Origin: Candidatus Palauibacter polyketidifaciens
Lineage (GTDB): Bacteria; Gemmatimonadota; Gemmatimonadetes; Palauibacterales; Palauibacteraceae
Reading direction: 5' to 3'
Assembly: GCF_947581785.1 (NCBI RefSeq)
Contig: NZ_CANPVO010000013.1
Coordinates: 1-64,000, forward strand
DNA: 64,000 nt
The translations under genes and the position numbers were made by a program. A model generated the notes under the pieces. That model was given only the letters and a program-made list of their open reading frames with translations. It was not told where the DNA came from and searched no databases. Positions within the stretch are counted from its first letter, which is position 1. Every line of letters begins with the position of its first letter. This document shows positions 1 to 64,000 of the stretch, in pieces.

Positions 1-39
1 CACGTGCGGCTTCGTTCGCTCGAACTTTTCCTTCGCCAT
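1..39 (-). CDS. tuf: Elongation factor Tu, N-terminal 13 residues only (runs off left edge)
   Basis: The minus strand from position 39 reads MAKEKFERTKPHV, the conserved N-terminus of bacterial EF-Tu, the GTPase that delivers aminoacyl-tRNA to the ribosome. The P-loop lies outside the window. An AGGAG ribosome site sits about 11 nt upstream of the ATG. It follows tRNA-Thr and tRNA-Tyr on the same strand, a tRNA-tuf linkage known in many bacteria, and is presumably co-transcribed with them. The 112 nt between tRNA-Tyr and tuf hold nothing else I recognise. Confidence 0.9.
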   Translation of the reverse strand, partial: MAKEKFERTKPHV

Positions 40-151
40 CGCCCCTCGTTCTCCTCTCGGACTACGGGTTCGGCGGAGTTGCCCCGCGACGGATGCTCCT
101 CTTGCTCGCGCGCGGGCTACGCCCTTTGTTTCGTCAGTGGTCTCGTGAAGG

Positions 152-234
152 TGGTGGGGGGAGGATTCGAACCTCCGAAGGCATAAGCCAGCAGATTTAC
201 AGTCTGCCCCGTTTGGCCGCTTCGGTACCCCACC
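152..234 (-). tRNA. tRNA-Tyr (anticodon GTA)
   Basis: On the minus strand the acceptor arms GGTGGGG and CCCCACC pair. The anticodon loop is CTGTAAA with anticodon GTA. The T arm is GGAGG-TTCGAAT-CCTCC, and a long variable arm is present, as expected of class II tRNA-Tyr. The discriminator base is A. The 3' CCA is not encoded and must be added by the CCA-adding enzyme. Eighty-four nt separate it from tRNA-Thr. Confidence 0.97.
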
Positions 235-318
235 GCCGGTACCTGGCGCCCGATCGACGCCCGATCGATGAATTCCAGGGTTCGCCGCTTCGGGGCGGCT
301 GTTCGTCCGACTCGACCG

Positions 319-391
319 AGCTGGCGGTGGGGCTCGAACCCACAACCTCCGGATTACAAATCCGACGCTCTACCGGTTGAGCTACGCCAGC
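319..391 (-). tRNA. tRNA-Thr (anticodon TGT)
   Basis: On the minus strand the acceptor arms GCTGGCG and CGCCAGC pair. The D arm contains GTAGCTCAACCGGTAGAGC, the anticodon loop is TTTGTAA with anticodon TGT, and the T arm is GTGGG-TTCGAGC-CCCAC. Length is 73 nt with discriminator T. The CCA end is not encoded. It is the first gene of the tRNA-Thr/tRNA-Tyr/tuf unit. Confidence 0.97.
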
Positions 392-415
392 GACCCTTCC
401 GCACAACAGTCTTCT

Positions 416-445
416 AACATAGGGGTACGCATGGCCAATCGTCAA
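416..445 (-). promoter_or_regulatory. Predicted sigma-70 promoter of the tRNA-Thr/tRNA-Tyr/tuf unit
   Basis: Minus strand: -35 TTGACG at 445-440, 18-nt spacer, -10 TATGTT at 421-416. The predicted start near 409 lies about 18 nt before the 5' end of tRNA-Thr. It sits just downstream of the cysS stop, so the translation-factor unit has its own promoter. Confidence 0.75.
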
Positions 446-493
446 GGTGTTTTCGGGCACCCGATTCGGCCGTCATTCGAGGGCGCCGTCGCC

Positions 494-1969
494 TCATCTC
501 GCGGCCCGGAGCGGACGCGGCACCTGGATCGTGCGACCCCCCACTCGAAGGCGAGTGAACTCCGCCAGATCCTCCACGATCACGCCCCGGGCCTCGAGTT
601 CGGCGCGAATCGCGTCGGCGCGCGCGAAGTCCCGGTTCGTCCGGGCGCGTTCGCGTTCCCCGACGCGGGCCGTGGCCCATGCGACGAGTTCGTCGTCGCC
701 ACCGGATGACTCGCGGTCCCGCACGGCGAGTACTCCGAAGACGCGATCGAATTCGTCGATCATGGCAAGGGCGGCCTCCACGCCCGACGGGGTTCGGGGA
801 TGTGCGCGGTCGAGCAGGTGATTCGCTCCCCGGACGAGTCCGAACACTGCGGAGAGCGCTTCACTCACGTTCAGGTCGTCGTCCATCGCCGCTTCGAACC
901 CGGCACGCGCTCGCGCCGCGGCCTCTCCCAGATCGGCCGAGGCATCGGTCTCCGCGTCGCCGGCCCCGCGCAGGCGGTTCCTGAACTCGTACAGGCGGCT
1001 CACGGCCTTCGCCGCGGCCTCCAGGCCGTCGAAGGTGAAGTTCAGCTGGGCCCGATGGTGTCCGCTGAGCAGCAGATACCGGATCGCCGAGGGCGCATGT
1101 CCGCGTTCGACGAGTTCCGGGATCGTAAAGCAGTTGCCGAGCGATTTCGACATCTTCCGGCCCTCGACCAGAAGGTGTTCGGCATGGAGCCAGAACTCCG
1201 AGAACGTCTTCCCCGTCACCCCTTCCGACTGTGCGATCTCGTTGGTGTGATGCGGGAAGAGGTTGTCGATGCCTCCGGTGTGGATGTCGAGCGTTTCGCC
1301 CAGGTGGTGCATCGCCATCGCCGAGCACTCGAGGTGCCAGCCCGGCCGGCCCGGTCCCCACGGAGAATCCCATACCGCCACCGCCCCGTCGGCGCCGGGG
1401 TCGCCGCCCTTCCAGAGGACGAAGTCTCGCGGGTCATCCTTGTCGTACTCCTCATCCCCCGCGGCCCTGCCGGCGGCCGCGAGTCCCGCGCAGTCGATCC
1501 CAGCCAGCCGCCCGTATTCAGGCGCACGCCCGATCGCGAAGTACACGGAACCCTCGCTCTCGTAGGTGAGTCCCCGCTCGGAGAGCGCTTCGATCAGCCG
1601 GATCATCCCCTCGACGAAGCGGGTCGCCCGTGGCCGGTGTTCCGGTTCCTCGAGTCCGAGCGTCTCCCAGTCCTCGAGGAACATCTCGATCACGGGATCG
1701 GTGACCTCGGCCAGCGGCACGCCCCGGGCAGAGGCCGCCGCAATCGTCCGATCATCGACATCCGTGAGGTTCATGACCTGGCAGACCTCGTATCCCTTGA
1801 ACCGGAGGTAGCGGCGGAGCAGGTCTTCCCACGTAAAGGCGCGGAAGTTCCCGATATGCGCGCGATCGTACACCGTGGGCCCGCAGGTGTACATCCGCAC
1901 CCGGCCCGGTTCGAGGGACTTGAACGGGCGGAGCCGCCTCGTAAGGGAGTCGTAGAGCCGGAGACTCAT
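494..1969 (-). CDS. cysS: Cysteinyl-tRNA synthetase
   Basis: Class I aminoacyl-tRNA synthetase that charges tRNA-Cys in the cytoplasm. The 491-residue product starts MSLRLYDSL. It has the CGPTVYDRAHIGN block at about residues 29-41, containing the zinc-ligand Cys29 and the HIGN signature, and a KMSKS loop in EGRKMSKSLGN. The C-terminal DALR-type anticodon region follows. The length is normal for CysS. The ATG overlaps the stop of the preceding gene by 4 nt (ATGA), which fixes the start; longer in-frame extensions read through that gene and look non-coding. It is the last protein gene of a DUF1232-unknown-cysS unit. Confidence 0.96.
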   Translation of the reverse strand: MSLRLYDSLTRRLRPFKSLEPGRVRMYTCGPTVYDRAHIGNFRAFTWEDLLRRYLRFKGYEVCQVMNLTDVDDRTIAAASARGVPLAEVTDPVIEMFLEDWETLGLEEPEHRPRATRFVEGMIRLIEALSERGLTYESEGSVYFAIGRAPEYGRLAGIDCAGLAAAGRAAGDEEYDKDDPRDFVLWKGGDPGADGAVAVWDSPWGPGRPGWHLECSAMAMHHLGETLDIHTGGIDNLFPHHTNEIAQSEGVTGKTFSEFWLHAEHLLVEGRKMSKSLGNCFTIPELVERGHAPSAIRYLLLSGHHRAQLNFTFDGLEAAAKAVSRLYEFRNRLRGAGDAETDASADLGEAAARARAGFEAAMDDDLNVSEALSAVFGLVRGANHLLDRAHPRTPSGVEAALAMIDEFDRVFGVLAVRDRESSGGDDELVAWATARVGERERARTNRDFARADAIRAELEARGVIVEDLAEFTRLRVGGRTIQVPRPLRAAR

Positions 1970-2589
1970 CGCCCGCCCGGAGGAAGGTAGCGTTCCGTTC
2001 GCCAGGCGCGGTAGGCGGCGACCTCCTCCGCGCGGCGTTCGCGGGAGACCTGCAGGCAACCACCCAGCTGGCGATCCGACCGGTCGAGGATGAGTCCCGC
2101 GAGGACGCCGGCCTCGCGCGCGAAGGCGAGTTCGTCGAGCGGCTCGTACGCGGGCCCGCCGAAGAGGAGTCGCGCCGCGACCCACCCGTCGATGAACCCG
2201 TCGACCGCCTCGACTTCCCGTGAGAAGAGCTCCTCGCAGGCCACGTCGGGATCCTGACGCACGGCGTGCATTCGCAGGACCGCGTAGCTCTCGTACGCCC
2301 GGCCGGCCTCCCTCAGATTCCCCGGCATCACGAGCGCAGCGCTCGAATCCGTCACGACTTCGACCGCGTTCCATGGCCATGCATCCCGCGCCTCGGATTC
2401 GTCCAGCTCCCGCCCGAACGACCGGTAGTAGAGCACGAGAGGGTCCTCCACGAGATCGGTCATGAGGGAGTCGGAACGATCCCGGAAGCCGAGGAGGAGG
2501 TCGGCCTCGAACTCCACGACGCCGCCGGAAGGGGCCGTCAGGCGATACTGGGCGTCCAGCGACCCCGCGCCGACTAGTCCGGCGAGCAC
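1966..2589 (-). CDS. Hypothetical secreted protein
   Basis: I do not recognise this family. The N-terminus has a hydrophobic stretch (TAALAVLAGLVGAGSLDAQ) ending in a plausible signal-peptidase site at A-Q. The rest is soluble and acidic, about 185 residues. The start is uncertain. The first usual start codon after the DUF1232 stop is the GTG at 2589, which would trim the signal peptide's basic n-region. An unusual ATC start at 2619 or 2607 would give RPR before the hydrophobic core. It couples to cysS by a 4-nt overlap. Confidence 0.65.
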   Translation of the reverse strand: MLAGLVGAGSLDAQYRLTAPSGGVVEFEADLLLGFRDRSDSLMTDLVEDPLVLYYRSFGRELDESEARDAWPWNAVEVVTDSSAALVMPGNLREAGRAYESYAVLRMHAVRQDPDVACEELFSREVEAVDGFIDGWVAARLLFGGPAYEPLDELAFAREAGVLAGLILDRSDRQLGGCLQVSRERRAEEVAAYRAWRTERYLPPGGR

Positions 2590-2626
2590 GGCCAGCGCCG
2601 CCGTGATCCGCGGTCGGATGCCCGCG

Positions 2627-3100
2627 CTACCCGCCGGCCGCGGTGAGGACGAGCTGGGGGCGTTCCGCTTCGGGATCCGACCGCCGATCGAGGAGCCCCG
2701 CGAATTCGAGGACGTCATCGCCGGCCCCACCGAGCAGCTCCCGCTCGCGGGCGAGCAGGTTGTTCGAGACCTCGAGCGCCGATCGCTCGCCGGTCCAGTG
2801 CTCCTCCACCACATCCCAGCCAAGCTCCTCTCCGATCCGGTGCGTCACATACGCACAGCAGAAAACATCATCCAGAAAACCGTACGGCCCGACCTCATCC
2901 TCCGGGATCACATCATCCGGACTCACGAGGTAGGCGATCGCTGCATCCACCAGAATCCGCTGCTGCCGGGTCAGGCGCGGGTCCTTCATGAGGGTGAACA
3001 TCAACAAACCGTAGACGGGCGCGAGGATGACGACGTCACGCAACGTGCCGGCGTATCGTGCGACCTGATCCTTCATCCCCTGGAGGTAGGCGCTTGGCAT
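2627..3100 (-). CDS. DUF1232 (YkvA-like) protein
   Basis: A 157-residue protein. The central segment resembles the DUF1232 domain: PVYGLLMFTLMKDPRLTRQQ, then ILVDAAIAYLVSPDDVIPED with the typical AY-x-x-SP-x-DxIPD-like motif. These are small membrane-associated proteins of unknown role. The C-terminal 50 residues are charged and probably cytosolic. The ATG at 3100 has a purine-rich GGAAGGGG directly upstream, with very short spacing. A second ATG at 3076 (MKDQVARY) is an alternative start. It is the first gene of the unit leading to cysS, behind a clear promoter. Confidence 0.75.
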   Translation of the reverse strand: MPSAYLQGMKDQVARYAGTLRDVVILAPVYGLLMFTLMKDPRLTRQQRILVDAAIAYLVSPDDVIPEDEVGPYGFLDDVFCCAYVTHRIGEELGWDVVEEHWTGERSALEVSNNLLARERELLGGAGDDVLEFAGLLDRRSDPEAERPQLVLTAAGG

Positions 3101-3184
3101 CCCCTTCCAATCCCGATCCCGGTGGAACGCGCAACCGGGCGGCCAGCCTGATGGGTACGGCCCGGCGGCGGCCGCGACGCCCCA

Positions 3185-3213
3185 AACATACCACCGGCCC
3201 TTTCGCGCTGTAA
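3185..3213 (-). promoter_or_regulatory. Predicted promoter of the DUF1232-unknown-cysS unit
   Basis: Minus strand: -35 TTACAG at 3213-3208, 17-nt spacer, -10 TATGTT at 3190-3185. The -10 is the same hexamer as in the tRNA-Thr promoter. It lies in the 187-nt gap after glmS and gives a leader of roughly 75 nt before the DUF1232 gene. Confidence 0.65.
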
Positions 3214-3287
3214 CCCCTTCACTCCGCTGGAAGCCCGCCGCAAAATGTCACGGGCTGCCGGGTGGCGGGGTGGCGGCGTCCGAAGGA

Positions 3288-5144
3288 CTACTCGACCGTC
3301 ACGGTCTTCGCGAGGTTCCGCGGGCGATCCACGTCGCAACCCCGAAGGACCGCGATGTGGTAGGCGAGAAGCTGCAACGGAACGACGTTGACGATCGGTT
3401 GCAGGAGGGGCAGCGTCGCGGGCACCGGGATGAGGTGATCCACCTTTCGGGCGAGATCGTCGTCCCGGCGGGTCACGAGCGCGATCACGCGGCCGCCGCG
3501 CGCCTTCACCTCCTCGATGTTCACGAGCACCTTCGAGTAGACGGCACTGCGCGGAGCCATGAAGACGACGGGCATGTCCTCGTCGATGAGCGCGATCGGG
3601 CCGTGCTTCATCTCGGCCGCCGGATATCCTTCGGCGTGGATGTAGGAGATCTCCTTCAGCTTGAGCGCCCCCTCGAGGGCGATCGGGAAGTTCGGGCCCC
3701 GCCCCAGATAGAGGAAGTTGCGCGCGGGCGCGAACTCCTCCGCCACCCGCCGGATGTGGTCCTCCGTTGCCAGCACCTCTTCGATGAGGGCGGGAAGCCC
3801 GTCGAGCGCGAGCACGAAGCCGCGGCCCTCCTCGCGGGTCATCCCGCGCCGCCTCGCGAGCATGAGGCCGAGGAGCGCGAGAGACACGACCTGCGCCACG
3901 AAGGCCTTCGTGGACGCGACGCCGATCTCCGGACCGGCGTGCGTGTAGATTCCGGCGCGCGTCTCCCGCGCGATCGTCGATCCCACGACGTTGACGATGC
4001 CGAACGTGGGGGCCCCGAGCCGTCCGGCTTCGCGCACGGCCGCGAGCGTGTCTGCGGTCTCCCCGGACTGGGAGATGCCGCCCACCAGGGTCCCCGGAGC
4101 GATGATCGGGTTCCGGTATCGGAACTCGGAGGCGTACTCCACTTCGACCGGAAGGCGCGCGAGTGCCTCGATCAGGTACTCCCCGACAAGCGCCGCGTGC
4201 CAACTCGTCCCGCACCCGGTGAGGATGATGCGCTCGGCACCGTCGATGTCCGGGCGGAATTCGTCGAGCCCGCCCAGCCGAGCCGTGCCTTCCTCCGCCA
4301 GCAGCCGGCCCCGCATCGCATCGCGCACGGTGTACGGCTGTTCGTGAATCTCGCGGAGCATGAAGTGCGGGTATCCCGCCTTTTCGATCCTCTCGAGGTC
4401 CCAGTCGACGCGGCTGATTTCCTTCGGGACGGGCTCCCAGCCGACGCGGCCGCGGTTTCTCCCGAGATCGACGGTTCGGTGCCCTGAAGAGGTGAGGACG
4501 GCCATCTCGTCGTCCTCCAGATACACGATGTCGCGGGTGTGTTCGAGAACCGCCGCCACGTCCGAGGCCACCCAGGTCGCTTCTTCGTCCTGCTCCCCGA
4601 TCCCGAGCAGCAGAGGGGCGCCGCGGCGCGCGACGACGATCCGCCCCGGGTCATGCACGCTCATGACGGCAAGCCCCAGCGTGCCCTCCACCTGGGTCAG
4701 CGAGGCGGCGACGGCGCGCTCGAGGTTCCCCTGGAACGCTTCCTCGATCAGGTGCGCGACGACCTCGGAGTCGGTCTCCGACGTGAAGCGGTGGCCGAGT
4801 TCGGTGAGCTTCGTTCGGAGTGCGTCGCAGTTCTCGATCACGCCGTTGTGGACCAGCGCGACCTCGCCCCGGCTGCCCGTCAGCGGGTGGGCATTGGCGT
4901 GAGTGGGCGCACCGTGCGTCGCCCAGCGGGTGTGAGCGATTCCGGCCTTTCCGGAGAGCTGGACCCCGGCGAGCCGGTCCGCCAGGTCGTCGACGCGGCC
5001 CGCGCACTTGTGGAGATCGAGCCGGGAACCGGTGTGGACGGCGAGGCCCGCCGAGTCGTACCCGCGATACTCGAGGCGGCGGAGCCCGTTCAAGAGAAGA
5101 GGGACCGCCTCCGCTGACCCGACGTAACCGACGATTCCGCACAT
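3288..5144 (-). CDS. glmS: Glutamine-fructose-6-phosphate aminotransferase (isomerizing)
   Basis: Converts fructose-6-phosphate and glutamine to glucosamine-6-phosphate, the entry step to UDP-GlcNAc for peptidoglycan. The 618-residue product starts MCGIVGYVG, so Cys2 becomes the N-terminal nucleophile of the glutaminase domain after Met removal. RRLEYRGYDSAG and the HTRWATHG block follow. Two SIS sugar-isomerase domains carry ILTGCGTSWHA and SQSGETADT, and the C-terminus ends DRPRNLAKTVTVE, as the family does. The ATG lies 7 nt after the glmM stop. No glmS ribozyme is visible, as expected outside Firmicutes. Confidence 0.97.
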   Translation of the reverse strand: MCGIVGYVGSAEAVPLLLNGLRRLEYRGYDSAGLAVHTGSRLDLHKCAGRVDDLADRLAGVQLSGKAGIAHTRWATHGAPTHANAHPLTGSRGEVALVHNGVIENCDALRTKLTELGHRFTSETDSEVVAHLIEEAFQGNLERAVAASLTQVEGTLGLAVMSVHDPGRIVVARRGAPLLLGIGEQDEEATWVASDVAAVLEHTRDIVYLEDDEMAVLTSSGHRTVDLGRNRGRVGWEPVPKEISRVDWDLERIEKAGYPHFMLREIHEQPYTVRDAMRGRLLAEEGTARLGGLDEFRPDIDGAERIILTGCGTSWHAALVGEYLIEALARLPVEVEYASEFRYRNPIIAPGTLVGGISQSGETADTLAAVREAGRLGAPTFGIVNVVGSTIARETRAGIYTHAGPEIGVASTKAFVAQVVSLALLGLMLARRRGMTREEGRGFVLALDGLPALIEEVLATEDHIRRVAEEFAPARNFLYLGRGPNFPIALEGALKLKEISYIHAEGYPAAEMKHGPIALIDEDMPVVFMAPRSAVYSKVLVNIEEVKARGGRVIALVTRRDDDLARKVDHLIPVPATLPLLQPIVNVVPLQLLAYHIAVLRGCDVDRPRNLAKTVTVE

Positions 5145-5151
5145 CCGCCGT

Positions 5152-6528
5152 TCAGGCCTCGCGCCGCACGAGGGCTTCGATCCAGTCCGCGCGCTCGTCC
5201 GCCAGTTCCTCGCGCGGCGCCTCCGCCATGACGCGGAAGATCGGCTCGGTCCCGGACGGTCTGGCGTGGATCCACGACCCATCCGACCACTCGAGCCGGA
5301 TTCCGTCCTGCCGGTCCACCTCCGCTCCGGACGGGGCCGCGGCCGCGATTGCGGCCAGCGCCTTCTCCACACCCAGTCCTTCCCGGGGGATCGTTCGCTT
5401 CACGATTCGGTACGAGGCCCGCTCGTCGACCAGCGCGCCGAGCGTGGAACGGCTCTCCGCGAGAAACTGCAGGATGAGGGCGGCGGCCAGCGGGGCGTCC
5501 CGCGTGAGGTGCAGCCTTCCGTAGATCACGCCGCCGTTTCCCTCTCCCCCGATCGAGCTCCCCGCCTCGAGCATGCGGGAGACGACGTTGGCCTCCGCCA
5601 CCGGTGTGCGGAGCAACGGCACGCCTACGCGATCCGCGGCGTCCTGAATCAGGCGGCTGGCGGAGAGGTTCGTCACGACGGGCGCCGGCTCGCGCGCCGC
5701 CACGAGTTCGACGGCCAGCGCGAGGGTCCAGTCCTCACCCACTGGACGCCCCCTCTCGTCCACCAGGGCGAGGCGGTCGACATCGGGGTCCACGGCGAAG
5801 CCGACGTCCGCGCCGACTTCCGTTACGCGTTCGGAGAGCTTTCCGAGGTTTTCCACCAGAGGCTCGGGGGGCCGAGGGAAACGGCCATCGGGTTCGAGAT
5901 CGAGGCCGCTCACCCGGCAGCCGAGGCTCTCGAGCAGCGGTAGCATGATCGGCCCCCCGGCGCCGCGCACGCAGTCGAGTGCGACGTGGAACGCGTTCGA
6001 CGCGATGCGTTCGGGGTCGATGATCGGCAGCGACAGAATCCGCTCGATGTGGGCGCGGCCGGCGCCTTCCCGCGCGTGTCTCTCTCCCGTGCGCGCAGAC
6101 CCGACGTACTCGATCTCTCCCTCGAACCTTCGCTGGACGTCCCGTCCGGCGTCCGGCGAGAGAAACCGCCCCTCGCGCGCCACCAGCTTGAGTCCGTTCC
6201 AGGGCGCGGGGTTGTGGGAGGCCGTAACGAGAAGTCCGCCGATCGCGGCCTCGTCCTCCTCCACGGCGAGGAGACCCGTGGGCGTCGCCACCATCCCGAG
6301 GTCGCAGACGTCCAGCCCGACAGCCCGGACCCCCGCGGACACGGCGTCGAGCAGCACGGGCCCGGAGACGCGGCTGTCACGGCCGACCACGATGTGCCCC
6401 CCGCCCGGGGCTCCGGCGGCGATGTGGCTGGCGAAGGCGGCGCCGTAGCGGGCCGCGATGTCGGGCGTGAGCCCTTCTCCGACGATGCCGCGGATGCCTG
6501 AAGCAGAAACGATGAGTGACGTTGACAC
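5152..6528 (-). CDS. glmM: Phosphoglucosamine mutase (alpha-D-phosphohexomutase family)
   Basis: Isomerises glucosamine-6-phosphate to glucosamine-1-phosphate. The 458-residue product has the phosphoserine loop TASHNP with catalytic Ser104, the metal loop DPDVDR, a sugar loop GGEGNGG and the phosphate-binding RPSGTEP near the C-terminus. The sugar loop is not the GEQSGH of classical GlmM, so phosphomannomutase/phosphoglucomutase activity is possible. Adjacency to glmS argues for GlmM. I chose the GTG at 6528 because GGTGGAG lies 6 nt upstream; a TTG at 6543 would put that site inside the gene. Confidence 0.88.
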   Translation of the reverse strand: MSTSLIVSASGIRGIVGEGLTPDIAARYGAAFASHIAAGAPGGGHIVVGRDSRVSGPVLLDAVSAGVRAVGLDVCDLGMVATPTGLLAVEEDEAAIGGLLVTASHNPAPWNGLKLVAREGRFLSPDAGRDVQRRFEGEIEYVGSARTGERHAREGAGRAHIERILSLPIIDPERIASNAFHVALDCVRGAGGPIMLPLLESLGCRVSGLDLEPDGRFPRPPEPLVENLGKLSERVTEVGADVGFAVDPDVDRLALVDERGRPVGEDWTLALAVELVAAREPAPVVTNLSASRLIQDAADRVGVPLLRTPVAEANVVSRMLEAGSSIGGEGNGGVIYGRLHLTRDAPLAAALILQFLAESRSTLGALVDERASYRIVKRTIPREGLGVEKALAAIAAAAPSGAEVDRQDGIRLEWSDGSWIHARPSGTEPIFRVMAEAPREELADERADWIEALVRREA

Positions 6529-6701
6529 GCTGTTCTCCACCAACGGTGAGATGGACGCGGGATGTTAATGGTTGGTCGCCCGCGCGGCTTGCGGCGACGG
6601 CTCCGGTCGCCCTCCCCGCACGGCGGGAATACCTTGCGCACTCGACCCGCGATGCGTCGTGCCACGCGTCGTCTGCCTCTACCCGAGCCGGAGATGAAGA
6701 C

Positions 6702-7862
6702 GTGGACCCAGCCGCCCGACGGTTCGGCACCCGGGCCATCCACGCCGGGCAGCGCCCCGACCCCACGACCGGGGCGATCATGACGCCGATCTTCCAGACA
6801 TCGACCTACGTGCAGGACGCCGTCGGCTCGCCGCGCGAGGGTTACGACTACGCGCGGGTCAGGAACCCCACGCGCGAAGCCCTGCAGGCGAACCTGGCCG
6901 CCCTCGAGAACGGGCGGTACGGCGCGGCGTTCTCCTCGGGCCTCGCCGCGACGGAGGCCATCGTCAAGACGGTGCTCAACGCGGGCGACCACCTCATCTG
7001 CGGCGCGGACGTCTACGGGGGCGTCGATCGCATGCTGCGACACGTGTGGGAGCGGTTCGGCGTCGACTTCGATTTCGTGAACACGGGAGATCTCGATCAG
7101 GTTCGCGCCGCGATCCGCCCGGAGACGCGCCTCGTCCACGTGGAAACGCCGAGCAACCCGACGATGACGATTACGGATATCGCGGCGTGCGCCGCAATCG
7201 CCCACGAGGCGGGGGCCGTTTTGTCCGTCGACAACACGTTTGCGACCCCTTTTCTCCAGCGCCCGCTGGACGATGGCGCGGACGTCGTGATGCACTCGAC
7301 GACGAAGTTCCTCAACGGACACAGCGACATGATCGGTGGCGCGCTGGTCACGAACTCCGGGGAACTCGCCGAAGGGTTCAGCTTTCAACAGAAGACGAGC
7401 GGGGCCATCCCCGGCCCCTTCGACTGCTGGCTCGTCCTCCGCGGCACGAAAACGCTCCACCTGCGCATGCCGGCCCACTGCCGGAACGCACAACGGGTCG
7501 TCGATGTCCTCCAGGGGCACGACGAAGTCGAATCCGTCCTTTATCCCGGCCTCGAGAACCACCCGCAGCACGCCTTGGCCGGGCGTCAGATGCGCGACTT
7601 CGGCTCCATGGTCAGCTTCGATCTATGTACGGAGGAACGGGCCAACCGCTTCGCCGGACTCACGCAGGTGTTCCAGCTGGCCGAGAGTCTCGGCGGGGTC
7701 GAAAGCCTGGTATGCGTTCCCTTTTCGATGACCCACGCCTCGGTCCCCGACGACAAGAAGCGGGAGATCGGACTGGGCCCGGGACTCGTCCGGCTGTCGG
7801 TGGGCGTGGAGGACGGCGACGATCTGGCGGAGGACGTCGAGCAGGCCCTCGCCCGTCTCTGA
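6702..7862 (+). CDS. Trans-sulfuration PLP enzyme (cystathionine gamma-synthase/gamma-lyase family)
   Basis: Fold-type I PLP enzyme of 386 residues acting on cystathionine or homoserine esters in methionine/cysteine metabolism. It has the family's YxYxRxxNPT block (YDYARVRNPT), the substrate/cofactor segment SSGLAAT, VDNTFATPFLQRPL and the Schiff-base lysine K202 in STTKFLNGHSD. The C-terminal segment ends in RLSVGVED. The sequence does not decide between MetB, MetC-like lyase and MccB, so no symbol is given. The GTG at 6702 is preceded by GGAG and gives the usual family length. Transcribed divergently from glmM across about 170 nt. Confidence 0.9.
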   Translation: MDPAARRFGTRAIHAGQRPDPTTGAIMTPIFQTSTYVQDAVGSPREGYDYARVRNPTREALQANLAALENGRYGAAFSSGLAATEAIVKTVLNAGDHLICGADVYGGVDRMLRHVWERFGVDFDFVNTGDLDQVRAAIRPETRLVHVETPSNPTMTITDIAACAAIAHEAGAVLSVDNTFATPFLQRPLDDGADVVMHSTTKFLNGHSDMIGGALVTNSGELAEGFSFQQKTSGAIPGPFDCWLVLRGTKTLHLRMPAHCRNAQRVVDVLQGHDEVESVLYPGLENHPQHALAGRQMRDFGSMVSFDLCTEERANRFAGLTQVFQLAESLGGVESLVCVPFSMTHASVPDDKKREIGLGPGLVRLSVGVEDGDDLAEDVEQALARL

Positions 7863-7992
7863 GCGGCGGGTGCGGCAGTCCCGGCAGTTGAAACAGGGAA
7901 TGGGGGCCGGACGTAGGACCGGGAGCGCGGAAGCCGGCCCCGCGACTCGGCCGGCTCACATTAGCGCGATTTGACGCGCAGGGGGGTGATTG

Positions 7993-8982
7993 ATGGCAGC
8001 AGGTGACGAACACCAGAGGCGGATCCTCACACAGATCGCCGCGGTCTCGTGGGAACACCCGGCGGACCGGGCGGCGCTGAATACGCTCCGCAGGATTCCG
8101 GGGTTCGACCTCGCCCTGCGAAAGATCCTCGCGCTGTTCGGAGAGCGTGCGCTCCGGCTCGCCTTCAAGGCGAACGCGGTACGGACGTCGGAGACGCAAT
8201 ACGCCTGGGTTCACGCGCGTCTCGCCCGCGTCTGTGAAGTGCTCGACGTGCAGAAGCCGCCGGAGTGCTACGTCTCGCAGACGCCGATCGTGAACGCCGG
8301 GGCCGTCGGTTTCGGCGAGCCGTTCATCGTCCTCAACTCTTCGATGCTGGAGATTCTCTCCGAGGACGAGGTCGAGAGCGTGCTCGGCCACGAAGTCGGA
8401 CACATTCTGTCCGGCCACGTGCTCTACAGGACGCTCCTGATCCTGATCCTCAACCTCGTGATCCTCCGATACACCCTCGCGGGGCTGGCGTTGCGGCCGA
8501 TCCTCATGGCCCTGATGGAATGGTACCGGAAGAGCGAACTCTCGTCGGACCGCGCCGGGCTCCTCGCGGTGCAGAATCCGCGGGTCGCGATGTCCGCGCT
8601 GATGCAGCTTGCGGGCGGCGGGCGCGGCGTCTCCCTGGACCTCGATGAGTTCATCGCGCAGTCGGACGAGTACCGGGCCGGCGGCGACCTCCTTGACGCC
8701 GTTTACAAGGTGCTCAACGTGCTCGGCCAGACCCATCCGTTCGCGGTGATCCGCGTGGCCGAACTGCGCGACTGGATCGAGAGCGGCGAGTACGACCGCA
8801 TTCTCGCGGGCGAGTACCAGCACCGGGACGAGAACGACGACCGCCCGTATCGCGAGGATCTCCGCGAGGCGGCGAAGGGCTATCAGGACGGCGCTCGCGA
8901 ACTCTTCGACGAGGTCGACGCCGCGGTGGATCGATTGCGGGACCGGCTGACCGGCGCCTTCAGGGGACGCGCGGACGACTAG
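7993..8982 (+). CDS. M48-family membrane metalloprotease (HtpX/Ste24-like)
   Basis: A 329-residue zinc protease. H133-E134-V-G-H137 is the HExxH zinc site, followed by a hydrophobic stretch at about 145-172 (TLLILILNLVILRYTLAG) and ELSSDRAGLLA, the downstream ExxxD glutamate region. Known members degrade misfolded or unprocessed membrane proteins. The ATG is preceded by GGGGGGTGATTG, an extended match to the anti-Shine-Dalgarno pairing region. The C-terminal 90 residues are charged and helical. Only one strong hydrophobic region is evident, so the topology is uncertain. Confidence 0.85.
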   Translation: MAAGDEHQRRILTQIAAVSWEHPADRAALNTLRRIPGFDLALRKILALFGERALRLAFKANAVRTSETQYAWVHARLARVCEVLDVQKPPECYVSQTPIVNAGAVGFGEPFIVLNSSMLEILSEDEVESVLGHEVGHILSGHVLYRTLLILILNLVILRYTLAGLALRPILMALMEWYRKSELSSDRAGLLAVQNPRVAMSALMQLAGGGRGVSLDLDEFIAQSDEYRAGGDLLDAVYKVLNVLGQTHPFAVIRVAELRDWIESGEYDRILAGEYQHRDENDDRPYREDLREAAKGYQDGARELFDEVDAAVDRLRDRLTGAFRGRADD

Positions 8983-9034
8983 CGCCCCGCAAGCAGCCGT
9001 TGCCCGGCGGGGACGGGCACGTCATCCTGCCGCC

Positions 9035-10363
9035 ATGAACCTCCTGATCATCGGAAGCGGCGGCCGGGAACATGCCTTCGCGGACTGTCTCCGCCGCGAC
9101 GCGCCGGACGCCACGATCTACGCGGCGCCCGGCAACCCGGGCATGCTCGGCACGGCGGAACTCGTCGACATCCGGGCCGAAGACATCGGAAGCCTGCTCG
9201 ACTTCGCGGCGGCGCGGCGCATCGACCTCACCGTCGTCGGACCCGAAGCGCCTCTCGCGGCAGGGATCGCCGACCGCTTCTCCGAGGCCGGCCTGCCGGT
9301 TTTTGGGCCCGACCGGGCGGGAGCCCGACTCGAGGCTTCCAAGGCGTTCGCCAAACAACTGATGCGCGACTGCGGCGTTCCGACGGCGGACCACGAGACG
9401 TTCGACGATGCCGCGGCGGCGCTGGACTACGTCGCGGGCCACGAGGAACCCCTCGTCGTAAAGGCTTCCGGCCTGGCCGCCGGCAAGGGCGCGATCGTCT
9501 GCGAAACGCGCGGTGAAGCCCGGACAGCGATCGAGGAGATGTTGGTCGGCCGCAAGTTCGGGGACGCGGGCGGGCGGGTCGTGATCGAGGAGTTCATGCG
9601 CGGCGTGGAGTTGTCCGTGTTCTTCGTGGCGGACGGGGAGCGCGCCGTGCCGCTCCTCACATCCCGGGACTACAAGCGCGTCGGCGAGGGAGACCGCGGC
9701 CTGAACACCGGCGGCATGGGGGCGTACTCCCCCGCGGCTCCCGCGGATCCGGAGTTCATCGACGAGGTGCGGCGCGAGATCGCGCAGCCCGTGCTCGAGG
9801 CGATGGCGGAGTCCGGCGCCCCCTATCGCGGCTTCCTGTACGCGGGGCTCATGCTGACCGCCGCGGGTCCGCGCGTCGTCGAGTTCAACTGTCGGATGGG
9901 AGATCCGGAGACACAGGTCGTCCTCCCGCTCACGAGTTCGAACCTGCTCGAACCGATGATGCGGGTCGCGCACGGTGACTCGCTCGCCGGCTGGCGTCCC
10001 GAAGCCGTTCCCGGGCACGCGCTCGTCACCGTGCTGGCGAGCGCCGGATATCCGGAGAGCTCGGATTCCGGGCGGCCGATCGAGATTCCGGTCTTCGACC
10101 CCGGCAAGGTGAGGGTGTTCCACGCCGGGACCGCGATGAGGGAGGGGCGGCTCGTCACCGCCGGAGGGCGAGTGCTCGGGATCACCGGGTTTGGCGGGAC
10201 GCTCGAAGAAGCGGCGCGGCGCAGCCGCGCGGCCGCCGCCCGGATCCGATTCGACGGCGCCCATTCGCGATCCGACATCGGCTGGCACGAACTGGATCCC
10301 GGCCGGCTCGGGCCGGACGCGTCGGCGCGAATCCGTTCCTCGGGCACGACTTCGGGTCGCTAG
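9035..10363 (+). CDS. purD: Phosphoribosylamine-glycine ligase (GARS)
   Basis: Second step of purine synthesis: joins phosphoribosylamine and glycine using ATP. The 442-residue ATP-grasp protein starts MNLLIIGSGGREHA. It has the PGNPG motif, VVGPEAPLAAG, the ATP-grasp VVKASGLAAGKG, the family signature SRDYKRVGEGDRGLNTGGMGAYSP (here with R-V-G where many have R-A-x-D) and the metal-binding EFNCRMGDPETQ. The ATG 52 nt after the M48 gene has only weak upstream purines. It is followed 4 nt later by mutM. Confidence 0.96.
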   Translation: MNLLIIGSGGREHAFADCLRRDAPDATIYAAPGNPGMLGTAELVDIRAEDIGSLLDFAAARRIDLTVVGPEAPLAAGIADRFSEAGLPVFGPDRAGARLEASKAFAKQLMRDCGVPTADHETFDDAAAALDYVAGHEEPLVVKASGLAAGKGAIVCETRGEARTAIEEMLVGRKFGDAGGRVVIEEFMRGVELSVFFVADGERAVPLLTSRDYKRVGEGDRGLNTGGMGAYSPAAPADPEFIDEVRREIAQPVLEAMAESGAPYRGFLYAGLMLTAAGPRVVEFNCRMGDPETQVVLPLTSSNLLEPMMRVAHGDSLAGWRPEAVPGHALVTVLASAGYPESSDSGRPIEIPVFDPGKVRVFHAGTAMREGRLVTAGGRVLGITGFGGTLEEAARRSRAAAARIRFDGAHSRSDIGWHELDPGRLGPDASARIRSSGTTSGR

Positions 10364-10367
10364 GGTC

Positions 10368-11219
10368 GTGCCGGAACTCCCCGAGGTCGAGACGATGCGC
10401 CGGGATCTCGCCCCGCTCCTCCGAGGCCGGCGGATCCGCCGCACCCGGGTCCACCACGACGACCTGATCCTCGGAGGGCTTTCGGCGCGGTCGTTCTCCC
10501 GCGCCGTGCACGGACGTACCTTCGGAGACGCGGACCGCCGCGCCAAGTACCTGCTCTTCCCGCTGCATGCGGCGAACGGCATCGACGGTCCGGTCGAGCG
10601 GTTGATGCGCGTCCAGGTCCGTATGACCGGCCGTTTCGCGCTCGCCCCGGAACGTCCGGACTCCGCGGAGTTCCGGCACCCGGGCCTCGACCTCGAACTC
10701 GACGATGGCCGGACGCTCTTCTACGACGATGTCCGCCGCCTCGGCGGCTTCGATCTGCTGACCCCCGAGGCGTGGAAAACCCGGGAGGCCGCTCTCGGAC
10801 CGGAACCCCTTGGCCGAACGTTCACCGCCGCCCGCCTGGCTCGCATCGTCGCGCCGCTGCGGGCGCCGATCAAGAACATGCTGCTGGACCAACGGCGCGT
10901 CGCGGGTCTGGGGAACATCTACGCCAGCGAGGCGTTGTACCGCGCGAGGATCGACCCGCGCCGACCCGCGGGGTCGCTCGACGCGCAGGAGGTGCGCCGG
11001 CTGCATCGGGCGGTGCGGGCGGTCCTCCGCGAGGCGCTCGAGAGTGCGGGAACGACGCTGCGGGACTATCGCGCCGTCAACGGCCGCTCGGGTTCATTTC
11101 AGACCCGGCTGGACGTCTACGGGCGCGAGGGCGTCGCGTGCCCCGCTTGCGACCGACCGATCCGCCGGATCGTGCAGGCCGGACGGAGTTCGTTCTTCTG
11201 TGTCGGCTGCCAGCGTTAG
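10368..11219 (+). CDS. mutM: Formamidopyrimidine-DNA glycosylase
   Basis: Base-excision repair glycosylase/AP lyase that removes 8-oxoguanine. The 283-residue product reads V(M)PELPEVET from a GTG start, placing catalytic Pro2 and Glu3 directly after the initiator, which fixes the start. Lys near residue 58 lies in DRRAKYLLF. NMLLDQRRVAGLGNIYASEALYRARIDP is the helix-two-turn-helix region. The C-terminal zinc finger has four cysteines in CPAC and CVGC. It starts 4 nt after the purD stop, so probably the same transcript. Confidence 0.95.
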   Translation: MPELPEVETMRRDLAPLLRGRRIRRTRVHHDDLILGGLSARSFSRAVHGRTFGDADRRAKYLLFPLHAANGIDGPVERLMRVQVRMTGRFALAPERPDSAEFRHPGLDLELDDGRTLFYDDVRRLGGFDLLTPEAWKTREAALGPEPLGRTFTAARLARIVAPLRAPIKNMLLDQRRVAGLGNIYASEALYRARIDPRRPAGSLDAQEVRRLHRAVRAVLREALESAGTTLRDYRAVNGRSGSFQTRLDVYGREGVACPACDRPIRRIVQAGRSSFFCVGCQR

Positions 11220-11382
11220 CATCGTCCGCCCCGGGACGGGATCGACGCATGCCGTCAACGGCCTTCGGAGCGCATATTGGTCGCGGAGCCGTGTAGGATG
11301 GGCCGGAACCCGGCATGCGGCGTCGGTCGCGGCGACCCGGCCGCCGCCGGCCCGCCGCCGCGACCCGGAGGGGCAGGATCGA

Positions 11383-11976
11383 GTGAGCTACTCGGATCAC
11401 AGCGAGCAGACGCTGGTGGAGATGTGCCTCCGCGGCGATGAACGGGCTGCGCGCGAGATCGTGCTCCGGTTCGAACGTCCCGTCTTTTCCCTCATCTTCC
11501 GGATGGTGCGGGACAGGGAACTGGCGGAGGACCTGGCCCAGGAGACCTTCGTCCGTACGTTGAACAATCTCCGCCGCTACGATCCCTCCTACAAATTTTC
11601 CTCCTGGCTCTTCAAGATCGGCTACAACCTGACGATAGATCATCTGCGCAGGAAGGAACTCGAAGTCGTTTCCATGCACGGGGCGCCGGACGCGGTGACC
11701 CCGGACCGGCAGGCCGCGACGGAAATCACGCTGGTCTCCGGTGACGAACGACCTGATGAACTCCTCGAGGCTCGTGAACTCGGCTCGGAGATCGAAGCGG
11801 CCATCGGACAGCTGCGACCCGAATACCGAACCGCGATCCTCCTGCGGCACATCGAGGGCTACGCGTACGACGAGATCGCGCAGGTGATGGAGATCCCGCT
11901 CGGCACCGTGAAGACGTATATCCACCGGGCGAGAAACGAATTGAAGGCCGCTCTCGTACATCTGACGGAGCCATAG
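11383..11976 (+). CDS. ECF-type RNA polymerase sigma factor
   Basis: A 197-residue sigma factor with region 2 (AREIVLRFERPVFSLIFRMVRDRELAEDLAQETFVR, then YKFSSWLFKIGYNLTIDHLRR) and region 4 (LRPEYRTAILLRHIEGYAYDEIAQVMEIPLGTVKTYIHRAR). Length and order fit an extracytoplasmic-function sigma such as RpoE/SigW. The GTG at 11383 has AGGA 5 nt upstream; upstream in-frame reading overlaps mutM in another frame and looks non-coding. The next gene encodes a zinc-binding anti-sigma, so this is a sigma/anti-sigma pair for envelope or redox stress. Confidence 0.93.
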   Translation: MSYSDHSEQTLVEMCLRGDERAAREIVLRFERPVFSLIFRMVRDRELAEDLAQETFVRTLNNLRRYDPSYKFSSWLFKIGYNLTIDHLRRKELEVVSMHGAPDAVTPDRQAATEITLVSGDERPDELLEARELGSEIEAAIGQLRPEYRTAILLRHIEGYAYDEIAQVMEIPLGTVKTYIHRARNELKAALVHLTEP

Positions 11977-12030
11977 GAGCCCGCAGCCGCTCTTACCGAG
12001 GGTTGCCGGCGCCTCCAGGGGAGAACAGGA

Positions 12031-12822
12031 GTGAACTTGCCGCACCTTACACCTGAGGAAATCGAGCGATTCGCCAGCCGGAGGCCGGCGTCGTCCCCGC
12101 CCGGGACGGCGGTCGACCACCTGGCCGAGTGCGCCCGTTGCCGAAAGGAAGTGGAGGCGCTGCGGGACGTCGTCGCGTTTCTCGAGGGTCTGGCCCCACA
12201 TCGGCCGACGGACGGATTTGCGGAGGGTGTCGCACGGCGGGTCGACCTCGCGGGTGCCGCGCTCGATCACCGGTTGGCGCAGCTGCCCGAGCGGTCGCCG
12301 GCGCCTTCCTTCGCGAGCGATGTCCTGGCGCGCGTCGATCTGCCTCACCCGGCGCTCGACCGCGCGCTCTCAAGGCTCCGCACCTGGTCTCCCGCCCCGG
12401 CGTTCGCCGCGGCGGTCATGGCCCGCGTGCGATTGCCGGTCCCCTGGCCGGAGCGGCTCCTGCGCTTCGCGCGGCGGCGCCGGGCGGCGCTGGCCACGGC
12501 GAGCGCGGCCATGCTCACCGTGTCGGGTGGCGCCGCTGCCTGGCTGTTCGGCGCTCAGGGCCTGGCGCCCGGCCAGCTTCTCGCGGTTGCCTTCGGCGGT
12601 GCGCGGGCCGTTCTGGTCGACGCCATGCTCGCGACGGGCCGTTTGGCATACCGTCTCGGCCTCGTGGACGCGGGTGGATCGATCACCGACCGGATCAGCC
12701 CCGCCGCCGCGCTCGGCAGCCTGGCGCTGTCGAGTCTTGTGGGACTCGCCTCCCTCTGGTTCATGGCCAGGATGTTCCGGCAGCCGCTTCCACAGCGCGT
12801 TCGCATCGAGAGGGCCGCATGA
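12031..12822 (+). CDS. Zinc-finger anti-sigma factor, membrane-anchored, with internal repeats
   Basis: A 263-residue protein. The N-terminal zf-HC2 motif H30-x3-C34-x2-C37 (VDHLAECARCRK) is typical of ZAS anti-sigma factors that hold ECF sigmas. Between about residues 60 and 135 there are three degenerate repeats built around F-A-x-x-V-x-A-R-V-x-L, with an S-P-A-P motif joining units two and three. Two hydrophobic segments follow (about 150-170 and 225-247). GGGGAG lies 7 nt before the GTG start. The ECF sigma gene is 54 nt upstream and the next gene overlaps by 4 nt. Confidence 0.85.
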   Translation: MNLPHLTPEEIERFASRRPASSPPGTAVDHLAECARCRKEVEALRDVVAFLEGLAPHRPTDGFAEGVARRVDLAGAALDHRLAQLPERSPAPSFASDVLARVDLPHPALDRALSRLRTWSPAPAFAAAVMARVRLPVPWPERLLRFARRRRAALATASAAMLTVSGGAAAWLFGAQGLAPGQLLAVAFGGARAVLVDAMLATGRLAYRLGLVDAGGSITDRISPAAALGSLALSSLVGLASLWFMARMFRQPLPQRVRIERAA

Positions 12823-14420
12823 CGCGGGCGCTGGCGTTCCTCTCCTGTTTCGCGGTCGCGCTTCCGGTCGGTGCGCAGGAGGTGGGCATCGCCGACGCCG
12901 CGATCACGTTCTCCGCCGTCGGCCGGGCCGAGTTGTGGTTCGAACTGGAGAGCGGTACCGAGCATCGACTACGTTTCGAGGGCGAGACCGTCGAGGTGGA
13001 CGGAATCGGGATCGGATCCTACGCGGAGCACGGGGGCCTCGAGAGCGCCTGGCGTGATTTCCTCCGCGAGCACGCGGGAGAGGATGCTTCCGCGGTGCGC
13101 GGCGGCCTGGTCGAATTCCGACGGTTCCTGGAGGAGTGGAGTTCATCGGCGGAGGCTGCCGACCGGGATGCGGCCCGGGCCCTTGCCGGTCGGATCGACG
13201 CGATTCTCGGGCTCGCCGCGCCGTCGCCGGCCGGCGCTGCGCCCGCCCTCCCGGCGGGCGAACCGGCGCCGGGGATCTCCGGCCGACCGGGACCCATGCA
13301 GATCGTCCCCGGCGGACTCGGCTTCGACGTCACGGGCGAGCTGGACCGGCTACGCGACGCGCTCGGACGGCTCGGCGACTCCGGCGAATTCACCGAGGGC
13401 CGGCTGGCCATGATCGTCCACGGCGACTACGAGGTTCTCGCCGAGGCCACGATCCCGGGGGATGTCGCCATTCTCGACGGAACGCTGAGACTCGATGGGG
13501 ATGTCGCTGGCGACATCCTCGTGCTGGACGGCGCGCTCGTGCTCGACGGCGGCGCGCGCGTACGAGGCGATGTGCTTCAGGTCGGAGGCGAGGTCGACTT
13601 CGGTGAAGACGCGTCAAGGGTCGAAGGGGAGGTCCTCTCCGACATCCGGCTGACGCCGTCGGAACCGTCGGCGGGGGCAGCGCCGGACGTTCCCTCCGTT
13701 CAGCGCGTCGAGTCGTTCGAAACCCCGATGCACATGCGGCCCGCGCAGCCGGGCCTCGGGTCGCGTCTGGCGCGGAACTTCGGGCGAGCCGCCGAGGGGG
13801 TGATCGCCGCGGGCTGCGCCTTCATGGTCCTCGCCGCACTCGGCTTGCTGCTCGTGTACTTCGGGCGGCGCCGGCTGGAGACCGTCTCGGATACGGTTCG
13901 GCTGGAGTTCGCCCGCTCGTTTGCGATGGGCCTCGCCGGGGAGGTGCTGTTCCTCCCCGTGCTTCTCGTCCTCACGGTGCTGGTCATCACATGGCTGGTC
14001 ATCCCCTTCTTCCTGGTCGCCGCAGGGCTCGCCGCGGTCTTCGGATATCTCGCGGCGGCGCACGCCGGCGGCGAGATATTCGCCCGACGCCGCTTCCGCT
14101 CCGAATGGCTGGAGAGACTGCGCCGTTCGAACTCCTATTACTACGTCGTCAGCGGACTCGCGCTCCTGGTGCTCCCCTTCGCCGCCGGCGCCGCCCTGTG
14201 GGTGTTCGGCGGCGCGGCGGATTTCGTACGCGGCCTGATCCTCTTCGTGGCCATCGTCGGCACCTGGATCGTCGTCACGGCCGGGTTCGGGAGCGTCCTG
14301 CTCACGCGGGCCGGCGGACGGAGCGTCGTGATCGACTGGTCGGCGGACAGCGCCCCCGGTGATGGTGCGTCGGCGGGAGCCGGGACCGATCGGCCCTCCG
14401 CCCCCGCAGATGATGCCTGA
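12819..14420 (+). CDS. Exported bactofilin-like repeat protein with C-terminal membrane domain
   Basis: A 533-residue protein. A signal peptide ends in VALPVGAQ. The middle region (about residues 200-270) has short beta-helix-like repeats with I-x-G-D-V and L-D-G steps (TIPGDVAILDGTLRLDGDVAGDILVLDGAL), as in bactofilins or polymer-forming proteins. The C-terminal third carries four or so membrane segments (ALGLLLVYF, VLFLPVLLVLTVLVITWLVI, LALLVLPFAAGA, LILFVAIVGTWIV). The function is unknown. Coupling to the anti-sigma gene by ATGA suggests a structural target or sensor for that sigma circuit, which is inference. Confidence 0.75.
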   Translation: MTRALAFLSCFAVALPVGAQEVGIADAAITFSAVGRAELWFELESGTEHRLRFEGETVEVDGIGIGSYAEHGGLESAWRDFLREHAGEDASAVRGGLVEFRRFLEEWSSSAEAADRDAARALAGRIDAILGLAAPSPAGAAPALPAGEPAPGISGRPGPMQIVPGGLGFDVTGELDRLRDALGRLGDSGEFTEGRLAMIVHGDYEVLAEATIPGDVAILDGTLRLDGDVAGDILVLDGALVLDGGARVRGDVLQVGGEVDFGEDASRVEGEVLSDIRLTPSEPSAGAAPDVPSVQRVESFETPMHMRPAQPGLGSRLARNFGRAAEGVIAAGCAFMVLAALGLLLVYFGRRRLETVSDTVRLEFARSFAMGLAGEVLFLPVLLVLTVLVITWLVIPFFLVAAGLAAVFGYLAAAHAGGEIFARRRFRSEWLERLRRSNSYYYVVSGLALLVLPFAAGAALWVFGGAADFVRGLILFVAIVGTWIVVTAGFGSVLLTRAGGRSVVIDWSADSAPGDGASAGAGTDRPSAPADDA

Positions 14421-15342
14421 TGCCCCGATAGCCCGCGCCGCGGCGCGGACGCTGCCGGTCGTGTTCAGTTTCCTCTCGCTCGGCGGAGCGCTGACGCCGG
14501 TCGCGGCGCAGGAGTGGCGGGACTTTCGGGCGGCGCGGCAGATCGGCGACCTGGAAGCGCTGGAAATCGAACTGATGTACGCGGGAGGGCGGCTCGACGT
14601 ATCCCCGTCGGAGACACAACTGCTTTACGACGTGCGGCTCCGCTACGACGCCGAACGTTCCCTTCCCCGTCGTGAATGGCGTCGTGTCGGTCGAACGGGA
14701 CACCTTCGGCTGACCGCGTCGTCATCTCCCGAGGACGGGCGCGATGCCGACGATGCTGCGTGGTCCGGCGACCTGGAACTCGAACTCGACGACCTTCCTC
14801 GAGATGCGGACGCAGCCGGGAGGCTGGACCTGTCGCTGAATCCCTCGGTGCCCACGGATCTGTGGCTCGGGATCGGCGCCGGACGAGCGCGCCTCGACCT
14901 CGGCGGCGCCCACCTTACGGCGCTTGAACTCATCACCGGCGCCAGCGATGTCGAGATCGTTTTCGCTCGCGAGAACCGCGCGGCGATGGAGTTGCTGTCC
15001 ATCAGGTCGGGTGCCACGGCCTTCATGGCCGAGAACCTCGGCAACGCCCGCTTCCGGCGCCTGGAGTTCTACGGTTTCGTCGGCGATGTGGTCCTGGACT
15101 TCTCCGGATCCTGGCGATCGAGCGCCGAAGCCGAGATCAGGATGGGACTGGGCGAACTACTGATGCGGGTGCCGGCGCACATCGGCGTCCGGGTTCGGCG
15201 GAGCGGACTCGCTTCACTGAGCGCGGAGAGCTTCGAGAAGGTGGGGGATTACTGGCTGAGTCCGAACTGGGAGACGGCGCGCGTGCGGCTGGAAGTTACG
15301 CTGGTCGCCGGGCTCGGTTCCGTCATCGTGGAGCACGGCTAG
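14410..15342 (+). CDS. Exported toast-rack/LiaF-C-like protein
   Basis: A 310-residue protein with a signal peptide ending GALTPVAAQE. The region LWLGIGAGRARLDLGG onward, then ITGASDVEIVF and MGLGELLMRVPAHIGVRVR, resembles the repeated beta-strand 'toast rack' / LiaF C-terminal fold seen in envelope-stress proteins. Two adjacent ATGs at 14410 and 14413 overlap the end of the previous gene; I took the first. It is last in the sigma/anti-sigma run, so a role in the same envelope-stress circuit is likely. Its 3' end overlaps the convergent mrp gene by 20 nt. Confidence 0.7.
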   Translation: MMPDAPIARAAARTLPVVFSFLSLGGALTPVAAQEWRDFRAARQIGDLEALEIELMYAGGRLDVSPSETQLLYDVRLRYDAERSLPRREWRRVGRTGHLRLTASSSPEDGRDADDAAWSGDLELELDDLPRDADAAGRLDLSLNPSVPTDLWLGIGAGRARLDLGGAHLTALELITGASDVEIVFARENRAAMELLSIRSGATAFMAENLGNARFRRLEFYGFVGDVVLDFSGSWRSSAEAEIRMGLGELLMRVPAHIGVRVRRSGLASLSAESFEKVGDYWLSPNWETARVRLEVTLVAGLGSVIVEHG

Positions 15343-16207
15343 CAGCCTCGTCGCGCAAGGCTTCCACCGCATCCAAGCGGGTGACGGCCGCGGACGCGAT
15401 GCTCGCGAAAGCGCGGGCTTCCGGTGCGTCCGGTCTTCCGATCGATGTGGGGACGCCTCGATCGCTCTCCTCGCGCACGGCCACGCCGAGCGGCACGGCG
15501 CCCAGGAAGGGCACGTCGATCGAGCCGGCGAGCCGCTCGCCGCCACCGGCGCCGAAGATGTCGTGGGTCTCGCCACACCCGGGACACGCGAAGCCGCGCA
15601 TGTTCTCGACAATGCCGAGGACCGGCACATCGAGCTTCTCGAACATCCGGATACCGCGCAGCACGCCGCCGACCGCCACGTCCTGCGGCGTGGTCACCAT
15701 GACCGCTCCGTCCACGCGCACGAGTTGACACAGCGACAACTGCGCGTCGCCCGTCCCCGGCGGCATGTCGATCACGAGGTAGTCGAGTTCCCCCCATGCG
15801 ACCTGCTGGAGGAACTGGCGGATGACCCCCATGATGATGGGTCCGCGCCAGATCGCCGGAGCGTCCTCCTCGATGAGGAATCCGATGCTCATGAGCTTTA
15901 CCCCGTGCGCCTCCAGAGGCACGACTTCTTCGCGGTCGATCCGTGGCTTCTCCTGGATGCCGAACATCGTCGGGATGTCCGGACCGTAGATGTCGGCGTC
16001 GAGCAGTCCGACGCGATGGCCCCGCCGGGTCCAGGTTGCGGCGAGATTCGTGGAGATCGTGGATTTCCCGACGCCACCCTTGCCCGAACTCACCGCGACG
16101 ACGCGGCCCACGCCCGGCATGGGCGGCGCCTGCGAAGGGTGGCGCCGTGCCGCTCCCCCGTCGTCGCCCTTTGGGGGCGGCCCGGGACGCTTGGGCGCGG
16201 GATCCAT
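15323..16207 (-). CDS. mrp: Mrp/NBP35-family Fe-S cluster carrier ATPase
   Basis: A P-loop ATPase that carries and transfers Fe-S clusters in the cytoplasm. The 294-residue product has the deviant Walker A motif SSGKGGVGKST at residues 40-50, DADIYGPD (Walker A' region), DYLVIDMPPGTGD (Walker B) and the cluster-bridging CxxC in FACPGCGETH. It lacks the N-terminal DUF59 domain of E. coli Mrp and instead has a proline-rich lead of about 30 residues. The ATG at 16207 lies 57 nt after nfu, with which it probably shares a transcript. Confidence 0.93.
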   Translation of the reverse strand: MDPAPKRPGPPPKGDDGGAARRHPSQAPPMPGVGRVVAVSSGKGGVGKSTISTNLAATWTRRGHRVGLLDADIYGPDIPTMFGIQEKPRIDREEVVPLEAHGVKLMSIGFLIEEDAPAIWRGPIIMGVIRQFLQQVAWGELDYLVIDMPPGTGDAQLSLCQLVRVDGAVMVTTPQDVAVGGVLRGIRMFEKLDVPVLGIVENMRGFACPGCGETHDIFGAGGGERLAGSIDVPFLGAVPLGVAVREESDRGVPTSIGRPDAPEARAFASIASAAVTRLDAVEALRDEAASRAPR

Positions 16208-16263
16208 GATCGGAAGCGGCCGGGGGCCGCGGGTCGGCGTGTCGGACACGGGTTGACGCTCGA

Positions 16264-16515
16264 CTACGCGACGGCCTCGACGGAATGGACCATTGGGAGC
16301 GCGTGGCAAAGGTGCTGTTCGATCCCGGCCCGAAGCGTGGCGGTCGACATGGGACAGTCGTAGCAGGCGCCGACGAGCCGAACCGCGACGCACCCGCTCT
16401 CCGGGTCGAACGAAACGAGCTGAATGTCCCCTCCGTCCGCGCGCACCGCGGGACGGATGTCGTCGAGGACTCTCTCGATCTCGTCGAGCGTGCTCTCAAC
16501 GGTGGCAGTGCTCAA
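16264..16515 (-). CDS. NifU C-terminal-domain Fe-S scaffold
   Basis: An 83-residue protein consisting only of the NifU C-terminal (Nfu) domain: IRPAVRADGGDIQLVSFD, then GACYDCPMSTATLRAGIEQHL, in which CYDC is the cluster-binding CxxC. It holds a transient 4Fe-4S cluster for delivery to target proteins. The start is a TTG at 16515. No ATG or GTG lies in the right place, and the length matches stand-alone Nfu proteins. It precedes mrp in the same direction. Confidence 0.9.
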   Translation of the reverse strand: MSTATVESTLDEIERVLDDIRPAVRADGGDIQLVSFDPESGCVAVRLVGACYDCPMSTATLRAGIEQHLCHALPMVHSVEAVA

Positions 16516-16598
16516 ATCGTCTGGATCCTGGCGCGGGTCGGGGGAGCGTTTCCGTGCCCTGCGGACACCCCGGAGTCGACGTTTCGGAGGGCTTGAGA

Positions 16599-16627
16599 AA
16601 GGTAGGATTCCGCCGTCCGGCGGTCAA
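16599..16627 (-). promoter_or_regulatory. Predicted promoter of nfu-mrp
   Basis: Minus strand: -35 TTGACC at 16627-16622, 17-nt spacer, -10 TACCTT at 16604-16599. The -35 overlaps the stop codon of the penicillin acylase gene. The spacer contains a GCCG-n-CGGC inverted repeat that might be an operator. Confidence 0.55.
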
Positions 16628-19023
16628 CGAGAGCTGGGCAGAAAAAGGAGCTCGCTTTCCACCGTCGCGGACGGCCGGCCCGGGCGGAGCCGGATGAGCG
16701 GACTCTCGGTCCACACGGCTCCCATGTCTCGATAGTGTAGATCGAGCGGGTTGCCGGCCTGCCCCGTGGGCAGCAGGAAGTAGCCCGCCATGTCCGCGAG
16801 CGCGGCCCGAGCGACGAATCTCGCGCTGGGGCCGTACTCGCTCACGACCGGGAACTTCCACGCTGTGGAGTCGAGACGCGCTCTCAGCGACGGGGCGTCG
16901 GGGCGAACGGTGTGGGGCCCGCCACGCGACGGATAGGGCCCGACGTGGAAGCCGAACAGGCGGTCGAGGAACGCCACGGTTCCGAGCGGGTGGGCCGACC
17001 GCTCGTGATGGACCTCCCCCCACGAGCGTGCCGGCGCGACCGCCGCAGTGCGAGCCGCCTCTTCTTCCAGCGCTTCGAGGCGCTCGACCTCCGGCGTGCG
17101 TGCATCGTCGATCCAGGCACTGTCCCCGGTTTCGACGATCTCCATGAACGCGATATCGGGGAACCACCCGTCTCCGTCCTCGAACTCATCGGCGACGATG
17201 AGTTCGCGCAGTCGGTAGAGCCAGGTGAAGAAGGGCACGGCGCCCCGGGAGGCCATCTCGGTGCGCAGATCCCAGCCCTCGAGCTGGAGCGCGAGCGAAT
17301 CGAGACCCGCGCGACGAGCGGCCCGCACGGCGCGTGGCCGGTAGCGCTCCGCCCAGAGGCTGTGGCTGTCCAGCTGGGCCTCGCGCATGTCCTCCACCGT
17401 CCAGTCCGTGGCGCGAGACACGAGGTCATCGATGCGCCGGGCCCGGAACGGCGCCGGATAGTAGGCGCCCACCCGTCCGAAGAGGGACCGGGCCTGGAGG
17501 TTGTTCGCGCTGACAAGATATCCTCGTTCCGGGTCCCGCAACGCGGGCATCGCCTCAGGCGGCCAGAAGCCCGGCCAGCCCCCGGGCAGGCGCTCGAAGG
17601 AGATCGGGGAGGCGCCTTCTCCAGCCGGGCGCAGGGGCACGGATCCGGCCATGCGGTAGCCGATTTCTCCGCTCGACGCCGCGTAGACCACGTTCTGGTG
17701 AGGCGAGCGGAAGTGCGCGACCGCCGCCACGAACGCGTCCACGTTCGAGGCCCGGTTCATCTCAAGAAGAGCCGCGAAAGGCCCCCCGGGTTCGAGCCCG
17801 GTCCACAGCAGCGACAGCGTGAGTCCTCCGGCCGGTACGACATCCGTGATCACCGGGCCGCGCGCCGTCGAACGTACGACCCAGGTCTCCGGCTCGTCGC
17901 GCCCCCGCACGCGGATCTCCTCCGTCCGGGTCTCGAAGGGCCGCCAGTCGCCGGCGTCGCGATACATCGACCCGTCGAGGTTGATGCCTTCAACGACGAA
18001 GTCCGCGTCGTCCACCTCGGCGTTCGTGAACGACCATGCGATATCCCGGTTGAGTCCGACGATGACGCCGGGAGTTCCCGGGATGGACAGACCCGCGACG
18101 GCCAGCTCCGAATCCTCGGCCACGATGGAGTTGAGGTACCAGGTGGACGGCGCCCGGAGAGCGAGATGCATGTCGTTCGCGAGCAGCGGAACGCCATCCG
18201 CGGTGCGCGATCCCGCCAGCGCCCAGGAGTTCGAGGCGTGGAAGCCGAAGCGGGAGAGGTAGATCAGAGGATCGGGGGATGAGGCCGCGACGCCTGAATC
18301 CGGGGGAATCGGGGTCGGCGCGACGGCGATTCGCGGCGGCGAGGTGCCGGAAGGGAGGGTGTCCTGGAGGATGGTCGGCCCCCAGGCGGGGTATCCGGCC
18401 CTCAGCGCCCGCCGGTGATCCGCGTCGAGCGTCGCGAGCGCGGTCATCCGATCCAGTTCCTCCCGCCACTCCGAGAGGTCCAGCGACATGATACGGCCGA
18501 TCGAAAGGGACGCCTGCGGACTCCACGGCTGCGGCTCGATGCCGAGGATGAGGAATTCGGGTGGCCACGGCCCGCGCCAGCTCGCGATGCGGGCGTTGAC
18601 GCCCTCCGCGTATGCCTCGAGGAGGGCCCGATCCGTCTCCGCGATCTCGTCGAGTTCGCGGCCCGCGGCCGACCACAGGTCCAGCGTACGCGCGAGGCGG
18701 TCCGCGTCGATGGCGACCGGACCGAAGAGTTCGGCCAGACGTCCGCGCGCGACCCGCTGGAAGAGCTCCATCTGCCACAACCGGTCGGAGGCGTGGATGA
18801 ACCCCTGGACGCGCATGGCGTCGAGTTCGGTCGTGGCGGAGATGGAGGGAACCGCCCATTCGTCGAACGTTACCGTAGCGGGCTCCGCCAGGCCCGTCAG
18901 GAGGTGCCGGCCGGATCGCGGCTGCATGGATCGCTGCAGATGGAACCACGCAAACGTCGTGAGAACTCCCACGATCACAAGGCCGGCCGCCAGTCCGACT
19001 CCCGCACGGCGCCGAAGGCTCAT
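16624..19023 (-). CDS. Penicillin acylase family N-terminal-nucleophile hydrolase
   Basis: A 799-residue Ntn hydrolase that cleaves amide bonds of acylated substrates such as N-acyl homoserine lactones, beta-lactams or other N-acyl compounds. The true substrate is not predictable here. Residues 1-30 form a signal anchor (GLAAGLVIVGVLTTFAW). A precursor alpha region follows. The autocatalytic nucleophile is Ser264 in HASNSWALAGS, the expected start of the beta chain, followed by LLANDMHL. Total length fits the family. The ATG overlaps the STAS-wHTH stop by 4 nt (ATGA), so it is the last gene of the ROK-PfkB-STAS unit. Confidence 0.92.
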   Translation of the reverse strand: MSLRRRAGVGLAAGLVIVGVLTTFAWFHLQRSMQPRSGRHLLTGLAEPATVTFDEWAVPSISATTELDAMRVQGFIHASDRLWQMELFQRVARGRLAELFGPVAIDADRLARTLDLWSAAGRELDEIAETDRALLEAYAEGVNARIASWRGPWPPEFLILGIEPQPWSPQASLSIGRIMSLDLSEWREELDRMTALATLDADHRRALRAGYPAWGPTILQDTLPSGTSPPRIAVAPTPIPPDSGVAASSPDPLIYLSRFGFHASNSWALAGSRTADGVPLLANDMHLALRAPSTWYLNSIVAEDSELAVAGLSIPGTPGVIVGLNRDIAWSFTNAEVDDADFVVEGINLDGSMYRDAGDWRPFETRTEEIRVRGRDEPETWVVRSTARGPVITDVVPAGGLTLSLLWTGLEPGGPFAALLEMNRASNVDAFVAAVAHFRSPHQNVVYAASSGEIGYRMAGSVPLRPAGEGASPISFERLPGGWPGFWPPEAMPALRDPERGYLVSANNLQARSLFGRVGAYYPAPFRARRIDDLVSRATDWTVEDMREAQLDSHSLWAERYRPRAVRAARRAGLDSLALQLEGWDLRTEMASRGAVPFFTWLYRLRELIVADEFEDGDGWFPDIAFMEIVETGDSAWIDDARTPEVERLEALEEEAARTAAVAPARSWGEVHHERSAHPLGTVAFLDRLFGFHVGPYPSRGGPHTVRPDAPSLRARLDSTAWKFPVVSEYGPSARFVARAALADMAGYFLLPTGQAGNPLDLHYRDMGAVWTESPLIRLRPGRPSATVESELLFLPSSR

Positions 19024-19595
19024 GGGTCGCGGCGGTCCGTGGGAGCGGGAGACGTCGGTCCCGCGTCGAGCAGGGCGTGGTGGAGCGAGACGTAGCGCTT
19101 GCCGTCACGAATCACGAGCGCCCGGGCGACAAGGTCATCAAGCAGCCCGCGCACCCGGTCGAGAGGAAGTTCGAGCCGGTCGGCGAGCGGAGACACGCCC
19201 GTGCGGCCGAGACTCCAGACCTCGCGCCACACCGCGGTGGCGCCGGGATCGAGCGCGCCCATCAGCAACGGTTCCCCGTCCGTGCTCTCGGCGGCGGCCG
19301 CGAGCCCCCGGCGCCGCAGGACCGAGTCGATCGGCCCGAGGTGGTGCTCCGCGATCCCGCGAAAGAGGATGAAGGACCGGCGCGTGGACGTGTCCGACGC
19401 GAGCAGCACGAGCTTCGCGACGATCTCGTCCGCGCAGGAAAAATCGATCACGGGGACGTGCCGCAGGTCGAGCACCGCGAGGACCGTGCGGTCCGCGTCG
19501 GCGATCTGGCGTTCGACCGTCGCCCGCACCGTCCGGCCGGTGGGACGTGTGACGAGGTAGCTGAAGAGCGTCGTGTGAGCGACGGCCGGCCTCAC
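19020..19595 (-). CDS. STAS-like protein with C-terminal winged-helix domain
   Basis: A 191-residue protein. Residues about 30-80 (TVLAVLDLRHVPVIDFSCADEIVAKLVLLA) look like a STAS or STAS-like (DUF4325-type) fold, the domain of anti-anti-sigma factors. The C-terminal part, about 125-180 (GVSPLADRLELPLDRVRGLLDDLVARALVIRDGKRYVSL), looks like a winged helix-turn-helix. The GTG lies 4 nt after the stop of the STAS-ATPase gene. I infer a partner-switch or transcriptional role together with that ATPase. The substrate or target is unknown. Confidence 0.7.
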   Translation of the reverse strand: MRPAVAHTTLFSYLVTRPTGRTVRATVERQIADADRTVLAVLDLRHVPVIDFSCADEIVAKLVLLASDTSTRRSFILFRGIAEHHLGPIDSVLRRRGLAAAAESTDGEPLLMGALDPGATAVWREVWSLGRTGVSPLADRLELPLDRVRGLLDDLVARALVIRDGKRYVSLHHALLDAGPTSPAPTDRRDP

Positions 19596-19599
19596 GCGA

Positions 19600-20502
19600 T
19601 CACGTCCTTTCGCTCTCGACCCGCTCGGGCAGGACGATCAGTACCTGAGCGCCGGGAAAGCGGGGCAGATTCGTGCTGAGCGGCTCGCCGTCGTCCCAGT
19701 CCGGCACCCTGGCGATGCTCGCATCGCCGCTTCGGATACGGATGGTGCCGTTCCACTTGATGATCTGGCTTCGGATCGCCTGCAGGCCCTGGCCGCGACC
19801 GGGATCCGGGAAGCGCGACTCTCCGCGCAGAAAGGCCGCCTCCAGCGCCGCTGCCGCCGACCACCGCTCTCCATACCGGCGCGCATGCTCGGCGCCCAGG
19901 GAGCCCTGGAAGCCCACGCCCACATCCATGACGGCGAGCACGACGACGTCGCGGCCCAGACGCCGCTGCCACCGGTATCGCTGCGCACACACCCAGCCGA
20001 TCGAATCGGCGTGTTCGAGGATGTTCTGGCACACCTCAGACAGCATGATGGAGAAGTGGATCACGGCGGGGCGGGGATAGCCGAGCCGGTCGTGCAGGAT
20101 GCGCTGCGCACGGTCCCGCACACCCTCCACGACCGAATGGACATCCTCGTGGGAGCGAATCGTCGTGACTTCGATGAGGGCGTCGGAGATCTCGAGAGAC
20201 GGTTTCGGCAGCTGCTTCAGGTCGAACACCTGTGCAGCCGCGAGCCAGAAGCGCATGCGGTTGATATAGGAACGCACCTCGGAATCTCGCGGAGGCTCGA
20301 TCAGCGGAGGCAGCCCCGTGCGCAGCCGCGCCTCCTGACCGACCGCCAGAAGGCCAATGAGCCCGTACGGCGAAACCCAGCCGACGGAGCGGGCATCGAG
20401 CAGGAGACGCGCCTTCGGATTCCCCTCCGAGCGGACGCGCCGGACCAGCGTCTCGAAGGAGGACTCGTCCAGACGTTCGGGGACGCGGACGACCCGGCTC
20501 AC
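19600..20502 (-). CDS. STAS-GHKL ATPase fusion protein (anti-sigma-kinase-like)
   Basis: A 300-residue cytosolic protein. The N-terminal 90 residues are STAS-like (ARLLLDARSVGWVSPYGLIGLLAVG). The C-terminal half is a GHKL/HATPase_c domain: N-box FSIMLSEVCQNILEHAD, G1 box VMDVGVGFQGSL and G2-like GRGQGLQAI. No histidine phospho-acceptor domain or membrane segment is seen, so it resembles a SpoIIAB/RsbW-type kinase joined to a STAS domain. The GTG overlaps the PfkB stop (GTGA). Immediately downstream is a STAS-wHTH gene, its likely partner. Confidence 0.8.
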   Translation of the reverse strand: MSRVVRVPERLDESSFETLVRRVRSEGNPKARLLLDARSVGWVSPYGLIGLLAVGQEARLRTGLPPLIEPPRDSEVRSYINRMRFWLAAAQVFDLKQLPKPSLEISDALIEVTTIRSHEDVHSVVEGVRDRAQRILHDRLGYPRPAVIHFSIMLSEVCQNILEHADSIGWVCAQRYRWQRRLGRDVVVLAVMDVGVGFQGSLGAEHARRYGERWSAAAALEAAFLRGESRFPDPGRGQGLQAIRSQIIKWNGTIRIRSGDASIARVPDWDDGEPLSTNLPRFPGAQVLIVLPERVESERT

Positions 20503-21524
20503 GTGGAACCCCGCGCCCGACGTCCCGCCCGGCCGGTCAGGAGGCCCGTCTCGGAGCGCAGGTACTCCCCGAGCCCGGATGCGCCGCGGAATCCGGCGTT
20601 CCGTTGCGCCGCATGCGTGGCCGCCCGGACGGACGACTCGAGATCCCCGCCGCTCAGCATCTTCACGAAGCAGGTCGCCCCCCACACATCGCCGCATCCG
20701 GTCGGGTCGCCCCCCGCTACCGGGGCTTCGGGCTCCACCTTCCCGCTCACGAGCGCTTCCGCGGGCGCGACGGCGCCGGGCTGAGGGCGCGGATCCGTCG
20801 GCGCCTTCCAGAAGCCTCGGGTCGCGACCCAGGCCGCGCCGCGCTCCCCGAGTGTGACGAGGAGGCCGCGCGTGACCGGACCCACGACGTCCGCGGCGAG
20901 CGCCCACGGGTCTTCCCAGCCCGCCGCCAGCGTGCCGAGTTCCTCCTCGTTCAGCTGCACGACATCGAAGCAGGAGAGCCAGGCGCGCCAGTCGTCGAGC
21001 GGACGCGGCGAGCGCACTCCGTCGGCCCCCACGCCGAGCATCAACGAGTGCAGATCCGCGTAGACCGGGCCCTTCGCCGCCGTCCGGAGGGCCGCCGCGG
21101 CGGGGAGATCCACCTCCCAGCCCGCGATGAAGTTCACGTAGACCGCGTCGCACGAGCGTGCGAGGGGCACGAGCTCCTCCCGGGTCCAGCCCGGTACTCC
21201 GCCGGTGAGCTTCTCGGAGCGTCGCGCGTCGTCGAGGTAGATGAGTTCGACGCGGTTGTTCGGTTCCGTCACGGTCCACACGCCATCGAGGGAATCGACC
21301 CGCTCGAGCCCCCCGAGGAAGAGATCCGCCGCCTCGCGCATGTCCTTTCCGATCTTGAGGATCGGAAACAGGGTCCAGCCATCCCCGGCCTCCGCCGCGG
21401 CGGCGTCGGCGGCGGCCAGCGCATAGGCGATCCCTCCCCATTCCTCGACCGGCTCTTCCCGCCCGACGTCCCGGGCGCGGATCGTATCCCACACCATCGT
21501 CCCCACGATCCCGAGCCGCGGCAT
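20499..21524 (-). CDS. PfkB-family carbohydrate/nucleoside kinase
   Basis: A 341-residue ribokinase-like kinase. It begins LGIVGTMVWDTI, has a substrate-lid region (WGGIAYALAAA) and the PfkB signature 2 GGDPTGCGDVWGATCFV, where the second Asp is the catalytic base and the glycines form the anion hole. DPTGCGD rather than the usual DTTGAGD suggests a divergent subfamily. The phosphorylated substrate (sugar, nucleoside or related) cannot be told. It lies 7 nt after the ROK kinase gene and overlaps the STAS-ATPase by 4 nt. Confidence 0.87.
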   Translation of the reverse strand: MPRLGIVGTMVWDTIRARDVGREEPVEEWGGIAYALAAADAAAAEAGDGWTLFPILKIGKDMREAADLFLGGLERVDSLDGVWTVTEPNNRVELIYLDDARRSEKLTGGVPGWTREELVPLARSCDAVYVNFIAGWEVDLPAAAALRTAAKGPVYADLHSLMLGVGADGVRSPRPLDDWRAWLSCFDVVQLNEEELGTLAAGWEDPWALAADVVGPVTRGLLVTLGERGAAWVATRGFWKAPTDPRPQPGAVAPAEALVSGKVEPEAPVAGGDPTGCGDVWGATCFVKMLSGGDLESSVRAATHAAQRNAGFRGASGLGEYLRSETGLLTGRAGRRARGST

Positions 21525-21531
21525 CGGCGAC

Positions 21532-22524
21532 TCAGAGGGGTCCGAGCCGTGCGACGCGGAACACGGCGGCCGCGCCGATGACTCCCCCCAGGCCGCCGAG
21601 TTCGGTGCGCACGATCCGGCACGCCTCGGCCGCCGGCCGCAAAGCCCGCTTCCTGACCTCGCGGCGCAGGGGATCGAAGAGATGCCTGCCCGCGCGCGTC
21701 ACTCCCCCCGAAACCACGATCATCTCGGGGTTGAGAATGTTGATGAGGTTCGCCAGACCCGTCCCGAGGTACCCCGCGGTCTCCCGCATCACCTCGGCGG
21801 CGTACTCGTCGCCCGCCACGATGGCATCGGATACGGCTTCGGCCGTTACCGCCCGCAGATCGCCCTCCACGAGGTCCAGCAGCATGCTCTCGGCGCCCGC
21901 CTTCAGTCCTTCCACCGCGCGGGCCGCGATCGCGGGCCCGGAGGCGTAGGCTTCCAGGCACCCGTAGTTGCCGCACGCGCACTTCCGGCCCGTGGGATCG
22001 ATCGTCATGTGCCCGATCTCCGCGGCCGCGTCGGAGGCCCCGTGGTAGAGCGCGCCGTTGAGCACGATGCCGCCGCCGATCCCCGTCCCCAGCGTGATCC
22101 CCACGAGGTTGTCGACCCCGCGCCCCGCGCCCCGCCACCACTCCCCGAGAGTCGCCGCGTTCGCGTCGTTGTCGAGTTCGGTCTGGAGTCCGGTTCCCCT
22201 TACGATCAGATCGCGGAGCGGGAAGTTCCGCCACCCGAGATTCGGCGTCTCGATCACGGTGCCGGTGTCGCGGTCCAGCGGACCGGGCGCCCCCATTCCG
22301 ACCCCGACGATCGCATCCTCCCCGAAGCCGCCCTCGCGCGCGGCGTCGCGCTTGACTTCGTGGATCATCGACACGATCCGGTCCACGACGAATTTCGCGC
22401 CGATGTGAGCGTCCGTGGGCAGCGTACGCATGCCGAGCACGGTGCCGCCGTCCACCGGGACGGCGCCGACGTTGATCGTGGTTCCCCCGAGATCGACACC
22501 GATGATGTGGTTTCTTCCGCTCAC
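21532..22524 (-). CDS. ROK-family sugar kinase (glucokinase-like)
   Basis: A 330-residue ROK protein. It has the ATP phosphate-1 motif GVDLGGTTINVG, the catalytic Asp in ELDNDANAA, GTGIGGGIV and the zinc-binding CACGNYGCLEAYASG with upstream His in GHMTID. It has no N-terminal helix-turn-helix, so it is a kinase and not a ROK repressor. Length and motifs fit bacterial glucokinase; mannose or N-acetylglucosamine are alternatives. The GTG start at 22524 has GGGG upstream. It is the first gene of the five-gene unit ending in penicillin acylase. Confidence 0.9.
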   Translation of the reverse strand: MSGRNHIIGVDLGGTTINVGAVPVDGGTVLGMRTLPTDAHIGAKFVVDRIVSMIHEVKRDAAREGGFGEDAIVGVGMGAPGPLDRDTGTVIETPNLGWRNFPLRDLIVRGTGLQTELDNDANAATLGEWWRGAGRGVDNLVGITLGTGIGGGIVLNGALYHGASDAAAEIGHMTIDPTGRKCACGNYGCLEAYASGPAIAARAVEGLKAGAESMLLDLVEGDLRAVTAEAVSDAIVAGDEYAAEVMRETAGYLGTGLANLINILNPEMIVVSGGVTRAGRHLFDPLRREVRKRALRPAAEACRIVRTELGGLGGVIGAAAVFRVARLGPL

Positions 22525-22630
22525 ATCCCCTGCCCGCTTCGAGCTGGTGGGACTATCCGCCGCCGACCACGCCTCGGAGGATCATGGACGGGAATGATAG
22601 ACCGGCGAGCCGAACCGCTCCAGCCGTGGT

Positions 22631-24442
22631 CTAGTCGCTTTCGACCTGCAGGACGGCGAGGAAGGCCTCCTGGGGAATCTCGACGCTCCCGACCTGCTTC
22701 ATGCGCCGCTTCCCCTCCCTCTGCTTCTCGAGGAGCTTCCGCTTTCGCGTGATGTCGCCGCCGTAACACTTGGCGGTCACGTTCTTGCGCAGCGCCTTCA
22801 CCGTCGTCCTCGCAATCACGTCCCGTCCGATCGCCGCCTGGATCGCCACGTCGAAGAGCTGCCGCGGGATGAGTTCCTTGAGCTTGCGGGCCATCTTCTG
22901 CCCGAACTCGTAGGCCCGGCTGCGGTGTACGATGACGCTCAGCGCGTCCACGGCCGCCCCGTTGAGAAGGATGTCCAGCTTCACGAGGTCCGAGCGCTCG
23001 TGGCCCGTCACTTCGTAGTCCAGCGAAGCGTAGCCGCGCGAGACGGACTTCAGCTTGTCGTAGAAGTCGAGTACGATCTCGCCGAGGGGCATCGAATACG
23101 AGATCTCGACCCGGGTCGGATCCAGGTACTGAAGGTCGACGTACCTGCCGCGCCGGTCGTGGCAGATCTTCTGGATCGCGCCGATGTACTCGGCCGGGGA
23201 CACGACGCGAACCCGGACGAAAGGCTCCCGCACTTCGCTGATGTGGACGCGGTCCGGCATCTTCGACGGGTTTTCGAGCTGGATCTCGTCGTCGTTCGTG
23301 AGCGTCACCTGGTATTCCACGCTGGGCAGCGTCGTGATGAGGTCGACGCCGAACTCCCGGTCGAGCCGCTCCTGCACGATCTCAAGGTGGAGGAGCCCCA
23401 GAAAGCCGCAACGGAAACCGAAGCCGAGCGCGCCCGATGTCTCCGGCTCGTAGTTGAGGCTGGCGTCGTTCAACTGGAGCTTTTCGAGCGCCTCGCGGAG
23501 CTCCTCAAACTGGTCCGAGTCCGTCGGATAGAGGCCGGCGAAGACCATCGGTTTCGCTTCGCGGTAGCCGGCGAGAACCTCCGCGGCCCGGTCTCCGGCG
23601 TCCAGCACCGTATCGCCGACCCGGGTATGGCCCACGTTCTTGATCTGGGCCGTGAGATATCCGACCTCGCCGCAGCGGAGGGTGCCGGCGCGCTCGAACC
23701 CGAGACGCATGAAGCCGACCTCATCGACGTCGTAGACGGCGTCGTGGCGTCCGAACCCGATACGCATGCCCTCGCGCAGTTCGCCATCCACGACGCGCAG
23801 CATGGGCGTCGCTCCGCGATAGCGGTCGTACTGCGAGTCGAAGATCAGCGCCCGCAGCGGCTCCGCGGGGTCTCCGCCCGGAGCCGGGACACGCTCGACG
23901 ATGGCGTCGAGGACCGCATCGACCCCCACCCCTTCCTTCGCCGACGTCCGGATCGTCGAGGCGGGATCCACACCGAGCAACTCCGAGATCTCCTCCGCCA
24001 CGCGATCCGGATCGGCCGCCGGAAGATCGATTTTGTTGATGACGGGGACGACCTCGAGATCCGCTTCGAGCGCGAGGAAGAGGTTCGCGAGCGTCTGCGC
24101 CTCGATGCCCTGCGTGGCGTCGACGACAAGGAGGGCCCCTTCGCACGCGGCGAGACTCCGGCTCACCTCGTAGGCGAAGTCGACGTGTCCCGGCGTATCG
24201 ATGAGGTTGAGCTGATACTCGACCCCGTCCCGGTATCCGTAGGCCATGCGGATCGCGTTGAGCTTGATCGTGATTCCGCGTTCCTGCTCGAGTTCCATCG
24301 TGTCGAGGACCTGCTTCCGCATCCGGCGCTCGTCCACCGCGCCGGTACGCTCGAGCAGCCGGTCGGCCAGCGTCGACTTCCCGTGGTCGATGTGCGCGAT
24401 GATGGAGAAGTTCCGGATGTGCTCCGTGGTCCGGGACGCCAT
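22631..24442 (-). CDS. lepA: Elongation factor 4 (LepA) GTPase
   Basis: Ribosome-binding translational GTPase of 603 residues. G1 is [10 protein letters not shown]2 is RGITIK, G3 is DTPGH, G4 is NKID and G5 is TSAKEG. EF-G-like domains follow, and then the LepA-specific C-terminus with [42 protein letters not shown] and [21 protein letters not shown]. The ATG shares one base with the stop of the upstream metallo-hydrolase gene (TGATG), indicating translational coupling. Length matches the family. Confidence 0.97.
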
Positions 24443-25215
24443 CACAGCTCCACCACCAGTCCGTCGTACGCCGGCATCACGCCGGGCGGGAGGCGGCGCT
24501 CGATCTCCGCGTGCCGCGTCCTGTGCGCGATGTGCGTGATGTACGTGCGCCCTGCCCCGAGTCGACGCGCCGTCGCCGCGGCCTCCTCCATCGAGAAGTG
24601 CCCGGGGTGCGGGTCGCCGAACCACAGCGCGTTCGTGACGAGAACGTCGACGCCCTCGAACACCTCCATGGCATCCTCGGGTACGGACTTCGCGTCGATC
24701 AGGACCCCGAGGCCGTCGAGGCGGAACCCGTAGCTGCGGTATGCTCCGTGCGGAAGCGCAACGACCTGCAGCGCGAGCCCGCAGGGTTCGATGACGTCGC
24801 GGTCGTCGAAGAGGATCAGATCGAGCCGGGGCACGGCGGATCCGGGCTGGCGCGGGGTGTCACCCCAGATATAGGAGAAGCGCCTCCGGATTCCGGCGTC
24901 GAACTCGCGCGCCACATAGACCGGGATGGGCCGGCCCTGCCGCAGCGAGAAGATCCGCAGATCGTCGATTCCGTGCGTGTGGTCCGCGTGCTCGTGCGAA
25001 AGAAAGACGGCGTCCAGCCGGTCGACGCCCGCCTGCAGCAGCTGAAGCCGAAGTTCCGGGGGCGTGTCCACAAGGAGACGGGTCGCGCCGGTTTCGATGA
25101 GGAGACCGTGGCGCGTGCGTCGGTCCCTGGGGTCCGGCGAGCGGCAGGTCGCACAGTCGCAGCCGATCACCGGAACCCCGAACGAAGTGCCGGTACCGAG
25201 AAAACGGACTCTCAC
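24442..25215 (-). CDS. Metallo-beta-lactamase-fold hydrolase (PhnP-like)
   Basis: A 257-residue cytosolic protein. The metal site HEHADHTHG (HxHxDH) follows [22 protein letters not shown]. That early cysteine-rich stretch (C-D-C-x-x-C) is typical of PhnP-like phosphodiesterases and related PqqB-like proteins. A late His lies in THIAHRTRH. Likely a cyclic phosphodiesterase; the substrate is unknown. The GTG at 25215 begins directly with MRVRFLGTG. Lies 30 nt after pyk and overlaps lepA by 1 nt. Confidence 0.88.
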
Positions 25216-25245
25216 GGGCCGGGCGTCAGTGGCGGAAGGGGCGGA

Positions 25246-26694
25246 TCACAACTCTTCGACGCGCATCATGTTGGTCGTGCCCGGGACGTGGAAGGGGACT
25301 CCGGCCGTCACCACGAAGCGCTGTCCCGCCTCGCCCATGCCGAGCTCGAGCGCCACATCCCGGGCTTTGTCGAGCATGCTCGAATAGCTGATGCCGCCGT
25401 GGAAGAGGACCGGCTGCACGCCCCACACGAGCGCCAGCTGGTTGTACGTCCTCCACTGGTCCGTGATCGCCAGGATCGGGACCGAGGGACGCTGCGCCGA
25501 CACGATGCGGGCCGTGTAGCCGCTCTGCGTGAACGTCGCGATGAACGGGGAGCCCACCCGCTCGACCGCGATGAGCGACGACGCCGCGATCGCGCCCGAC
25601 GTGGTCTGCTGGATCTTCGAGAAGCCCTCGACCTGTTTGCCGGCCCGCCCGGTCCGCCCCAGCCGCTCGTGCTCGATGCGGCGGATGATCCGGTCCATCG
25701 TAAGGACGGCCCGCACCGGGTACCCGCCCGCGGCGGTCTCGGCCGAGAGCATCACCGCATCGGTGCCGTCGAGCAGCGCATTCGCGACGTCCGACACCTC
25801 CGCCCGGGTCGGCTGCGGGCTCTCGATCATCGACTCGAGCATCTGCGTCGCCGTAATCACCGGCCGCGCCCGTTCCTGCGCCAGGCCGATGATCCGCTTC
25901 TGGATCATCGGCACTTCCTCGTACGGCAGTTCCACACCGAGGTCGCCCCGCGCGACCATCACCGCGTCGCTCAGAGGCAGGATCTCCGCCAGGTTCTCCA
26001 GCGCCTGCGACTTCTCGATCTTCGCGATGAGCAGGCACCCGCGGTCCATTTTCTGACGGGTCGTTTCGAGGTCGGCCGGCTCCCGCACGAAGCTCAGCGC
26101 CAGGTAGTCGATGACCTGTTCGGCGGAGAACTCGATGTCCGCGATGTCCTTCTCCGTCAGCGCCGGCGCCCCGACTCGCACGCCCGGGAGGTTGATCCCC
26201 TTCTGGGACCTGAGGACGCCGGCGCTGAAGGCCACGGCCGAAACCCATGGCGGGTCATCGGAGACCTCGCGGACCGCGAACTCGAAGTGGCCATCGTCGA
26301 GCAGAATCCGGTTTCCGGGCGCGACCTCCTCGGCCAACTCCGGATATGTGGTCGGAATCTGTCGGCGCGGCGAGCTGCCCGCGGGAGCGTCTTCGCCTTC
26401 GGGGAAGAACCAGTACGTGCCTTCGGGCTCGATATCGAGCTGGTCGCCGGGCAGATCCCCGACCCGGATCTTCGGCCCGCCCAGATCGCCGATGATCGCC
26501 ACCGGCCGGCCGACCTCGCGGGCCATATCGGAGATCTTCCGTACGAGGCCGGCGGCACGATCCGTCGGCGTATGGGTGAAGTTGATGCGGATTGCGTCGG
26601 AGCCGGCTTCAATCAGGTCGTGCAGCACGTCCCGGTCCCAGGAGGCGGGTCCGATCGTGCTGACGATCTTCGCTCTGCGGAAACCTGCGCTCAT
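25246..26694 (-). CDS. pyk: Pyruvate kinase
   Basis: Final glycolytic step, phosphoenolpyruvate + ADP to pyruvate + ATP. The 482-residue product starts with RRAKIVSTIGPAS and has IRINFTH (a variant of the usual RLNFSH), GPKIRVG, the catalytic Lys in LLIAKIEKSQAL, the metal-binding MVARGDLGVELP and TQMLESMIESPQPTRAEVSDVANALLDGTDAVMLSAETA. The C-terminal allosteric domain follows. Downstream of a small unknown gene and upstream of the PhnP-like gene, probably one transcript. Confidence 0.97.
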   Translation of the reverse strand: MSAGFRRAKIVSTIGPASWDRDVLHDLIEAGSDAIRINFTHTPTDRAAGLVRKISDMAREVGRPVAIIGDLGGPKIRVGDLPGDQLDIEPEGTYWFFPEGEDAPAGSSPRRQIPTTYPELAEEVAPGNRILLDDGHFEFAVREVSDDPPWVSAVAFSAGVLRSQKGINLPGVRVGAPALTEKDIADIEFSAEQVIDYLALSFVREPADLETTRQKMDRGCLLIAKIEKSQALENLAEILPLSDAVMVARGDLGVELPYEEVPMIQKRIIGLAQERARPVITATQMLESMIESPQPTRAEVSDVANALLDGTDAVMLSAETAAGGYPVRAVLTMDRIIRRIEHERLGRTGRAGKQVEGFSKIQQTTSGAIAASSLIAVERVGSPFIATFTQSGYTARIVSAQRPSVPILAITDQWRTYNQLALVWGVQPVLFHGGISYSSMLDKARDVALELGMGEAGQRFVVTAGVPFHVPGTTNMMRVEEL

Positions 26695-26727
26695 CCGTGG
26701 CCCAAATGGCGTGGGAGGCCACGGTTC

Positions 26728-27057
26728 CTATCCAGGCAGCCGGCCAGCCTCCGAGAGATCGGGTCGGTGGGCTACGATCCACTCGTGCATGTGCTGTAGC
26801 TGGCCGAGCGGGAGCCCCTCGAGGGATTTCACCTGCAAGCCCGGGATGATACAGGCGGCGGCGCGGCGGAGAAAGTAAGCGCGCTGGCGGCGGCGCTGTT
26901 CCGGGTTGAGGCTCGTTCCGCCGGGGATGTCCGGTATCGGCTCCATGAGGCGGCGGTAACTGTAAACTTCGCGGGCGGAGAACTCGGCGGGGATCAGATA
27001 GGCGTGACCTTCGACTTCAAGGGTGCCGTCGGATGAGATGGCAACGGGACCTGCCAT
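26728..27057 (-). CDS. Small hypothetical protein
   Basis: A 109-residue protein I do not recognise. It is soluble, basic in the middle (NPEQRRRQRAYFLRRAAACII), and ends in a segment with two short helices (LEGLPLGQLQHMHEWIVAHRPD). The gene is real. AAGGAGG lies 6 nt before the ATG and a good promoter lies 120 nt upstream. It precedes pyk by 33 nt in the same direction. No function is proposed. Confidence 0.75.
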   Translation of the reverse strand: MAGPVAISSDGTLEVEGHAYLIPAEFSAREVYSYRRLMEPIPDIPGGTSLNPEQRRRQRAYFLRRAAACIIPGLQVKSLEGLPLGQLQHMHEWIVAHRPDLSEAGRLPG

Positions 27058-27179
27058 GTCCAGCCTCCTTACGCCTTACGTAGCAACCAGAGACGCAAAA
27101 GACCGTGCCGCCGGAAGGTCGGACAATCTCCTCGATTCCCCTTCATCCCAGCCGCACGGTCCTCGGGCTTCCAGAATCT

Positions 27180-27209
27180 ACTATAGGCTTGAACGTGCCC
27201 TCGATGCAA
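27180..27209 (-). promoter_or_regulatory. Predicted promoter of the small unknown gene-pyk unit
   Basis: Minus strand: -35 TTGCAT at 27209-27204, 18-nt spacer, -10 TATAGT at 27185-27180. The expected start near 27173 gives a leader of about 115 nt before the ATG at 27057. Confidence 0.6.
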
Positions 27210-27294
27210 ACTTCCCGCCCCATCTCGCCCCGGGTGCGGACCCCCGACACCGCTCGGGAGAGGATCGAGGCGGGACCGAGCATGGGCGGAATAT

Positions 27295-27324
27295 TTGACG
27301 CGCTGCCGCAGGGGCCGCTAAACT
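27295..27324 (+). promoter_or_regulatory. Predicted promoter of rpsU
   Basis: Plus strand: -35 TTGACG at 27295-27300, 18-nt spacer, -10 TAAACT at 27319-27324. Its start near 27331 gives a leader of about 50 nt carrying the AGGAGG ribosome site. Confidence 0.65.
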
Positions 27325-27379
27325 TCGCCCCCGTTGCGCTTACGGGCCGTCCGGGTTGCCCTGTCAGGAGGCATACACT

Positions 27380-27580
27380 TTGCAGTACACGCTACGCGAC
27401 AACGAAGAACTCGATCGCGCGCTGCGAAAATTTCGCCGCAAGGTTCAGCGAGCCGGGATCTTCCGTGATATCAAGAAGCACCGATTCTACGAGAAGCCGA
27501 GCGAGGCGCGCCGTCGCAAGATGAAGGCGGCGGAACGGCGTCGGCGTCGGCGTCGGCGTCGCCAGAAGGCCCGCCGCTAG
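27380..27580 (+). CDS. rpsU: Small ribosomal subunit protein bS21
   Basis: A 66-residue basic protein of the 30S subunit platform. NEELDRALRKFRRKVQRAGIFRDIKKHRFYEKPSEARRRK matches S21 throughout, including the FYEKPS block. The start is TTG at 27380, since AGGAGG lies 9 nt upstream and the N-terminus MQYTLRDNEELD aligns with the family; no ATG exists nearby. The tail is a run of nine arginines followed by QKARR, encoded in part by a four-unit hexamer repeat. Confidence 0.93.
   Translation: MQYTLRDNEELDRALRKFRRKVQRAGIFRDIKKHRFYEKPSEARRRKMKAAERRRRRRRRRQKARR
27537..27560 (+). repeat. Hexanucleotide tandem repeat in the rpsU tail
   Basis: Four perfect GGCGTC units in tandem within codons for the poly-arginine tail of bS21. 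Gain or loss of a unit would add or remove two arginines without a frameshift. Confidence 0.8.
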
Positions 27581-27637
27581 CCGAAAGCCCCGCTGCTGGC
27601 CGAAGACCCGACCTGGCCGGCGGCTATCTCCGCCGTC

Positions 27638-28855
27638 TCAGGAAAAGCGGCGTTCGACGTACCCGTCGAGAATCTGCAGGAACTCCTCCACGATCCCATC
27701 GCCGCGCAGCGTCGAGTGGTGCTTGCCATCGACATAGACCGGCGCGGTCGGCGCCTCGGCCACCCCCGGCAGCGAGATGCCGAGATCCGCATGCTTCGAC
27801 TCGCCGGGCCCGTTGACCACGCACCCCATCACGGCCACGGAGAGATCTTCGACGCCGGGATAGTGCTCCCGCCAGGCCGCGAGACGATCCGCTATGTGGC
27901 CTTCGACGTCGAGCGCCAACTGCTGGAAGAAGGTGCTCGTCGTCCTTCCACACCCGGGGCACGCCGTGACCTGAGGCTTGAAACTCCTCAGCTCGAGCGA
28001 CTGCAGCAGCTGCTGCGCGATCCGGACCTCCTCGGTCCGGTCGGCGCCGGGTTCCGGCGTCAGCGACACGCGAATCGTATCGCCGATCCCCTCGGAGAGC
28101 AGGATGGCGAGAGCGGCCGAGGACGCCACCGTGCCCTTCCGCCCCATCCCCGCTTCCGTGAGTCCGAGGTGCAGCGGGTAGTCGCAGCGGGACGCGAGTT
28201 CCCGGTACACGGTCACGAGATCCGGCACGCGCGACACTTTCGCGCTCAGCACGATCCGGTCGGGCGCGAGACCGAGGCCTTCCGCGGCTTCGGCGGAAGC
28301 CAGCGCGCTCTCCACGATCGCGTCGAGGGTCACCCGGTGCGCATCGAGCGGCTCCGCCCGGCGCGCGTTCTCGTCCATCATCCGGGTCAGGAGCATCTGA
28401 TCCAGCGAGCCCCAGTTGACCCCGATGCGGACCGGCTTGTCGTGCTCGATCGCGCAGCGGACGATCGTCGCAAACTGCTCATCGCGCCGCTTTCGGCCGA
28501 CGTTCCCCGGATTGATGCGGAACTTGGAGAGGGCGGCGGCGCAGTCGGGATGGCCGGGCAGGAGGATGTGCCCGTTGAAATGGAAGTCGCCGACGAGCGG
28601 GACATCCAACCCCTGGTCTTCGAGACGCCGCGCGATCTTCGGCACGGCCGCGGCGGCGCGCGACGTGTTCACCGTGATGCGGACGATTTCGGAGCCCGCC
28701 TCGAACAGTTCCCGGACCTGATCCGCCGTGGCCGCGACGTCCGCCGTATCGGTGTTCGTCATCGACTGGACGACGATCGGGTGGGCGCCGCCCACTCGGA
28801 CGCCTCCGATGTCGACCGATCTCGTCGAGCGGCGTGAAGAAGAAGGTGTGTTCAA
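27638..28855 (-). CDS. ispG: 4-hydroxy-3-methylbut-2-enyl diphosphate synthase
   Basis: Penultimate step of the MEP isoprenoid pathway, a 4Fe-4S enzyme. The 405-residue product begins with [12 protein letters not shown], then [19 protein letters not shown] and INPGNVG. The cluster ligands are in CPGCGRT and [10 protein letters not shown], and the end has [16 protein letters not shown]. The TTG at 28855 is the best start because longer in-frame reading runs into the 3' end of nrdJ with low-complexity sequence. The 92-nt gap after nrdJ suggests the same transcript. Confidence 0.93.
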
Positions 28856-28946
28856 GTGACAGGCCCCCGACGGATTTGCGCGGATCCCGCAGCCCCCGGC
28901 GGAAACCCCGCCGGAGGCCGCTACGCCGGTGGTTGAACCTGTGGCG

Positions 28947-31586
28947 TCAGCCGCACTCGCTGTAGCCGCAAGCGTAGCACTTCGCGCAGCCTTCTTCAAA
29001 GGCGAGGCTGCTCCCGCATTCCGAGCACACGCCCAGGAAAAGCCGGGCCGCCGACTCCTGGTAGCGTTCGATCACGGGGCGCTGCGACGACCGGGCGCCG
29101 CCGTTCGTGTTCTTTTTCCGGGCGGTCTCGACATCCTCGATGGGAAGCGTCTGCTGAATCCCTTCCTTCTCCTCGAGGTAGCGCTCGATGACCTGGGCGA
29201 TCGCGTCCGGGCCGGAGAGCACCTTGCTCGCGCCGAGTCCGACGGCCCGGTCGGAAGAGATCCCGCGCAACTGCTTGTGCACATCGCGCAGTGAAATCCC
29301 CGAGCGCAGGGCGAGCGAACACAGCCTTCCGATGGCTTCGGCATCCGCCATCGCCGCCCCTCCCGTCTTGCCGAGGGCGACGAAGACCTCGAACGGGCGC
29401 CCCTGCTCGTCCTCGTTGATCGTCACATACATCGTACCCAGCGGCGACTCGATCTGCCGGGTGTGGCCCCGCAAAACGGCAGGCCGCTGCCGTCTCTCGA
29501 CGCGGCGCATTCTGGAACCTTCGAGCTCGGTGATCCGCCGCTGCTTCTCCTCGACGGCATTCTCAAGCTTCCGGTTGTGCGTCTGCAGTTCGCTGTTCTG
29601 AACCTCCGCGGCGGCGAGCCGCTCAAGCGTGCCCGCGAGATCCCCGGCGAGTTCGGGCTCCACATCGACGGCTTCGAGCCGGACTCCGTCCGCCGCAACG
29701 GCCGAGCCGCTCTCGCTTGTCTGACGCTGGACATCCTTCGCCGTACTGCCCGTCGACAGCACCTGCTCGTCACGCGACCCATCGCGGTAGACGGTGACCC
29801 CCTTGCACCGCAGCTCGTACGCCATCTCGTAGATCTTGCGCACGTCCTCCTCCGTGGCGGTCGTCGCAAAATTGCACGTCTTCGAGATGGCGGAGTCGCA
29901 GTGCGCCTGGAATGCCGCCTGCATGCGAATGTGCTGCTCGGGCGGAACATCGTGCGCCGTAACGAAGATCCCCTGAACATCCCCCGGCACTTCATCGAAG
30001 TGGATGTGGCCCTCGTCGGCGATGCGCTGCATCAGCTCCTCGGAGTACCAACCCCCTTCCTTCGCACGGCGCACGAAGTCCGGATTCACATCCGGCATCA
30101 GCACGCCTGCCTGATTCCTCATGAATGCGACTGCGAACAGAGGCTCGATCCCACTTGAACACCCCGCAATGATCGAGATGGTCCCCGTGGGGGCGACCGT
30201 CGTCAGGTTGCAGTTGCGGAGCCGGCGTTCGGGGCGGATCCGATTGCCGTCACCGTCCCGCGCGCACGTCTCGTCGGGACCCCAGATCGATCGCTCCCAC
30301 TCGGGGAAGACGCCGCGCTCGGCGGCCAGCCGTTCGGACTCGACCTTGCATTGCTCATCGACGAACTCCATCACCTCGCGCGCGAGTTCGACGGCGCGCT
30401 CGGAGCCGTAGGGTTCGCCGATCCTTACGAGCATGTCGGCCCATCCCATGATGCCGAGGCCGACGCGGCGGATCCGCTGGGACAGATCTTCGATTTTCGG
30501 GAGCGGGTAGCGGTTGGCATCGATGACGTTGTCGAGGAAACGGGTCGACTCCTGGACGGCCTCGCCGAGCCCGTCCCAGTCGATCCGACCCTGGTCGTCG
30601 ACGAAGTAGCCCACGTTGATCGAGCCGAGATTGCACACGTCGTAGGCAAGCAGCGGCTGTTCGCCGCAGGGGTTCGTGGCTTCGTAGTCGCCGAGGTGCG
30701 GGACCGGGTTGTAGCGGTTCGCCTCGTCGATGAAGAAGACCCCGGGCTCGCCGTTCCGCCACGCGCTGGAGATGACGCTCGTGAACACCTCCTCGGCGTT
30801 CAGCTGATCCACGACATCGCCGGTCCGCGGGCTGATGAGGTCGTAGTCCGAACCCGTCCGGACCGCCGCCATGAAGGCGTCGGTGACGCCGACCGAGATG
30901 TTGAAGTTCGTGATCCGGGTCTTGTCCGCCTTGCACTCGATGAAGTGGCGGATGTCCGGATGATCGACGCGCAGGATGCCCATGTTCGCGCCCCGTCGCG
31001 TCCCGCCCTGCTTCACGGCCTCGGTCGAGGCGTCGTAGACCTCCATGAAACTGACCGGGCCGCTCGCCACGCCCATCGTCGACTTGACGACGTCGCCGGA
31101 AGGACGAAGGCGACTGAAGCCGAACCCGGTGCCGCCTCCGCTCTGATGGATGAGGGCCATGTCCCGCAGCGTCTCGTAGATGCCGTCGAGACTGTCCGGA
31201 ACGGGAAGCACGAAGCAGGCGGAGAGTTGCCCGAGCGGACGCCCGGCGTTCATGAGCGTGGGGCTGTTCGGCTCGAAGATGCCGTCGGCCATCAGGTGAT
31301 AGAAGCGCTCCGTGCGCTCGAGGACCTCCTCGTCCGTCGCCCCGTAGCGGCCATCCTGCGACGCAATGACATCGGCCACGCGCCAGAAGAGGTCGCGCGG
31401 CCCCTCGATGGGCTCGCCGCGGTCATTCTTCTTCAGGTACCGGCGCGCCAGCACCGTCCGCGCGTTTTCGGCAAGTCCGGGCTCGGCGAGGTCGGCCGGC
31501 CTGGCATTGGATCCCACCCGCATCTCACCCCGTACCGGGGCGCTCGTCGACACGCCCTCCCGCACCGCCACATCCGGTGGATTCAT
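28947..31586 (-). CDS. nrdJ: Vitamin B12-dependent (class II) ribonucleoside-diphosphate reductase
   Basis: Makes deoxyribonucleotides using adenosylcobalamin, so no oxygen is needed. The 879-residue product has [20 protein letters not shown] (first redox Cys), NPCGEQPLL with the thiyl Cys and catalytic Glu, and VAPTGTIS. A predicted coiled coil (about residues 670-720: [20 protein letters not shown] and on) precedes the C-terminal region. The zinc-ribbon tail has CSEC and [12 protein letters not shown] for re-reduction. The ATG at 31586 is preceded by GGAAGGCGGGGGG; a GTG 36 nt upstream is less likely. Regulation looks elaborate (see upstream sites). Confidence 0.95.
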
Positions 31587-31641
31587 TGCCGCCCCCCCGC
31601 CTTCCTGTTTTCGACCGTCCACAAATCAAGCCAACCCGCGG

Positions 31642-31661
31642 AAAAAACCGGCTTCGGCCGG
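31642..31661 (-). terminator. Intrinsic terminator (possible attenuator) in the nrdJ leader
   Basis: Minus strand: CCGGC-CGAA-GCCGG followed by TTTTTT, a textbook short GC stem, tetraloop and T run. It lies between the nrdJ promoter and start codon, 55 nt before the ATG. An upstream GGCCGG at 31688-31701 could pair with the terminator's 5' side and act as an anti-terminator. Termination and switching are predicted, not shown. Confidence 0.6.
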
Positions 31662-31840
31662 GACCCGACGACCGCGCGAGTCGAATGCCGGCCTAGGCCG
31701 GGAAGCCTGACGGGCGCGGAGATCGACGTACCCCGCGCCCATCGTTTCTGGTTCTTCGTATGCGATCGCTGTGGATCATCGTGAGGTTTTCAACGACTCC
31801 ACAGCCTTTCCACACAAAATGCGTGTTTTTTCCACACGTA

Positions 31841-31856
31841 CCGCTATATGTGGTGG
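31841..31856 (-). promoter_or_regulatory. NrdR box 1 (proximal) upstream of nrdJ
   Basis: Minus strand CCACCACATATAGCGG. It matches 11 of 16 positions of the NrdR box consensus as I recall it (ACACwAtATwTaGTGt). It covers roughly +1 to +16 of the predicted transcript. Its start is exactly 32 nt from that of the second box, about three helical turns, the usual tandem NrdR spacing. Confidence 0.65.
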
Positions 31857-31863
31857 CCTCCAG

Positions 31864-31892
31864 ATGATAACTACACCATATGTTGTGGTCAA
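31864..31892 (-). promoter_or_regulatory. nrdJ promoter
   Basis: Minus strand: -35 TTGACC at 31892-31887, 17-nt spacer, -10 TATCAT at 31869-31864, start expected near 31857. The second NrdR-type box fills the spacer, so repressor binding would exclude RNA polymerase. Confidence 0.7.
31873..31888 (-). promoter_or_regulatory. NrdR box 2 (distal) within the nrdJ promoter spacer
   Basis: Plus-strand reading ACACCATATGTTGTGG matches 12 of 16 positions of the NrdR consensus, with intact ACAC and GTG arms. It lies between the -35 and -10 of the nrdJ promoter. Confidence 0.7.
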
Positions 31893-31923
31893 GCCAGGAA
31901 ACCCCGGGAAACCGCCTTTCGCG

Positions 31924-33654
31924 CTACGGGAGAGCCCGCCGGGTGCGCAGGATCCAGAGCCCGCCTCCGCCCAGGGCGGCGACGCCGACGGAGAGGGCGG
32001 CGGTCCGTGGCTCGAGCAACAGCGTGCCGCCGAGCGCAAACATCGCCCCGAAGAGGAGCAGCGTTGCGCCGGCCGTCCGCAGGAGCGCCTCGCGGAGGGG
32101 AAGGTCGGGAGAGATGCCCGCGCGCTCGCGGATCGCGCGCCAGCCCGGCCCGGCGGGTCGTACCCGTCGATAGAACTCCAGCAGGGTCGCCTCGTCCTCG
32201 GCGCGCGTGAGCCACATCACGGGAAGCCAGACCGCCGCCGACCCGAAGGCGGTCAGTGCGAGCCGCGTCCCGAACTCCATCGCGCCGAACGCCGGCAGAT
32301 AGGAACAGAGGGCAATGGCGAAACCGGCGAGCATGGAGGCGAGTTCGGCCCAGGCGTTCACCCGCCACCAGAACCAGCGCAGGATGAGCACCGCTCCGGG
32401 CCCCGTGCCGATTGCGATCATGAAACGGAAGAGGGCCCCGATGTCGTTGGCGAAGAACGCTGCAACCGTCGCGGCCGCAACGATGCAGGCCGAGGCGAGT
32501 CGGCCCAGCAACACGAGTCTCGCGGCCGATGCGTCCGGGTCGATGAAGCGGGCATAGAGGTCGTTCACCAGATAGCTCGCGCCCCAGTTGATCTGCGTCG
32601 AGACGGTCGACATGAAGGCGGCGAAGAACGACGCGACGACGAGCCCCAGGAGGCCGGCGGGAAGGTAGCGCAGCATGAGCATCGGGTATCCCAGATCGGG
32701 ATCGGCCAGATCCGGAAAGACGACGACGGCCACGAGTCCGACGAGCACCCACGGCCACGCGCGGACCACGTAGTGAAGCCACACGAACCACCATGCGGCG
32801 CGCTCGGCGTCCGCTTCGGTGCGGCAGGCGAGGAGGCGCTGCACGAATTCACCCCCGCCATCGGAGCGGCGGAACGCCCACCACTGTATGCCGAGGTAGG
32901 CGAGGAAGGTCCCGAACGGGAGGGCTTCGGACCCCGGCCGGGGAACCATCCCCAGGACATCGCTCCGCCCCGCCGCCGCGAGCTGGGCCTTGAGTTCCGC
33001 GATCCCCCCGATTTCCGCGAGCGCGAAGGCGGCCACGAGAATGGCCCCGAAGAGGGCGAGAAAGAACTGGAAGAAGTCCGTCGCGACGACCCCCCACAGC
33101 CCGGCGATGCCCGCGTAGGCGAGTACGAAGATGGAGAGGGCCACGACAGCCCACAGGCGCTCGTCCCCCGGCACCCAGCCGGAGAGGTCCGGGAGGAGCC
33201 CGAGAGCCTCGACGACCTTGCGCATGGCGAGCATGACGAAGCCGATGGAGATGCAGTTGATCGGCACCGCGAACAGGAAGGCGCGCGTGGCCCGCAGGAC
33301 GGCGGCAGGGCGGCCGCCGTAGCGAAGTTCCGTGAGTTCCACGTCCGTGACGATCCCGGCGCGGCGCCACAGACGCGCGAAGAGGTAGATGAGGAGGAGG
33401 TGGGAGAGGCCGAACGACCACCATTCCCAGTTGCCGGCGATGCCCCGGCGCGCGATGAGGGCCGAGACATAGAGCGGCGTATCCACCGAGAAGGTGGTCG
33501 CGGCCATCGACGTGCCCGCGAGCCACCACGGCAGCGCGCGTCCCCCGACGAAGAAGTCGACGATGCTCCCGCGCGCCCGGCGCGAGAGCCACAGTCCGAC
33601 GCCGAACGTGAGCGCGAGGTAGATCGCGACGATCCACCAGTCGACCGGACTCAA
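31924..33654 (-). CDS. Sodium:solute symporter (SSS family), last gene of the muropeptide-recycling operon
   Basis: A 576-residue transporter with about 13 membrane segments, starting SPVDWWIVAIYLALTFGVGLWLSRRA. FVGGRALPWWLAGTSMAATTFSVDTPLYV resembles the SSS core (TM1/TM2 with the sodium site). WGVVATDFFQFFLALFGA and FFAAFMSTVSTQINWGASYLVNDLY are also typical. The TTG start overlaps the NagZ stop (TTGA). Position after murQ-anmK-nagZ suggests uptake of anhydro-muropeptide sugars, MurNAc or GlcNAc. That substrate is inferred from context only. Confidence 0.88.
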   Translation of the reverse strand: MSPVDWWIVAIYLALTFGVGLWLSRRARGSIVDFFVGGRALPWWLAGTSMAATTFSVDTPLYVSALIARRGIAGNWEWWSFGLSHLLLIYLFARLWRRAGIVTDVELTELRYGGRPAAVLRATRAFLFAVPINCISIGFVMLAMRKVVEALGLLPDLSGWVPGDERLWAVVALSIFVLAYAGIAGLWGVVATDFFQFFLALFGAILVAAFALAEIGGIAELKAQLAAAGRSDVLGMVPRPGSEALPFGTFLAYLGIQWWAFRRSDGGGEFVQRLLACRTEADAERAAWWFVWLHYVVRAWPWVLVGLVAVVVFPDLADPDLGYPMLMLRYLPAGLLGLVVASFFAAFMSTVSTQINWGASYLVNDLYARFIDPDASAARLVLLGRLASACIVAAATVAAFFANDIGALFRFMIAIGTGPGAVLILRWFWWRVNAWAELASMLAGFAIALCSYLPAFGAMEFGTRLALTAFGSAAVWLPVMWLTRAEDEATLLEFYRRVRPAGPGWRAIRERAGISPDLPLREALLRTAGATLLLFGAMFALGGTLLLEPRTAALSVGVAALGGGGLWILRTRRALP

Positions 33655-35108
33655 CGGCCTGCCCCGCCGGGCCGCGTCTCTGCCGCGGTGGCCGCGGAGC
33701 GCAGCCAGTCCGCGGCGGCCCGCTCCATCACGGTCTCGGTGGACCACGCGCAGATGCCGGGGACGCCGAGCACATCAAGCCAGCGGCGGTGGCCGAGCAG
33801 GACGACGAGGCCGCGGCGTGCGGAGCGGATGAGGGCGCGCGTCTGCTCAACGACTTCGGCCGCGGGCGCGCCGCGGCCCTTCCAGCCACGGGGCGTCGCG
33901 GCGAGCACGACGATGCACTGTCCGGCGTCGGAGCTGTCCGTGATCCGCCAGCCGGTCGCGCGCAGCTCGTCGGCGACGATCGTGCCCAGCGGTCCCGCCC
34001 GGCCCGCCGGCGGCCCGACGTCGGGGTCGTCCGACACGCCGACGACCCGTGTCGGCACCTGCGGCGTCCAGCCGCTCACTACCTCCACATCCCCCACGAT
34101 CGTATCCCGGGCGAAGGCGACCGGCTCGAACGCCGGCCGCGACGTCGGCGAGGAGGGCGGGCAGTGCCGGTCCGAGCGGGTTACGGCCTCCTCGAGCCTG
34201 GCGGCAAAGCGCGCGTCGTCGGCGGCCCGCGTCAGCGACGCGATCGTCCCGCCGGCATCGGCCGGGTAGCAGATGAGGTCGCATCCCGCGGCCACCGCCT
34301 CGACGGCAGCGTCCGGATCATCGGGGCCGGCGCCGCCCATGATCATCGCGTCCGTCGTGACGACCCCTTCGAATCCCAACCGTCCGCGAAGGAGTCCCGA
34401 GACGATGTTCGGCTCCACCGTCGCCGCCCGCTCGCCGCCGAGAGCCGGATAGGCGACGTGTGCCACCATCACGCTTGCGACCCGATCCGCGGCGACCGCG
34501 AAAGGCGCCAGATCCTCCTCGAGGAGTGCGGCGGCGGCATCGATCGAGGGCAGCCCGATATGTGAATCCTCGGTCGTTCTGCCGTGGCCGGGGAAGTGCT
34601 TCGCGCACGCCGCGGCTCCGGCGGATTGGCAGGCGTCGATCCAGCGGACGCCCAGCTCTCCGACGCGCCGCGGATCCGCGCCGAAACTGCGCGTGGCGAT
34701 GATCGGGTTGTCAGGTTCCGAATCCAGATCAAGCACCGGTGCAATCACCCAGTTGATCCCGACGGACAGCGCTTCCCGAGCGGTGACGCGACCGGCCGCG
34801 GAGACTGCGGCGCCGGGATCCGGCACCGCCGCGAGAGCTGCGGGCGGCGGCAACTCGATCAGGCCGCGGACCTGCTGACCGGCGCCCCGCTCGAGGTCCG
34901 CCCCGATCCAGAGCGGCCGCGCCGCGTCGTGGCGGACCCGTTCGACCAGGCGACCAACGCGATCCGCTTCGCCGCCGAACAGAATGAACCCTCCCACGCC
35001 GAGGGAGAGCGCCCGGTCCGCACGCCTCTCCACTTCGTCCGGAGACCAGCGGTCGAGCCGGAGCGCCTCGATGACGACCCGGGCCGGGTCCAGGTGGGGC
35101 CGGATCAC
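33651..35108 (-). CDS. nagZ: Glycoside hydrolase family 3 beta-N-acetylhexosaminidase
   Basis: Releases GlcNAc from anhydro-MurNAc muropeptides in wall recycling. The 485-residue product has PLWIGADLERGAGQQV, ATRSFGADP, the NagZ-specific loop KHFPGHGRTTEDSH with the Asp-His acid/base dyad, and the nucleophile Asp in GVVTTDAMIMGG. An additional C-terminal domain of about 130 residues (PTRVVGVSDDPDVG onward) makes it longer than minimal NagZ (about 340). No signal peptide, so cytoplasmic. The GTG overlaps the anmK stop (GTGA). Confidence 0.92.
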   Translation of the reverse strand: MIRPHLDPARVVIEALRLDRWSPDEVERRADRALSLGVGGFILFGGEADRVGRLVERVRHDAARPLWIGADLERGAGQQVRGLIELPPPAALAAVPDPGAAVSAAGRVTAREALSVGINWVIAPVLDLDSEPDNPIIATRSFGADPRRVGELGVRWIDACQSAGAAACAKHFPGHGRTTEDSHIGLPSIDAAAALLEEDLAPFAVAADRVASVMVAHVAYPALGGERAATVEPNIVSGLLRGRLGFEGVVTTDAMIMGGAGPDDPDAAVEAVAAGCDLICYPADAGGTIASLTRAADDARFAARLEEAVTRSDRHCPPSSPTSRPAFEPVAFARDTIVGDVEVVSGWTPQVPTRVVGVSDDPDVGPPAGRAGPLGTIVADELRATGWRITDSSDAGQCIVVLAATPRGWKGRGAPAAEVVEQTRALIRSARRGLVVLLGHRRWLDVLGVPGICAWSTETVMERAAADWLRSAATAAETRPGGAGR

Positions 35109-36232
35109 GCGGCGGTCCGCACTCCGAGCAGGCGGGGACCGCGCGCGCCGGTGGCCCAGGGGGCGTTGGCGGGATACCCGAGCACATGCTGTCGCGCCAG
35201 GAACGCGAAGGCCACGGCCTCGCGGGCGTCCGCGTCCAGGCCGAGGGCGGACAGGTCGCGGACGGGCATGGGATCCAGCAGCCGCTCCAGCCGCGATGCG
35301 AGGACCGGGTTCCGGGCTCCCCCGCCGCAGAGGTAGCACGCCGTGGGAGGCTCCTCGATCCAGCGGTAGGCGTCCGCGATCGTGCGCGCGGTGAGTTCCG
35401 TCAGGGTGGCGATCGTGTCTTCGGGCGATAGCGCAGCGTGCCTCCGCAGCCATTCCAGCAGCCGGTCCCGAGAGAAGCGCTCGCGCCCCGTGGACCGGGG
35501 CGGGGGCCGGCGAAAGAACGGATCGCTCAGCCAATCGGAGAGGGCGTCTTCGCTCGCCGCGCCGCGCCGCGCCATGCCTCCGTCGAGATCGAAGCGGGAT
35601 CGCCCTTCCGTGAGGCACTCGACCGCGCCATCGATGAGCACGACCCCGGGACCGGTGTCGTAGGCCTGCGGCGTTGCTCCACTGCACTCGGCGGGGAGCG
35701 CCGTCACGTTGCCGATGCCGCCGATGTTCTGAATCGCGCGTGATTCCGGTGCACGGAAGAGGAGCCAGTCGGTATAGGCCGTGAGGGGCGCGCCTTCCCC
35801 GCCCGCCGCCACGTCCCGGACCCGGAAGTCCGACACGACCGCGCACGAGGTGCGCTCGGCGATGACCGCCGCCTGGCCGAGCTGCAGCGTCGACCCTCCC
35901 CGGGCGCCCGCAGGAGGCTCATGCCACACGGTCTGGCCGTGGCTGCCGATGGCTTCGATGTCCGCCGGCCGGAGCGAGGCGGAAGCCAGCGTCCGGTTCA
36001 CGGCCGCGCCGATCCTCTCGCCCAGCTCGAAGTCGAGCGCGCAGATCGCCGCGGCGCTCCCCGAGGTGATGGCCGTGGCGATCCGTGCGCGCGCGGCGAT
36101 GTCGTAGCTTTCCGTCTCGAAGGCGACGACGCGCCAGTCCGTCGGCCGCTCGCCGTCGCCCGCCGCCTCGATGACGGCGACATCGATGCCGTCCAGCGAA
36201 GTCCCCGACATTACGCCGACCCAGAGGGTCAT
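35105..36232 (-). CDS. anmK: Anhydro-N-acetylmuramic acid kinase
   Basis: Opens and phosphorylates 1,6-anhydroMurNAc to MurNAc-6-phosphate, the substrate of MurQ. The 375-residue product begins WVGVMSGTSLDGIDVAVIE (ATP-binding signature), and continues with GSHGQTVWHEP, TLQLGQAAVIAE, VVSDFRVRDVAAGGEGAPL, NIGGIGNVT and YDTGPGVVLID. C-terminal CGGGARNP is conserved. The ATG overlaps the murQ stop (ATGA) and its 3' end overlaps nagZ. Confidence 0.96.
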   Translation of the reverse strand: MTLWVGVMSGTSLDGIDVAVIEAAGDGERPTDWRVVAFETESYDIAARARIATAITSGSAAAICALDFELGERIGAAVNRTLASASLRPADIEAIGSHGQTVWHEPPAGARGGSTLQLGQAAVIAERTSCAVVSDFRVRDVAAGGEGAPLTAYTDWLLFRAPESRAIQNIGGIGNVTALPAECSGATPQAYDTGPGVVLIDGAVECLTEGRSRFDLDGGMARRGAASEDALSDWLSDPFFRRPPPRSTGRERFSRDRLLEWLRRHAALSPEDTIATLTELTARTIADAYRWIEEPPTACYLCGGGARNPVLASRLERLLDPMPVRDLSALGLDADAREAVAFAFLARQHVLGYPANAPWATGARGPRLLGVRTAA

Positions 36233-37671
36233 GCGTCCGCCCGGGCCAGCAGTGCCGGGTGCACGCGCTCCCGCAGCCTCGTTTCGTGCGCCGCGTCGTG
36301 CTGTGCGATGCCCCGCAGAAACTGATACAGCGTCAGCGTCTCGGAGCCGACGCGGGCGCGACGGGCGAGGGCCGCGGCGACCGGCTCCGCACCCTCGGCC
36401 ACGGCCGCCACGGTGCGGGCCCTTTCCGCGGAAAAACCGGCGGTCCCGGCCTCGAAGCCGCTTTCGGACGGAGGGGCGTCCGCGGTCCAGTCCTCGAATG
36501 TCGGGCGAGACCCTCCAGAGTCGGCGGCCGCGACCCACTGCTCGACCCGCGGCCGCACGGCGTTTCGCTCGAAATCCGCCAGGTGCGCGGCGTGCTGGCC
36601 CGGCGTCCACGCGGTTCGACGCGCCGCGATGCGCTGTCCGGCCGCTTCGGCCGCCGCGCCGGCCGCTCGCGCGGCGACGAGACGAGTTGGCGCCTCGCTC
36701 AGCCGCGCGAGCAGCGCCGCACCGTCGGGCCAGCCCGGCGCCGCCGGGTAGCCGCTGTAGCATGGACGCTCCGGGCCGCCGAAGCGCTCGACCGCGACGC
36801 CCAGAAAGCCGTCCGCACAGTCCAGGTATCGCTCGGCCAGGGCGCGGTCGACGCGCAACGCATGCATTGCGAGCGCCGTCTTCACCGCGCCGCCCGTGAG
36901 GATCAGCGCGCCGCGCGCTTCCTCGCGCGACGCCCCCGTGAGTGTAGTGAAGATGCGGAGCCCGCGGTCGACCAGCTTCGCGGACCGCGCCCGCAGGTCG
37001 ACCATGAGGTTCTCGAACACGCGGCCACTGCGGATCATCGCCCCCGTGGTGATCGTATTCAGCACGAGCTTCGTCGCCGTCCCCGCCTTCATGCGGGTCG
37101 AGCCCGCGATGACTTCGGGCCCCACGAGTGGCAGGATGAGGTGGTCCGCCACGTCCGTGACCTCCGTGGGCGGTGCCGTGCAGCCGAGAAACGCCGTCCC
37201 CGCCCCTCGCGCCGCCGCCTCCGCCAGCGCCCCGAGCACGTACGGCGTGGTCCCCGACGTCGCAATCCCGAGCACGAGGTCCGCGGGCGAGACGCCGAAC
37301 GCCCGCACCGCGTCACCGCCCCCCCTTCGGGAATCCTCCGCACCCTCGGCGCTTCGCACGAGCGCGCCGGAGCCCCCCGCGATGATCGCCTCCACGAGGC
37401 CCGGGTCGACGCCGAACGTGGGTGGACACTCCGCCGCGTCGAGCACGCCGAGGCGGCCGCTCGTCCCCGCGCCAACGTAGATGAGACGCCCGCCGCGACG
37501 GAAGCGCTCCACCACATCATCAATGACGCGTGCGAGCGCATCGGCCTGCGAGGCGACGGCCTCCGGCACCACGCGATCTTCCGCCTGTATCGTATGGACG
37601 ATGGTTGCGCTGTCCGCGCGATCGATGGCGCGGGTGCGCGGGTTGCGCCCCTCGGTCAGGCGGGGATCCAA
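36229..37671 (-). CDS. murQ: MurNAc-6-phosphate etherase with an extra C-terminal DinB-like domain
   Basis: MurQ removes the lactyl ether from MurNAc-6-P, giving GlcNAc-6-P. Residues 1-300 are a full MurQ: TEGRNPRTRAID, the SIS-domain GAGTSGRLGVLDAAECPPTFG, AIIAGG, GIATSGTTPYVLGAL and GSTRMKAGTATKLVLN. Normal MurQ ends near residue 300. Here a further 180 residues include WTPGQHAAHLADFE and LYQFLRGIAQHDAAHE, the His-spaced helices of DinB/YfiT-like metal-binding bundles. No stop or frameshift separates the two. The TTG start at 37671 has GAGGA 9 nt upstream. First gene of the recycling operon. Confidence 0.92.
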   Translation of the reverse strand: MDPRLTEGRNPRTRAIDRADSATIVHTIQAEDRVVPEAVASQADALARVIDDVVERFRRGGRLIYVGAGTSGRLGVLDAAECPPTFGVDPGLVEAIIAGGSGALVRSAEGAEDSRRGGGDAVRAFGVSPADLVLGIATSGTTPYVLGALAEAAARGAGTAFLGCTAPPTEVTDVADHLILPLVGPEVIAGSTRMKAGTATKLVLNTITTGAMIRSGRVFENLMVDLRARSAKLVDRGLRIFTTLTGASREEARGALILTGGAVKTALAMHALRVDRALAERYLDCADGFLGVAVERFGGPERPCYSGYPAAPGWPDGAALLARLSEAPTRLVAARAAGAAAEAAGQRIAARRTAWTPGQHAAHLADFERNAVRPRVEQWVAAADSGGSRPTFEDWTADAPPSESGFEAGTAGFSAERARTVAAVAEGAEPVAAALARRARVGSETLTLYQFLRGIAQHDAAHETRLRERVHPALLARADA

Positions 37672-37701
37672 GCGTCAGGTCCTCGGGAGCCCTGCGGCTC
37701 G

Positions 37702-37731
37702 TTGCTGGAGTTCGCGGCGTCCGGGTACATT
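37702..37731 (+). promoter_or_regulatory. Possible promoter of the endonuclease III-like gene
   Basis: Plus strand: -35 TTGCTG at 37702-37707, 18-nt spacer, -10 TACATT at 37726-37731, in the 129-nt gap shared with the divergent murQ operon. Confidence 0.4.
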
Positions 37732-37800
37732 TGGCGCAAACGTAGAAGGTTCGCCCGGAGGGCGGGAGTCACACCGGTTCGAAGAGGAGAGACGCGCCAC

Positions 37801-38523
37801 GTGAGTTCCGGCTCTCAGGCGACGCGGAGTCCGGGGACCGACCTCGTCCTCAGGCATCTTGCCGAGCGCTTCCCCGTCCCCGACAAGCCCCGCCTCGCCC
37901 CTCTCGATGAACTCGTCCTCACGATCCTCAGTCAGTCGACGACCGACGAGAATCGGGACCGCGCCTGGCGAACTCTCGCGGCGCGGTATCCGGCAGGGGA
38001 AGTCGGGGAAGAGGCGGACGGAGCGTCTCCGGCGGGGCCGATCTCGTGGGAATCCGTGCTTCGGGCAACGCCGGCCGAACTTGAGGACGCGGTGCGCGTC
38101 GCCGGCCTCGCAAACCAGAAGGCGCCGGCCATCCACGCCGCTCTCGAGCGGCTCCGGGCCGAGGTGGGGCGGATCACGCTCGACCACCTCGAGGAGATGA
38201 GCGACGAGGAGGCGATCGCCTATCTCACGACCTTCCGGGGAGTCGGGGTGAAGACCGCCGCGTGCGTACTCTGCTTCTCGCTCCGCCGGCCCGTGCTCCC
38301 GGTCGATACGCATGTCCTCCGGATCGCACGGCGGCTGGCGTGGGTCCAGCCGCGGGCTTCCGCCGACGTGACCTACACCGCCCTCTCGCGGACCGTCGCT
38401 CCCTCCGAGCGCTTCCGCATGCACATGCTGCTCATCACGTTCGGCCGTTCGCTCTGCCTCGCGAGAGCCCCGCGATGCGGGGAATGCCCGCTCGAACCCG
38501 AGTGTCCGAAAATCGGTCTCTGA
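37801..38523 (+). CDS. Endonuclease III-like HhH-GPD DNA glycosylase with 4Fe-4S cluster
   Basis: A 240-residue base-excision repair enzyme. ELVLTILSQSTTDENRDRA is the family's N-terminal helix region. The helix-hairpin-helix TFRGVGVKTAACVL carries the catalytic lysine, and Asp in PVDTHVLRIARRL is the GPD aspartate. The C-terminal cluster C-x6-C-x2-C-x5-C is intact. ILSQSTTDENRDRA in place of the usual ILSAQTTD shows a subfamily apart from canonical Nth. The GTG at 37801 follows GAGGAG by about 12 nt. Transcribed divergently from the murQ operon. Confidence 0.9.
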   Translation: MSSGSQATRSPGTDLVLRHLAERFPVPDKPRLAPLDELVLTILSQSTTDENRDRAWRTLAARYPAGEVGEEADGASPAGPISWESVLRATPAELEDAVRVAGLANQKAPAIHAALERLRAEVGRITLDHLEEMSDEEAIAYLTTFRGVGVKTAACVLCFSLRRPVLPVDTHVLRIARRLAWVQPRASADVTYTALSRTVAPSERFRMHMLLITFGRSLCLARAPRCGECPLEPECPKIGL

Positions 38524-38548
38524 CAGGGCGCCCACGCCGGCGTCGATT

Positions 38549-39304
38549 TCATCCTCCGATGTTTGGAAGCCCGAACACCAGGGGCTCGTCCAGCCGCAGC
38601 CGGAGGATCGTCCCGACCGGCAGCGCCGGCTCGGCTCCGTCGGCCGCGAGGAGGATGGCGGACCCCCCCACGGCACCCGCCGCGGCGCCCGCGACGGCGC
38701 CCTGGCGGCCACCGGCGAGGACGCGGCCCAGGTTCGTGCGGGCCACCCCTCCGACCGGCGCGCCGCCTCCCGGCCCGGGCATGATCTCCACCACCGACGC
38801 CGATATGGGCCAGGATTCGCCGTTGAAGAAGACATCGACGAAGCGAACTTTCACCATCACGCGTTCGCCGTCCGCGACGGCTTCACCATCGTCGCCGTCT
38901 TCGGCCGCGGCCTCGACCGCCGTGATCTCGCCGTTGACGAGCGAGTTCAGCGGCACCAGGACCATGTTGTTCTCGATGAGCGGCCGCGTCACGCCGAACT
39001 TCAAGGCGTCCCCGGGTCGGAGCTCGTTCGGCCGGACCGGATCCATGATCTCGACCTCCAGCTCCGCGCCGGTCTGAACCGTCACCATCGTATAGGTCAT
39101 CTCCGGCGCGCCGCCCGGCTCGGCCACCGCCCGGCCGGCCACGGGCGGGGTCGGCGCCCGCCGCACAGGCGACGCGGGCGCCGCGGCCGCATCGCTCGCC
39201 GCCGCGCCCCCCTCCGCGCCAGGGCCGATTTCCGGCGCGCAGCCCACGACCATCGTGGTCATCGCGCCGAGTGCAACGAGAGTCGCCGACGTCGTCCGTT
39301 CCAT
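38549..39304 (-). CDS. Lipoprotein with glycine-zipper-like segment
   Basis: A 251-residue protein with a lipoprotein signal (MTTMVVGC lipobox). A low-complexity Ala/Pro region follows, then a domain I do not recognise (LEVEIMDPVRPNELRPGDAL, LIENNMVLVPLNSLVNGEI). Near the C-terminus GRQGAVAGAAAGAVGGSAIL resembles a glycine zipper. It may be anchored in the outer membrane; the role is unknown. AAGGAA lies 4 nt before the ATG. It is convergent with the endonuclease gene. Confidence 0.7.
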   Translation of the reverse strand: MERTTSATLVALGAMTTMVVGCAPEIGPGAEGGAAASDAAAAPASPVRRAPTPPVAGRAVAEPGGAPEMTYTMVTVQTGAELEVEIMDPVRPNELRPGDALKFGVTRPLIENNMVLVPLNSLVNGEITAVEAAAEDGDDGEAVADGERVMVKVRFVDVFFNGESWPISASVVEIMPGPGGGAPVGGVARTNLGRVLAGGRQGAVAGAAAGAVGGSAILLAADGAEPALPVGTILRLRLDEPLVFGLPNIGG

Positions 39305-39325
39305 CGTGTTCCTTCCCCCGTGTCG

Positions 39326-39354
39326 TTGTACGGCCTGCAACCCGCGCATACGTT
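39326..39354 (+). promoter_or_regulatory. Predicted promoter of the ABC exporter gene
   Basis: Plus strand: -35 TTGTAC at 39326-39331, 17-nt spacer, -10 TACGTT at 39349-39354. It lies in the 100-nt gap divergent from the lipoprotein gene. Confidence 0.5.
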
Positions 39355-39406
39355 CGAACCGTGCGCCCCGCAGAATAAACGCCCGGCCAGCTCCCGCGGA
39401 GACATC

Positions 39407-41188
39407 TTGAGATCGCTCACAGCGCTGCTGCCCTACTTCCGCCCGTACCGCCTGGGTATCGCGGTCGGGCTTACGCTCGTGATCGTGAGCAATCTGTTCA
39501 CGGTCGCGGGCCCATGGGTGCTGAAGATGGCGGTCGATGCGCTGGAAAGGGAACTCCGCCCCGACCTCATCCTGCGCTACGCTCTCGTGCTCACGGCGAT
39601 TTCCGTCGTGGCCGGCGCGACGAGATTCTGGATGCGCAAGCTCCTCAACGGGCTCAGCCGCCGCATGGAGACGGATATCCGGAGCGCCCTCTTCGCGCAC
39701 CTTCTCAGGCTTCCGCCGCAGTTCTTCGATGCCTGGCGCACGGGCGATCTCGTGAGCCGCTCGACGAACGACGTCCAGGCGGTCCGCATGGTCGCCGGAC
39801 CCGCGATCATGTACGCGGTGAACACGGCCACCGTCGCGACGCTGGCCCTCGGGCTCATGATCTGGATCGATCCCATGCTCACGCTCTGGGCGATGATCCC
39901 GATGGTCGTCCTCCCCCCCATCGTGTTCCTCTTCGGCCGGCAGATTCATGAGCGCTTCGAGAGGATCCAGGCCCAGTTCTCGGAGATCTCCAACTTCGCC
40001 CAGGAGAACCTGGCGGGGACCCGCATCGTGAAGGCGTACGTGCGCGAGGAGGCTCAGACCCGACGTTTCGCGACGCTCAACCGTGACTACAAGTCGCGCA
40101 ATCTCTCGCTCGCCCGCGTGTGGGGGCTGTTCCATCCATCACTCATGTTCTTCACGGGCGTCGGCGCGGTCGTCGTCCTGTGGTTCGGGGGAGGACAGGT
40201 CATCCGCGGCGCCATCACCCTCGGCGATTTCGTCGCCTTCTCCTTCTACCTCACGATGCTGATGTGGCCCATGATCGCTCTCGGCTGGGTCACGAACCTC
40301 TTCCAGCGCGGCGCGGCCTCGATGGGCCGCCTCAACGAACTGTTCAATATCGTTCCCGCCGTCCGGGATCCGGAGTCTCCGGTCCCGCTCGCGTCGGTGA
40401 GGGGCGCGCTGGAGTTCGACGACGTTTCCTTCCGCTATCCGGAAACGGAGCGCGAAGTGCTGCGGAACATTTCCTTCCGCATCGAACCCGGGCAGACGGT
40501 CGCCATTGTCGGCGCGACCGCGAGCGGCAAATCCACGCTGGCCGCGCTCATCCCCCGACTCTACGACGTGACGGCGGGGACGATTCGTCTGGATGGCGTC
40601 GATATCCGGGAACTCGACCTCGGCTCGCTGCGCGACGCGATGGCCTTCGTGCCGCAGGAGCCGTTCCTGTTCAGCATGCGGCTGAGGATGAACATCGAAC
40701 TCCGGTACGGAGGTACGGACGCGGGGGAACCGGTCTCGGACGAACTCCGCAGCGCGCTCGACGTCTCGCAACTGGAGAAGACGCTGGCCGTCCTTCCCGA
40801 TGGGATCGACACGCGCCTGGGCGAGCGCGGCATCAACCTCTCGGGCGGACAGAAACAGCGTGCCACGCTGGCCAGGGCGGTCCACCGCGACGCGCCGGTC
40901 CTCATCCTGGATGACGCGCTGTCGGCCGTGGATTCGGAGACGGAAACCGCGATCCTGGAGGCGCTGCGCGAATACATGTCCGGGCGCACCTCCATCATCG
41001 TCTCTCACCGCGTGTCGGCAGTGCGCACGGCCGACTCGATCCTGGTCCTGGACGATGGGCGCCTCGTCGAGCGCGGCAATCATGAAGATCTGATCGCGGC
41101 CGACGGCGTCTACGCGCGCCTGCTTCGCCGCCAACTCGTGGCCGAGGAACTCGAGCGCATCGAGCAGCGGCGCGTCGCGAGCGCCTGA
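39407..41188 (+). CDS. ABC exporter half-transporter (fused membrane and ATPase domains, MsbA/LmrA type)
   Basis: A 593-residue half-transporter. The N-terminal 310 residues have six membrane helices (GIAVGLTLVIVSNLFTVAG, YALVLTAISVVAG and others). The nucleotide-binding domain has Walker A GATASGKST, Q-loop FVPQEPFLF, signature LSGGQKQR, Walker B VLILDDALSAVD and the H-loop in SHRVSAVR. It probably works as a homodimer exporting lipid or drug; the substrate cannot be told. The TTG at 39407 is chosen for GGAG upstream and the start of the membrane domain; a GTG at 39320 would add 29 unlikely residues. Confidence 0.88.
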   Translation: MRSLTALLPYFRPYRLGIAVGLTLVIVSNLFTVAGPWVLKMAVDALERELRPDLILRYALVLTAISVVAGATRFWMRKLLNGLSRRMETDIRSALFAHLLRLPPQFFDAWRTGDLVSRSTNDVQAVRMVAGPAIMYAVNTATVATLALGLMIWIDPMLTLWAMIPMVVLPPIVFLFGRQIHERFERIQAQFSEISNFAQENLAGTRIVKAYVREEAQTRRFATLNRDYKSRNLSLARVWGLFHPSLMFFTGVGAVVVLWFGGGQVIRGAITLGDFVAFSFYLTMLMWPMIALGWVTNLFQRGAASMGRLNELFNIVPAVRDPESPVPLASVRGALEFDDVSFRYPETEREVLRNISFRIEPGQTVAIVGATASGKSTLAALIPRLYDVTAGTIRLDGVDIRELDLGSLRDAMAFVPQEPFLFSMRLRMNIELRYGGTDAGEPVSDELRSALDVSQLEKTLAVLPDGIDTRLGERGINLSGGQKQRATLARAVHRDAPVLILDDALSAVDSETETAILEALREYMSGRTSIIVSHRVSAVRTADSILVLDDGRLVERGNHEDLIAADGVYARLLRRQLVAEELERIEQRRVASA

Positions 41189-41207
41189 ACGCGCCTGCGG
41201 CCCCGGG

Positions 41208-42155
41208 TTACCGGTACTCCGACCAGAGCCCGATCATCTTGTAGGCGAGCTTCGCCGCGGTGAAGGCCGAAGCTTCTTCGCCGCGCCGCGGGGCGAGTTC
41301 CACGATGTCCGCGCCCACGACGCGGCGCTCGCGGAAGACCCGGGAGAGCAGATCCAGCGCGTCCCACCAGCTTCCACCGCCGGGTTCCGGCGTGCCCGTG
41401 GCCGGCATCATCGACGGATCGAAGAAATCCACGTCGAACGTGATGTAGACGTTCGCCCCCAGCGCCTCCACCGCCCGCTCGACCCAGCCCGGCCGTCGCA
41501 TCTCGTGCGCGAACACGACCTCCATCCCGTGTTCGCGGATGACGTCCCGCTCCTCCCGCGTGAGCGCCCGGATCCCGACCGCTACGATATTCGTCGCGCT
41601 CGGCCGGCCCGCGCCGCCGTGCAACCGGTGCTCGAGTACGCGGCGCATTACACAGGCATGGTTCCACGGAGAGTCGTGGTGGCGATCCCGGAGGTCCGTG
41701 TGCGCGTCGAACTGGAGAATCGTGACGTCGCCGCCAAGTCGCTCCGCCCACGCGATGGCCGGAGCGCTGGAAATCGAATGTTCTCCGCCCAGTCCGATGA
41801 CGAACCGGTCCCCCGCGGCCTCGAGCAGGTCGTCGTACAGGGTCCGCAGCCTCGCGATCGCGGGTTCGGGGCCGGCCGTGCCGAGATCGATGGACGGGAG
41901 CGTGCACACGCCGACCTCATACGGTTCGCGGTCCAGTTCCTCGTCATACCATTCGATGTAGCGCGACGCCTCGATGATCGCGGCCGGACCTTCGCGCGTA
42001 CCCGTCCCCCAGCTTGTCGTCGCTTCGTAGGGGATGGGGAGGATCACGGCGCCCGCCGTCTCCCAGCGGCACAGTTCGGGCGGGAGATCGAGAAAGGTGT
42101 GGCGGTCCGTCCAGGCGTGCTCCGCGAGCGCGCGGGGGAGATCGGCCTCGTTCAG
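41208..42155 (-). CDS. speB: Agmatinase (ureohydrolase family), probable CTG start
   Basis: Hydrolyses agmatine to putrescine and urea in polyamine synthesis; arginase or another guanidino substrate is possible. Manganese ligands lie in GGEHSIS, FDAHTDLRD and FDVDFFDPSMMP. The first standard start codon (GTG, 42047) would begin at ILPIPYEATTSWG and lose the conserved block before it. In frame upstream the sequence reads FLDLPPELCRWETAGAVILP, as family members do. The reading opens at a CTG (42155) overlapping the fur stop as CTGA. I therefore propose 315 residues. Coupled to fur. Confidence 0.85.
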   Translation of the reverse strand: MNEADLPRALAEHAWTDRHTFLDLPPELCRWETAGAVILPIPYEATTSWGTGTREGPAAIIEASRYIEWYDEELDREPYEVGVCTLPSIDLGTAGPEPAIARLRTLYDDLLEAAGDRFVIGLGGEHSISSAPAIAWAERLGGDVTILQFDAHTDLRDRHHDSPWNHACVMRRVLEHRLHGGAGRPSATNIVAVGIRALTREERDVIREHGMEVVFAHEMRRPGWVERAVEALGANVYITFDVDFFDPSMMPATGTPEPGGGSWWDALDLLSRVFRERRVVGADIVELAPRRGEEASAFTAAKLAYKMIGLWSEYR

Positions 42156-42628
42156 TGCAGGCAGTCGGGGCAGTAGCCCTCCAGCTCGAGCCGGTAGCCG
42201 ACGACGTTGAACGGCGTCATGTCGGCCAGCCCCTCCATCCAGTCGCGCGGACGCAGGCCTTCGATGTCCTGAACGCGGCCGCAGGAGAGACAGCGGATAT
42301 GTTCGTGATCATCGGTGCGGCCATCGTAGCGCGCGGGACCCACGCCGAGCGAAAGCTTGCGCGCGACCCCGCAGGTCACGAACGCCTCGAGCGCCTTGTA
42401 GACCGTGGCGAGGCTGATGTCCGGAATCCGCTCGCGCACCGAGGTGAAGACATCGTCCGCCGTCGGGTGCGAGGACGTGCCGGAAAGCACGCGGTACACG
42501 GCCGCGCGCTGGGTCGTAAACCGGTGTCCGCCGGCCTCCAGGGCGCGACGCAACTCTTCTCGGGACACGCCTCGGCGTGGAGTTTCGGGAGGACTCACTT
42601 GACCATCACACCGTCGGGAACGGGCCAT
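42152..42628 (-). CDS. Fur-family metal-dependent repressor (Fur/PerR type)
   Basis: A 158-residue regulator. The winged helix has HRFTTQRAAVYRVL and ISLATVYKALEAF. The dimer/metal domain has DDHEHIRCLSCGRVQDIE and the second CxxC at GYCPDC, so a structural zinc site is complete. The HEH-IRC pattern fits Fur or PerR, and metal specificity is not decidable. The ATG at 42628 has AAGG 8 nt upstream; a GTG ten codons in is an alternative. It overlaps speB, so a Fur-type protein may control polyamine synthesis by autoregulation. Confidence 0.88.
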   Translation of the reverse strand: MARSRRCDGQVSPPETPRRGVSREELRRALEAGGHRFTTQRAAVYRVLSGTSSHPTADDVFTSVRERIPDISLATVYKALEAFVTCGVARKLSLGVGPARYDGRTDDHEHIRCLSCGRVQDIEGLRPRDWMEGLADMTPFNVVGYRLELEGYCPDCLH

Positions 42629-42666
42629 CGCTCAGCCTTCGCGGCCGATTCTTGCGTTTGCCGAAG

Positions 42667-43116
42667 CTAACGACCCCGTCCGGCGGGATCAACGGAGGCC
42701 CCCGCCTCCCGCGACTGTTCCAGGAGCGCTTCCCAGCGCTTGCCGTCACCCTCGATGGGTACGTGACGGACCGCCGCGGGCTGTCCGAGTCGCCGCTGCA
42801 GTCCGGCCACCAGACCGGGCACGCGGTTCGCCGGCGCCCGTCCGTGCTCCACGACCACCTGGTGGGCGGGCGTGCCGTTGGCCGGCACCATGCGGGCGCT
42901 GTAGAGGGCGCGCCCACCGTCCTCGAGGATTCTCGTGAAGAGAAAGAACTCGGAAGACTCCTCCACCTGGGGGAGGGGCGGAAAGAGCCAGACATCGGCA
43001 ATGCGGGGCGGAGGGATGCGCCGGCCGAGGTCGCCGAGCCGGGCCGCGCGAGAACCCGGATCGTCCATGATCCCGTTCCCTGCGTGCGGCAGTTCCTTCG
43101 TGACCTTCGCGTCCAT
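42667..43116 (-). CDS. Hypothetical protein
   Basis: A 149-residue soluble protein I do not recognise. Central part: ADVWLFPPLPQVEESSEFFLFTRILEDGGRALYSARMV. The ATG at 43116 is preceded by GGGGAGGGTGAG, a good ribosome site; a longer version from 43173 adds 19 glycine-rich residues. Upstream of fur by 38 nt on the same strand and 134 nt after nrnA. No function is proposed. Confidence 0.6.
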   Translation of the reverse strand: MDAKVTKELPHAGNGIMDDPGSRAARLGDLGRRIPPPRIADVWLFPPLPQVEESSEFFLFTRILEDGGRALYSARMVPANGTPAHQVVVEHGRAPANRVPGLVAGLQRRLGQPAAVRHVPIEGDGKRWEALLEQSREAGASVDPAGRGR

Positions 43117-43250
43117 CTCACCCTCCCCGCCGAATCCCCACCCTGGGCCCGCTACCGGCAGCCCCGAACGCACGGCACGTCTACAACATACCCCGATGTC
43201 CCGGACGGAGGCAATCCGCGGCGCCCGCCCCGGGGCCCGCCCGGCGGGCG

Positions 43251-44285
43251 CTACCGATCCTCTTTCGAAGCCACGGCCGCTTCCACAAGTGGGCGCAACG
43301 CGTCCAGCACGACGCGTACCGCTTCGTCCAGGTCGAGTTCAACGAGGACGCCGGAAGCCTTCGCGTGTCCGCCGCCGCCGAGGAGCTGCGCGACACCGGA
43401 CACGTCCACTTCCCCGTTCGAACGCAGTGACACCTTCGTTCGATTGCGCGCGAGGCCGCGGAAGAGGAGTCCGACCTCCATTCCCGCGAGCCGGCGCGGG
43501 AACTCGACCAGACCTTCCATGTCGTCGCTTCGCGCACCCGTCCTCGAGAGGGCCCGACGGTCGAGCGCGATCCAGGCGATGGGGGCGCGAGGGTCGACTT
43601 CCAGGCCCTCGAGAGCCAGCCGCATGAGGGCCAGCCGCCCCCGGCTGTACACGCCGTACAGCGCGCGGTACAGCGCGCCGGTATCCACCCCCGTCTCCAG
43701 GAGCACGCACGCGATCGCGTGCGCGCGGGGGGATGTGTTCGAGAAACGGAATGAGCCCGTATCCGTCGAAATCGCCGCATAGAGGGCCTCCGCCTCCGCT
43801 CGCGTGAGGCCCTCGTCGTCGAGCGAGAGCAGGTCGTAGACCAGTTCGCCGGTCGCGCAAGCGGCGGGATCGCGGATCGCCGGCGTCACGAGCGGAGACC
43901 CCACGGGCGGGTGATGGTCGATCAGGACGCCTCCCGTCCGCTCCGCATGTTCGGGCAGGCCGCCGAGACGCTTGGGCTCGGCGGTGTCGAGGACGGCGAT
44001 CGTGTCGGCCGCGTTCAGCGGGTCCGCGGCCGCCGGATCCTCTTCGACGAGCGCCGGGAGGTCCCGGAGGAGGAATCGCAGCGAAGCCGGCGGCCGGCTC
44101 GGGGTGACGATCGTGGCTTCGGCTCCGTGCCGCAGCAGCCGGGAAGCGAGCGCGACCATGCTGCCGATGCCGTCGCCGTCAGGGTTCACGTGGGTCGTGA
44201 GCACCACGGAAGATGCGTCGCGCAGGCGGCGCCGGATCGCTTCGAGCGCCTTGGCACGAGCCGGCGGCATCGGGGACACGGTCAC
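43251..44285 (-). CDS. DHH/DHHA1-family phosphoesterase (NrnA-like oligoribonuclease/pAp phosphatase)
   Basis: A 344-residue enzyme that degrades nanoRNA and probably 3'-phosphoadenosine 5'-phosphate. Motifs in order: THVNPDGDGIGS, VLDTAEPKR, LIDHHPPVG (DHH), and STDTGSFRFSNTS. The DHHA1 substrate loop is GGGGHAKASG. The order and length are those of NrnA. The GTG at 44285 overlaps the coaE stop (GTGA). Confidence 0.93.
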   Translation of the reverse strand: MTVSPMPPARAKALEAIRRRLRDASSVVLTTHVNPDGDGIGSMVALASRLLRHGAEATIVTPSRPPASLRFLLRDLPALVEEDPAAADPLNAADTIAVLDTAEPKRLGGLPEHAERTGGVLIDHHPPVGSPLVTPAIRDPAACATGELVYDLLSLDDEGLTRAEAEALYAAISTDTGSFRFSNTSPRAHAIACVLLETGVDTGALYRALYGVYSRGRLALMRLALEGLEVDPRAPIAWIALDRRALSRTGARSDDMEGLVEFPRRLAGMEVGLLFRGLARNRTKVSLRSNGEVDVSGVAQLLGGGGHAKASGVLVELDLDEAVRVVLDALRPLVEAAVASKEDR

Positions 44286-44899
44286 GACCCGCTCCCGCCG
44301 GCCGCCCGCACGATCTCCCGCCAGAGTCGGCGGGTCGCGATGTCCAGTTCCCCGGGATCGCCCCGGTTCTCGAGCACGCGATCGGCCCGGCGCCGTTTCT
44401 CCGAAGCCGCGAGTTGAGCGGCATCGATCGCGGCGAACTCCTCCGCGGTCCAGCCCCGGGACCCCAGCGCCCGCGCCTCGCGCACCTCTCGCGGCGCATC
44501 CACGACGACGATCATGTCGTAGTCGTCCTCCAGGCCGACCTCGAACAGGAGCGGTGTTTCCTCCACGATCACGCGCACGCCGGCTGCCGCGGCTTCGCCG
44601 ATACGGCGGGCCCGAAGTTCACGGATTCCGGCGTGGGAGATCTCTTCGAGGCGTTCGCGGGCCCCCTCGTCGGCGAAGGCCACCTCCCGGAGCGCGGATC
44701 GGTCGATGGTCCCATCGGGGCCGATGACGCTTCTCCCGAACGCTTCGCGGATGCGGCCGTATGCCGGGGACCCCGGGCGCACGATCTCGCGCGCCAGTTC
44801 GTCGGCGTCGATGACGGTGGCACCCCGCTCGGCCAGATTGCCGGCCACGGTGCTCTTGCCGGCGGCCACCGTTCCGGTCAGTCCGACGCGAAACGGCAT
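44282..44899 (-). CDS. coaE: Dephospho-CoA kinase
   Basis: Last step of coenzyme A synthesis. The 205-residue product has the P-loop GLTGTVAAGKSTVA, VIDADELAREIV, the ATP-lid/CoA region with FGRSVIGPDGTIDRSALR, ETPLLFEVGLEDDYD and VDAPREVREAR. The P-loop GTVAAGKS is one of the variants of the usual GGIGSGKS. The ATG at 44899 lies 7 nt after the Fe-S carrier gene. Overlaps nrnA. Confidence 0.95.
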   Translation of the reverse strand: MPFRVGLTGTVAAGKSTVAGNLAERGATVIDADELAREIVRPGSPAYGRIREAFGRSVIGPDGTIDRSALREVAFADEGARERLEEISHAGIRELRARRIGEAAAAGVRVIVEETPLLFEVGLEDDYDMIVVVDAPREVREARALGSRGWTAEEFAAIDAAQLAASEKRRRADRVLENRGDPGELDIATRRLWREIVRAAGGSGS

Positions 44900-44906
44900 G
44901 GTATGG

Positions 44907-45266
44907 CTAGACGGCGAAAGAGGTCCCGCAGCCGCAACTCCCCGTCGCGTTCGGATTCTCGAACGTGAACCCCGTGCCCTGAAACGAACTGTGGTATCCG
45001 ATGGAAAGGCCTGCCAGGTACTGGGCGCTGAACGGATCGATGACGACGGGCACCCCCTCCGACTCAAAGGTGAAATCGTCCTCGCGCACCGCGGTGTCCA
45101 TGTCCAGCCCGTATTCGAAGCCGGAGCATCCGCCCGGGATCACGCTCACCCTCAGGATGGTCTCGGTGTCCGTCCCGGCCTGGAACTCCCTGACCTTCGC
45201 GGCCGCCTCCGGCGTCAGCGTGACGATGGGTTCGGCCGACCGCGTGGCCTGTGCTATTTCGCTCAT
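44907..45266 (-). CDS. A-type Fe-S cluster carrier (IscA/ErpA/HesB family)
   Basis: A 119-residue carrier that delivers Fe-S clusters to apo-proteins. VTLTPEAAAKVREFQA opens the domain. The three cluster cysteines are in PGGCSGFEYG and SCGCGTSF, and FEVPVVID-like DPFSAQYLAGLSIGY is conserved. The ATG at 45266 has AAGG 6 nt upstream. First of a gene run with coaE and nrnA. It may serve ispG, the endonuclease or other cluster proteins. Confidence 0.93.
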   Translation of the reverse strand: MSEIAQATRSAEPIVTLTPEAAAKVREFQAGTDTETILRVSVIPGGCSGFEYGLDMDTAVREDDFTFESEGVPVVIDPFSAQYLAGLSIGYHSSFQGTGFTFENPNATGSCGCGTSFAV

Positions 45267-45392
45267 ACCGCCCTTGCCTGCATGGCTTCGGGTACTCGGC
45301 GCGCAGGATTCCCTGCGCCGCCCGTCTCCCTCAAGATAACCGACTCCGTCGTTTCTCCCTAGCACGGCCCGGCGGCGGCCGGCGGCGGCCCG

Positions 45393-46280
45393 TCAGGCAG
45401 GCTGCCGGTCGGCCTCCCGGCACGACCTCCGGCCGATCTCCTCCAGCCATCGCATGGGCACGTGCGCCCACCCGGGAACACCCCGCCGGCCGGTGTCGGG
45501 TCCGTGCCAGTCCGAGCCACCACAACGGAGCAGGCCGAGTTCGCCGGCGAGAGCGTTCATGCGGCTCCGCACGGCCGGGGGATTCGCGGGGTGGACGACC
45601 TCGACGCCATCCAGACCCTCGCCCACCCAGCGGCGGACTTCATCCTCGCCATGCATCCTGCCCGGGTGTGCGAGGCAGACGACGCCGCCCGCCGCGTGCA
45701 CGTGATCGAATACGATCTTCGGCGGCGTGGGTTCCTTGCCGACGAAGGCGGGACATCCGCGCGACAGGTAACGCCGGAATGCCTCGTTGATATCGGAGGC
45801 TGCGCCGCACGCCACCACCGCCCGTCCGACGTGGGCCCTGGTCGGGGCCGCGGCGCCCGTCTGTAGTGCCACGTCCTCCCAGGTCACGGCTGCGCCCGCT
45901 GCCTGCAGCCGTTCGACGATCTCGCGCGCGCGCCGCACCCGATCCTCGCGGTAGCGGGTGAGGAAAGCCTGCAGGCCGGAATCGGCCACATCGAACCCGT
46001 ACGCCAGGAGGTGCACGGACCGGCCCGGTTCGTTCGCCGACAACTCGGCCCCCGGCAGGAAGCGGAGGCCGAGTTCTCGCGCCGCCTTCTCAGCCTCGGC
46101 GAGTCCCTGCGTCGTGTCATGGTCCGTCAGGGAGAACCCGTCGAGACCCGCGTCCGCCACGGCCCGGGCCACGTCGGCCGGCGCGAGCGTTCCATCGCTG
46201 GCGGTCGAATGCAGGTGCAGATCGACGCACGGGCCCGTTCCGCGCCCGTCGGCGGCCTCGCCGGCGACGGGAACGGTCAC
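45393..46280 (-). CDS. PHP-domain phosphoesterase (RNase AM/YciV-like)
   Basis: A 295-residue metal-dependent phosphoesterase. The metal motifs are DLHLHSTASDGT, SLTDHDT, CLAHPGRMHG and GGSDWHG. Related proteins are trinucleotide phosphodiesterases/RNase AM that remove 5' nucleotides or degrade pAp. The GTG at 46280 overlaps the stop of the small upstream gene (GTGA). Located beside nrnA-like and coaE genes, suggesting related nucleotide clean-up functions. Confidence 0.9.
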   Translation of the reverse strand: MTVPVAGEAADGRGTGPCVDLHLHSTASDGTLAPADVARAVADAGLDGFSLTDHDTTQGLAEAEKAARELGLRFLPGAELSANEPGRSVHLLAYGFDVADSGLQAFLTRYREDRVRRAREIVERLQAAGAAVTWEDVALQTGAAAPTRAHVGRAVVACGAASDINEAFRRYLSRGCPAFVGKEPTPPKIVFDHVHAAGGVVCLAHPGRMHGEDEVRRWVGEGLDGVEVVHPANPPAVRSRMNALAGELGLLRCGGSDWHGPDTGRRGVPGWAHVPMRWLEEIGRRSCREADRQPA

Positions 46281-46525
46281 CGACGGTAGGTCGGATAGTC
46301 GCGGGGGATGCCCATCGAACGCGAGGCCTCGAACAGACCCCGGAGGTCCTCCTCGGACATCTCCTCCAGGGCTTCGCTCCCGCCGTGCCGATCCGGATCC
46401 AGGCGAACCACCCGGTAGGGGCGCTGGTCGGTGCTCTGACAGAAGAACACGACGACGCGCTCCCCACCCTCGTCGGCGAGTTCCGCCCGCCACACGTCTC
46501 CCTCGGCCTTGATTCTCGTGCTCAC
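46277..46525 (-). CDS. Small conserved-looking hypothetical protein
   Basis: An 82-residue soluble protein from a GTG start. Its sequence (VWRAELADEGGERVVVFFCQSTDQRPYRVVRLD, ending in SMGIPRDYPTYRR) shows a short beta-sheet-like region. I do not recognise the family. It is translationally coupled to the PHP gene by GTGA and divergent from the sirtuin gene 106 nt away. Confidence 0.65.
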   Translation of the reverse strand: MSTRIKAEGDVWRAELADEGGERVVVFFCQSTDQRPYRVVRLDPDRHGGSEALEEMSEEDLRGLFEASRSMGIPRDYPTYRR

Positions 46526-46631
46526 GCGTTCATCGTCCGTTATGCGGTTCGTCGTCCTTCGGGGCGGCGCTGCGGACCCGGGCGCGGCGTGCGAGCCGGG
46601 GTTGAGGTCGGGGTCACAAGATCGGGGGACG

Positions 46632-47384
46632 ATGGAACAGGGTCAATGGCGACAGGCGCGCCGGCTCGTGCGGGAAGCCCGGCGCGTGGTCGCGCTGACG
46701 GGGGCGGGGATTTCGGCTGAATCGGGAGTTCCGACATTCCGTGACGCCGGGGGGCTGTGGAAGAGCCATCGCCCCGAGGAACTCGCCACGCCCGAAGCGC
46801 TCGCGCGCGATCCGCGGACCGTGCTCGAGTGGTACGCGTGGCGGCGCTCGGCGCTCGCCCGCTGCCGGCCCAACGAGGGACACCGGGCGTTGGCGCGCTT
46901 CTTTCTGCGGCGCGGGGAGGCCGGACTCGTGACCCAGAACGTCGATGGTCTCCACACGCGCGCCGCGCTCGAGGAAGCGGGGGACGATCCCGCGGAGGCG
47001 GCGCTGCCGCTCGAGCTGCACGGCGCCGTGGGCCGCGACCGCTGCGAGTCCTGCGAGGCGCGCTGGCTTGCCGAGCCGCTCGGCGAGACGCTCCCCCGGT
47101 GTTCTGCCTGCGGGGGACTCCGGCGACCCGATGTCGTCCTCTTCGGCGAGCCGCTCGACCCCGACTTGCTGGACCGCGCGCGCCGGCTGGTGGAGCGGGC
47201 CGATCTGTGTCTCGTCGTCGGGACGAGCGCCGTCGTCTACCCCGCAGCGGCGCTTCCGCTCGCGACGCACGAGGCCGGCGGGCTCATCATGGAGGTCAAC
47301 GTGCGGCGAACCGCGCTCACGGAGGTCGCCGCGGCGACGCTGCGCGGGGAGGCCGGAACGATCCTCCCCGCCCTGCTGGACTGA
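46632..47384 (+). CDS. cobB: NAD-dependent protein deacylase (sirtuin)
   Basis: A 250-residue Sir2 protein that removes acyl groups from lysines using NAD. Motifs: ALTGAGISAESGVPTFRD, TQNVDGLH, catalytic His in LELHGAVGRDRC, a zinc site of two CxxC pairs (CESC and CSAC), RRPDVVLFGEPL and VVGTSAVVYPAA. Valine-rich and lacking the Y-x-x-R of desuccinylases (here WYAWRR), so acyl preference is open. The ATG at 46632 is preceded by GGGGGAC. It converges on the DtxR/MntR gene across a repeat-rich spacer. Confidence 0.93.
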   Translation: MEQGQWRQARRLVREARRVVALTGAGISAESGVPTFRDAGGLWKSHRPEELATPEALARDPRTVLEWYAWRRSALARCRPNEGHRALARFFLRRGEAGLVTQNVDGLHTRAALEEAGDDPAEAALPLELHGAVGRDRCESCEARWLAEPLGETLPRCSACGGLRRPDVVLFGEPLDPDLLDRARRLVERADLCLVVGTSAVVYPAAALPLATHEAGGLIMEVNVRRTALTEVAAATLRGEAGTILPALLD

Positions 47385-47583
47385 CGGCCCGCGGCAGACC
47401 CGGCTAACGGTCCGTGGCAAGACCCCGCGTTAGCGTCGAGAGCGGTGAAGCGCTCGCGTGACAAGGAGCGACGAGGGAGCATAGCCGTTGCTGTGTGACC
47501 GAGGAGCGACGCAGAGCGCAGCGGGGTCCCCTCTGGGGATGGCGAGATGCAGCGCCGCTCGAACGCAGCGGGGCTTTTGCCAA
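47385..47583. repeat. Repeat-rich convergent spacer with imperfect terminal inverted repeats
   Basis: Between the stops of the sirtuin and the DtxR-type gene. TGGCAAGACCCCGC (from 47415) and, on the other strand, TGGCAAAAGCCCCGC (from 47582 backward) form inverted ends, each followed by GCG-T-CGAG. A direct copy of the left end (ACGG-CCG-GGCA-GACCC) starts at about 47383. Inside, two copies of TGAC-n-AGGAGCGACG lie at about 47459 and 47496, and GGGGTCCCC is a palindrome. Either a degenerate mobile miniature element or a bidirectional terminator. No coding sequence seen. Confidence 0.55.
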
Positions 47584-47589
47584 GGGCTG

Positions 47590-48258
47590 CTAGGGCTCGC
47601 GTTCGACGAATACGGCGCGTGCGAGGACGGGTTTGACGTCGAAGGAACGGTCGTCCACCTCGAGGCGGGCGACGCCATCCGCCCGCTCTCCCAGACACCG
47701 TATTCGCGTGCCCGGGAAGAGGCCGAGGGCGGCGAGTTCCCGCAGCGTGCGCGGACTCTGGTCGGAGACCTCCCGCACGACGCCGCGCCCTCTCTTCAAC
47801 TCGGCGAGGGGGATCCACTCGGTCTGCGCGAGTTCGCCGTCGCGCGTCGGGATCGGACTCCCGTGCGGGTCGATCGACGGTTCTCCCAGCGCCTGCGCCA
47901 TCCGGTCGATGAGCGCCTCCGAAGCGGCGTGTTCGAGGCGCTCGGCCTCGGCGTGCACGTCTTCCCAGGAGAAGCCGAGTCTCTCGATCAGATACAGTTC
48001 GATCACCCGGTGCCTGCGGATGATCCGCAGCGCCGCCGCCTCTCCAGGCGCCGTGAGGAGCACCCCTTTGTAGGGCGTGTGCCGGAGAAGCCCCTGCGCC
48101 GCCAGGCTCTTGACCATGTTCGTGACGGACGCCGCGGAGCGGTCAAGTTCCTCGGCGAGCGCTGTCGTGGATACGGGGTCGCCGGATTGCTGGAGCTTGT
48201 AGACGGCCTTCAGGTAGTCTTCGACCGCCCGGCTCGGGTCCGCGGGACCGGATTTCAC
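47590..48258 (-). CDS. DtxR/MntR-family metal-dependent regulator
   Basis: A 222-residue regulator with three regions. The winged helix is at 15-70 (DYLKAVYKLQQSGDPVSTTALAEELDRSAASVTNMVKSLAAQG). The metal/dimer domain is HRVIELYLIERLGFSWEDVHAEAERLEHAAS. The C-terminal FeoA/SH3-like domain is TLRELAALGLFPGTRIRCLG. It should repress metal-uptake or induce efflux genes with Mn or Fe; which metal is not decidable. The GTG at 48258 overlaps the stop of the lipoprotein gene (GTGA), an odd partner for a regulator. Confidence 0.92.
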   Translation of the reverse strand: MKSGPADPSRAVEDYLKAVYKLQQSGDPVSTTALAEELDRSAASVTNMVKSLAAQGLLRHTPYKGVLLTAPGEAAALRIIRRHRVIELYLIERLGFSWEDVHAEAERLEHAASEALIDRMAQALGEPSIDPHGSPIPTRDGELAQTEWIPLAELKRGRGVVREVSDQSPRTLRELAALGLFPGTRIRCLGERADGVARLEVDDRSFDVKPVLARAVFVEREP

Positions 48259-49085
48259 GAAGTCGGCCGCCGGAAGATGGAATCGGACAGTACGGGGTTC
48301 AGTTCGACGTCATCGTGGCGGAGTTCGCGGGTCGGGTTCATCTCCGTGTCCCGGTAGAGCCGCGAGATGACGTACGTGAAGTCTCCGACGTGCTCGTACC
48401 CGTCCCAGTACATGCGCGCCCGGCTCTCCTCTCCCCGCCCCTGTGAGATGTAATGGACCTGCTCGGGCCAGGGATCGTCGTCGAGGAAATAGTAGAAGTA
48501 GCGGTCGCCGGACTGGAGACCGACGCCGTCGCCGAAGGTGATGCGCACCTCGTATCCCCCTTCGTCCCGGGCTCCGGCGCGCCGGTTCACGCCGGGGTCG
48601 AGGAGCTTGTACGGGAGCCCGAACCAGTAGACGACGTCCCGTCCCACGTACTCGGACTCATCCCAGGCGCGGATTCCCGGTTCGAGGAGGCGTTCGTTGA
48701 GCGTGGCCCACATCTCGGAACCCGTGAAGGTCTGGACGTAGAGCCCCTCGGCCTCGGGGCGCTCGATGCGGGTTTGCTCGACGCCGTCCACCTTCCGGTA
48801 CTCGACGCGGCGCGGGCGCATGCGACGGATGCCTCCCGTGGAGTCGTACCACACGGTGGTGATCGTGTAGCGGGCCGACTCGATGTCATGCCAGGCCTCC
48901 ATGCCGCCGGCGGCCTCGACCCAGGCGCCGATGAGCGAATCGGCGAGGACCTGATCGGGCTCAAGAGCGGTCGAGGTCGCGGGAGAGGAGCCGTCCGGTG
49001 CACAGCCCGCAACTGCGGCGAGGGCCAGGGCGAGGACGGAGCCGCGGGCTGCCGGGCGTCGCGGGAGTCGGGCGCGGTGGTTCAT
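48255..49085 (-). CDS. Hypothetical lipoprotein
   Basis: A 276-residue exported lipoprotein: basic N-terminus, hydrophobic core and lipobox LAAVAGC. The mature part (ADSLIGAWVEAAGGMEAW, ARYTITTVWYDS, GRDVVYWFGLPYKLLDPG, DRYFYYFLDDDPWPEQVHYI) looks like a beta-rich LolA/LppX-like or outer-membrane lipoprotein-sorting fold, which I infer from pattern only. It couples to the DtxR-family gene downstream. Confidence 0.7.
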   Translation of the reverse strand: MNHRARLPRRPAARGSVLALALAAVAGCAPDGSSPATSTALEPDQVLADSLIGAWVEAAGGMEAWHDIESARYTITTVWYDSTGGIRRMRPRRVEYRKVDGVEQTRIERPEAEGLYVQTFTGSEMWATLNERLLEPGIRAWDESEYVGRDVVYWFGLPYKLLDPGVNRRAGARDEGGYEVRITFGDGVGLQSGDRYFYYFLDDDPWPEQVHYISQGRGEESRARMYWDGYEHVGDFTYVISRLYRDTEMNPTRELRHDDVELNPVLSDSIFRRPTS

Positions 49086-49159
49086 GGGGGCCTCCGGTGT
49101 GGCTGCGGGTCGATCCTGTCGTGGCGCGGGGCGGAATATGCACGTTGGGGCCGGGCCCG

Positions 49160-49454
49160 TCACGGCGTGTCCGACCCTCCGCCGACGCCCTTCAACTGTA
49201 CGACGATGACCTCGACGGGTTCGGATCCCCGGTTCACATCTCCGTGCAGTTCGCCCGGAGGATCGGCGTCGAGCCAATAGGCCCGTACTCGTTCTCGAAC
49301 TGCGGCGTGCGCCCGGTGGTCGCGGCCTCGGCGGCCGGTTCCGCGTGGTCGCCGGACTGACCGCACGCCAGGCGAGCAGGGCGGCGGCGAGGACCGAAAC
49401 GGCCGCGGCGACGAACACGCGGACGGCGGCTGGGAAGATCCTGGCGTGCGTCAC
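49160..49454 (-). pseudogene. Decayed small exported cupin-like gene
   Basis: Three reading frames hold consecutive pieces of one protein. Frame A from a GTG (49454, overlapping the upstream stop as GTGA) gives a signal peptide, VFVAAAVSVLAAALLA. Frame B continues LACGQSGDHAEPAAEAATTG, then RTPQFENEY, a lipobox and the usual lead-in to this cupin type. Frame C gives VRAYWLDADPPGELHGDVNRG, then SEPVEVIVVQLKG, the closing strands of such cupins. The middle of the barrel is missing. I read it as frameshifts plus an internal deletion. Confidence 0.6.
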
Positions 49455-51343
49455 GGCTCTGCTCCTTGCGTTGATCGGGTTGGGCCGGGGACGGACCGGG
49501 GTCGCACGTCGACGGCTCGGCCCGGCCGAACGGCGGCGGTCGGGGACGCGGCGACGATTTCGATTTCGATGCTGGATTCGGCCATCCCGTGCCTGGGGGA
49601 AGCGACTTGGAGCGTCAGGCGATACTGCCCCTCGTCGAGCATGGGAAGGCGGAGTTCCAGGGTGCGGCCCTCGGCGCCGGGATTCGTCACCGCCTCGAGC
49701 CAGCGGATGCCCGCCCGTTCCGTGTCGTCGCGGGCGAGTCCGCTCCATTCGAGGGCCCTGCGCCAGAACCCCTTCCCCTCTCGCGCCAGCGAAAGCGTCA
49801 CCTCGAGAGCGGCGGCCTCGGCAGCGGGGCCGTACCACTCCCAGTAGACGCCCAGAGTCTCGCCCGCCCGGGCGGTGCGAGCGCCTCGCGCGCGGGCGAG
49901 CGCCTCCGAGAGCGTGGCGGGGGCGGCGGCGCCGGCGTCGAGCAACAGGATGTCGGACAGCAGCGGATGGCCTTCGGCGAGGGGCATCCGTGCGCGTGCG
50001 GCGCCGGGTCCCTCGTCGCAGCGCGCTTCGACGCCGACGAACGTGGCGGGGGTGAACTCCCGAAGCTCCGCGACCGCGAGCGGCCCGTCGCCGCTGCCGG
50101 TGCTGGCCGCCATCACGCCGTGGGCATCGGCGAGGAAGAGTCCGCTCTGCAGATCGCAGGACGGCAGGGAGTCGGGCCACGTGAACGCCGCGACCACCCG
50201 CCGGCGGCCGTCTCGCCGGAAGCTGGCCACCTGGTGAGGAAGGTTCGCGATCTCGCCGAAGACGGGCGCCCAGCTCGTGCGGCCCTCCGGCTCATCCAGC
50301 TCCCAGAGCGGCTCGTCGTCCGCGGGCCCGAGGCGCACCACGGTGAAGCGCTGCGCCCCCGGAAGGCGGTGCGACCACACGATCTCGTCCGTGCGTGAGC
50401 CGACGAACCGGCGGCGCGCCCGCTCCCAGCCGGCGGGCCAGCCGAAGCGCAGCGTGATCTCGGTGAGATCGTCGCCCCACCGCATCCCCCAGGGGCTCGC
50501 GGCATCGGCCTGGAGCGCGGCGCGGACGCGGCGGGCGAGGTGTTCCGAGCGTCGCTCAAGTCCCGGCGCGAGCCACAGCGGGTCGGAAAGGTGCCAGAAC
50601 GAGCGCTCCACGGCGCGGCGCGGCGAACTGCCGCAGGCGAAGCGTTCGTAACGGCCGCGCGTCCGGCGGTCGAGTACGGGCCCGAGCGCGGTCCAGCGGC
50701 AGCGCTCCTCCTCGGTCAGCCGGCCGAGCGCGCGCTCGAAGGCCGACTCCGCTTCCGCGTAGCGGCCACTCTCCTGAAGGACGAATCCGGCCAGCCCGGC
50801 GCACCACGCGCTCTCCATGCGACAGCTTTCCAGCAGCGCGAGCGCCTCTTCCGCGCCGCCTGCCTCCAGCCGGTAGGCGACGCGCTGCCCCGTGAGCCAT
50901 TCGTCGCCGGGGATGATCCGGGCGGCGCTGTCGAGGACCGCGATCAGGGCGTGCCGTTCCCCCAGGACTTCCGCCTCCTCCGGGACCGGCTCCCAATCGT
51001 CGTCGTCCCACCCCTCGACGAGGCAGAAGCGCCCGATCCCCTCGCCGCATTTCGGGTTGACCAGGGGGCCGCGCGGGAAATTGCGGCGCCGGACGTGCTC
51101 GAAGGCGCGCTGTGCGTCACGCGCCATCCGCCTCGCCGAAGCGGCTTCGGGAGATGCGGGCGGCTCGCGAGATTGAGCCGCGTGCTCGCTGGCGACGCGC
51201 CCCGACGCGGCGGCGGAGGGCGTGGGTGCGGGCGGCGTGGCGGCGGGCGTGGCGGCGGCCGGCGCCGAGAGCGTGATGACCGCGAGGGCCGGGGCAAGGA
51301 CCGCGCGGCAGGTGCGGATCCCGACGTTCCGACCCGGACCCAT
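49451..51343 (-). CDS. Hypothetical large exported protein
   Basis: A 630-residue protein with an N-terminal signal peptide (VLAPALAVITLSAPAAA) and an Ala/Pro-rich lead. A TPR-like repeat occurs at GRYAEAESAFERAL. Later segments include WHLSDPLWLAPGLERRSEHLARRV and WGMRWGDDLTEITLRFGWPAGWERA, which recall GWxTD-type proteins of Gemmatimonadota and Acidobacteria by wording of the motif, though I cannot confirm this. Function unknown. Its stop overlaps the start of the decayed cupin gene, and it begins 1 nt after the metallo-hydrolase gene. Confidence 0.7.
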   Translation of the reverse strand: MGPGRNVGIRTCRAVLAPALAVITLSAPAAATPAATPPAPTPSAAASGRVASEHAAQSREPPASPEAASARRMARDAQRAFEHVRRRNFPRGPLVNPKCGEGIGRFCLVEGWDDDDWEPVPEEAEVLGERHALIAVLDSAARIIPGDEWLTGQRVAYRLEAGGAEEALALLESCRMESAWCAGLAGFVLQESGRYAEAESAFERALGRLTEEERCRWTALGPVLDRRTRGRYERFACGSSPRRAVERSFWHLSDPLWLAPGLERRSEHLARRVRAALQADAASPWGMRWGDDLTEITLRFGWPAGWERARRRFVGSRTDEIVWSHRLPGAQRFTVVRLGPADDEPLWELDEPEGRTSWAPVFGEIANLPHQVASFRRDGRRRVVAAFTWPDSLPSCDLQSGLFLADAHGVMAASTGSGDGPLAVAELREFTPATFVGVEARCDEGPGAARARMPLAEGHPLLSDILLLDAGAAAPATLSEALARARGARTARAGETLGVYWEWYGPAAEAAALEVTLSLAREGKGFWRRALEWSGLARDDTERAGIRWLEAVTNPGAEGRTLELRLPMLDEGQYRLTLQVASPRHGMAESSIEIEIVAASPTAAVRPGRAVDVRPRSVPGPTRSTQGAEP

Positions 51344-51344
51344 C

Positions 51345-52322
51345 TCAGTACACGTCCAGGTCCCGGCCGTATGCGAGCGGTCCGTCGTAGCCGGCAGCGC
51401 GAATCTCCGCGACCATTTCCTCCGGTGTCGCTCCCCAGTGCAACTGGTGATGCAGGACGAGGATTCCCGGGCGCGCCCGCACGGCGAGTTCGGCCAGTTC
51501 GACGGTCGACGTGTGGGCCTGGGCGTGATACGACTGCCATTCCGGCGGACGGTCACGGAAGGTCGTGGCCGAGTACACCTCGTGCACGAGCACGTCGCAC
51601 CCCGCGCACATCTCGACGATCGCCTCGTTCGGAGCGGTGTCGCCGGAGAGGACTACCGAGCGTCCCGCAGCGTCGAACCGAAAACCGTACGCCTCCGGCC
51701 AGCCCGTATGCACCACGGCGAAGGCGGTCACGCGGACGCGGTCGTCCTCGTAGATGACGCCCGGGGCGATTTCGACCGCGTCCACGCGCCACCCGTCCGG
51801 CGTCGACGGCTGGTGGCCGCCGAGTCGGTTCTCGATGTCCGCCTCCCACGCGGCCGTCAGGTGCTCGGCCATCGCCAGTGTCCCGCTCGGGCCGAACAGC
51901 TTCAGCGGCGCCTCCCGCTCGGCCACCCAGGGGGTGTGGATCAGGTCCGGCAGCCCGATCGTGTGATCGCTGTGCAGATGGGTGAGAAAGGCGATATCCA
52001 GCCGCGCCGCCGTAAGGCTCTCGGCGCCATAGCGATCGGCCGCCTCCGCCGCGCGCCGCACGAGGCCGACGCCGGCGTCCACGATGTAGGCCCGTCCGTC
52101 CACCAATATCGCGGTGGCGGGGCCCGACGCCTCGGGTTCGGGATTGGGCGTCCCCGTGCCCAGCAGGACGACGTGCGTCCCGGTGGAGAGATCCCGGGCG
52201 GCCTCGGCCGCGGCGGATGAAGGCTCTCCGGGGCCGCACGCCGGCAACGCCAGCGCGGGCCAGACGAGGAGCAGGCCGGTCGTGATGGTCGAGCGCATGC
52301 GGCTTCGTTCTGTGCGGGACAT
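51345..52322 (-). CDS. Exported metallo-beta-lactamase-fold lipoprotein (RNase Z/arylsulfatase-like)
   Basis: A 325-residue protein. A signal with lipobox ALPAC places it outside the cytoplasm. The metal site is THLHSDHTIGLPDL (HxHxDH). Further ligands are in VVHTGWPEAYG, LSGDTAPNE and LHHQLHW. The architecture resembles RNase Z / alkylsulfatase-like proteins; a secreted location makes tRNA processing unlikely. The start is either ATG 52322 or ATG 52298. The latter gives a more typical signal peptide. Confidence 0.82.
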   Translation of the reverse strand: MSRTERSRMRSTITTGLLLVWPALALPACGPGEPSSAAAEAARDLSTGTHVVLLGTGTPNPEPEASGPATAILVDGRAYIVDAGVGLVRRAAEAADRYGAESLTAARLDIAFLTHLHSDHTIGLPDLIHTPWVAEREAPLKLFGPSGTLAMAEHLTAAWEADIENRLGGHQPSTPDGWRVDAVEIAPGVIYEDDRVRVTAFAVVHTGWPEAYGFRFDAAGRSVVLSGDTAPNEAIVEMCAGCDVLVHEVYSATTFRDRPPEWQSYHAQAHTSTVELAELAVRARPGILVLHHQLHWGATPEEMVAEIRAAGYDGPLAYGRDLDVY

Positions 52323-52405
52323 GCGGCAAGATCGTTCGATCGAGCCCGCCGCTCAACCGTTCAACGCGTCTTGACCGGATCCGGCGCAGCCGGCCTTTTG
52401 CGGCC

Positions 52406-52672
52406 ATGGACGAACCACGCCGCGCTCCGCCTCCCGGCCGCAACCCGGTCGCTGTCGCCGTCGCGGCCTTCTATGTGCTCCTTTTCGCGGCGCTCGTGTG
52501 GCCCGTCTATCCGTGGTTCGCCACCATCGAGCCGCGCGTGCTCGCGATGCCGTTCTCGCTCTTCTACGTCGTCGTCGGGCTCCTCTTCTCCTTCTTCGTT
52601 CTCTTCGGGTACTACCTGTGGGAACGGAAGCGGGAGACGGCCGACGGGGACGCGAACGGCGCGAGCCGCTGA
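52406..52672 (+). CDS. DUF3311 small membrane subunit of an SSS transporter
   Basis: An 88-residue protein with two membrane helices (AVAVAAFYVLLFAALVW and LFYVVVGLLFSFFVLFGYYLW) and a polar tail. DUF3311 proteins commonly lie just before monocarboxylate-type sodium symporters and are thought to be their partners. The stop shares one base with the symporter ATG (TGATG). Confidence 0.85.
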   Translation: MDEPRRAPPPGRNPVAVAVAAFYVLLFAALVWPVYPWFATIEPRVLAMPFSLFYVVVGLLFSFFVLFGYYLWERKRETADGDANGASR

Positions 52673-54162
52673 TGCCCGCCTGGCTGATCGTCTTCCTCGT
52701 CACGATCGGGTATCTGCTCGCTTCGCTCGCGATCGGGCTCGCCTCCGGCCGCCACGCCTCGGACAGCACGGAGGGTTACGTCGCGGGCGACCGCTCGCTG
52801 AACTTCCTCGTCCTCTACTTCATCATGGGCGCCTCGGTGTTCAGCGCGTTCGCCTTCCTGGGCGGGCCCGGCTGGGCCTATTCTCGCGGGGCCGCAGCCT
52901 TCTACATCCTCGCCTACGCGTCCGTCGGGCTCGTCCCCTGGTACTTCTTCGGCCCGCGCGTCGCCGCCCTCGGCCGGCGTTTCGGCTACGTCACGCAGGC
53001 GGAACTCTTCGCGCACCGCTTCGACAGCCGCGCGATCCCGGCCATCCTCGCGGTCCTCTCCGTCTTCGCCTTCGTCCCCTACCTGGTGATTCAGATGAAG
53101 GGGGCGGGATACGTCTTCAACGTCGTGACGGAGGGGCGCGTCCCGCAGTGGGCCGGGTCCGCGATCGCGTACGGGGTCGTCCTGATCTACGTCTTCCGGA
53201 GCGGCGTCCTGGGCGTTGGCTGGACGAACACCTTCCAGGGGATGTTCATGATGGTGCTCGCGTGGGGGCTCGGACTCTACCTGCCGGCGAAGCTGCACGG
53301 CGGCGTGGGTCCCATGTTCGACGCGATCGCGGCCGGGCTCCCCGACATGCTGAGGGGGCCGGGACTGGATGCGGACGGACAGCCGTGGAGCTGGGGCGCC
53401 TACTCGAGTGCCGTCGCCATCTCCGCCTTCGGGTTCAGCGTGTGGCCGCACTACTTCATGAAGATCTACACGGCCCGCGACGTGGACACCCTCAAGCGGA
53501 CGGTCGTCTACTATCCGACCTTCGCGCTCTTCCTCGTCCCCATCCTCTTCATCGGCTTCTCGGGCGTGCTCGCCTTCCCGGGCGTCGAGCCGGCGGACGC
53601 GATCCTGCCCACGATCGTGACCTCGGCGCAGATCGGGCTGCCGCCGCTCATCGTGGGCCTCTTCTGCGCCGGGGCACTCGCGGCCTCGATGTCCACCGGA
53701 GACGCGCTCCTGCACGCGGCGGGGTCCGTGGCGGTGCGCGACTTCTGGGGCAACGTGCGGCCGGGCGCGCTCGACGACGCGGCGCAACGGCGCTGGATTC
53801 GCCACATGGTGATCCTCGTGGGCGCGGTCAGCTACGGGCTCGCGCTGATCCCCGGACTCAGCCTCGTGGAGCTCCTGCTCCTCAGCTACGGGTTCATCGC
53901 ACAACTCTTCCCGCTGACGGTCGTGACCTTCCTGTGGCGGGACGTGACGCGGGCGGGGGCACTGTGGGGTCTCGTGACGGGAGGCGGCATCGCGTTCTTC
54001 CTCGACCTGGCCTTGCGGCTGGACGTCGTGTCAGCCGCCGCGACCGCCGGCGTCCACCCCGGCATCTACGGCATGGTCGGAAACGTCATCGTCATGATCG
54101 CGGTCTCCCGCCGCACCGCGCGCCTCGCCCCCGCGCACGTCGCCGAGTTCGTGGACCGTTAG
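52672..54162 (+). CDS. Sodium:solute symporter (SSS family, MctP/PanF-like)
   Basis: A 496-residue transporter with about 13 membrane helices. EGYVAGDRSLNFLVLYFIMGASVFSAFAFLGGPGWAYSRG corresponds to the SSS core, and GRRFGYVTQAELFAHRF and FCAGALAASMSTGDALLHAAGS carry the sodium-site region. With a DUF3311 partner it resembles monocarboxylate or pantothenate symporters. Substrate unknown; amino acids, peptides or acids from the adjacent hydrolases would be logical. Convergent with the M20 peptidase gene. The 105-nt spacer holds a CGTGGC/GCCACG hairpin but no T run. Confidence 0.9.
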   Translation: MPAWLIVFLVTIGYLLASLAIGLASGRHASDSTEGYVAGDRSLNFLVLYFIMGASVFSAFAFLGGPGWAYSRGAAAFYILAYASVGLVPWYFFGPRVAALGRRFGYVTQAELFAHRFDSRAIPAILAVLSVFAFVPYLVIQMKGAGYVFNVVTEGRVPQWAGSAIAYGVVLIYVFRSGVLGVGWTNTFQGMFMMVLAWGLGLYLPAKLHGGVGPMFDAIAAGLPDMLRGPGLDADGQPWSWGAYSSAVAISAFGFSVWPHYFMKIYTARDVDTLKRTVVYYPTFALFLVPILFIGFSGVLAFPGVEPADAILPTIVTSAQIGLPPLIVGLFCAGALAASMSTGDALLHAAGSVAVRDFWGNVRPGALDDAAQRRWIRHMVILVGAVSYGLALIPGLSLVELLLLSYGFIAQLFPLTVVTFLWRDVTRAGALWGLVTGGGIAFFLDLALRLDVVSAAATAGVHPGIYGMVGNVIVMIAVSRRTARLAPAHVAEFVDR

Positions 54163-54267
54163 CAGCCCGTGGCGGCCAGAGCGCTTGCCACGAACTGCGA
54201 GCGGTTCGTCCCGGCAGCTACCTCATCCAGATGACGACGAGGGCGCACCGCCCGACGCCGAACCGCA

Positions 54268-55485
54268 TCAGGCCGCACGGCCGTAACGGGCCGGCCAGTG
54301 GAGGGCGAGGGCCGCGTTGCCGCGGATGCCGGTCGCCAGTTCGTCGATCACGATGTGCTCGTTGACGGTGTGGGCCAGTCGGTCGTCCCCGGGGCCGAAG
54401 CCGACCACGGTCATGCCCGCGAGCCCGAAGTGTCCGCCGTCGGTCGCAAAGTCCCAGATGTCGACGGGCGGCTCCCCTCCAAGCGGGCCGGCCAGGACCT
54501 CGACCGCCGTCAGGACCGCGTCGTGGTCGGCGGGCAGCGAGAGCGCCGGGTTGTCGGCCGGATACGTCATCTCGTACCCCGCGTAGCTCGAGCGCTCGTG
54601 CTGCGGGATCAGGATGTCGCTGCTCGATCCCTCGATCTCGCACGCGCGGAGCACGGGGAGGAGTTGCTCCCGCAGCGAGGCCGCGTCCTGCCCGGTCACG
54701 GTCCGGCAGTCGAGCGTGACCTCCGCCAGGCCGGGGATGACGTTGCCGCTGGTCTGGTCCGTACCGATGAGCGTCGGGGCGATGGAGCAGGTGCCGAGAT
54801 CGGGATCGTGCGCGAGGTCGACGTCTTCCAGCGCCGCGAGGAACCGTCCGAGTACCGTCAGCGGGTTGCGACCGATGTCGGTCATCGAGGCGTGGGCCAT
54901 CCTTCCCCGCACCTGGACGCGGAGTTCGATCCGGCCCCGGTGCCCGCGACGGACCTCGTTCCGGCTGGGCTCGCCGATCAGGACCAGGTCGGGCTGCAGC
55001 GTTTCCGCCATGTAGCGGGCGCCGAGTCCGCCGACTTCCTCCTGTACCGTTGCCGTCACGTAGACGTCGCCGGGAGGCCGCTGGCGGGCGGCGATGAGGC
55101 GGGCGATCCCGTGCACCTGCGCCGCGAGCGGTCCCTTGATGTCGATCGCGCCCCGCCCCCACAGCAGGCCGTCGTGGATCTCGCCGCCATAGGGGTCATG
55201 GGGCCAGTCCCCCGGATCCCCGGCGTCCACGTGGTCGAGATGCGTGTTGAACATCACCGAGGGCGCGTCGCCGGTTCCCCGGATGAGGCCGATGACGTTG
55301 CCCGCGGCGTCATACTCGACCTCGTCGTAGCCGAGCGCGCGCATCTCGGCAGCGACGATCCGGGCCAGTTCGCCTTCTTCGCCCGGCATCGACTGCGTGC
55401 GGATGAGTCGCTGGAGAAAACGAACGCAGGCGTCGAGTCCCTCGCCCGGCAGTTCGGGAGCGGTTTCGTCGTTTGACATCATCAT
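54268..55485 (-). CDS. M20-family metallopeptidase/deacylase
   Basis: A 405-residue zinc amidohydrolase of the ArgE/DapE/YgeY type. Metal and catalytic motifs: MFNTHLDHVDAGD (first His and Asp), WGRGAIDIKGPLA (bridging Asp), VTATVQEEVGGLGARYM (catalytic Glu), GEPSRNEV and the terminal NEH in HTVNEHIVIDEL. GEPSRNEVRRGHRGRIELRVQVRGRMAHAS is the dimer-domain join. Removes acyl or carbamoyl groups or trims dipeptides; the substrate is open. GAGGA lies 6 nt before the first of three ATGs. Confidence 0.9.
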   Translation of the reverse strand: MMMSNDETAPELPGEGLDACVRFLQRLIRTQSMPGEEGELARIVAAEMRALGYDEVEYDAAGNVIGLIRGTGDAPSVMFNTHLDHVDAGDPGDWPHDPYGGEIHDGLLWGRGAIDIKGPLAAQVHGIARLIAARQRPPGDVYVTATVQEEVGGLGARYMAETLQPDLVLIGEPSRNEVRRGHRGRIELRVQVRGRMAHASMTDIGRNPLTVLGRFLAALEDVDLAHDPDLGTCSIAPTLIGTDQTSGNVIPGLAEVTLDCRTVTGQDAASLREQLLPVLRACEIEGSSSDILIPQHERSSYAGYEMTYPADNPALSLPADHDAVLTAVEVLAGPLGGEPPVDIWDFATDGGHFGLAGMTVVGFGPGDDRLAHTVNEHIVIDELATGIRGNAALALHWPARYGRAA

Positions 55486-55616
55486 GATCGGTCCTCAGGG
55501 GGTTCGGGTTCCGGGCGGTGGTCAGCCCGACTGACTCTCAATGTGGATGTGAAGGAGTTCCGTCAACTCCACGCGTTCCCGCGGGAACGTCCCGCTGCTC
55601 GGATTCAGGCCCGAAG

Positions 55617-57023
55617 TCACGGTCTCGCCACCCGCGGCGGGAGGCCGATCGGCCTCACTTCCTGGATGGCCGACGCCACCGCAAGCGCCCGGCCCTCGCC
55701 TCGGGGCGGCGCGACGACCTGCAACCCGACGGGGAGTCCGGCCGCATCCAGCCCGGCCGGGACGCAGGCGACGGGCAGACCCGGCATCGAGAGCAGGAAG
55801 GTGGGGGCGATCCAATCCACATACGTCTTCATCGGCCGCCCCCCCACCGTCTCCGGATAGTTCTGCTCCGCCGGGAAGGGCGGGATCGCCATGCACGGCG
55901 TCAGGAGCGCGGCGTACCGCTCGAGGAGGACGAGAAGCTCTTCCCTCACCCGGCGGCGGACGTTCTCCGCCGCCCCGATCTCGGCCGGGGTCACGGACAG
56001 TCCGGAGCGGAGGTTGGCCGACACGTTGGGGCCGAAGGCGTCGACCCGGTGCAATTCGGCCTCGAAGTGGGACACGAACCAGTGCCCGCGGAGGACGAGA
56101 AACGCATCCCACGCTCCGGAGAGATCGAGATCCACCTCGTCCACCCGCGCGCCCGCCGACCGGAGCGACGCCAGCGCCTCGCGGCATGCCGCCTCCACGC
56201 CGTCGTCGATTCCGATCCGCGCGAGGTCGCCGCACCAGGCCCAGCGACTCCCGGCGAGATCCGTGGCGCCGGCGTCCGGCCAGAGCGGCTCGGGAGCGCA
56301 GACGGGCGAGGCCGGATCGGGTCCCGAGATCTCGCGCAGCGCGAACGCGACGTCCGCCGGGTCCCGGGCCATGAGGCCGGTCGACTGCAGGTCGTCCCAC
56401 AGGTAGGCGGCGGGCACCGTCGGCACGAGCCCCGGGGTGGGGCGCAGCCCCGCGATGCCGCAGAAGGAGGCGGGGATCCGCAGCGAGCCGCCGAGATCCG
56501 TGCCCTGCGCGAGTGAGATCATCCCCGTCGCGAGGGCGACCGCTCCGCCTCCCGTCGACCCACCCGCGCTGAGGGCGGGGTTCCACGGGTTCCGGGTCAC
56601 GCCGAACACTTCGTTCCACGTGTTTCCGCCCGCGGCGAACTCCGGCGTGTTCGTCTTCCCGAGGATGACCGCGCCGGCCTCGCGCAGGCGACGGACGACG
56701 AGCGCATCCTCCTCGGGCACGTGATCCGCGAAGAGCGGCGAGCCGTACGTCGTGCGGAGGCCCGCCGTCTCGGTCACGTCCTTGATGCCGACGACGAGCC
56801 CCGCGAGGGGTCCCGGATCCTCGCCCGCCCGGAGGGAGGCATCGACGGCGGCCGCCTCCGCCTCCGCCTCGGGGTTCAGCGTGACGACGGCGTTGAGTTC
56901 TCCGTTGTGCCGTTCGACGCGGGCGAGGCAGGCGCCGAGCAGCTCAGCCGCGGCCAGCTCCCCCGCCCGGATGCGCCGGGCCTGCTCACGGGCCGTCAGC
57001 AGCGCCGGATCGCGATGTTCCAT
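55617..57023 (-). CDS. Amidase (amidase-signature family)
   Basis: A 468-residue hydrolase of the GatA/amidase-signature family. The Ser-cisSer-Lys triad is visible: Lys in GLVVGIKDVTET, cis-Ser in SAGGSTGGGAVALATG and nucleophile Ser in GTDLGGSLRIPASFCG. Acts on small amides; without gatB/gatC nearby it is not the tRNA amidotransferase. The ATG at 57023 follows a GTG that could also start it. It lies between the serine hydrolase and the M20 gene in a catabolic run. Confidence 0.92.
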   Translation of the reverse strand: MEHRDPALLTAREQARRIRAGELAAAELLGACLARVERHNGELNAVVTLNPEAEAEAAAVDASLRAGEDPGPLAGLVVGIKDVTETAGLRTTYGSPLFADHVPEEDALVVRRLREAGAVILGKTNTPEFAAGGNTWNEVFGVTRNPWNPALSAGGSTGGGAVALATGMISLAQGTDLGGSLRIPASFCGIAGLRPTPGLVPTVPAAYLWDDLQSTGLMARDPADVAFALREISGPDPASPVCAPEPLWPDAGATDLAGSRWAWCGDLARIGIDDGVEAACREALASLRSAGARVDEVDLDLSGAWDAFLVLRGHWFVSHFEAELHRVDAFGPNVSANLRSGLSVTPAEIGAAENVRRRVREELLVLLERYAALLTPCMAIPPFPAEQNYPETVGGRPMKTYVDWIAPTFLLSMPGLPVACVPAGLDAAGLPVGLQVVAPPRGEGRALAVASAIQEVRPIGLPPRVARP

Positions 57024-57056
57024 CACCAGGACGCCGACAGCTCGACGACCGACGCC

Positions 57057-58217
57057 CTAGGGCAGAAACATCTGGGCGATCGCCTCCCCATACCGGGCCG
57101 AGTCGAAGGGGAGCGCGTTCGTCTGCAGCGCCACCGCCACGCCGTACTCATCGAAATTGGCGAGGAAGGACCGCGTCCCCTTCACGGTGCCCGTGTGGCT
57201 CGGGTAGCGCCGCCCCGCCTGGTCGGTGCGGATGAACCACGCCAGCGCCTGCTCGTGCTCGATCGGGTCACCGAGTCCGTCCGGCGACGAGGGATCGATC
57301 TGCCGGATCCCCGGCTCGAGCTGCGATCGGTGCATCTCGGCCACCGTCTCCGGAGCGAGCAGCCGCCCGTCGTTGATCGCGATCGCGAAGCGCACGAGGT
57401 CTTCCACGTTCGAGATGATGCCGCCGCCGGCGTACTTGTAGCTCGGGTCCTCCGGCGGGGGGTGGATGAACCGCCCCGACGCTCCGCGGACGTATCCGCG
57501 CCCCCGGTTCTGCACCACCCGCGACGGGACGTCGAACTGCGTGGCGAACATCCCCGCCGGCTCCCACACGAAGCGCTTGAGGTATTCCTCGTAGTCCATT
57601 CCCGACGCTGCCTCGACAATCCCGTGCTGCAGGTTGTGGGCGTGCGACGAGTACATCCACCCGGAGTCCGTGTCGTAGGCGAGGGGGTCGTCGCGCCACA
57701 GCTCCGTCGCCTCCTCGAAGGTGTCGTAGTGGCGCAGACTCAGCAGGTCGTGAGGGCCGAACTCGACGCCGTCGTAGTGTCGGATCCCGGATGTGTGCGT
57801 AAGGATGTGGCGCACGGTGATCGGGAACTCCCGTTCGGGATACCACGGCATGTACGTCTGGAGGGTCGCGTCGAGATCCACCTTCCCCTGCTCGACGAGC
57901 TGCATGAGACCGACCACGGCGAGCACCTTCGACACCGATCCCACGTTATGGACCGTCCGGCCCGTGGCGGGCGTATGGTTCTGGAGTTCAGCATACCCCA
58001 CTCCCTCGGAGAAGACGATCTCGCCGTCCACCGCCACCGCGACGGACAGTCCGGGCAGATCGTTGTCGTTTCGGATCTGCTCCATGTAGTCGAGCAGCCC
58101 CTCCCGCGAATGGCTCTGGGCTGTCAGCGGGGCCGCGGCCTGCATGAGGAAGCAGAGGGTCAGTACGAGCGACAGCAGCGACATTGCGTTCGCCCGTGCA
58201 CGGTTTGTGATCGTCAT
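57057..58217 (-). CDS. Exported serine hydrolase (class C beta-lactamase/D-alanyl-D-alanine carboxypeptidase fold)
   Basis: A 386-residue enzyme with a signal peptide ending PLTAQS. The nucleophile motif SVSK (SxxK) follows TVHNVG, and the second motif is Y-S-S in DSGWMYSSHAHN. HTGTVKGTRSFL supplies the HTG of the third motif. PF00144-type proteins include esterases, aminopeptidases and beta-lactamases. The substrate is open. GGAG lies 13 nt and AAGTGG 4 nt before the ATG. Confidence 0.88.
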   Translation of the reverse strand: MTITNRARANAMSLLSLVLTLCFLMQAAAPLTAQSHSREGLLDYMEQIRNDNDLPGLSVAVAVDGEIVFSEGVGYAELQNHTPATGRTVHNVGSVSKVLAVVGLMQLVEQGKVDLDATLQTYMPWYPEREFPITVRHILTHTSGIRHYDGVEFGPHDLLSLRHYDTFEEATELWRDDPLAYDTDSGWMYSSHAHNLQHGIVEAASGMDYEEYLKRFVWEPAGMFATQFDVPSRVVQNRGRGYVRGASGRFIHPPPEDPSYKYAGGGIISNVEDLVRFAIAINDGRLLAPETVAEMHRSQLEPGIRQIDPSSPDGLGDPIEHEQALAWFIRTDQAGRRYPSHTGTVKGTRSFLANFDEYGVAVALQTNALPFDSARYGEAIAQMFLP

Positions 58218-58298
58218 CGTTCCACTTCTCCGTCTGAAGACTTCCTCGGGGCGTTCAAGTACGCCCGACGATCCAATCTCGACTTTTTCTCTGATCCT

Positions 58299-59087
58299 CT
58301 ATTCCTCGAGAAACGTCACCACGCGGCAGAAGGCGGCCTCTCCTCCCTTGAACTTCCAGGGAAAGCACCCGATGGTGAGCCGCCGGTTCTGCAGTTCCGG
58401 GGCGGCGATCCGTCCGCCGAGGTTCTCTATGTGCATGCAGTTGTGCGGGAAGAGCGCATTGTGCGTGAGTTGATAGTGCTCTTCCGGGAACAGTTCATCC
58501 ACGGCCGCGGCGCCGCCGAACACCTTCTCCGCCATCGCCCGCACGCGGTCGCAGTGTCCGAAGGTGCCTTTCCCGAGGAATCTCCCGATGGGGAGGTTCA
58601 TGGGATGATCCGTGGAGATCGCGTCCACGCCCCACACCTTGATCTTCCGGTCGATGAGCCACTGCACCATGTCGGGGTGCGCGCCGGGGTGCGTATGGAC
58701 GTAGCGCTCCTCGTTCGCGTCGGCGCCGAACTGCGCGAAGCGCTCCCACCCCGTGTGCAGGATCAGGAGGTCTCCGTCGCGGATCTCCACCCGCGATTCG
58801 ATCATCTCGGGCGTGTACACGGCGAGGTCGCTCATCTCGTCGCGCAGGTCGACGATGACGCCGTCCCCGTACAGCCACTCCAGGGGGATCTCGTCGATCG
58901 TCATCCCGTTGGTCACGAAGTGGCGGGGCGCGTCGAGGTGCGTGCCCATGTGGTTCGAGGTCTGGATGTACTGCGCGTTCACCCCGTGTTCGACCTTCCG
59001 CTTGATGTACTTCACTTCGAAGGGGGGATAGTAGGGCCAGAAGAAGCATTCCTGATTGAGGGGCTGTGAGAGATCGTAGAGTTTCAT
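58299..59087 (-). CDS. Cyclase/kynurenine formamidase-like metal hydrolase
   Basis: A 262-residue protein of the PF04199 family. NHMGTHLDAPRHF is the HxGTHxDxPxHF metal motif. DLSQPLNQECFFWPYYPPF opens the domain. ILHTGWERF and VDAISTDHP are also typical. Family members hydrolyse N-formylkynurenine, isatin or cyclic amides. Between an acyl-CoA ligase and a serine hydrolase, it most likely opens a heterocycle or removes a formyl group, which is inference. Confidence 0.88.
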   Translation of the reverse strand: MKLYDLSQPLNQECFFWPYYPPFEVKYIKRKVEHGVNAQYIQTSNHMGTHLDAPRHFVTNGMTIDEIPLEWLYGDGVIVDLRDEMSDLAVYTPEMIESRVEIRDGDLLILHTGWERFAQFGADANEERYVHTHPGAHPDMVQWLIDRKIKVWGVDAISTDHPMNLPIGRFLGKGTFGHCDRVRAMAEKVFGGAAAVDELFPEEHYQLTHNALFPHNCMHIENLGGRIAAPELQNRRLTIGCFPWKFKGGEAAFCRVVTFLEE

Positions 59088-59184
59088 GAGCGCTCGGCTC
59101 CACCGGGTTCGAGGTTGAGGTGTCGAGGACCGACGGCCGTACGCTCCCCCATCCGGTCGGGGAACGCAATGCCCGGCGCCCCGG

Positions 59185-60753
59185 TCACGACGGTGGGATG
59201 GGGATGTCGAAGAGCGCCTTTACGGCGGGCTTCTGCACCTTGCCCATCGCGTTGCGGGGCAGGTCGTCGACCAGGCGCCAGGCGCGAGGCACCTTGTAGC
59301 GGGCGAGCCGCTCCCGGACCCACGGATCCAGCCGCTCGGGGAGCGAGTTCGGTCGCGGCGCCGCGCCGGGCTCGGGGACGATGGCGGCGGCGATCCGTTC
59401 TCCCCAGTCTTCGTCGGGGATCCCGACCACGGCGCAGTCCCTCACCGCCGCGTGCGTGCGCAGGAGTTCCTCTATCTCGACCGCCGAGATCTTGTAGCCG
59501 CCGCTCTTGAGGATGTCGACGGAGCGGCGCCCCAGAAGACGGTAGTAGCCGTCCTCGAGGACCGCCTCATCTCCGGTCAGGAACCACCCGTCGACGAAGG
59601 CGGCCGCCGTCTCTTCGGGACGCCGCCAGTATTCGGAGAACACCATCGGGCCGCGGATCCGGATCTCGCCCGATTCTCCCGGATCGAAGGCTTCCACGCC
59701 CTCAGCGAGCACGCATCCCGTGGCCGGGCGCACGAGGCGCAGGCCGACGCCGGGGAGTGGCTGGCCCACGGTGCCCGCTCGCCGCTCGCCGTCATACGGA
59801 TTCGAGAGCCCCATGCCGATCTCCGTCATGCCGTAGCGCTCGAGGAGCCGGTGCCCGGTGATCTCCTCCCACCGCTCGAACGCGCGCACGGGGAGCGCCG
59901 CCGAACCCGACACCATCAGCCGGAGCGCACGGACGCCCCGCGACCATCGCCGGCGGGTGGCATCTTCCGCGGCATCCCAGGCGCGCAGGAGCTTGGCGTA
60001 GATGGTCGGCACGGCCATGAACACGCTGATGTCGCCCGAGGCCAGCCGTTCCCAGGTGGACGCCGGATCGAACGACCCGCCGAACTCCACCGCGGCCCCC
60101 GCATGGAGCGGACAGCAGAGGGCGTTGACGATCCCGTGCGTGTGGTGGAGGGGGAGGACGTGGAGGATGCGGTCGTCGCGCTCCCACTTCCACGCGTCAA
60201 GCAGCGACCGGATGTGCGCTTCGATCTGGCGGTGCGTCGTCACGACGCCCTTGGGGCGTCCCGTGGTGCCGCTGGTGTAGAGGATCATCGCGGGTCGATC
60301 CAGCCCGACCGGTGGCGGCGGTCCCGGATCGGGCGCGTCGAATGCGGAGGCGCTCGCGTCCGGGTCGGATGCGTCGTGGAACGGGATGCCGCGCTCCCGC
60401 GCGGGGCCCTCGACGCGGCGTCCCGTTTTTCCGGCCCCGATGAGCGCGGCGCAGTCCGCGTCATCGATCACGTATTCGATCTCGCGGGCGGGATGGCCCG
60501 GACAGAGGGGGACGGCGATCCCGCCGGCGCGCCAGATGGCCCATTGGGTGACGACGTACTCGAATCCCGGCTCCATGAGGAACGCCACCCGGGCCCCGTC
60601 CAGGTCGGCGGCACCGGCTGCGGCACGGAGATGTCGAGCCCATAGCCGCGATGCTGCTTCGAGCTCGCCGTACGTGCGGGACGCACCGCCCGAGAGCACG
60701 GCTACGCGATCCGACCGCTCCGCGGGCGGATGGAAGAGCGTGGGGCCGGTCAA
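59185..60753 (-). CDS. AMP-forming acyl-CoA ligase (malonyl-CoA synthetase-like)
   Basis: A 522-residue adenylate-forming enzyme. The ATP loop MILYTSGTTGRPKGV, ERYGMTEIGMGLSNPY (A5-type), GWFLTGDEAV (A7) and GRRSVDILKSGGYKISAVEIE (A8 hinge) are complete, and the catalytic lysine is in PRNAMGKVQKPA. Layout and length resemble malonyl/methylmalonyl-CoA synthetases or medium-chain acyl ligases. The TTG at 60753 overlaps the FAD-subunit stop (TTGA). Confidence 0.9.
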   Translation of the reverse strand: MTGPTLFHPPAERSDRVAVLSGGASRTYGELEAASRLWARHLRAAAGAADLDGARVAFLMEPGFEYVVTQWAIWRAGGIAVPLCPGHPAREIEYVIDDADCAALIGAGKTGRRVEGPARERGIPFHDASDPDASASAFDAPDPGPPPPVGLDRPAMILYTSGTTGRPKGVVTTHRQIEAHIRSLLDAWKWERDDRILHVLPLHHTHGIVNALCCPLHAGAAVEFGGSFDPASTWERLASGDISVFMAVPTIYAKLLRAWDAAEDATRRRWSRGVRALRLMVSGSAALPVRAFERWEEITGHRLLERYGMTEIGMGLSNPYDGERRAGTVGQPLPGVGLRLVRPATGCVLAEGVEAFDPGESGEIRIRGPMVFSEYWRRPEETAAAFVDGWFLTGDEAVLEDGYYRLLGRRSVDILKSGGYKISAVEIEELLRTHAAVRDCAVVGIPDEDWGERIAAAIVPEPGAAPRPNSLPERLDPWVRERLARYKVPRAWRLVDDLPRNAMGKVQKPAVKALFDIPIPPS

Positions 60754-61646
60754 GTCCGGGCGCGATCCGCCGCGTGCGACACTACGCGGGTGGTCAGGAT
60801 GCGGATCAGGTGGCGGCGGTATGCCTCGGTTGCGTGCATGTCGGCGGCGGGTTCGGAGGTTTCCGCGCATGCGGCAGCGGCGGCCTCGATCGCTTCGGGC
60901 GTCGGCTTCTCGCCGACGAGCGTTTGCGCGGCCTCTTTCATCAGGCAGGGAGTGGAGCCCCCGTTCACGAGCGAGATGGCGGCCTCGTCGCAAACCCCGC
61001 GGGAGTCCAGCCGGATCCGCGCGGCCACGCCGGCGAGGGCGTAGTCGCCGCGGCGCCGAGCCACCTCGTCGAAGGCCGTCCCCCCTCCGGGGGCGGAGGG
61101 CGGCACCTCGATCGCGGTCAGGAGTTCATCGGGCTCGAGCGCGGAGAAGAAGGGGCCGAGGAAGAAGTCGCCAAGATCCAGCGTTCGCTCCAACCGGGAG
61201 CCGGACTCTCCATCGCGCGGGCGGCGCGCGATCCGGACCCGCGCCCCCAGCGTGAGGAAGACTGCGGGCAGTTCCGCGGCCGGATCGGCGTGGGCCACGG
61301 AGCCTCCCACGGTGCCCCGCGAGCGAATCTGCGGGTGCGCGATGAAGGGCGCCGCCTCCGCGAGGAGCGGGCTCCGCCGTGCGATGAACGGGTCGCGTTC
61401 GAGCGCCGAGTGCCGGGTCATCGCCCCCAGGCGCAGCCCTCCGTCGTCCGTCTCCTCGATCCGGGACAACTCCTCGACCCCGTTCAGGTCCACGAGACGT
61501 TCCGGCGCCGCGAGACGGAAGTTGAGCATGGGAACGAGGCTCTGTCCCCCCGCCAGCGGGCGCGCCTCCAGCGAAGTGTCCGCGAGCGCCTCCAGCGCTT
61601 CGTCGAGCGTGGCGGCAGCCACGTAGTCGAAGGGCGGCGGCTTCAC
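60750..61646 (-). CDS. FAD-binding subunit of a xanthine-dehydrogenase-family molybdenum hydroxylase
   Basis: A 298-residue medium subunit (CoxM/XdhB-like) that passes electrons from Fe-S clusters to FAD. FDYVAAATLDEALEAL and ARPLAGGQSLVPMLNFR carry the AGGQS FAD motif, and HPQIRSRGTVGGSVAHADPAAELPAV carries the second TVGGS motif. GDYALAGVAARI is also conserved. The GTG at 61646 overlaps the large-subunit stop (GTGA). Confidence 0.93.
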   Translation of the reverse strand: MKPPPFDYVAAATLDEALEALADTSLEARPLAGGQSLVPMLNFRLAAPERLVDLNGVEELSRIEETDDGGLRLGAMTRHSALERDPFIARRSPLLAEAAPFIAHPQIRSRGTVGGSVAHADPAAELPAVFLTLGARVRIARRPRDGESGSRLERTLDLGDFFLGPFFSALEPDELLTAIEVPPSAPGGGTAFDEVARRRGDYALAGVAARIRLDSRGVCDEAAISLVNGGSTPCLMKEAAQTLVGEKPTPEAIEAAAAACAETSEPAADMHATEAYRRHLIRILTTRVVSHAADRART

Positions 61647-64000
61647 GCCGTCCCCCCAGCCTGCGTCGACGCTTCGCGGAGCTTCCGGAGAAGCTCGAAC
61701 AGGCGGCCCGGACTACAGGGGATGTCGAGGATTTCCAGCCCGGGAGCCAGGTCGGCCAGCGCATCTTCGACGGCCTGCGCGAAGGCGGCCGCCACCGGGA
61801 TCGCGCCGCCCTCCCCCACCCCCTTCGTCCCGAGAGGGTTCAGCGTCGAAGGCGTCTCCAGGTGTGCGGTCTCGATCGGGGGGACGTCGGTCGAGGTCGG
61901 GAGCAGATAGTCCATGAAGGAGGCGTTGCTCGTCCCGCCGAACTCGTCGAACACGAGTTCCTCGTAGAAGGCGTTCCCGATCCCTGCCGCGACGCCGCCG
62001 TGGATCTGGCCTTCCACGATCGTCGGGTTGATCACCGTCCCGCAGTCGTGTACGACGATGTAACGCAGGATCTCGACCATCGCCGTCTCGGGGTCCACGG
62101 CGACGACAAGGGCATGCGTCCCGTTCGCCGTCGTCCCGTACGGCGGGCCGAAGTACGAGGTCGCCTCCAGCCCCGGCTCGGTCCCCGGCTCCACGGCTCC
62201 CCGCAGCGGGTTGGCGCTCGCCGCGAGCGCGCCGAGATCGACGGAGAGGTCCGGGGCGCCCCGTACGCGGGCGGCCCCTTCGGCGAGTTCGAGGTCATCG
62301 GGGTCGACCTCGAGCGCCTCCGCAGCGTGTTTCAGGATCTTCTCGCGCACGGAGAGCGCCGCGGCGTGGATCGCGTTGCCGGCCACGACCGCGCCTCGGC
62401 TCGCGAAGGTGCCCGTCCCCCAGTGGAAGTCGCTCGTGTCCCCGGTCACCACCCGCACGTCGGACGGCTTCACCCCGACGGCGTCGGCCACGATCTGTGC
62501 GAAGGAGGTGAAGTGTCCCTGACCCTGCGTCCCCACGCCGGTCGCGAGGCGGACCGTGCCGCCGGGCTCGACCGTGATCCGGGCCCCCTCGTAGGGGCCG
62601 ATCCCCGTCCCCTCCACGTAGTTGACGACGCCGACGCCGACCGACCGCCCGTCCCCCTGCATCCGTTCGCCATCCCGCGGGAACGTCTCGTGGCCGACGA
62701 GGCGGACGGCCTCCTCCAGCGTCGCCTCGTAACTCCCGCTGTCGTAGCGGAGCGGGGCGAAGTCCTGGTACATGATCTCGTGGTTGTACGGGAACTCGTC
62801 CGGGCCGATCACGTTGCGGCGGCGGATCTCGACCGGATCGAGGCCGAGGCCGCGGGCCGCGAGGTCGAGCAGCCGCTCCATGACGAACACGCCGTGCTGC
62901 CGTCCCGCCCCCCGCACCGGCGTGACGATCGGCTTGTTCGTGAACGCAACCCGGAACTCGCTCTCGTAGTTCGGCACCCGGTAGGGCCCGAGAAGCGTGC
63001 ACTGGGTGTTGATGGGGATCGTGAGACCGTACGGGTCGTACGCTCCCGAGTCGTGGATGAAGATGTCCCGCACGCCCAGGATCCGGCCGTCGCGCGCGAC
63101 CGCGATCTCCGCCTCGTGCAGTTGTCCCCGCTCCTGGGTGGTGGCGAAGAAGTTCTCGTACCGGTCCTCGACCCACTTCACGGGCCGTCCCAGCTGGATC
63201 GAGGCCCAGGGGATGAGGATCTCCTCCGCGTAGAACATGATCTTCGGGCCGAAACCGCCGCCCACGAAGGGGGCGATGAACCGGACCTGCGACTCCGACA
63301 GGCCGAGGGCGGCGGCGACGACGTTGCGCACGGGAATGGGGGCCTGCGTCGTGTCCCACACCTCCAGCCGGTCGGCCCGCGCGTCCCACTCCGCCACGAC
63401 GGCCCGGTTCTCGATCGCGCCGCCGATCCCGCGGTCGTAGGAGAAGCGGCGCTCCAGGACGAGATCGGCCCGGGCGCGGGCGGCGGCATAGTTCCCTTTC
63501 GTCTGTCGGACGTACGCGGCGAGGTTCGACGGGAGGTCGTCGTGGATCCGCGGGGCGTCGTCATCGAGCGCCCGCCCGAGATCCACGACGGGATCGAACG
63601 GTTCGATGTCCGCCTCCACGAGTTGGGCCGCATCCTCGGCCACGTAGCGGCTGTCCGCGACGATCATGGCCAGCGCCTCCCCCTGATGCCGGATTCGCTC
63701 GCGGACGAGGGGGAGCGCCGTGCGGGCGTGGAACACCAGGCCTTCGAGCGGCGGCGGAGGCACGAGCACCGCGCCGGGCCGGAGGAGCGGACCGAGGTCG
63801 GCGGCCGTGAAGACGGCGTGGACCCCGGGGTGCCTCCGCGCGCTTTCGACATCGAGCCGGCGGAGCCGCCCGGCCGGCAGGTCGCTCCGCACGAAGGCGA
63901 CGTGCAGCGCGCCCGGCGGTTCGACGTCCTCGACGAACTGCGCGCGGCCGGCCAGCAGGCGCGCGTCCTCGTTGCGCGGCACCCGCGCCCCGACCCACGT
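61643..64000 (-). CDS. Molybdenum-binding large subunit of a xanthine-dehydrogenase-family hydroxylase (5' end beyond window)
   Basis: 785 residues are present, and the reading frame is open to the right edge, where WVGARVPRNEDARLLAGRAQFVED matches the usual start region of CoxL/XdhC-like subunits. Motifs: VGGGFGPKI (molybdopterin), the active-site loop PVRGAGRQHGVFVMERLLD, GTQGQGHFTS and GTKGVGEGGAIPV with catalytic Glu. The loop lacks the AYxCSFR motif of true CO dehydrogenase, so it hydroxylates an N-heterocycle or aldehyde. The small 2Fe-2S subunit is not in the window and probably lies upstream. Confidence 0.93.
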   Translation of the reverse strand, partial: TWVGARVPRNEDARLLAGRAQFVEDVEPPGALHVAFVRSDLPAGRLRRLDVESARRHPGVHAVFTAADLGPLLRPGAVLVPPPPLEGLVFHARTALPLVRERIRHQGEALAMIVADSRYVAEDAAQLVEADIEPFDPVVDLGRALDDDAPRIHDDLPSNLAAYVRQTKGNYAAARARADLVLERRFSYDRGIGGAIENRAVVAEWDARADRLEVWDTTQAPIPVRNVVAAALGLSESQVRFIAPFVGGGFGPKIMFYAEEILIPWASIQLGRPVKWVEDRYENFFATTQERGQLHEAEIAVARDGRILGVRDIFIHDSGAYDPYGLTIPINTQCTLLGPYRVPNYESEFRVAFTNKPIVTPVRGAGRQHGVFVMERLLDLAARGLGLDPVEIRRRNVIGPDEFPYNHEIMYQDFAPLRYDSGSYEATLEEAVRLVGHETFPRDGERMQGDGRSVGVGVVNYVEGTGIGPYEGARITVEPGGTVRLATGVGTQGQGHFTSFAQIVADAVGVKPSDVRVVTGDTSDFHWGTGTFASRGAVVAGNAIHAAALSVREKILKHAAEALEVDPDDLELAEGAARVRGAPDLSVDLGALAASANPLRGAVEPGTEPGLEATSYFGPPYGTTANGTHALVVAVDPETAMVEILRYIVVHDCGTVINPTIVEGQIHGGVAAGIGNAFYEELVFDEFGGTSNASFMDYLLPTSTDVPPIETAHLETPSTLNPLGTKGVGEGGAIPVAAAFAQAVEDALADLAPGLEILDIPCSPGRLFELLRKLREASTQAGGTA

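Follow-up and report, generated by a model that had tools for sequence, protein, structure and literature searches.

Control of ribonucleotide reductase (RNR) genes by their upstream regions has been described at more than one level. At the leader level, a cobalamin riboswitch precedes RNR genes, as it does in Streptomyces at nrdABS (Borovok 2006, cited in PMC5962746). At the promoter level, described cases include the NrdR-controlled RNR promoters (PMC9110341) and the E. coli nrdAB promoter with its DnaA boxes (PMC8203912). We analysed the leader of nrdJ in a stretch of 64,000 nucleotides from Candidatus Palauibacter polyketidifaciens (Gemmatimonadota), referred to as the window. We propose, with a probability of about 0.5, that the nrdJ 5' leader carries a genus-specific cis-regulatory RNA hairpin that controls expression after transcription initiation, plausibly by conditional termination. 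In the following, G-numbers denote the Palauibacter genomes compared, G000 being the window's genome, and L-numbers denote nrdJ leaders or loci.

28947..31586, minus strand: nrdJ, class II (adenosylcobalamin-dependent) ribonucleotide reductase, above the curated cut-offs of both NF006417 and TIGR02504
31586, minus strand: ATG start codon of nrdJ, with GTG at 31622 as a possible alternative

A sodium/solute symporter gene lies upstream of nrdJ on the same strand and ends at about 31924. The closest nrdJ locus is that of SB0661_bin_41, with 100% identity across nrdJ, and the loci nearly identical to that of the window belong to metagenome-assembled genomes (MAGs) filed under Candidatus Palauibacter, Gemmatimonadales or Gemmatimonadetes. 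Searching the 97% assembly of G000 returned a single NrdJ match and no match for the class I small subunit (NrdB) or the class III enzyme (NrdD); with the reservation that this assembly is incomplete, nrdJ looks like the sole RNR gene detected in the genome. In a survey of the order, Palauibacterales MAGs were found to carry B12 transporter genes but no genes for B12 biosynthesis (PMC10469786). Because only a class II RNR was seen in G000, DNA synthesis in this B12-importing marine symbiont should rely on imported B12.

31864..31892, minus strand: predicted sigma-70-like promoter, TTGACC-17-TATCAT, 10/12 match
31873..31888, minus strand: NrdR box 1, CCACAACATATGGTGT, 13/16 against the box consensus used
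31841..31856, minus strand: NrdR box 2, CCACCACATATAGCGG, 11/16 against the same consensus
31828..31836, minus strand: DnaA-box-like TGTGGAAAA (reverse complement TTTTCCACA), absent in G015 and variant in G005
31806..31814, minus strand: second DnaA-box-like 9-mer, TGTGGAAAG, 22 bp past the first

Within 16 kb, no other sigma-70-like match occurs on the minus strand. The promoter predicts a transcription start at about 31857, 271 nt from the ATG, which supports the leader of roughly 270 nt given in a preliminary description of this DNA. The two NrdR boxes overlap the promoter with a spacing of 32 bp that is kept among relatives. We extracted and aligned 14 Palauibacter upstream regions, to which G003 was added through its match to the core described below (G198 is of the same species as G003); the -35 region and the NrdR boxes occur in all 14. 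Box pairs spaced by 31–32 bp are also found in most nrdJ leaders of families f1, f2, f3, f6 and f8. The nrdR gene was searched for in 16 Palauibacter genomes and detected in 14; the exceptions are G000 and G012. For G000, this is probably an assembly gap because 14 of the 15 other genomes searched have the gene. No nrdR was found in the f5 and f7 members of the subset searched for it, and good box pairs are likewise missing from the nrdJ leaders of these two families, a parallel that speaks for the boxes being real. The locus has two boxes 32 bp apart over a promoter, with nrdR in the lineage, as in an NrdR regulon.

Most Palauibacter leaders contain two DnaA-box-like 9-mers, 21–23 bp apart, following the NrdR boxes. 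The pattern TTWTNCACA was enriched upstream of nrdJ: 18 family-f1 leaders had 17 occurrences (0.2 expected), and 97 other leaders across the class had 40 (1.2 expected), both being sets of related, non-independent sequences. In G003 (L228), a second hairpin followed by a T-run, CGGCGGG...CCCGCCGGTTTTTG, lies upstream of the core and close to the predicted transcription start.

31709..31743, minus strand: P0 hairpin, 13 bp in the fold with a loop of 9, z = −3.7 against shuffles
31648..31701, minus strand: conserved core hairpin, 54 nt, defined by alignment, pair counts, energies and conservation
31701-31697/31652-31648, minus strand: P1 stem of the core, 5 bp
between P1 and P2, minus strand: internal loop CUA/GAA (CUA or GUA / GAA over the variants)
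31693-31688/31661-31656, minus strand: P2 stem, 6 bp, followed by a C-C mismatch
31686-31680/31669-31663, minus strand: P3 stem, 7 bp, followed by the apical loop
31642..31647, minus strand: U6 run adjoining P1, U5–U7 in four variants and interrupted in G005 (TCTTGT)

The preliminary description had suggested that the leader could be a three-element attenuation switch, composed of an 8-bp stem, a perfect palindrome and a terminator hairpin. The elements themselves are present on the minus strand where it had placed them. In the fold, the 8-bp stem GGGCGCGG/CCGCGCCC (31712-31740) grows to 13 bp and spans 31743-31709. The palindrome at 31688-31701 is perfect in the window (CCGGCCTAGGCCGG) and imperfect in three lineages (CCGGCGTAGGCCGG). 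The hairpin CCGGC-CGAA-GCCGG with T6 occupies 31661-31642, its T-run lying 55 nt from the ATG (31586); the run of six Ts recurs as a U-run in four variants and is broken in G005. The proposed pairing of GGCCGG with the terminator arm is possible, but it frees no antiterminator. GGCCGG (31693-31688) pairs with CCGGCC (31661-31656) while the 5' arm of the palindrome pairs with the 3' arm of the terminator, so the supposed palindrome and terminator form the outer arms of one longer hairpin that ends at the U-run. For all five sequence variants, this interrupted hairpin (31701-31648, then U6) is the minimum-free-energy fold of the core alone. Relative to it, the two-hairpin form is less stable by 6.4 kcal/mol in G000, 9.2 in G015, 10.9 in G005, about 7 in G013 and 5.3 in G003. 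Because both states end directly at the U-run, both would be expected to terminate, and the switch is unsupported. The terminator stem as originally drawn has two of its five pairs broken in G013, where the two small hairpins cannot fully form, and one in G003; in G015 a deletion has removed the 8-bp stem. No conserved antiterminator was found, and other upstream pairing partners in some folds are not conserved. Two further pairings were rejected since their partners are not conserved outside the main clade, namely sequestration of the ribosome-binding site and a GGCTTC/GAAGCC plus U-run pairing seen in some long folds.

The whole nrdJ leader folds more stably than its shuffles (z = −4.45). 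For the core hairpin, z ranges from −2.3 to −3.4 in three variants; the remaining two have −1.6 and −1.2, the value of −1.2 for G013 not being significant. Adding 50–60 nt of upstream leader introduced some competing pairings, most in G013 and G003. In folds of growing prefixes, which represent equilibrium and not kinetics, a small hairpin at 31701-31688 persists to about 31670, and by 31648 the long hairpin is complete. A GC-rich P1–P3 hairpin followed by U6 has the sequence form of an intrinsic terminator, and the U-run is kept in four of five variants. However, the match of a hairpin and T6 is by itself no evidence because terminator-like sites are as frequent in shuffled sequences (7 found in 16 kb against 5.8 expected). 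At the position of P0, G003 and G005 have hairpins of unrelated sequence and G013 a weak one. Since P0 is deleted in one species (G015), it is dispensable and accessory at most.

Conservation of the core is our strongest result, and sequence comparison indicates a constraint above that of the silent sites of nrdJ. All 14 aligned upstream regions contain the core. Of 17 Palauibacter genomes, 16 have it, and it precedes nrdJ in each one whose region was read. In G003, the core likewise follows the promoter and boxes and is itself followed by an nrdJ-like start, and the core and flank of G198 are identical to those of G003. The seventeenth genome, G012, has nrdJ without the core and without recognisable NrdR boxes. 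There are five distinct core sequences. Over the block 31701-31647, identity to the window is 54/55 in both G015 and G005, 53/55 in G003 and 48/55 in G013. The fourfold-degenerate sites of nrdJ, our yardstick (G003 left out), are identical at 85% in G015, 47% in G005 and 34% in G013, giving binomial p values of about 1e-16 each for G005 and G013, which treat sites as independent and apply to a core picked for looking conserved. Despite that choice, an unselected scan also puts the longest exact match in the core: when the 64-kb window is compared with the 14.9-kb contig of G005 it is 49 nt inside the core, followed by 48 nt in nrdJ, and for the 9.9-kb G003 contig it is 43 nt in the core. The 20-kb stretch of G013 had no comparably long exact run in the core. 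The promoter segment is merely 66–73% identical in three divergent lineages, and the leader outside the core and promoter is mostly near shuffled identity. About 110 nt of leader are lost in G015 while the core is kept.

The evidence for an RNA structure is less direct. The preliminary description had made its case depend on covariation and on retention of the hairpins in related genomes. The hairpin is kept in 16 of 17 Palauibacter genomes and was found in none of the genomes sampled outside the genus, and the core shows no compensatory covariation, no pair being changed on both sides among the five distinct sequences, in which 14 of 18 pairs are invariant. Canonical pairs fill 95.6% of cells, and a column-shuffle control is equally good. 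Because there is no two-sided change and shuffled columns score alike, the RNA structure of the core is plausible, not demonstrated by covariation. Two changes that keep pairs in P3 (U-G to C-G in G015 and U-G to U-A in G013) and the 10-nt insertion of G013, which lies in the apical loop and lengthens the stem, are supporting hints. C-A mismatches occur in P1 of G003 and G013 and in P2 of G013, and P3 of G013 has a U-U.

We searched for relatives with a covariance model of the core (R1) in 394 genomes of the class and 395 of the phylum, the two samples overlapping. Palauibacter genomes scored 77–95 bits, and nothing outside the genus in these samples exceeded 29 bits. Some class genomes reached 20–29 bits, a level matched by the reverse strand of the element itself, which we treated as noise. 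Because the strict filters used in this search drop weak matches, a structurally similar relative with diverged sequence could be missed. The other genera of the family yielded no homologue of the element, either by sequence pattern or by R1. The core hairpin is specific to the genus Palauibacter in these sequence searches and narrow in its spread. The preliminary description was right that the leader has no cobalamin riboswitch: the RF00174 model gave no match at gathering score in the window or at the nrdJ loci of relatives, and cobalamin riboswitches were detected elsewhere in 16/16 Palauibacter genomes searched (positive control G000:C14:65914). No Rfam 15 family reached its gathering score in the window, at these nrdJ loci or in a sample of nrdJ leaders from other families, and a relaxed search of 31500-32000 returned only low-scoring unrelated families. 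The locus thus stands as a structured, non-cobalamin nrdJ leader with a hairpin followed by U6, outside known RNA families, as had been anticipated.

Other genera of the family have long nrdJ leaders of their own. Those of genus g6 (L015, L016, L017, L133) share a different conserved leader, with a GGTCTG...CAGGCC hairpin followed by a GGGGTG...CACCCC hairpin and a T-run. The nrdJ leaders of family f2 (L025–L030) share GGCCTCCTCCCCC-GCCACC...GGAGGCC, possibly another leader hairpin. An invariant TTTGTGATGT lies upstream of nrdJ in 21/22 f5 and 2/2 f10 leaders (e.g., L036, L043, L062, L047), against an expectation of about 0.07 in 97 shuffled leaders, and 9/27 f7 leaders carry related forms such as TTCGTGATGT. 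These might be an alternative operator; the f5 and f7 genomes searched lack nrdR.

Several other identities were considered for the core and rejected. A tRNA-like element was suggested by the resemblance of TTCGACTC to a T-loop, and ARAGORN found none. A dispersed repeat is not apparent, with one exact copy in G000 and three more sites at 3 mismatches against one in a reversed-pattern control. A second weak BLAST match in G014 (L230) looks by eye like part of a coding region, and IMG/VR gave no exact match that would indicate a viral origin. The core as coding sequence is argued against because the G013 insertion is 10 nt long; there is also an in-frame stop ahead of the GTG in the window.

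In the mechanism that we favour, transcription would start at the promoter covered by the two NrdR boxes, the start itself being a prediction, and NrdR would repress it when dATP is high, by analogy with the known family. The nascent RNA is modelled to fold into the 54-nt interrupted hairpin with its GC-rich base against U6. The near-invariant sequence, unpaired positions included, would most likely serve to bind a protein or a small molecule, and the bound factor might determine, as a second layer of control after initiation, whether RNA polymerase halts at the U-run or reads through into nrdJ. We infer the action of the core as RNA, the termination and the bound factor. Termination is suggested because the hairpin abuts a U-run in a leader, and recognition of specific nucleotides because the sequence is invariant beyond pairing; taken together, these features speak for a hairpin that works after initiation, either as a conditional terminator or by binding. 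Of the two, recognition has the firmer footing, since G005 has an interruption in its U-run and some pairs of the hairpin are broken in G013 and G003.

The same near-invariance, predicted loops included, would also be shown by a DNA operator, a double-stranded site for a regulator downstream of the NrdR promoter, whose inverted repeats would reflect dimeric or multimeric binding and whose RNA hairpin would be incidental. The absence of compensatory changes, the single copy and the inverted-repeat halves fit such a site, and we regard it as a serious rival, unlikely as we judge it to be. However, 54 nt is long for one operator, some 155 nt separate the core from the predicted start upstream of it, and the U-run adjoins the hairpin in four of five variants; the stem-lengthening G013 insertion and the two pair-preserving P3 changes also speak against an operator. 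An ordinary intrinsic terminator or pause that senses nothing and reduces nrdJ expression by a constant proportion would account for the GC-rich hairpin followed by U6. It would preserve pairing and the U-run, whereas the leader preserves sequence, with 54/55 identity where the U-run of G005 is interrupted and with pairs broken in G013 and G003; we consider it improbable.

Only slightly less improbable is an element of mRNA stability, processing or translation, in which the hairpin shields the nrdJ mRNA or makes it accessible, e.g., as an RNase site or for an RNA-binding protein, without a role in transcription. The core lies 61–179 nt ahead of the start codon over the five variants, P0 and the core are strong hairpins, and some lineages retain an upstream hairpin of altered sequence, all of which suit this reading, but a conserved pairing to the ribosome-binding site was not seen across lineages, and the placement of the U-run points to transcription. 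Many small RNAs end in a 3' hairpin and U-run, and the conserved sequence terminating in this form could be the 3' part of an independent or leader-derived RNA that acts in trans and ends at U6. We give this very little weight: no separate conserved promoter was seen, and the stretch between the NrdR promoter and the core is diverged or deleted.

Under the favoured reading, a cis-regulatory RNA hairpin acting after initiation, a constraint stronger than that of the silent sites of nrdJ in an element unlike the cobalamin riboswitch would amount to a new control of dNTP supply. It is a tentative and rather doubtful extension that the leader represents a new class of non-cobalamin RNA that senses a ligand or protein and couples transcription of the sole B12-dependent RNR to cofactor or nucleotide status, atop NrdR. 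The core is a short, well-delimited RNA and is directly testable in vitro even though the bacterium is uncultured.

The Palauibacter locus resembles the E. coli nrdAB promoter (PMC8203912) in having DnaA-box-like 9-mers beside an RNR promoter, but the enzyme is of class II, the phylum is another one, and the 9-mers are candidate sites. As in NrdR-controlled RNR promoters (PMC9110341), the promoter is overlain by two boxes at a distance of about three helical turns, to which Palauibacter adds a conserved leader hairpin downstream; the nrdR gene was not detected in the incomplete assembly of G000. The cobalamin riboswitch before RNR genes (PMC5962746) shares control of RNR at the leader in a B12-dependent organism, but the Palauibacter nrdJ leader has no RF00174 match although the same genomes carry RF00174 elsewhere. 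With the intrinsic-terminator attenuators of bacterial leaders, the core shares a GC-rich hairpin directly followed by U6, and it differs from them by its unusual invariance, the lack of a detected conserved antiterminator and the interruption of the U-run in one lineage. A cis-regulatory leader element is a familiar kind of control, of which the nrdJ core would be a new and narrowly distributed variant.
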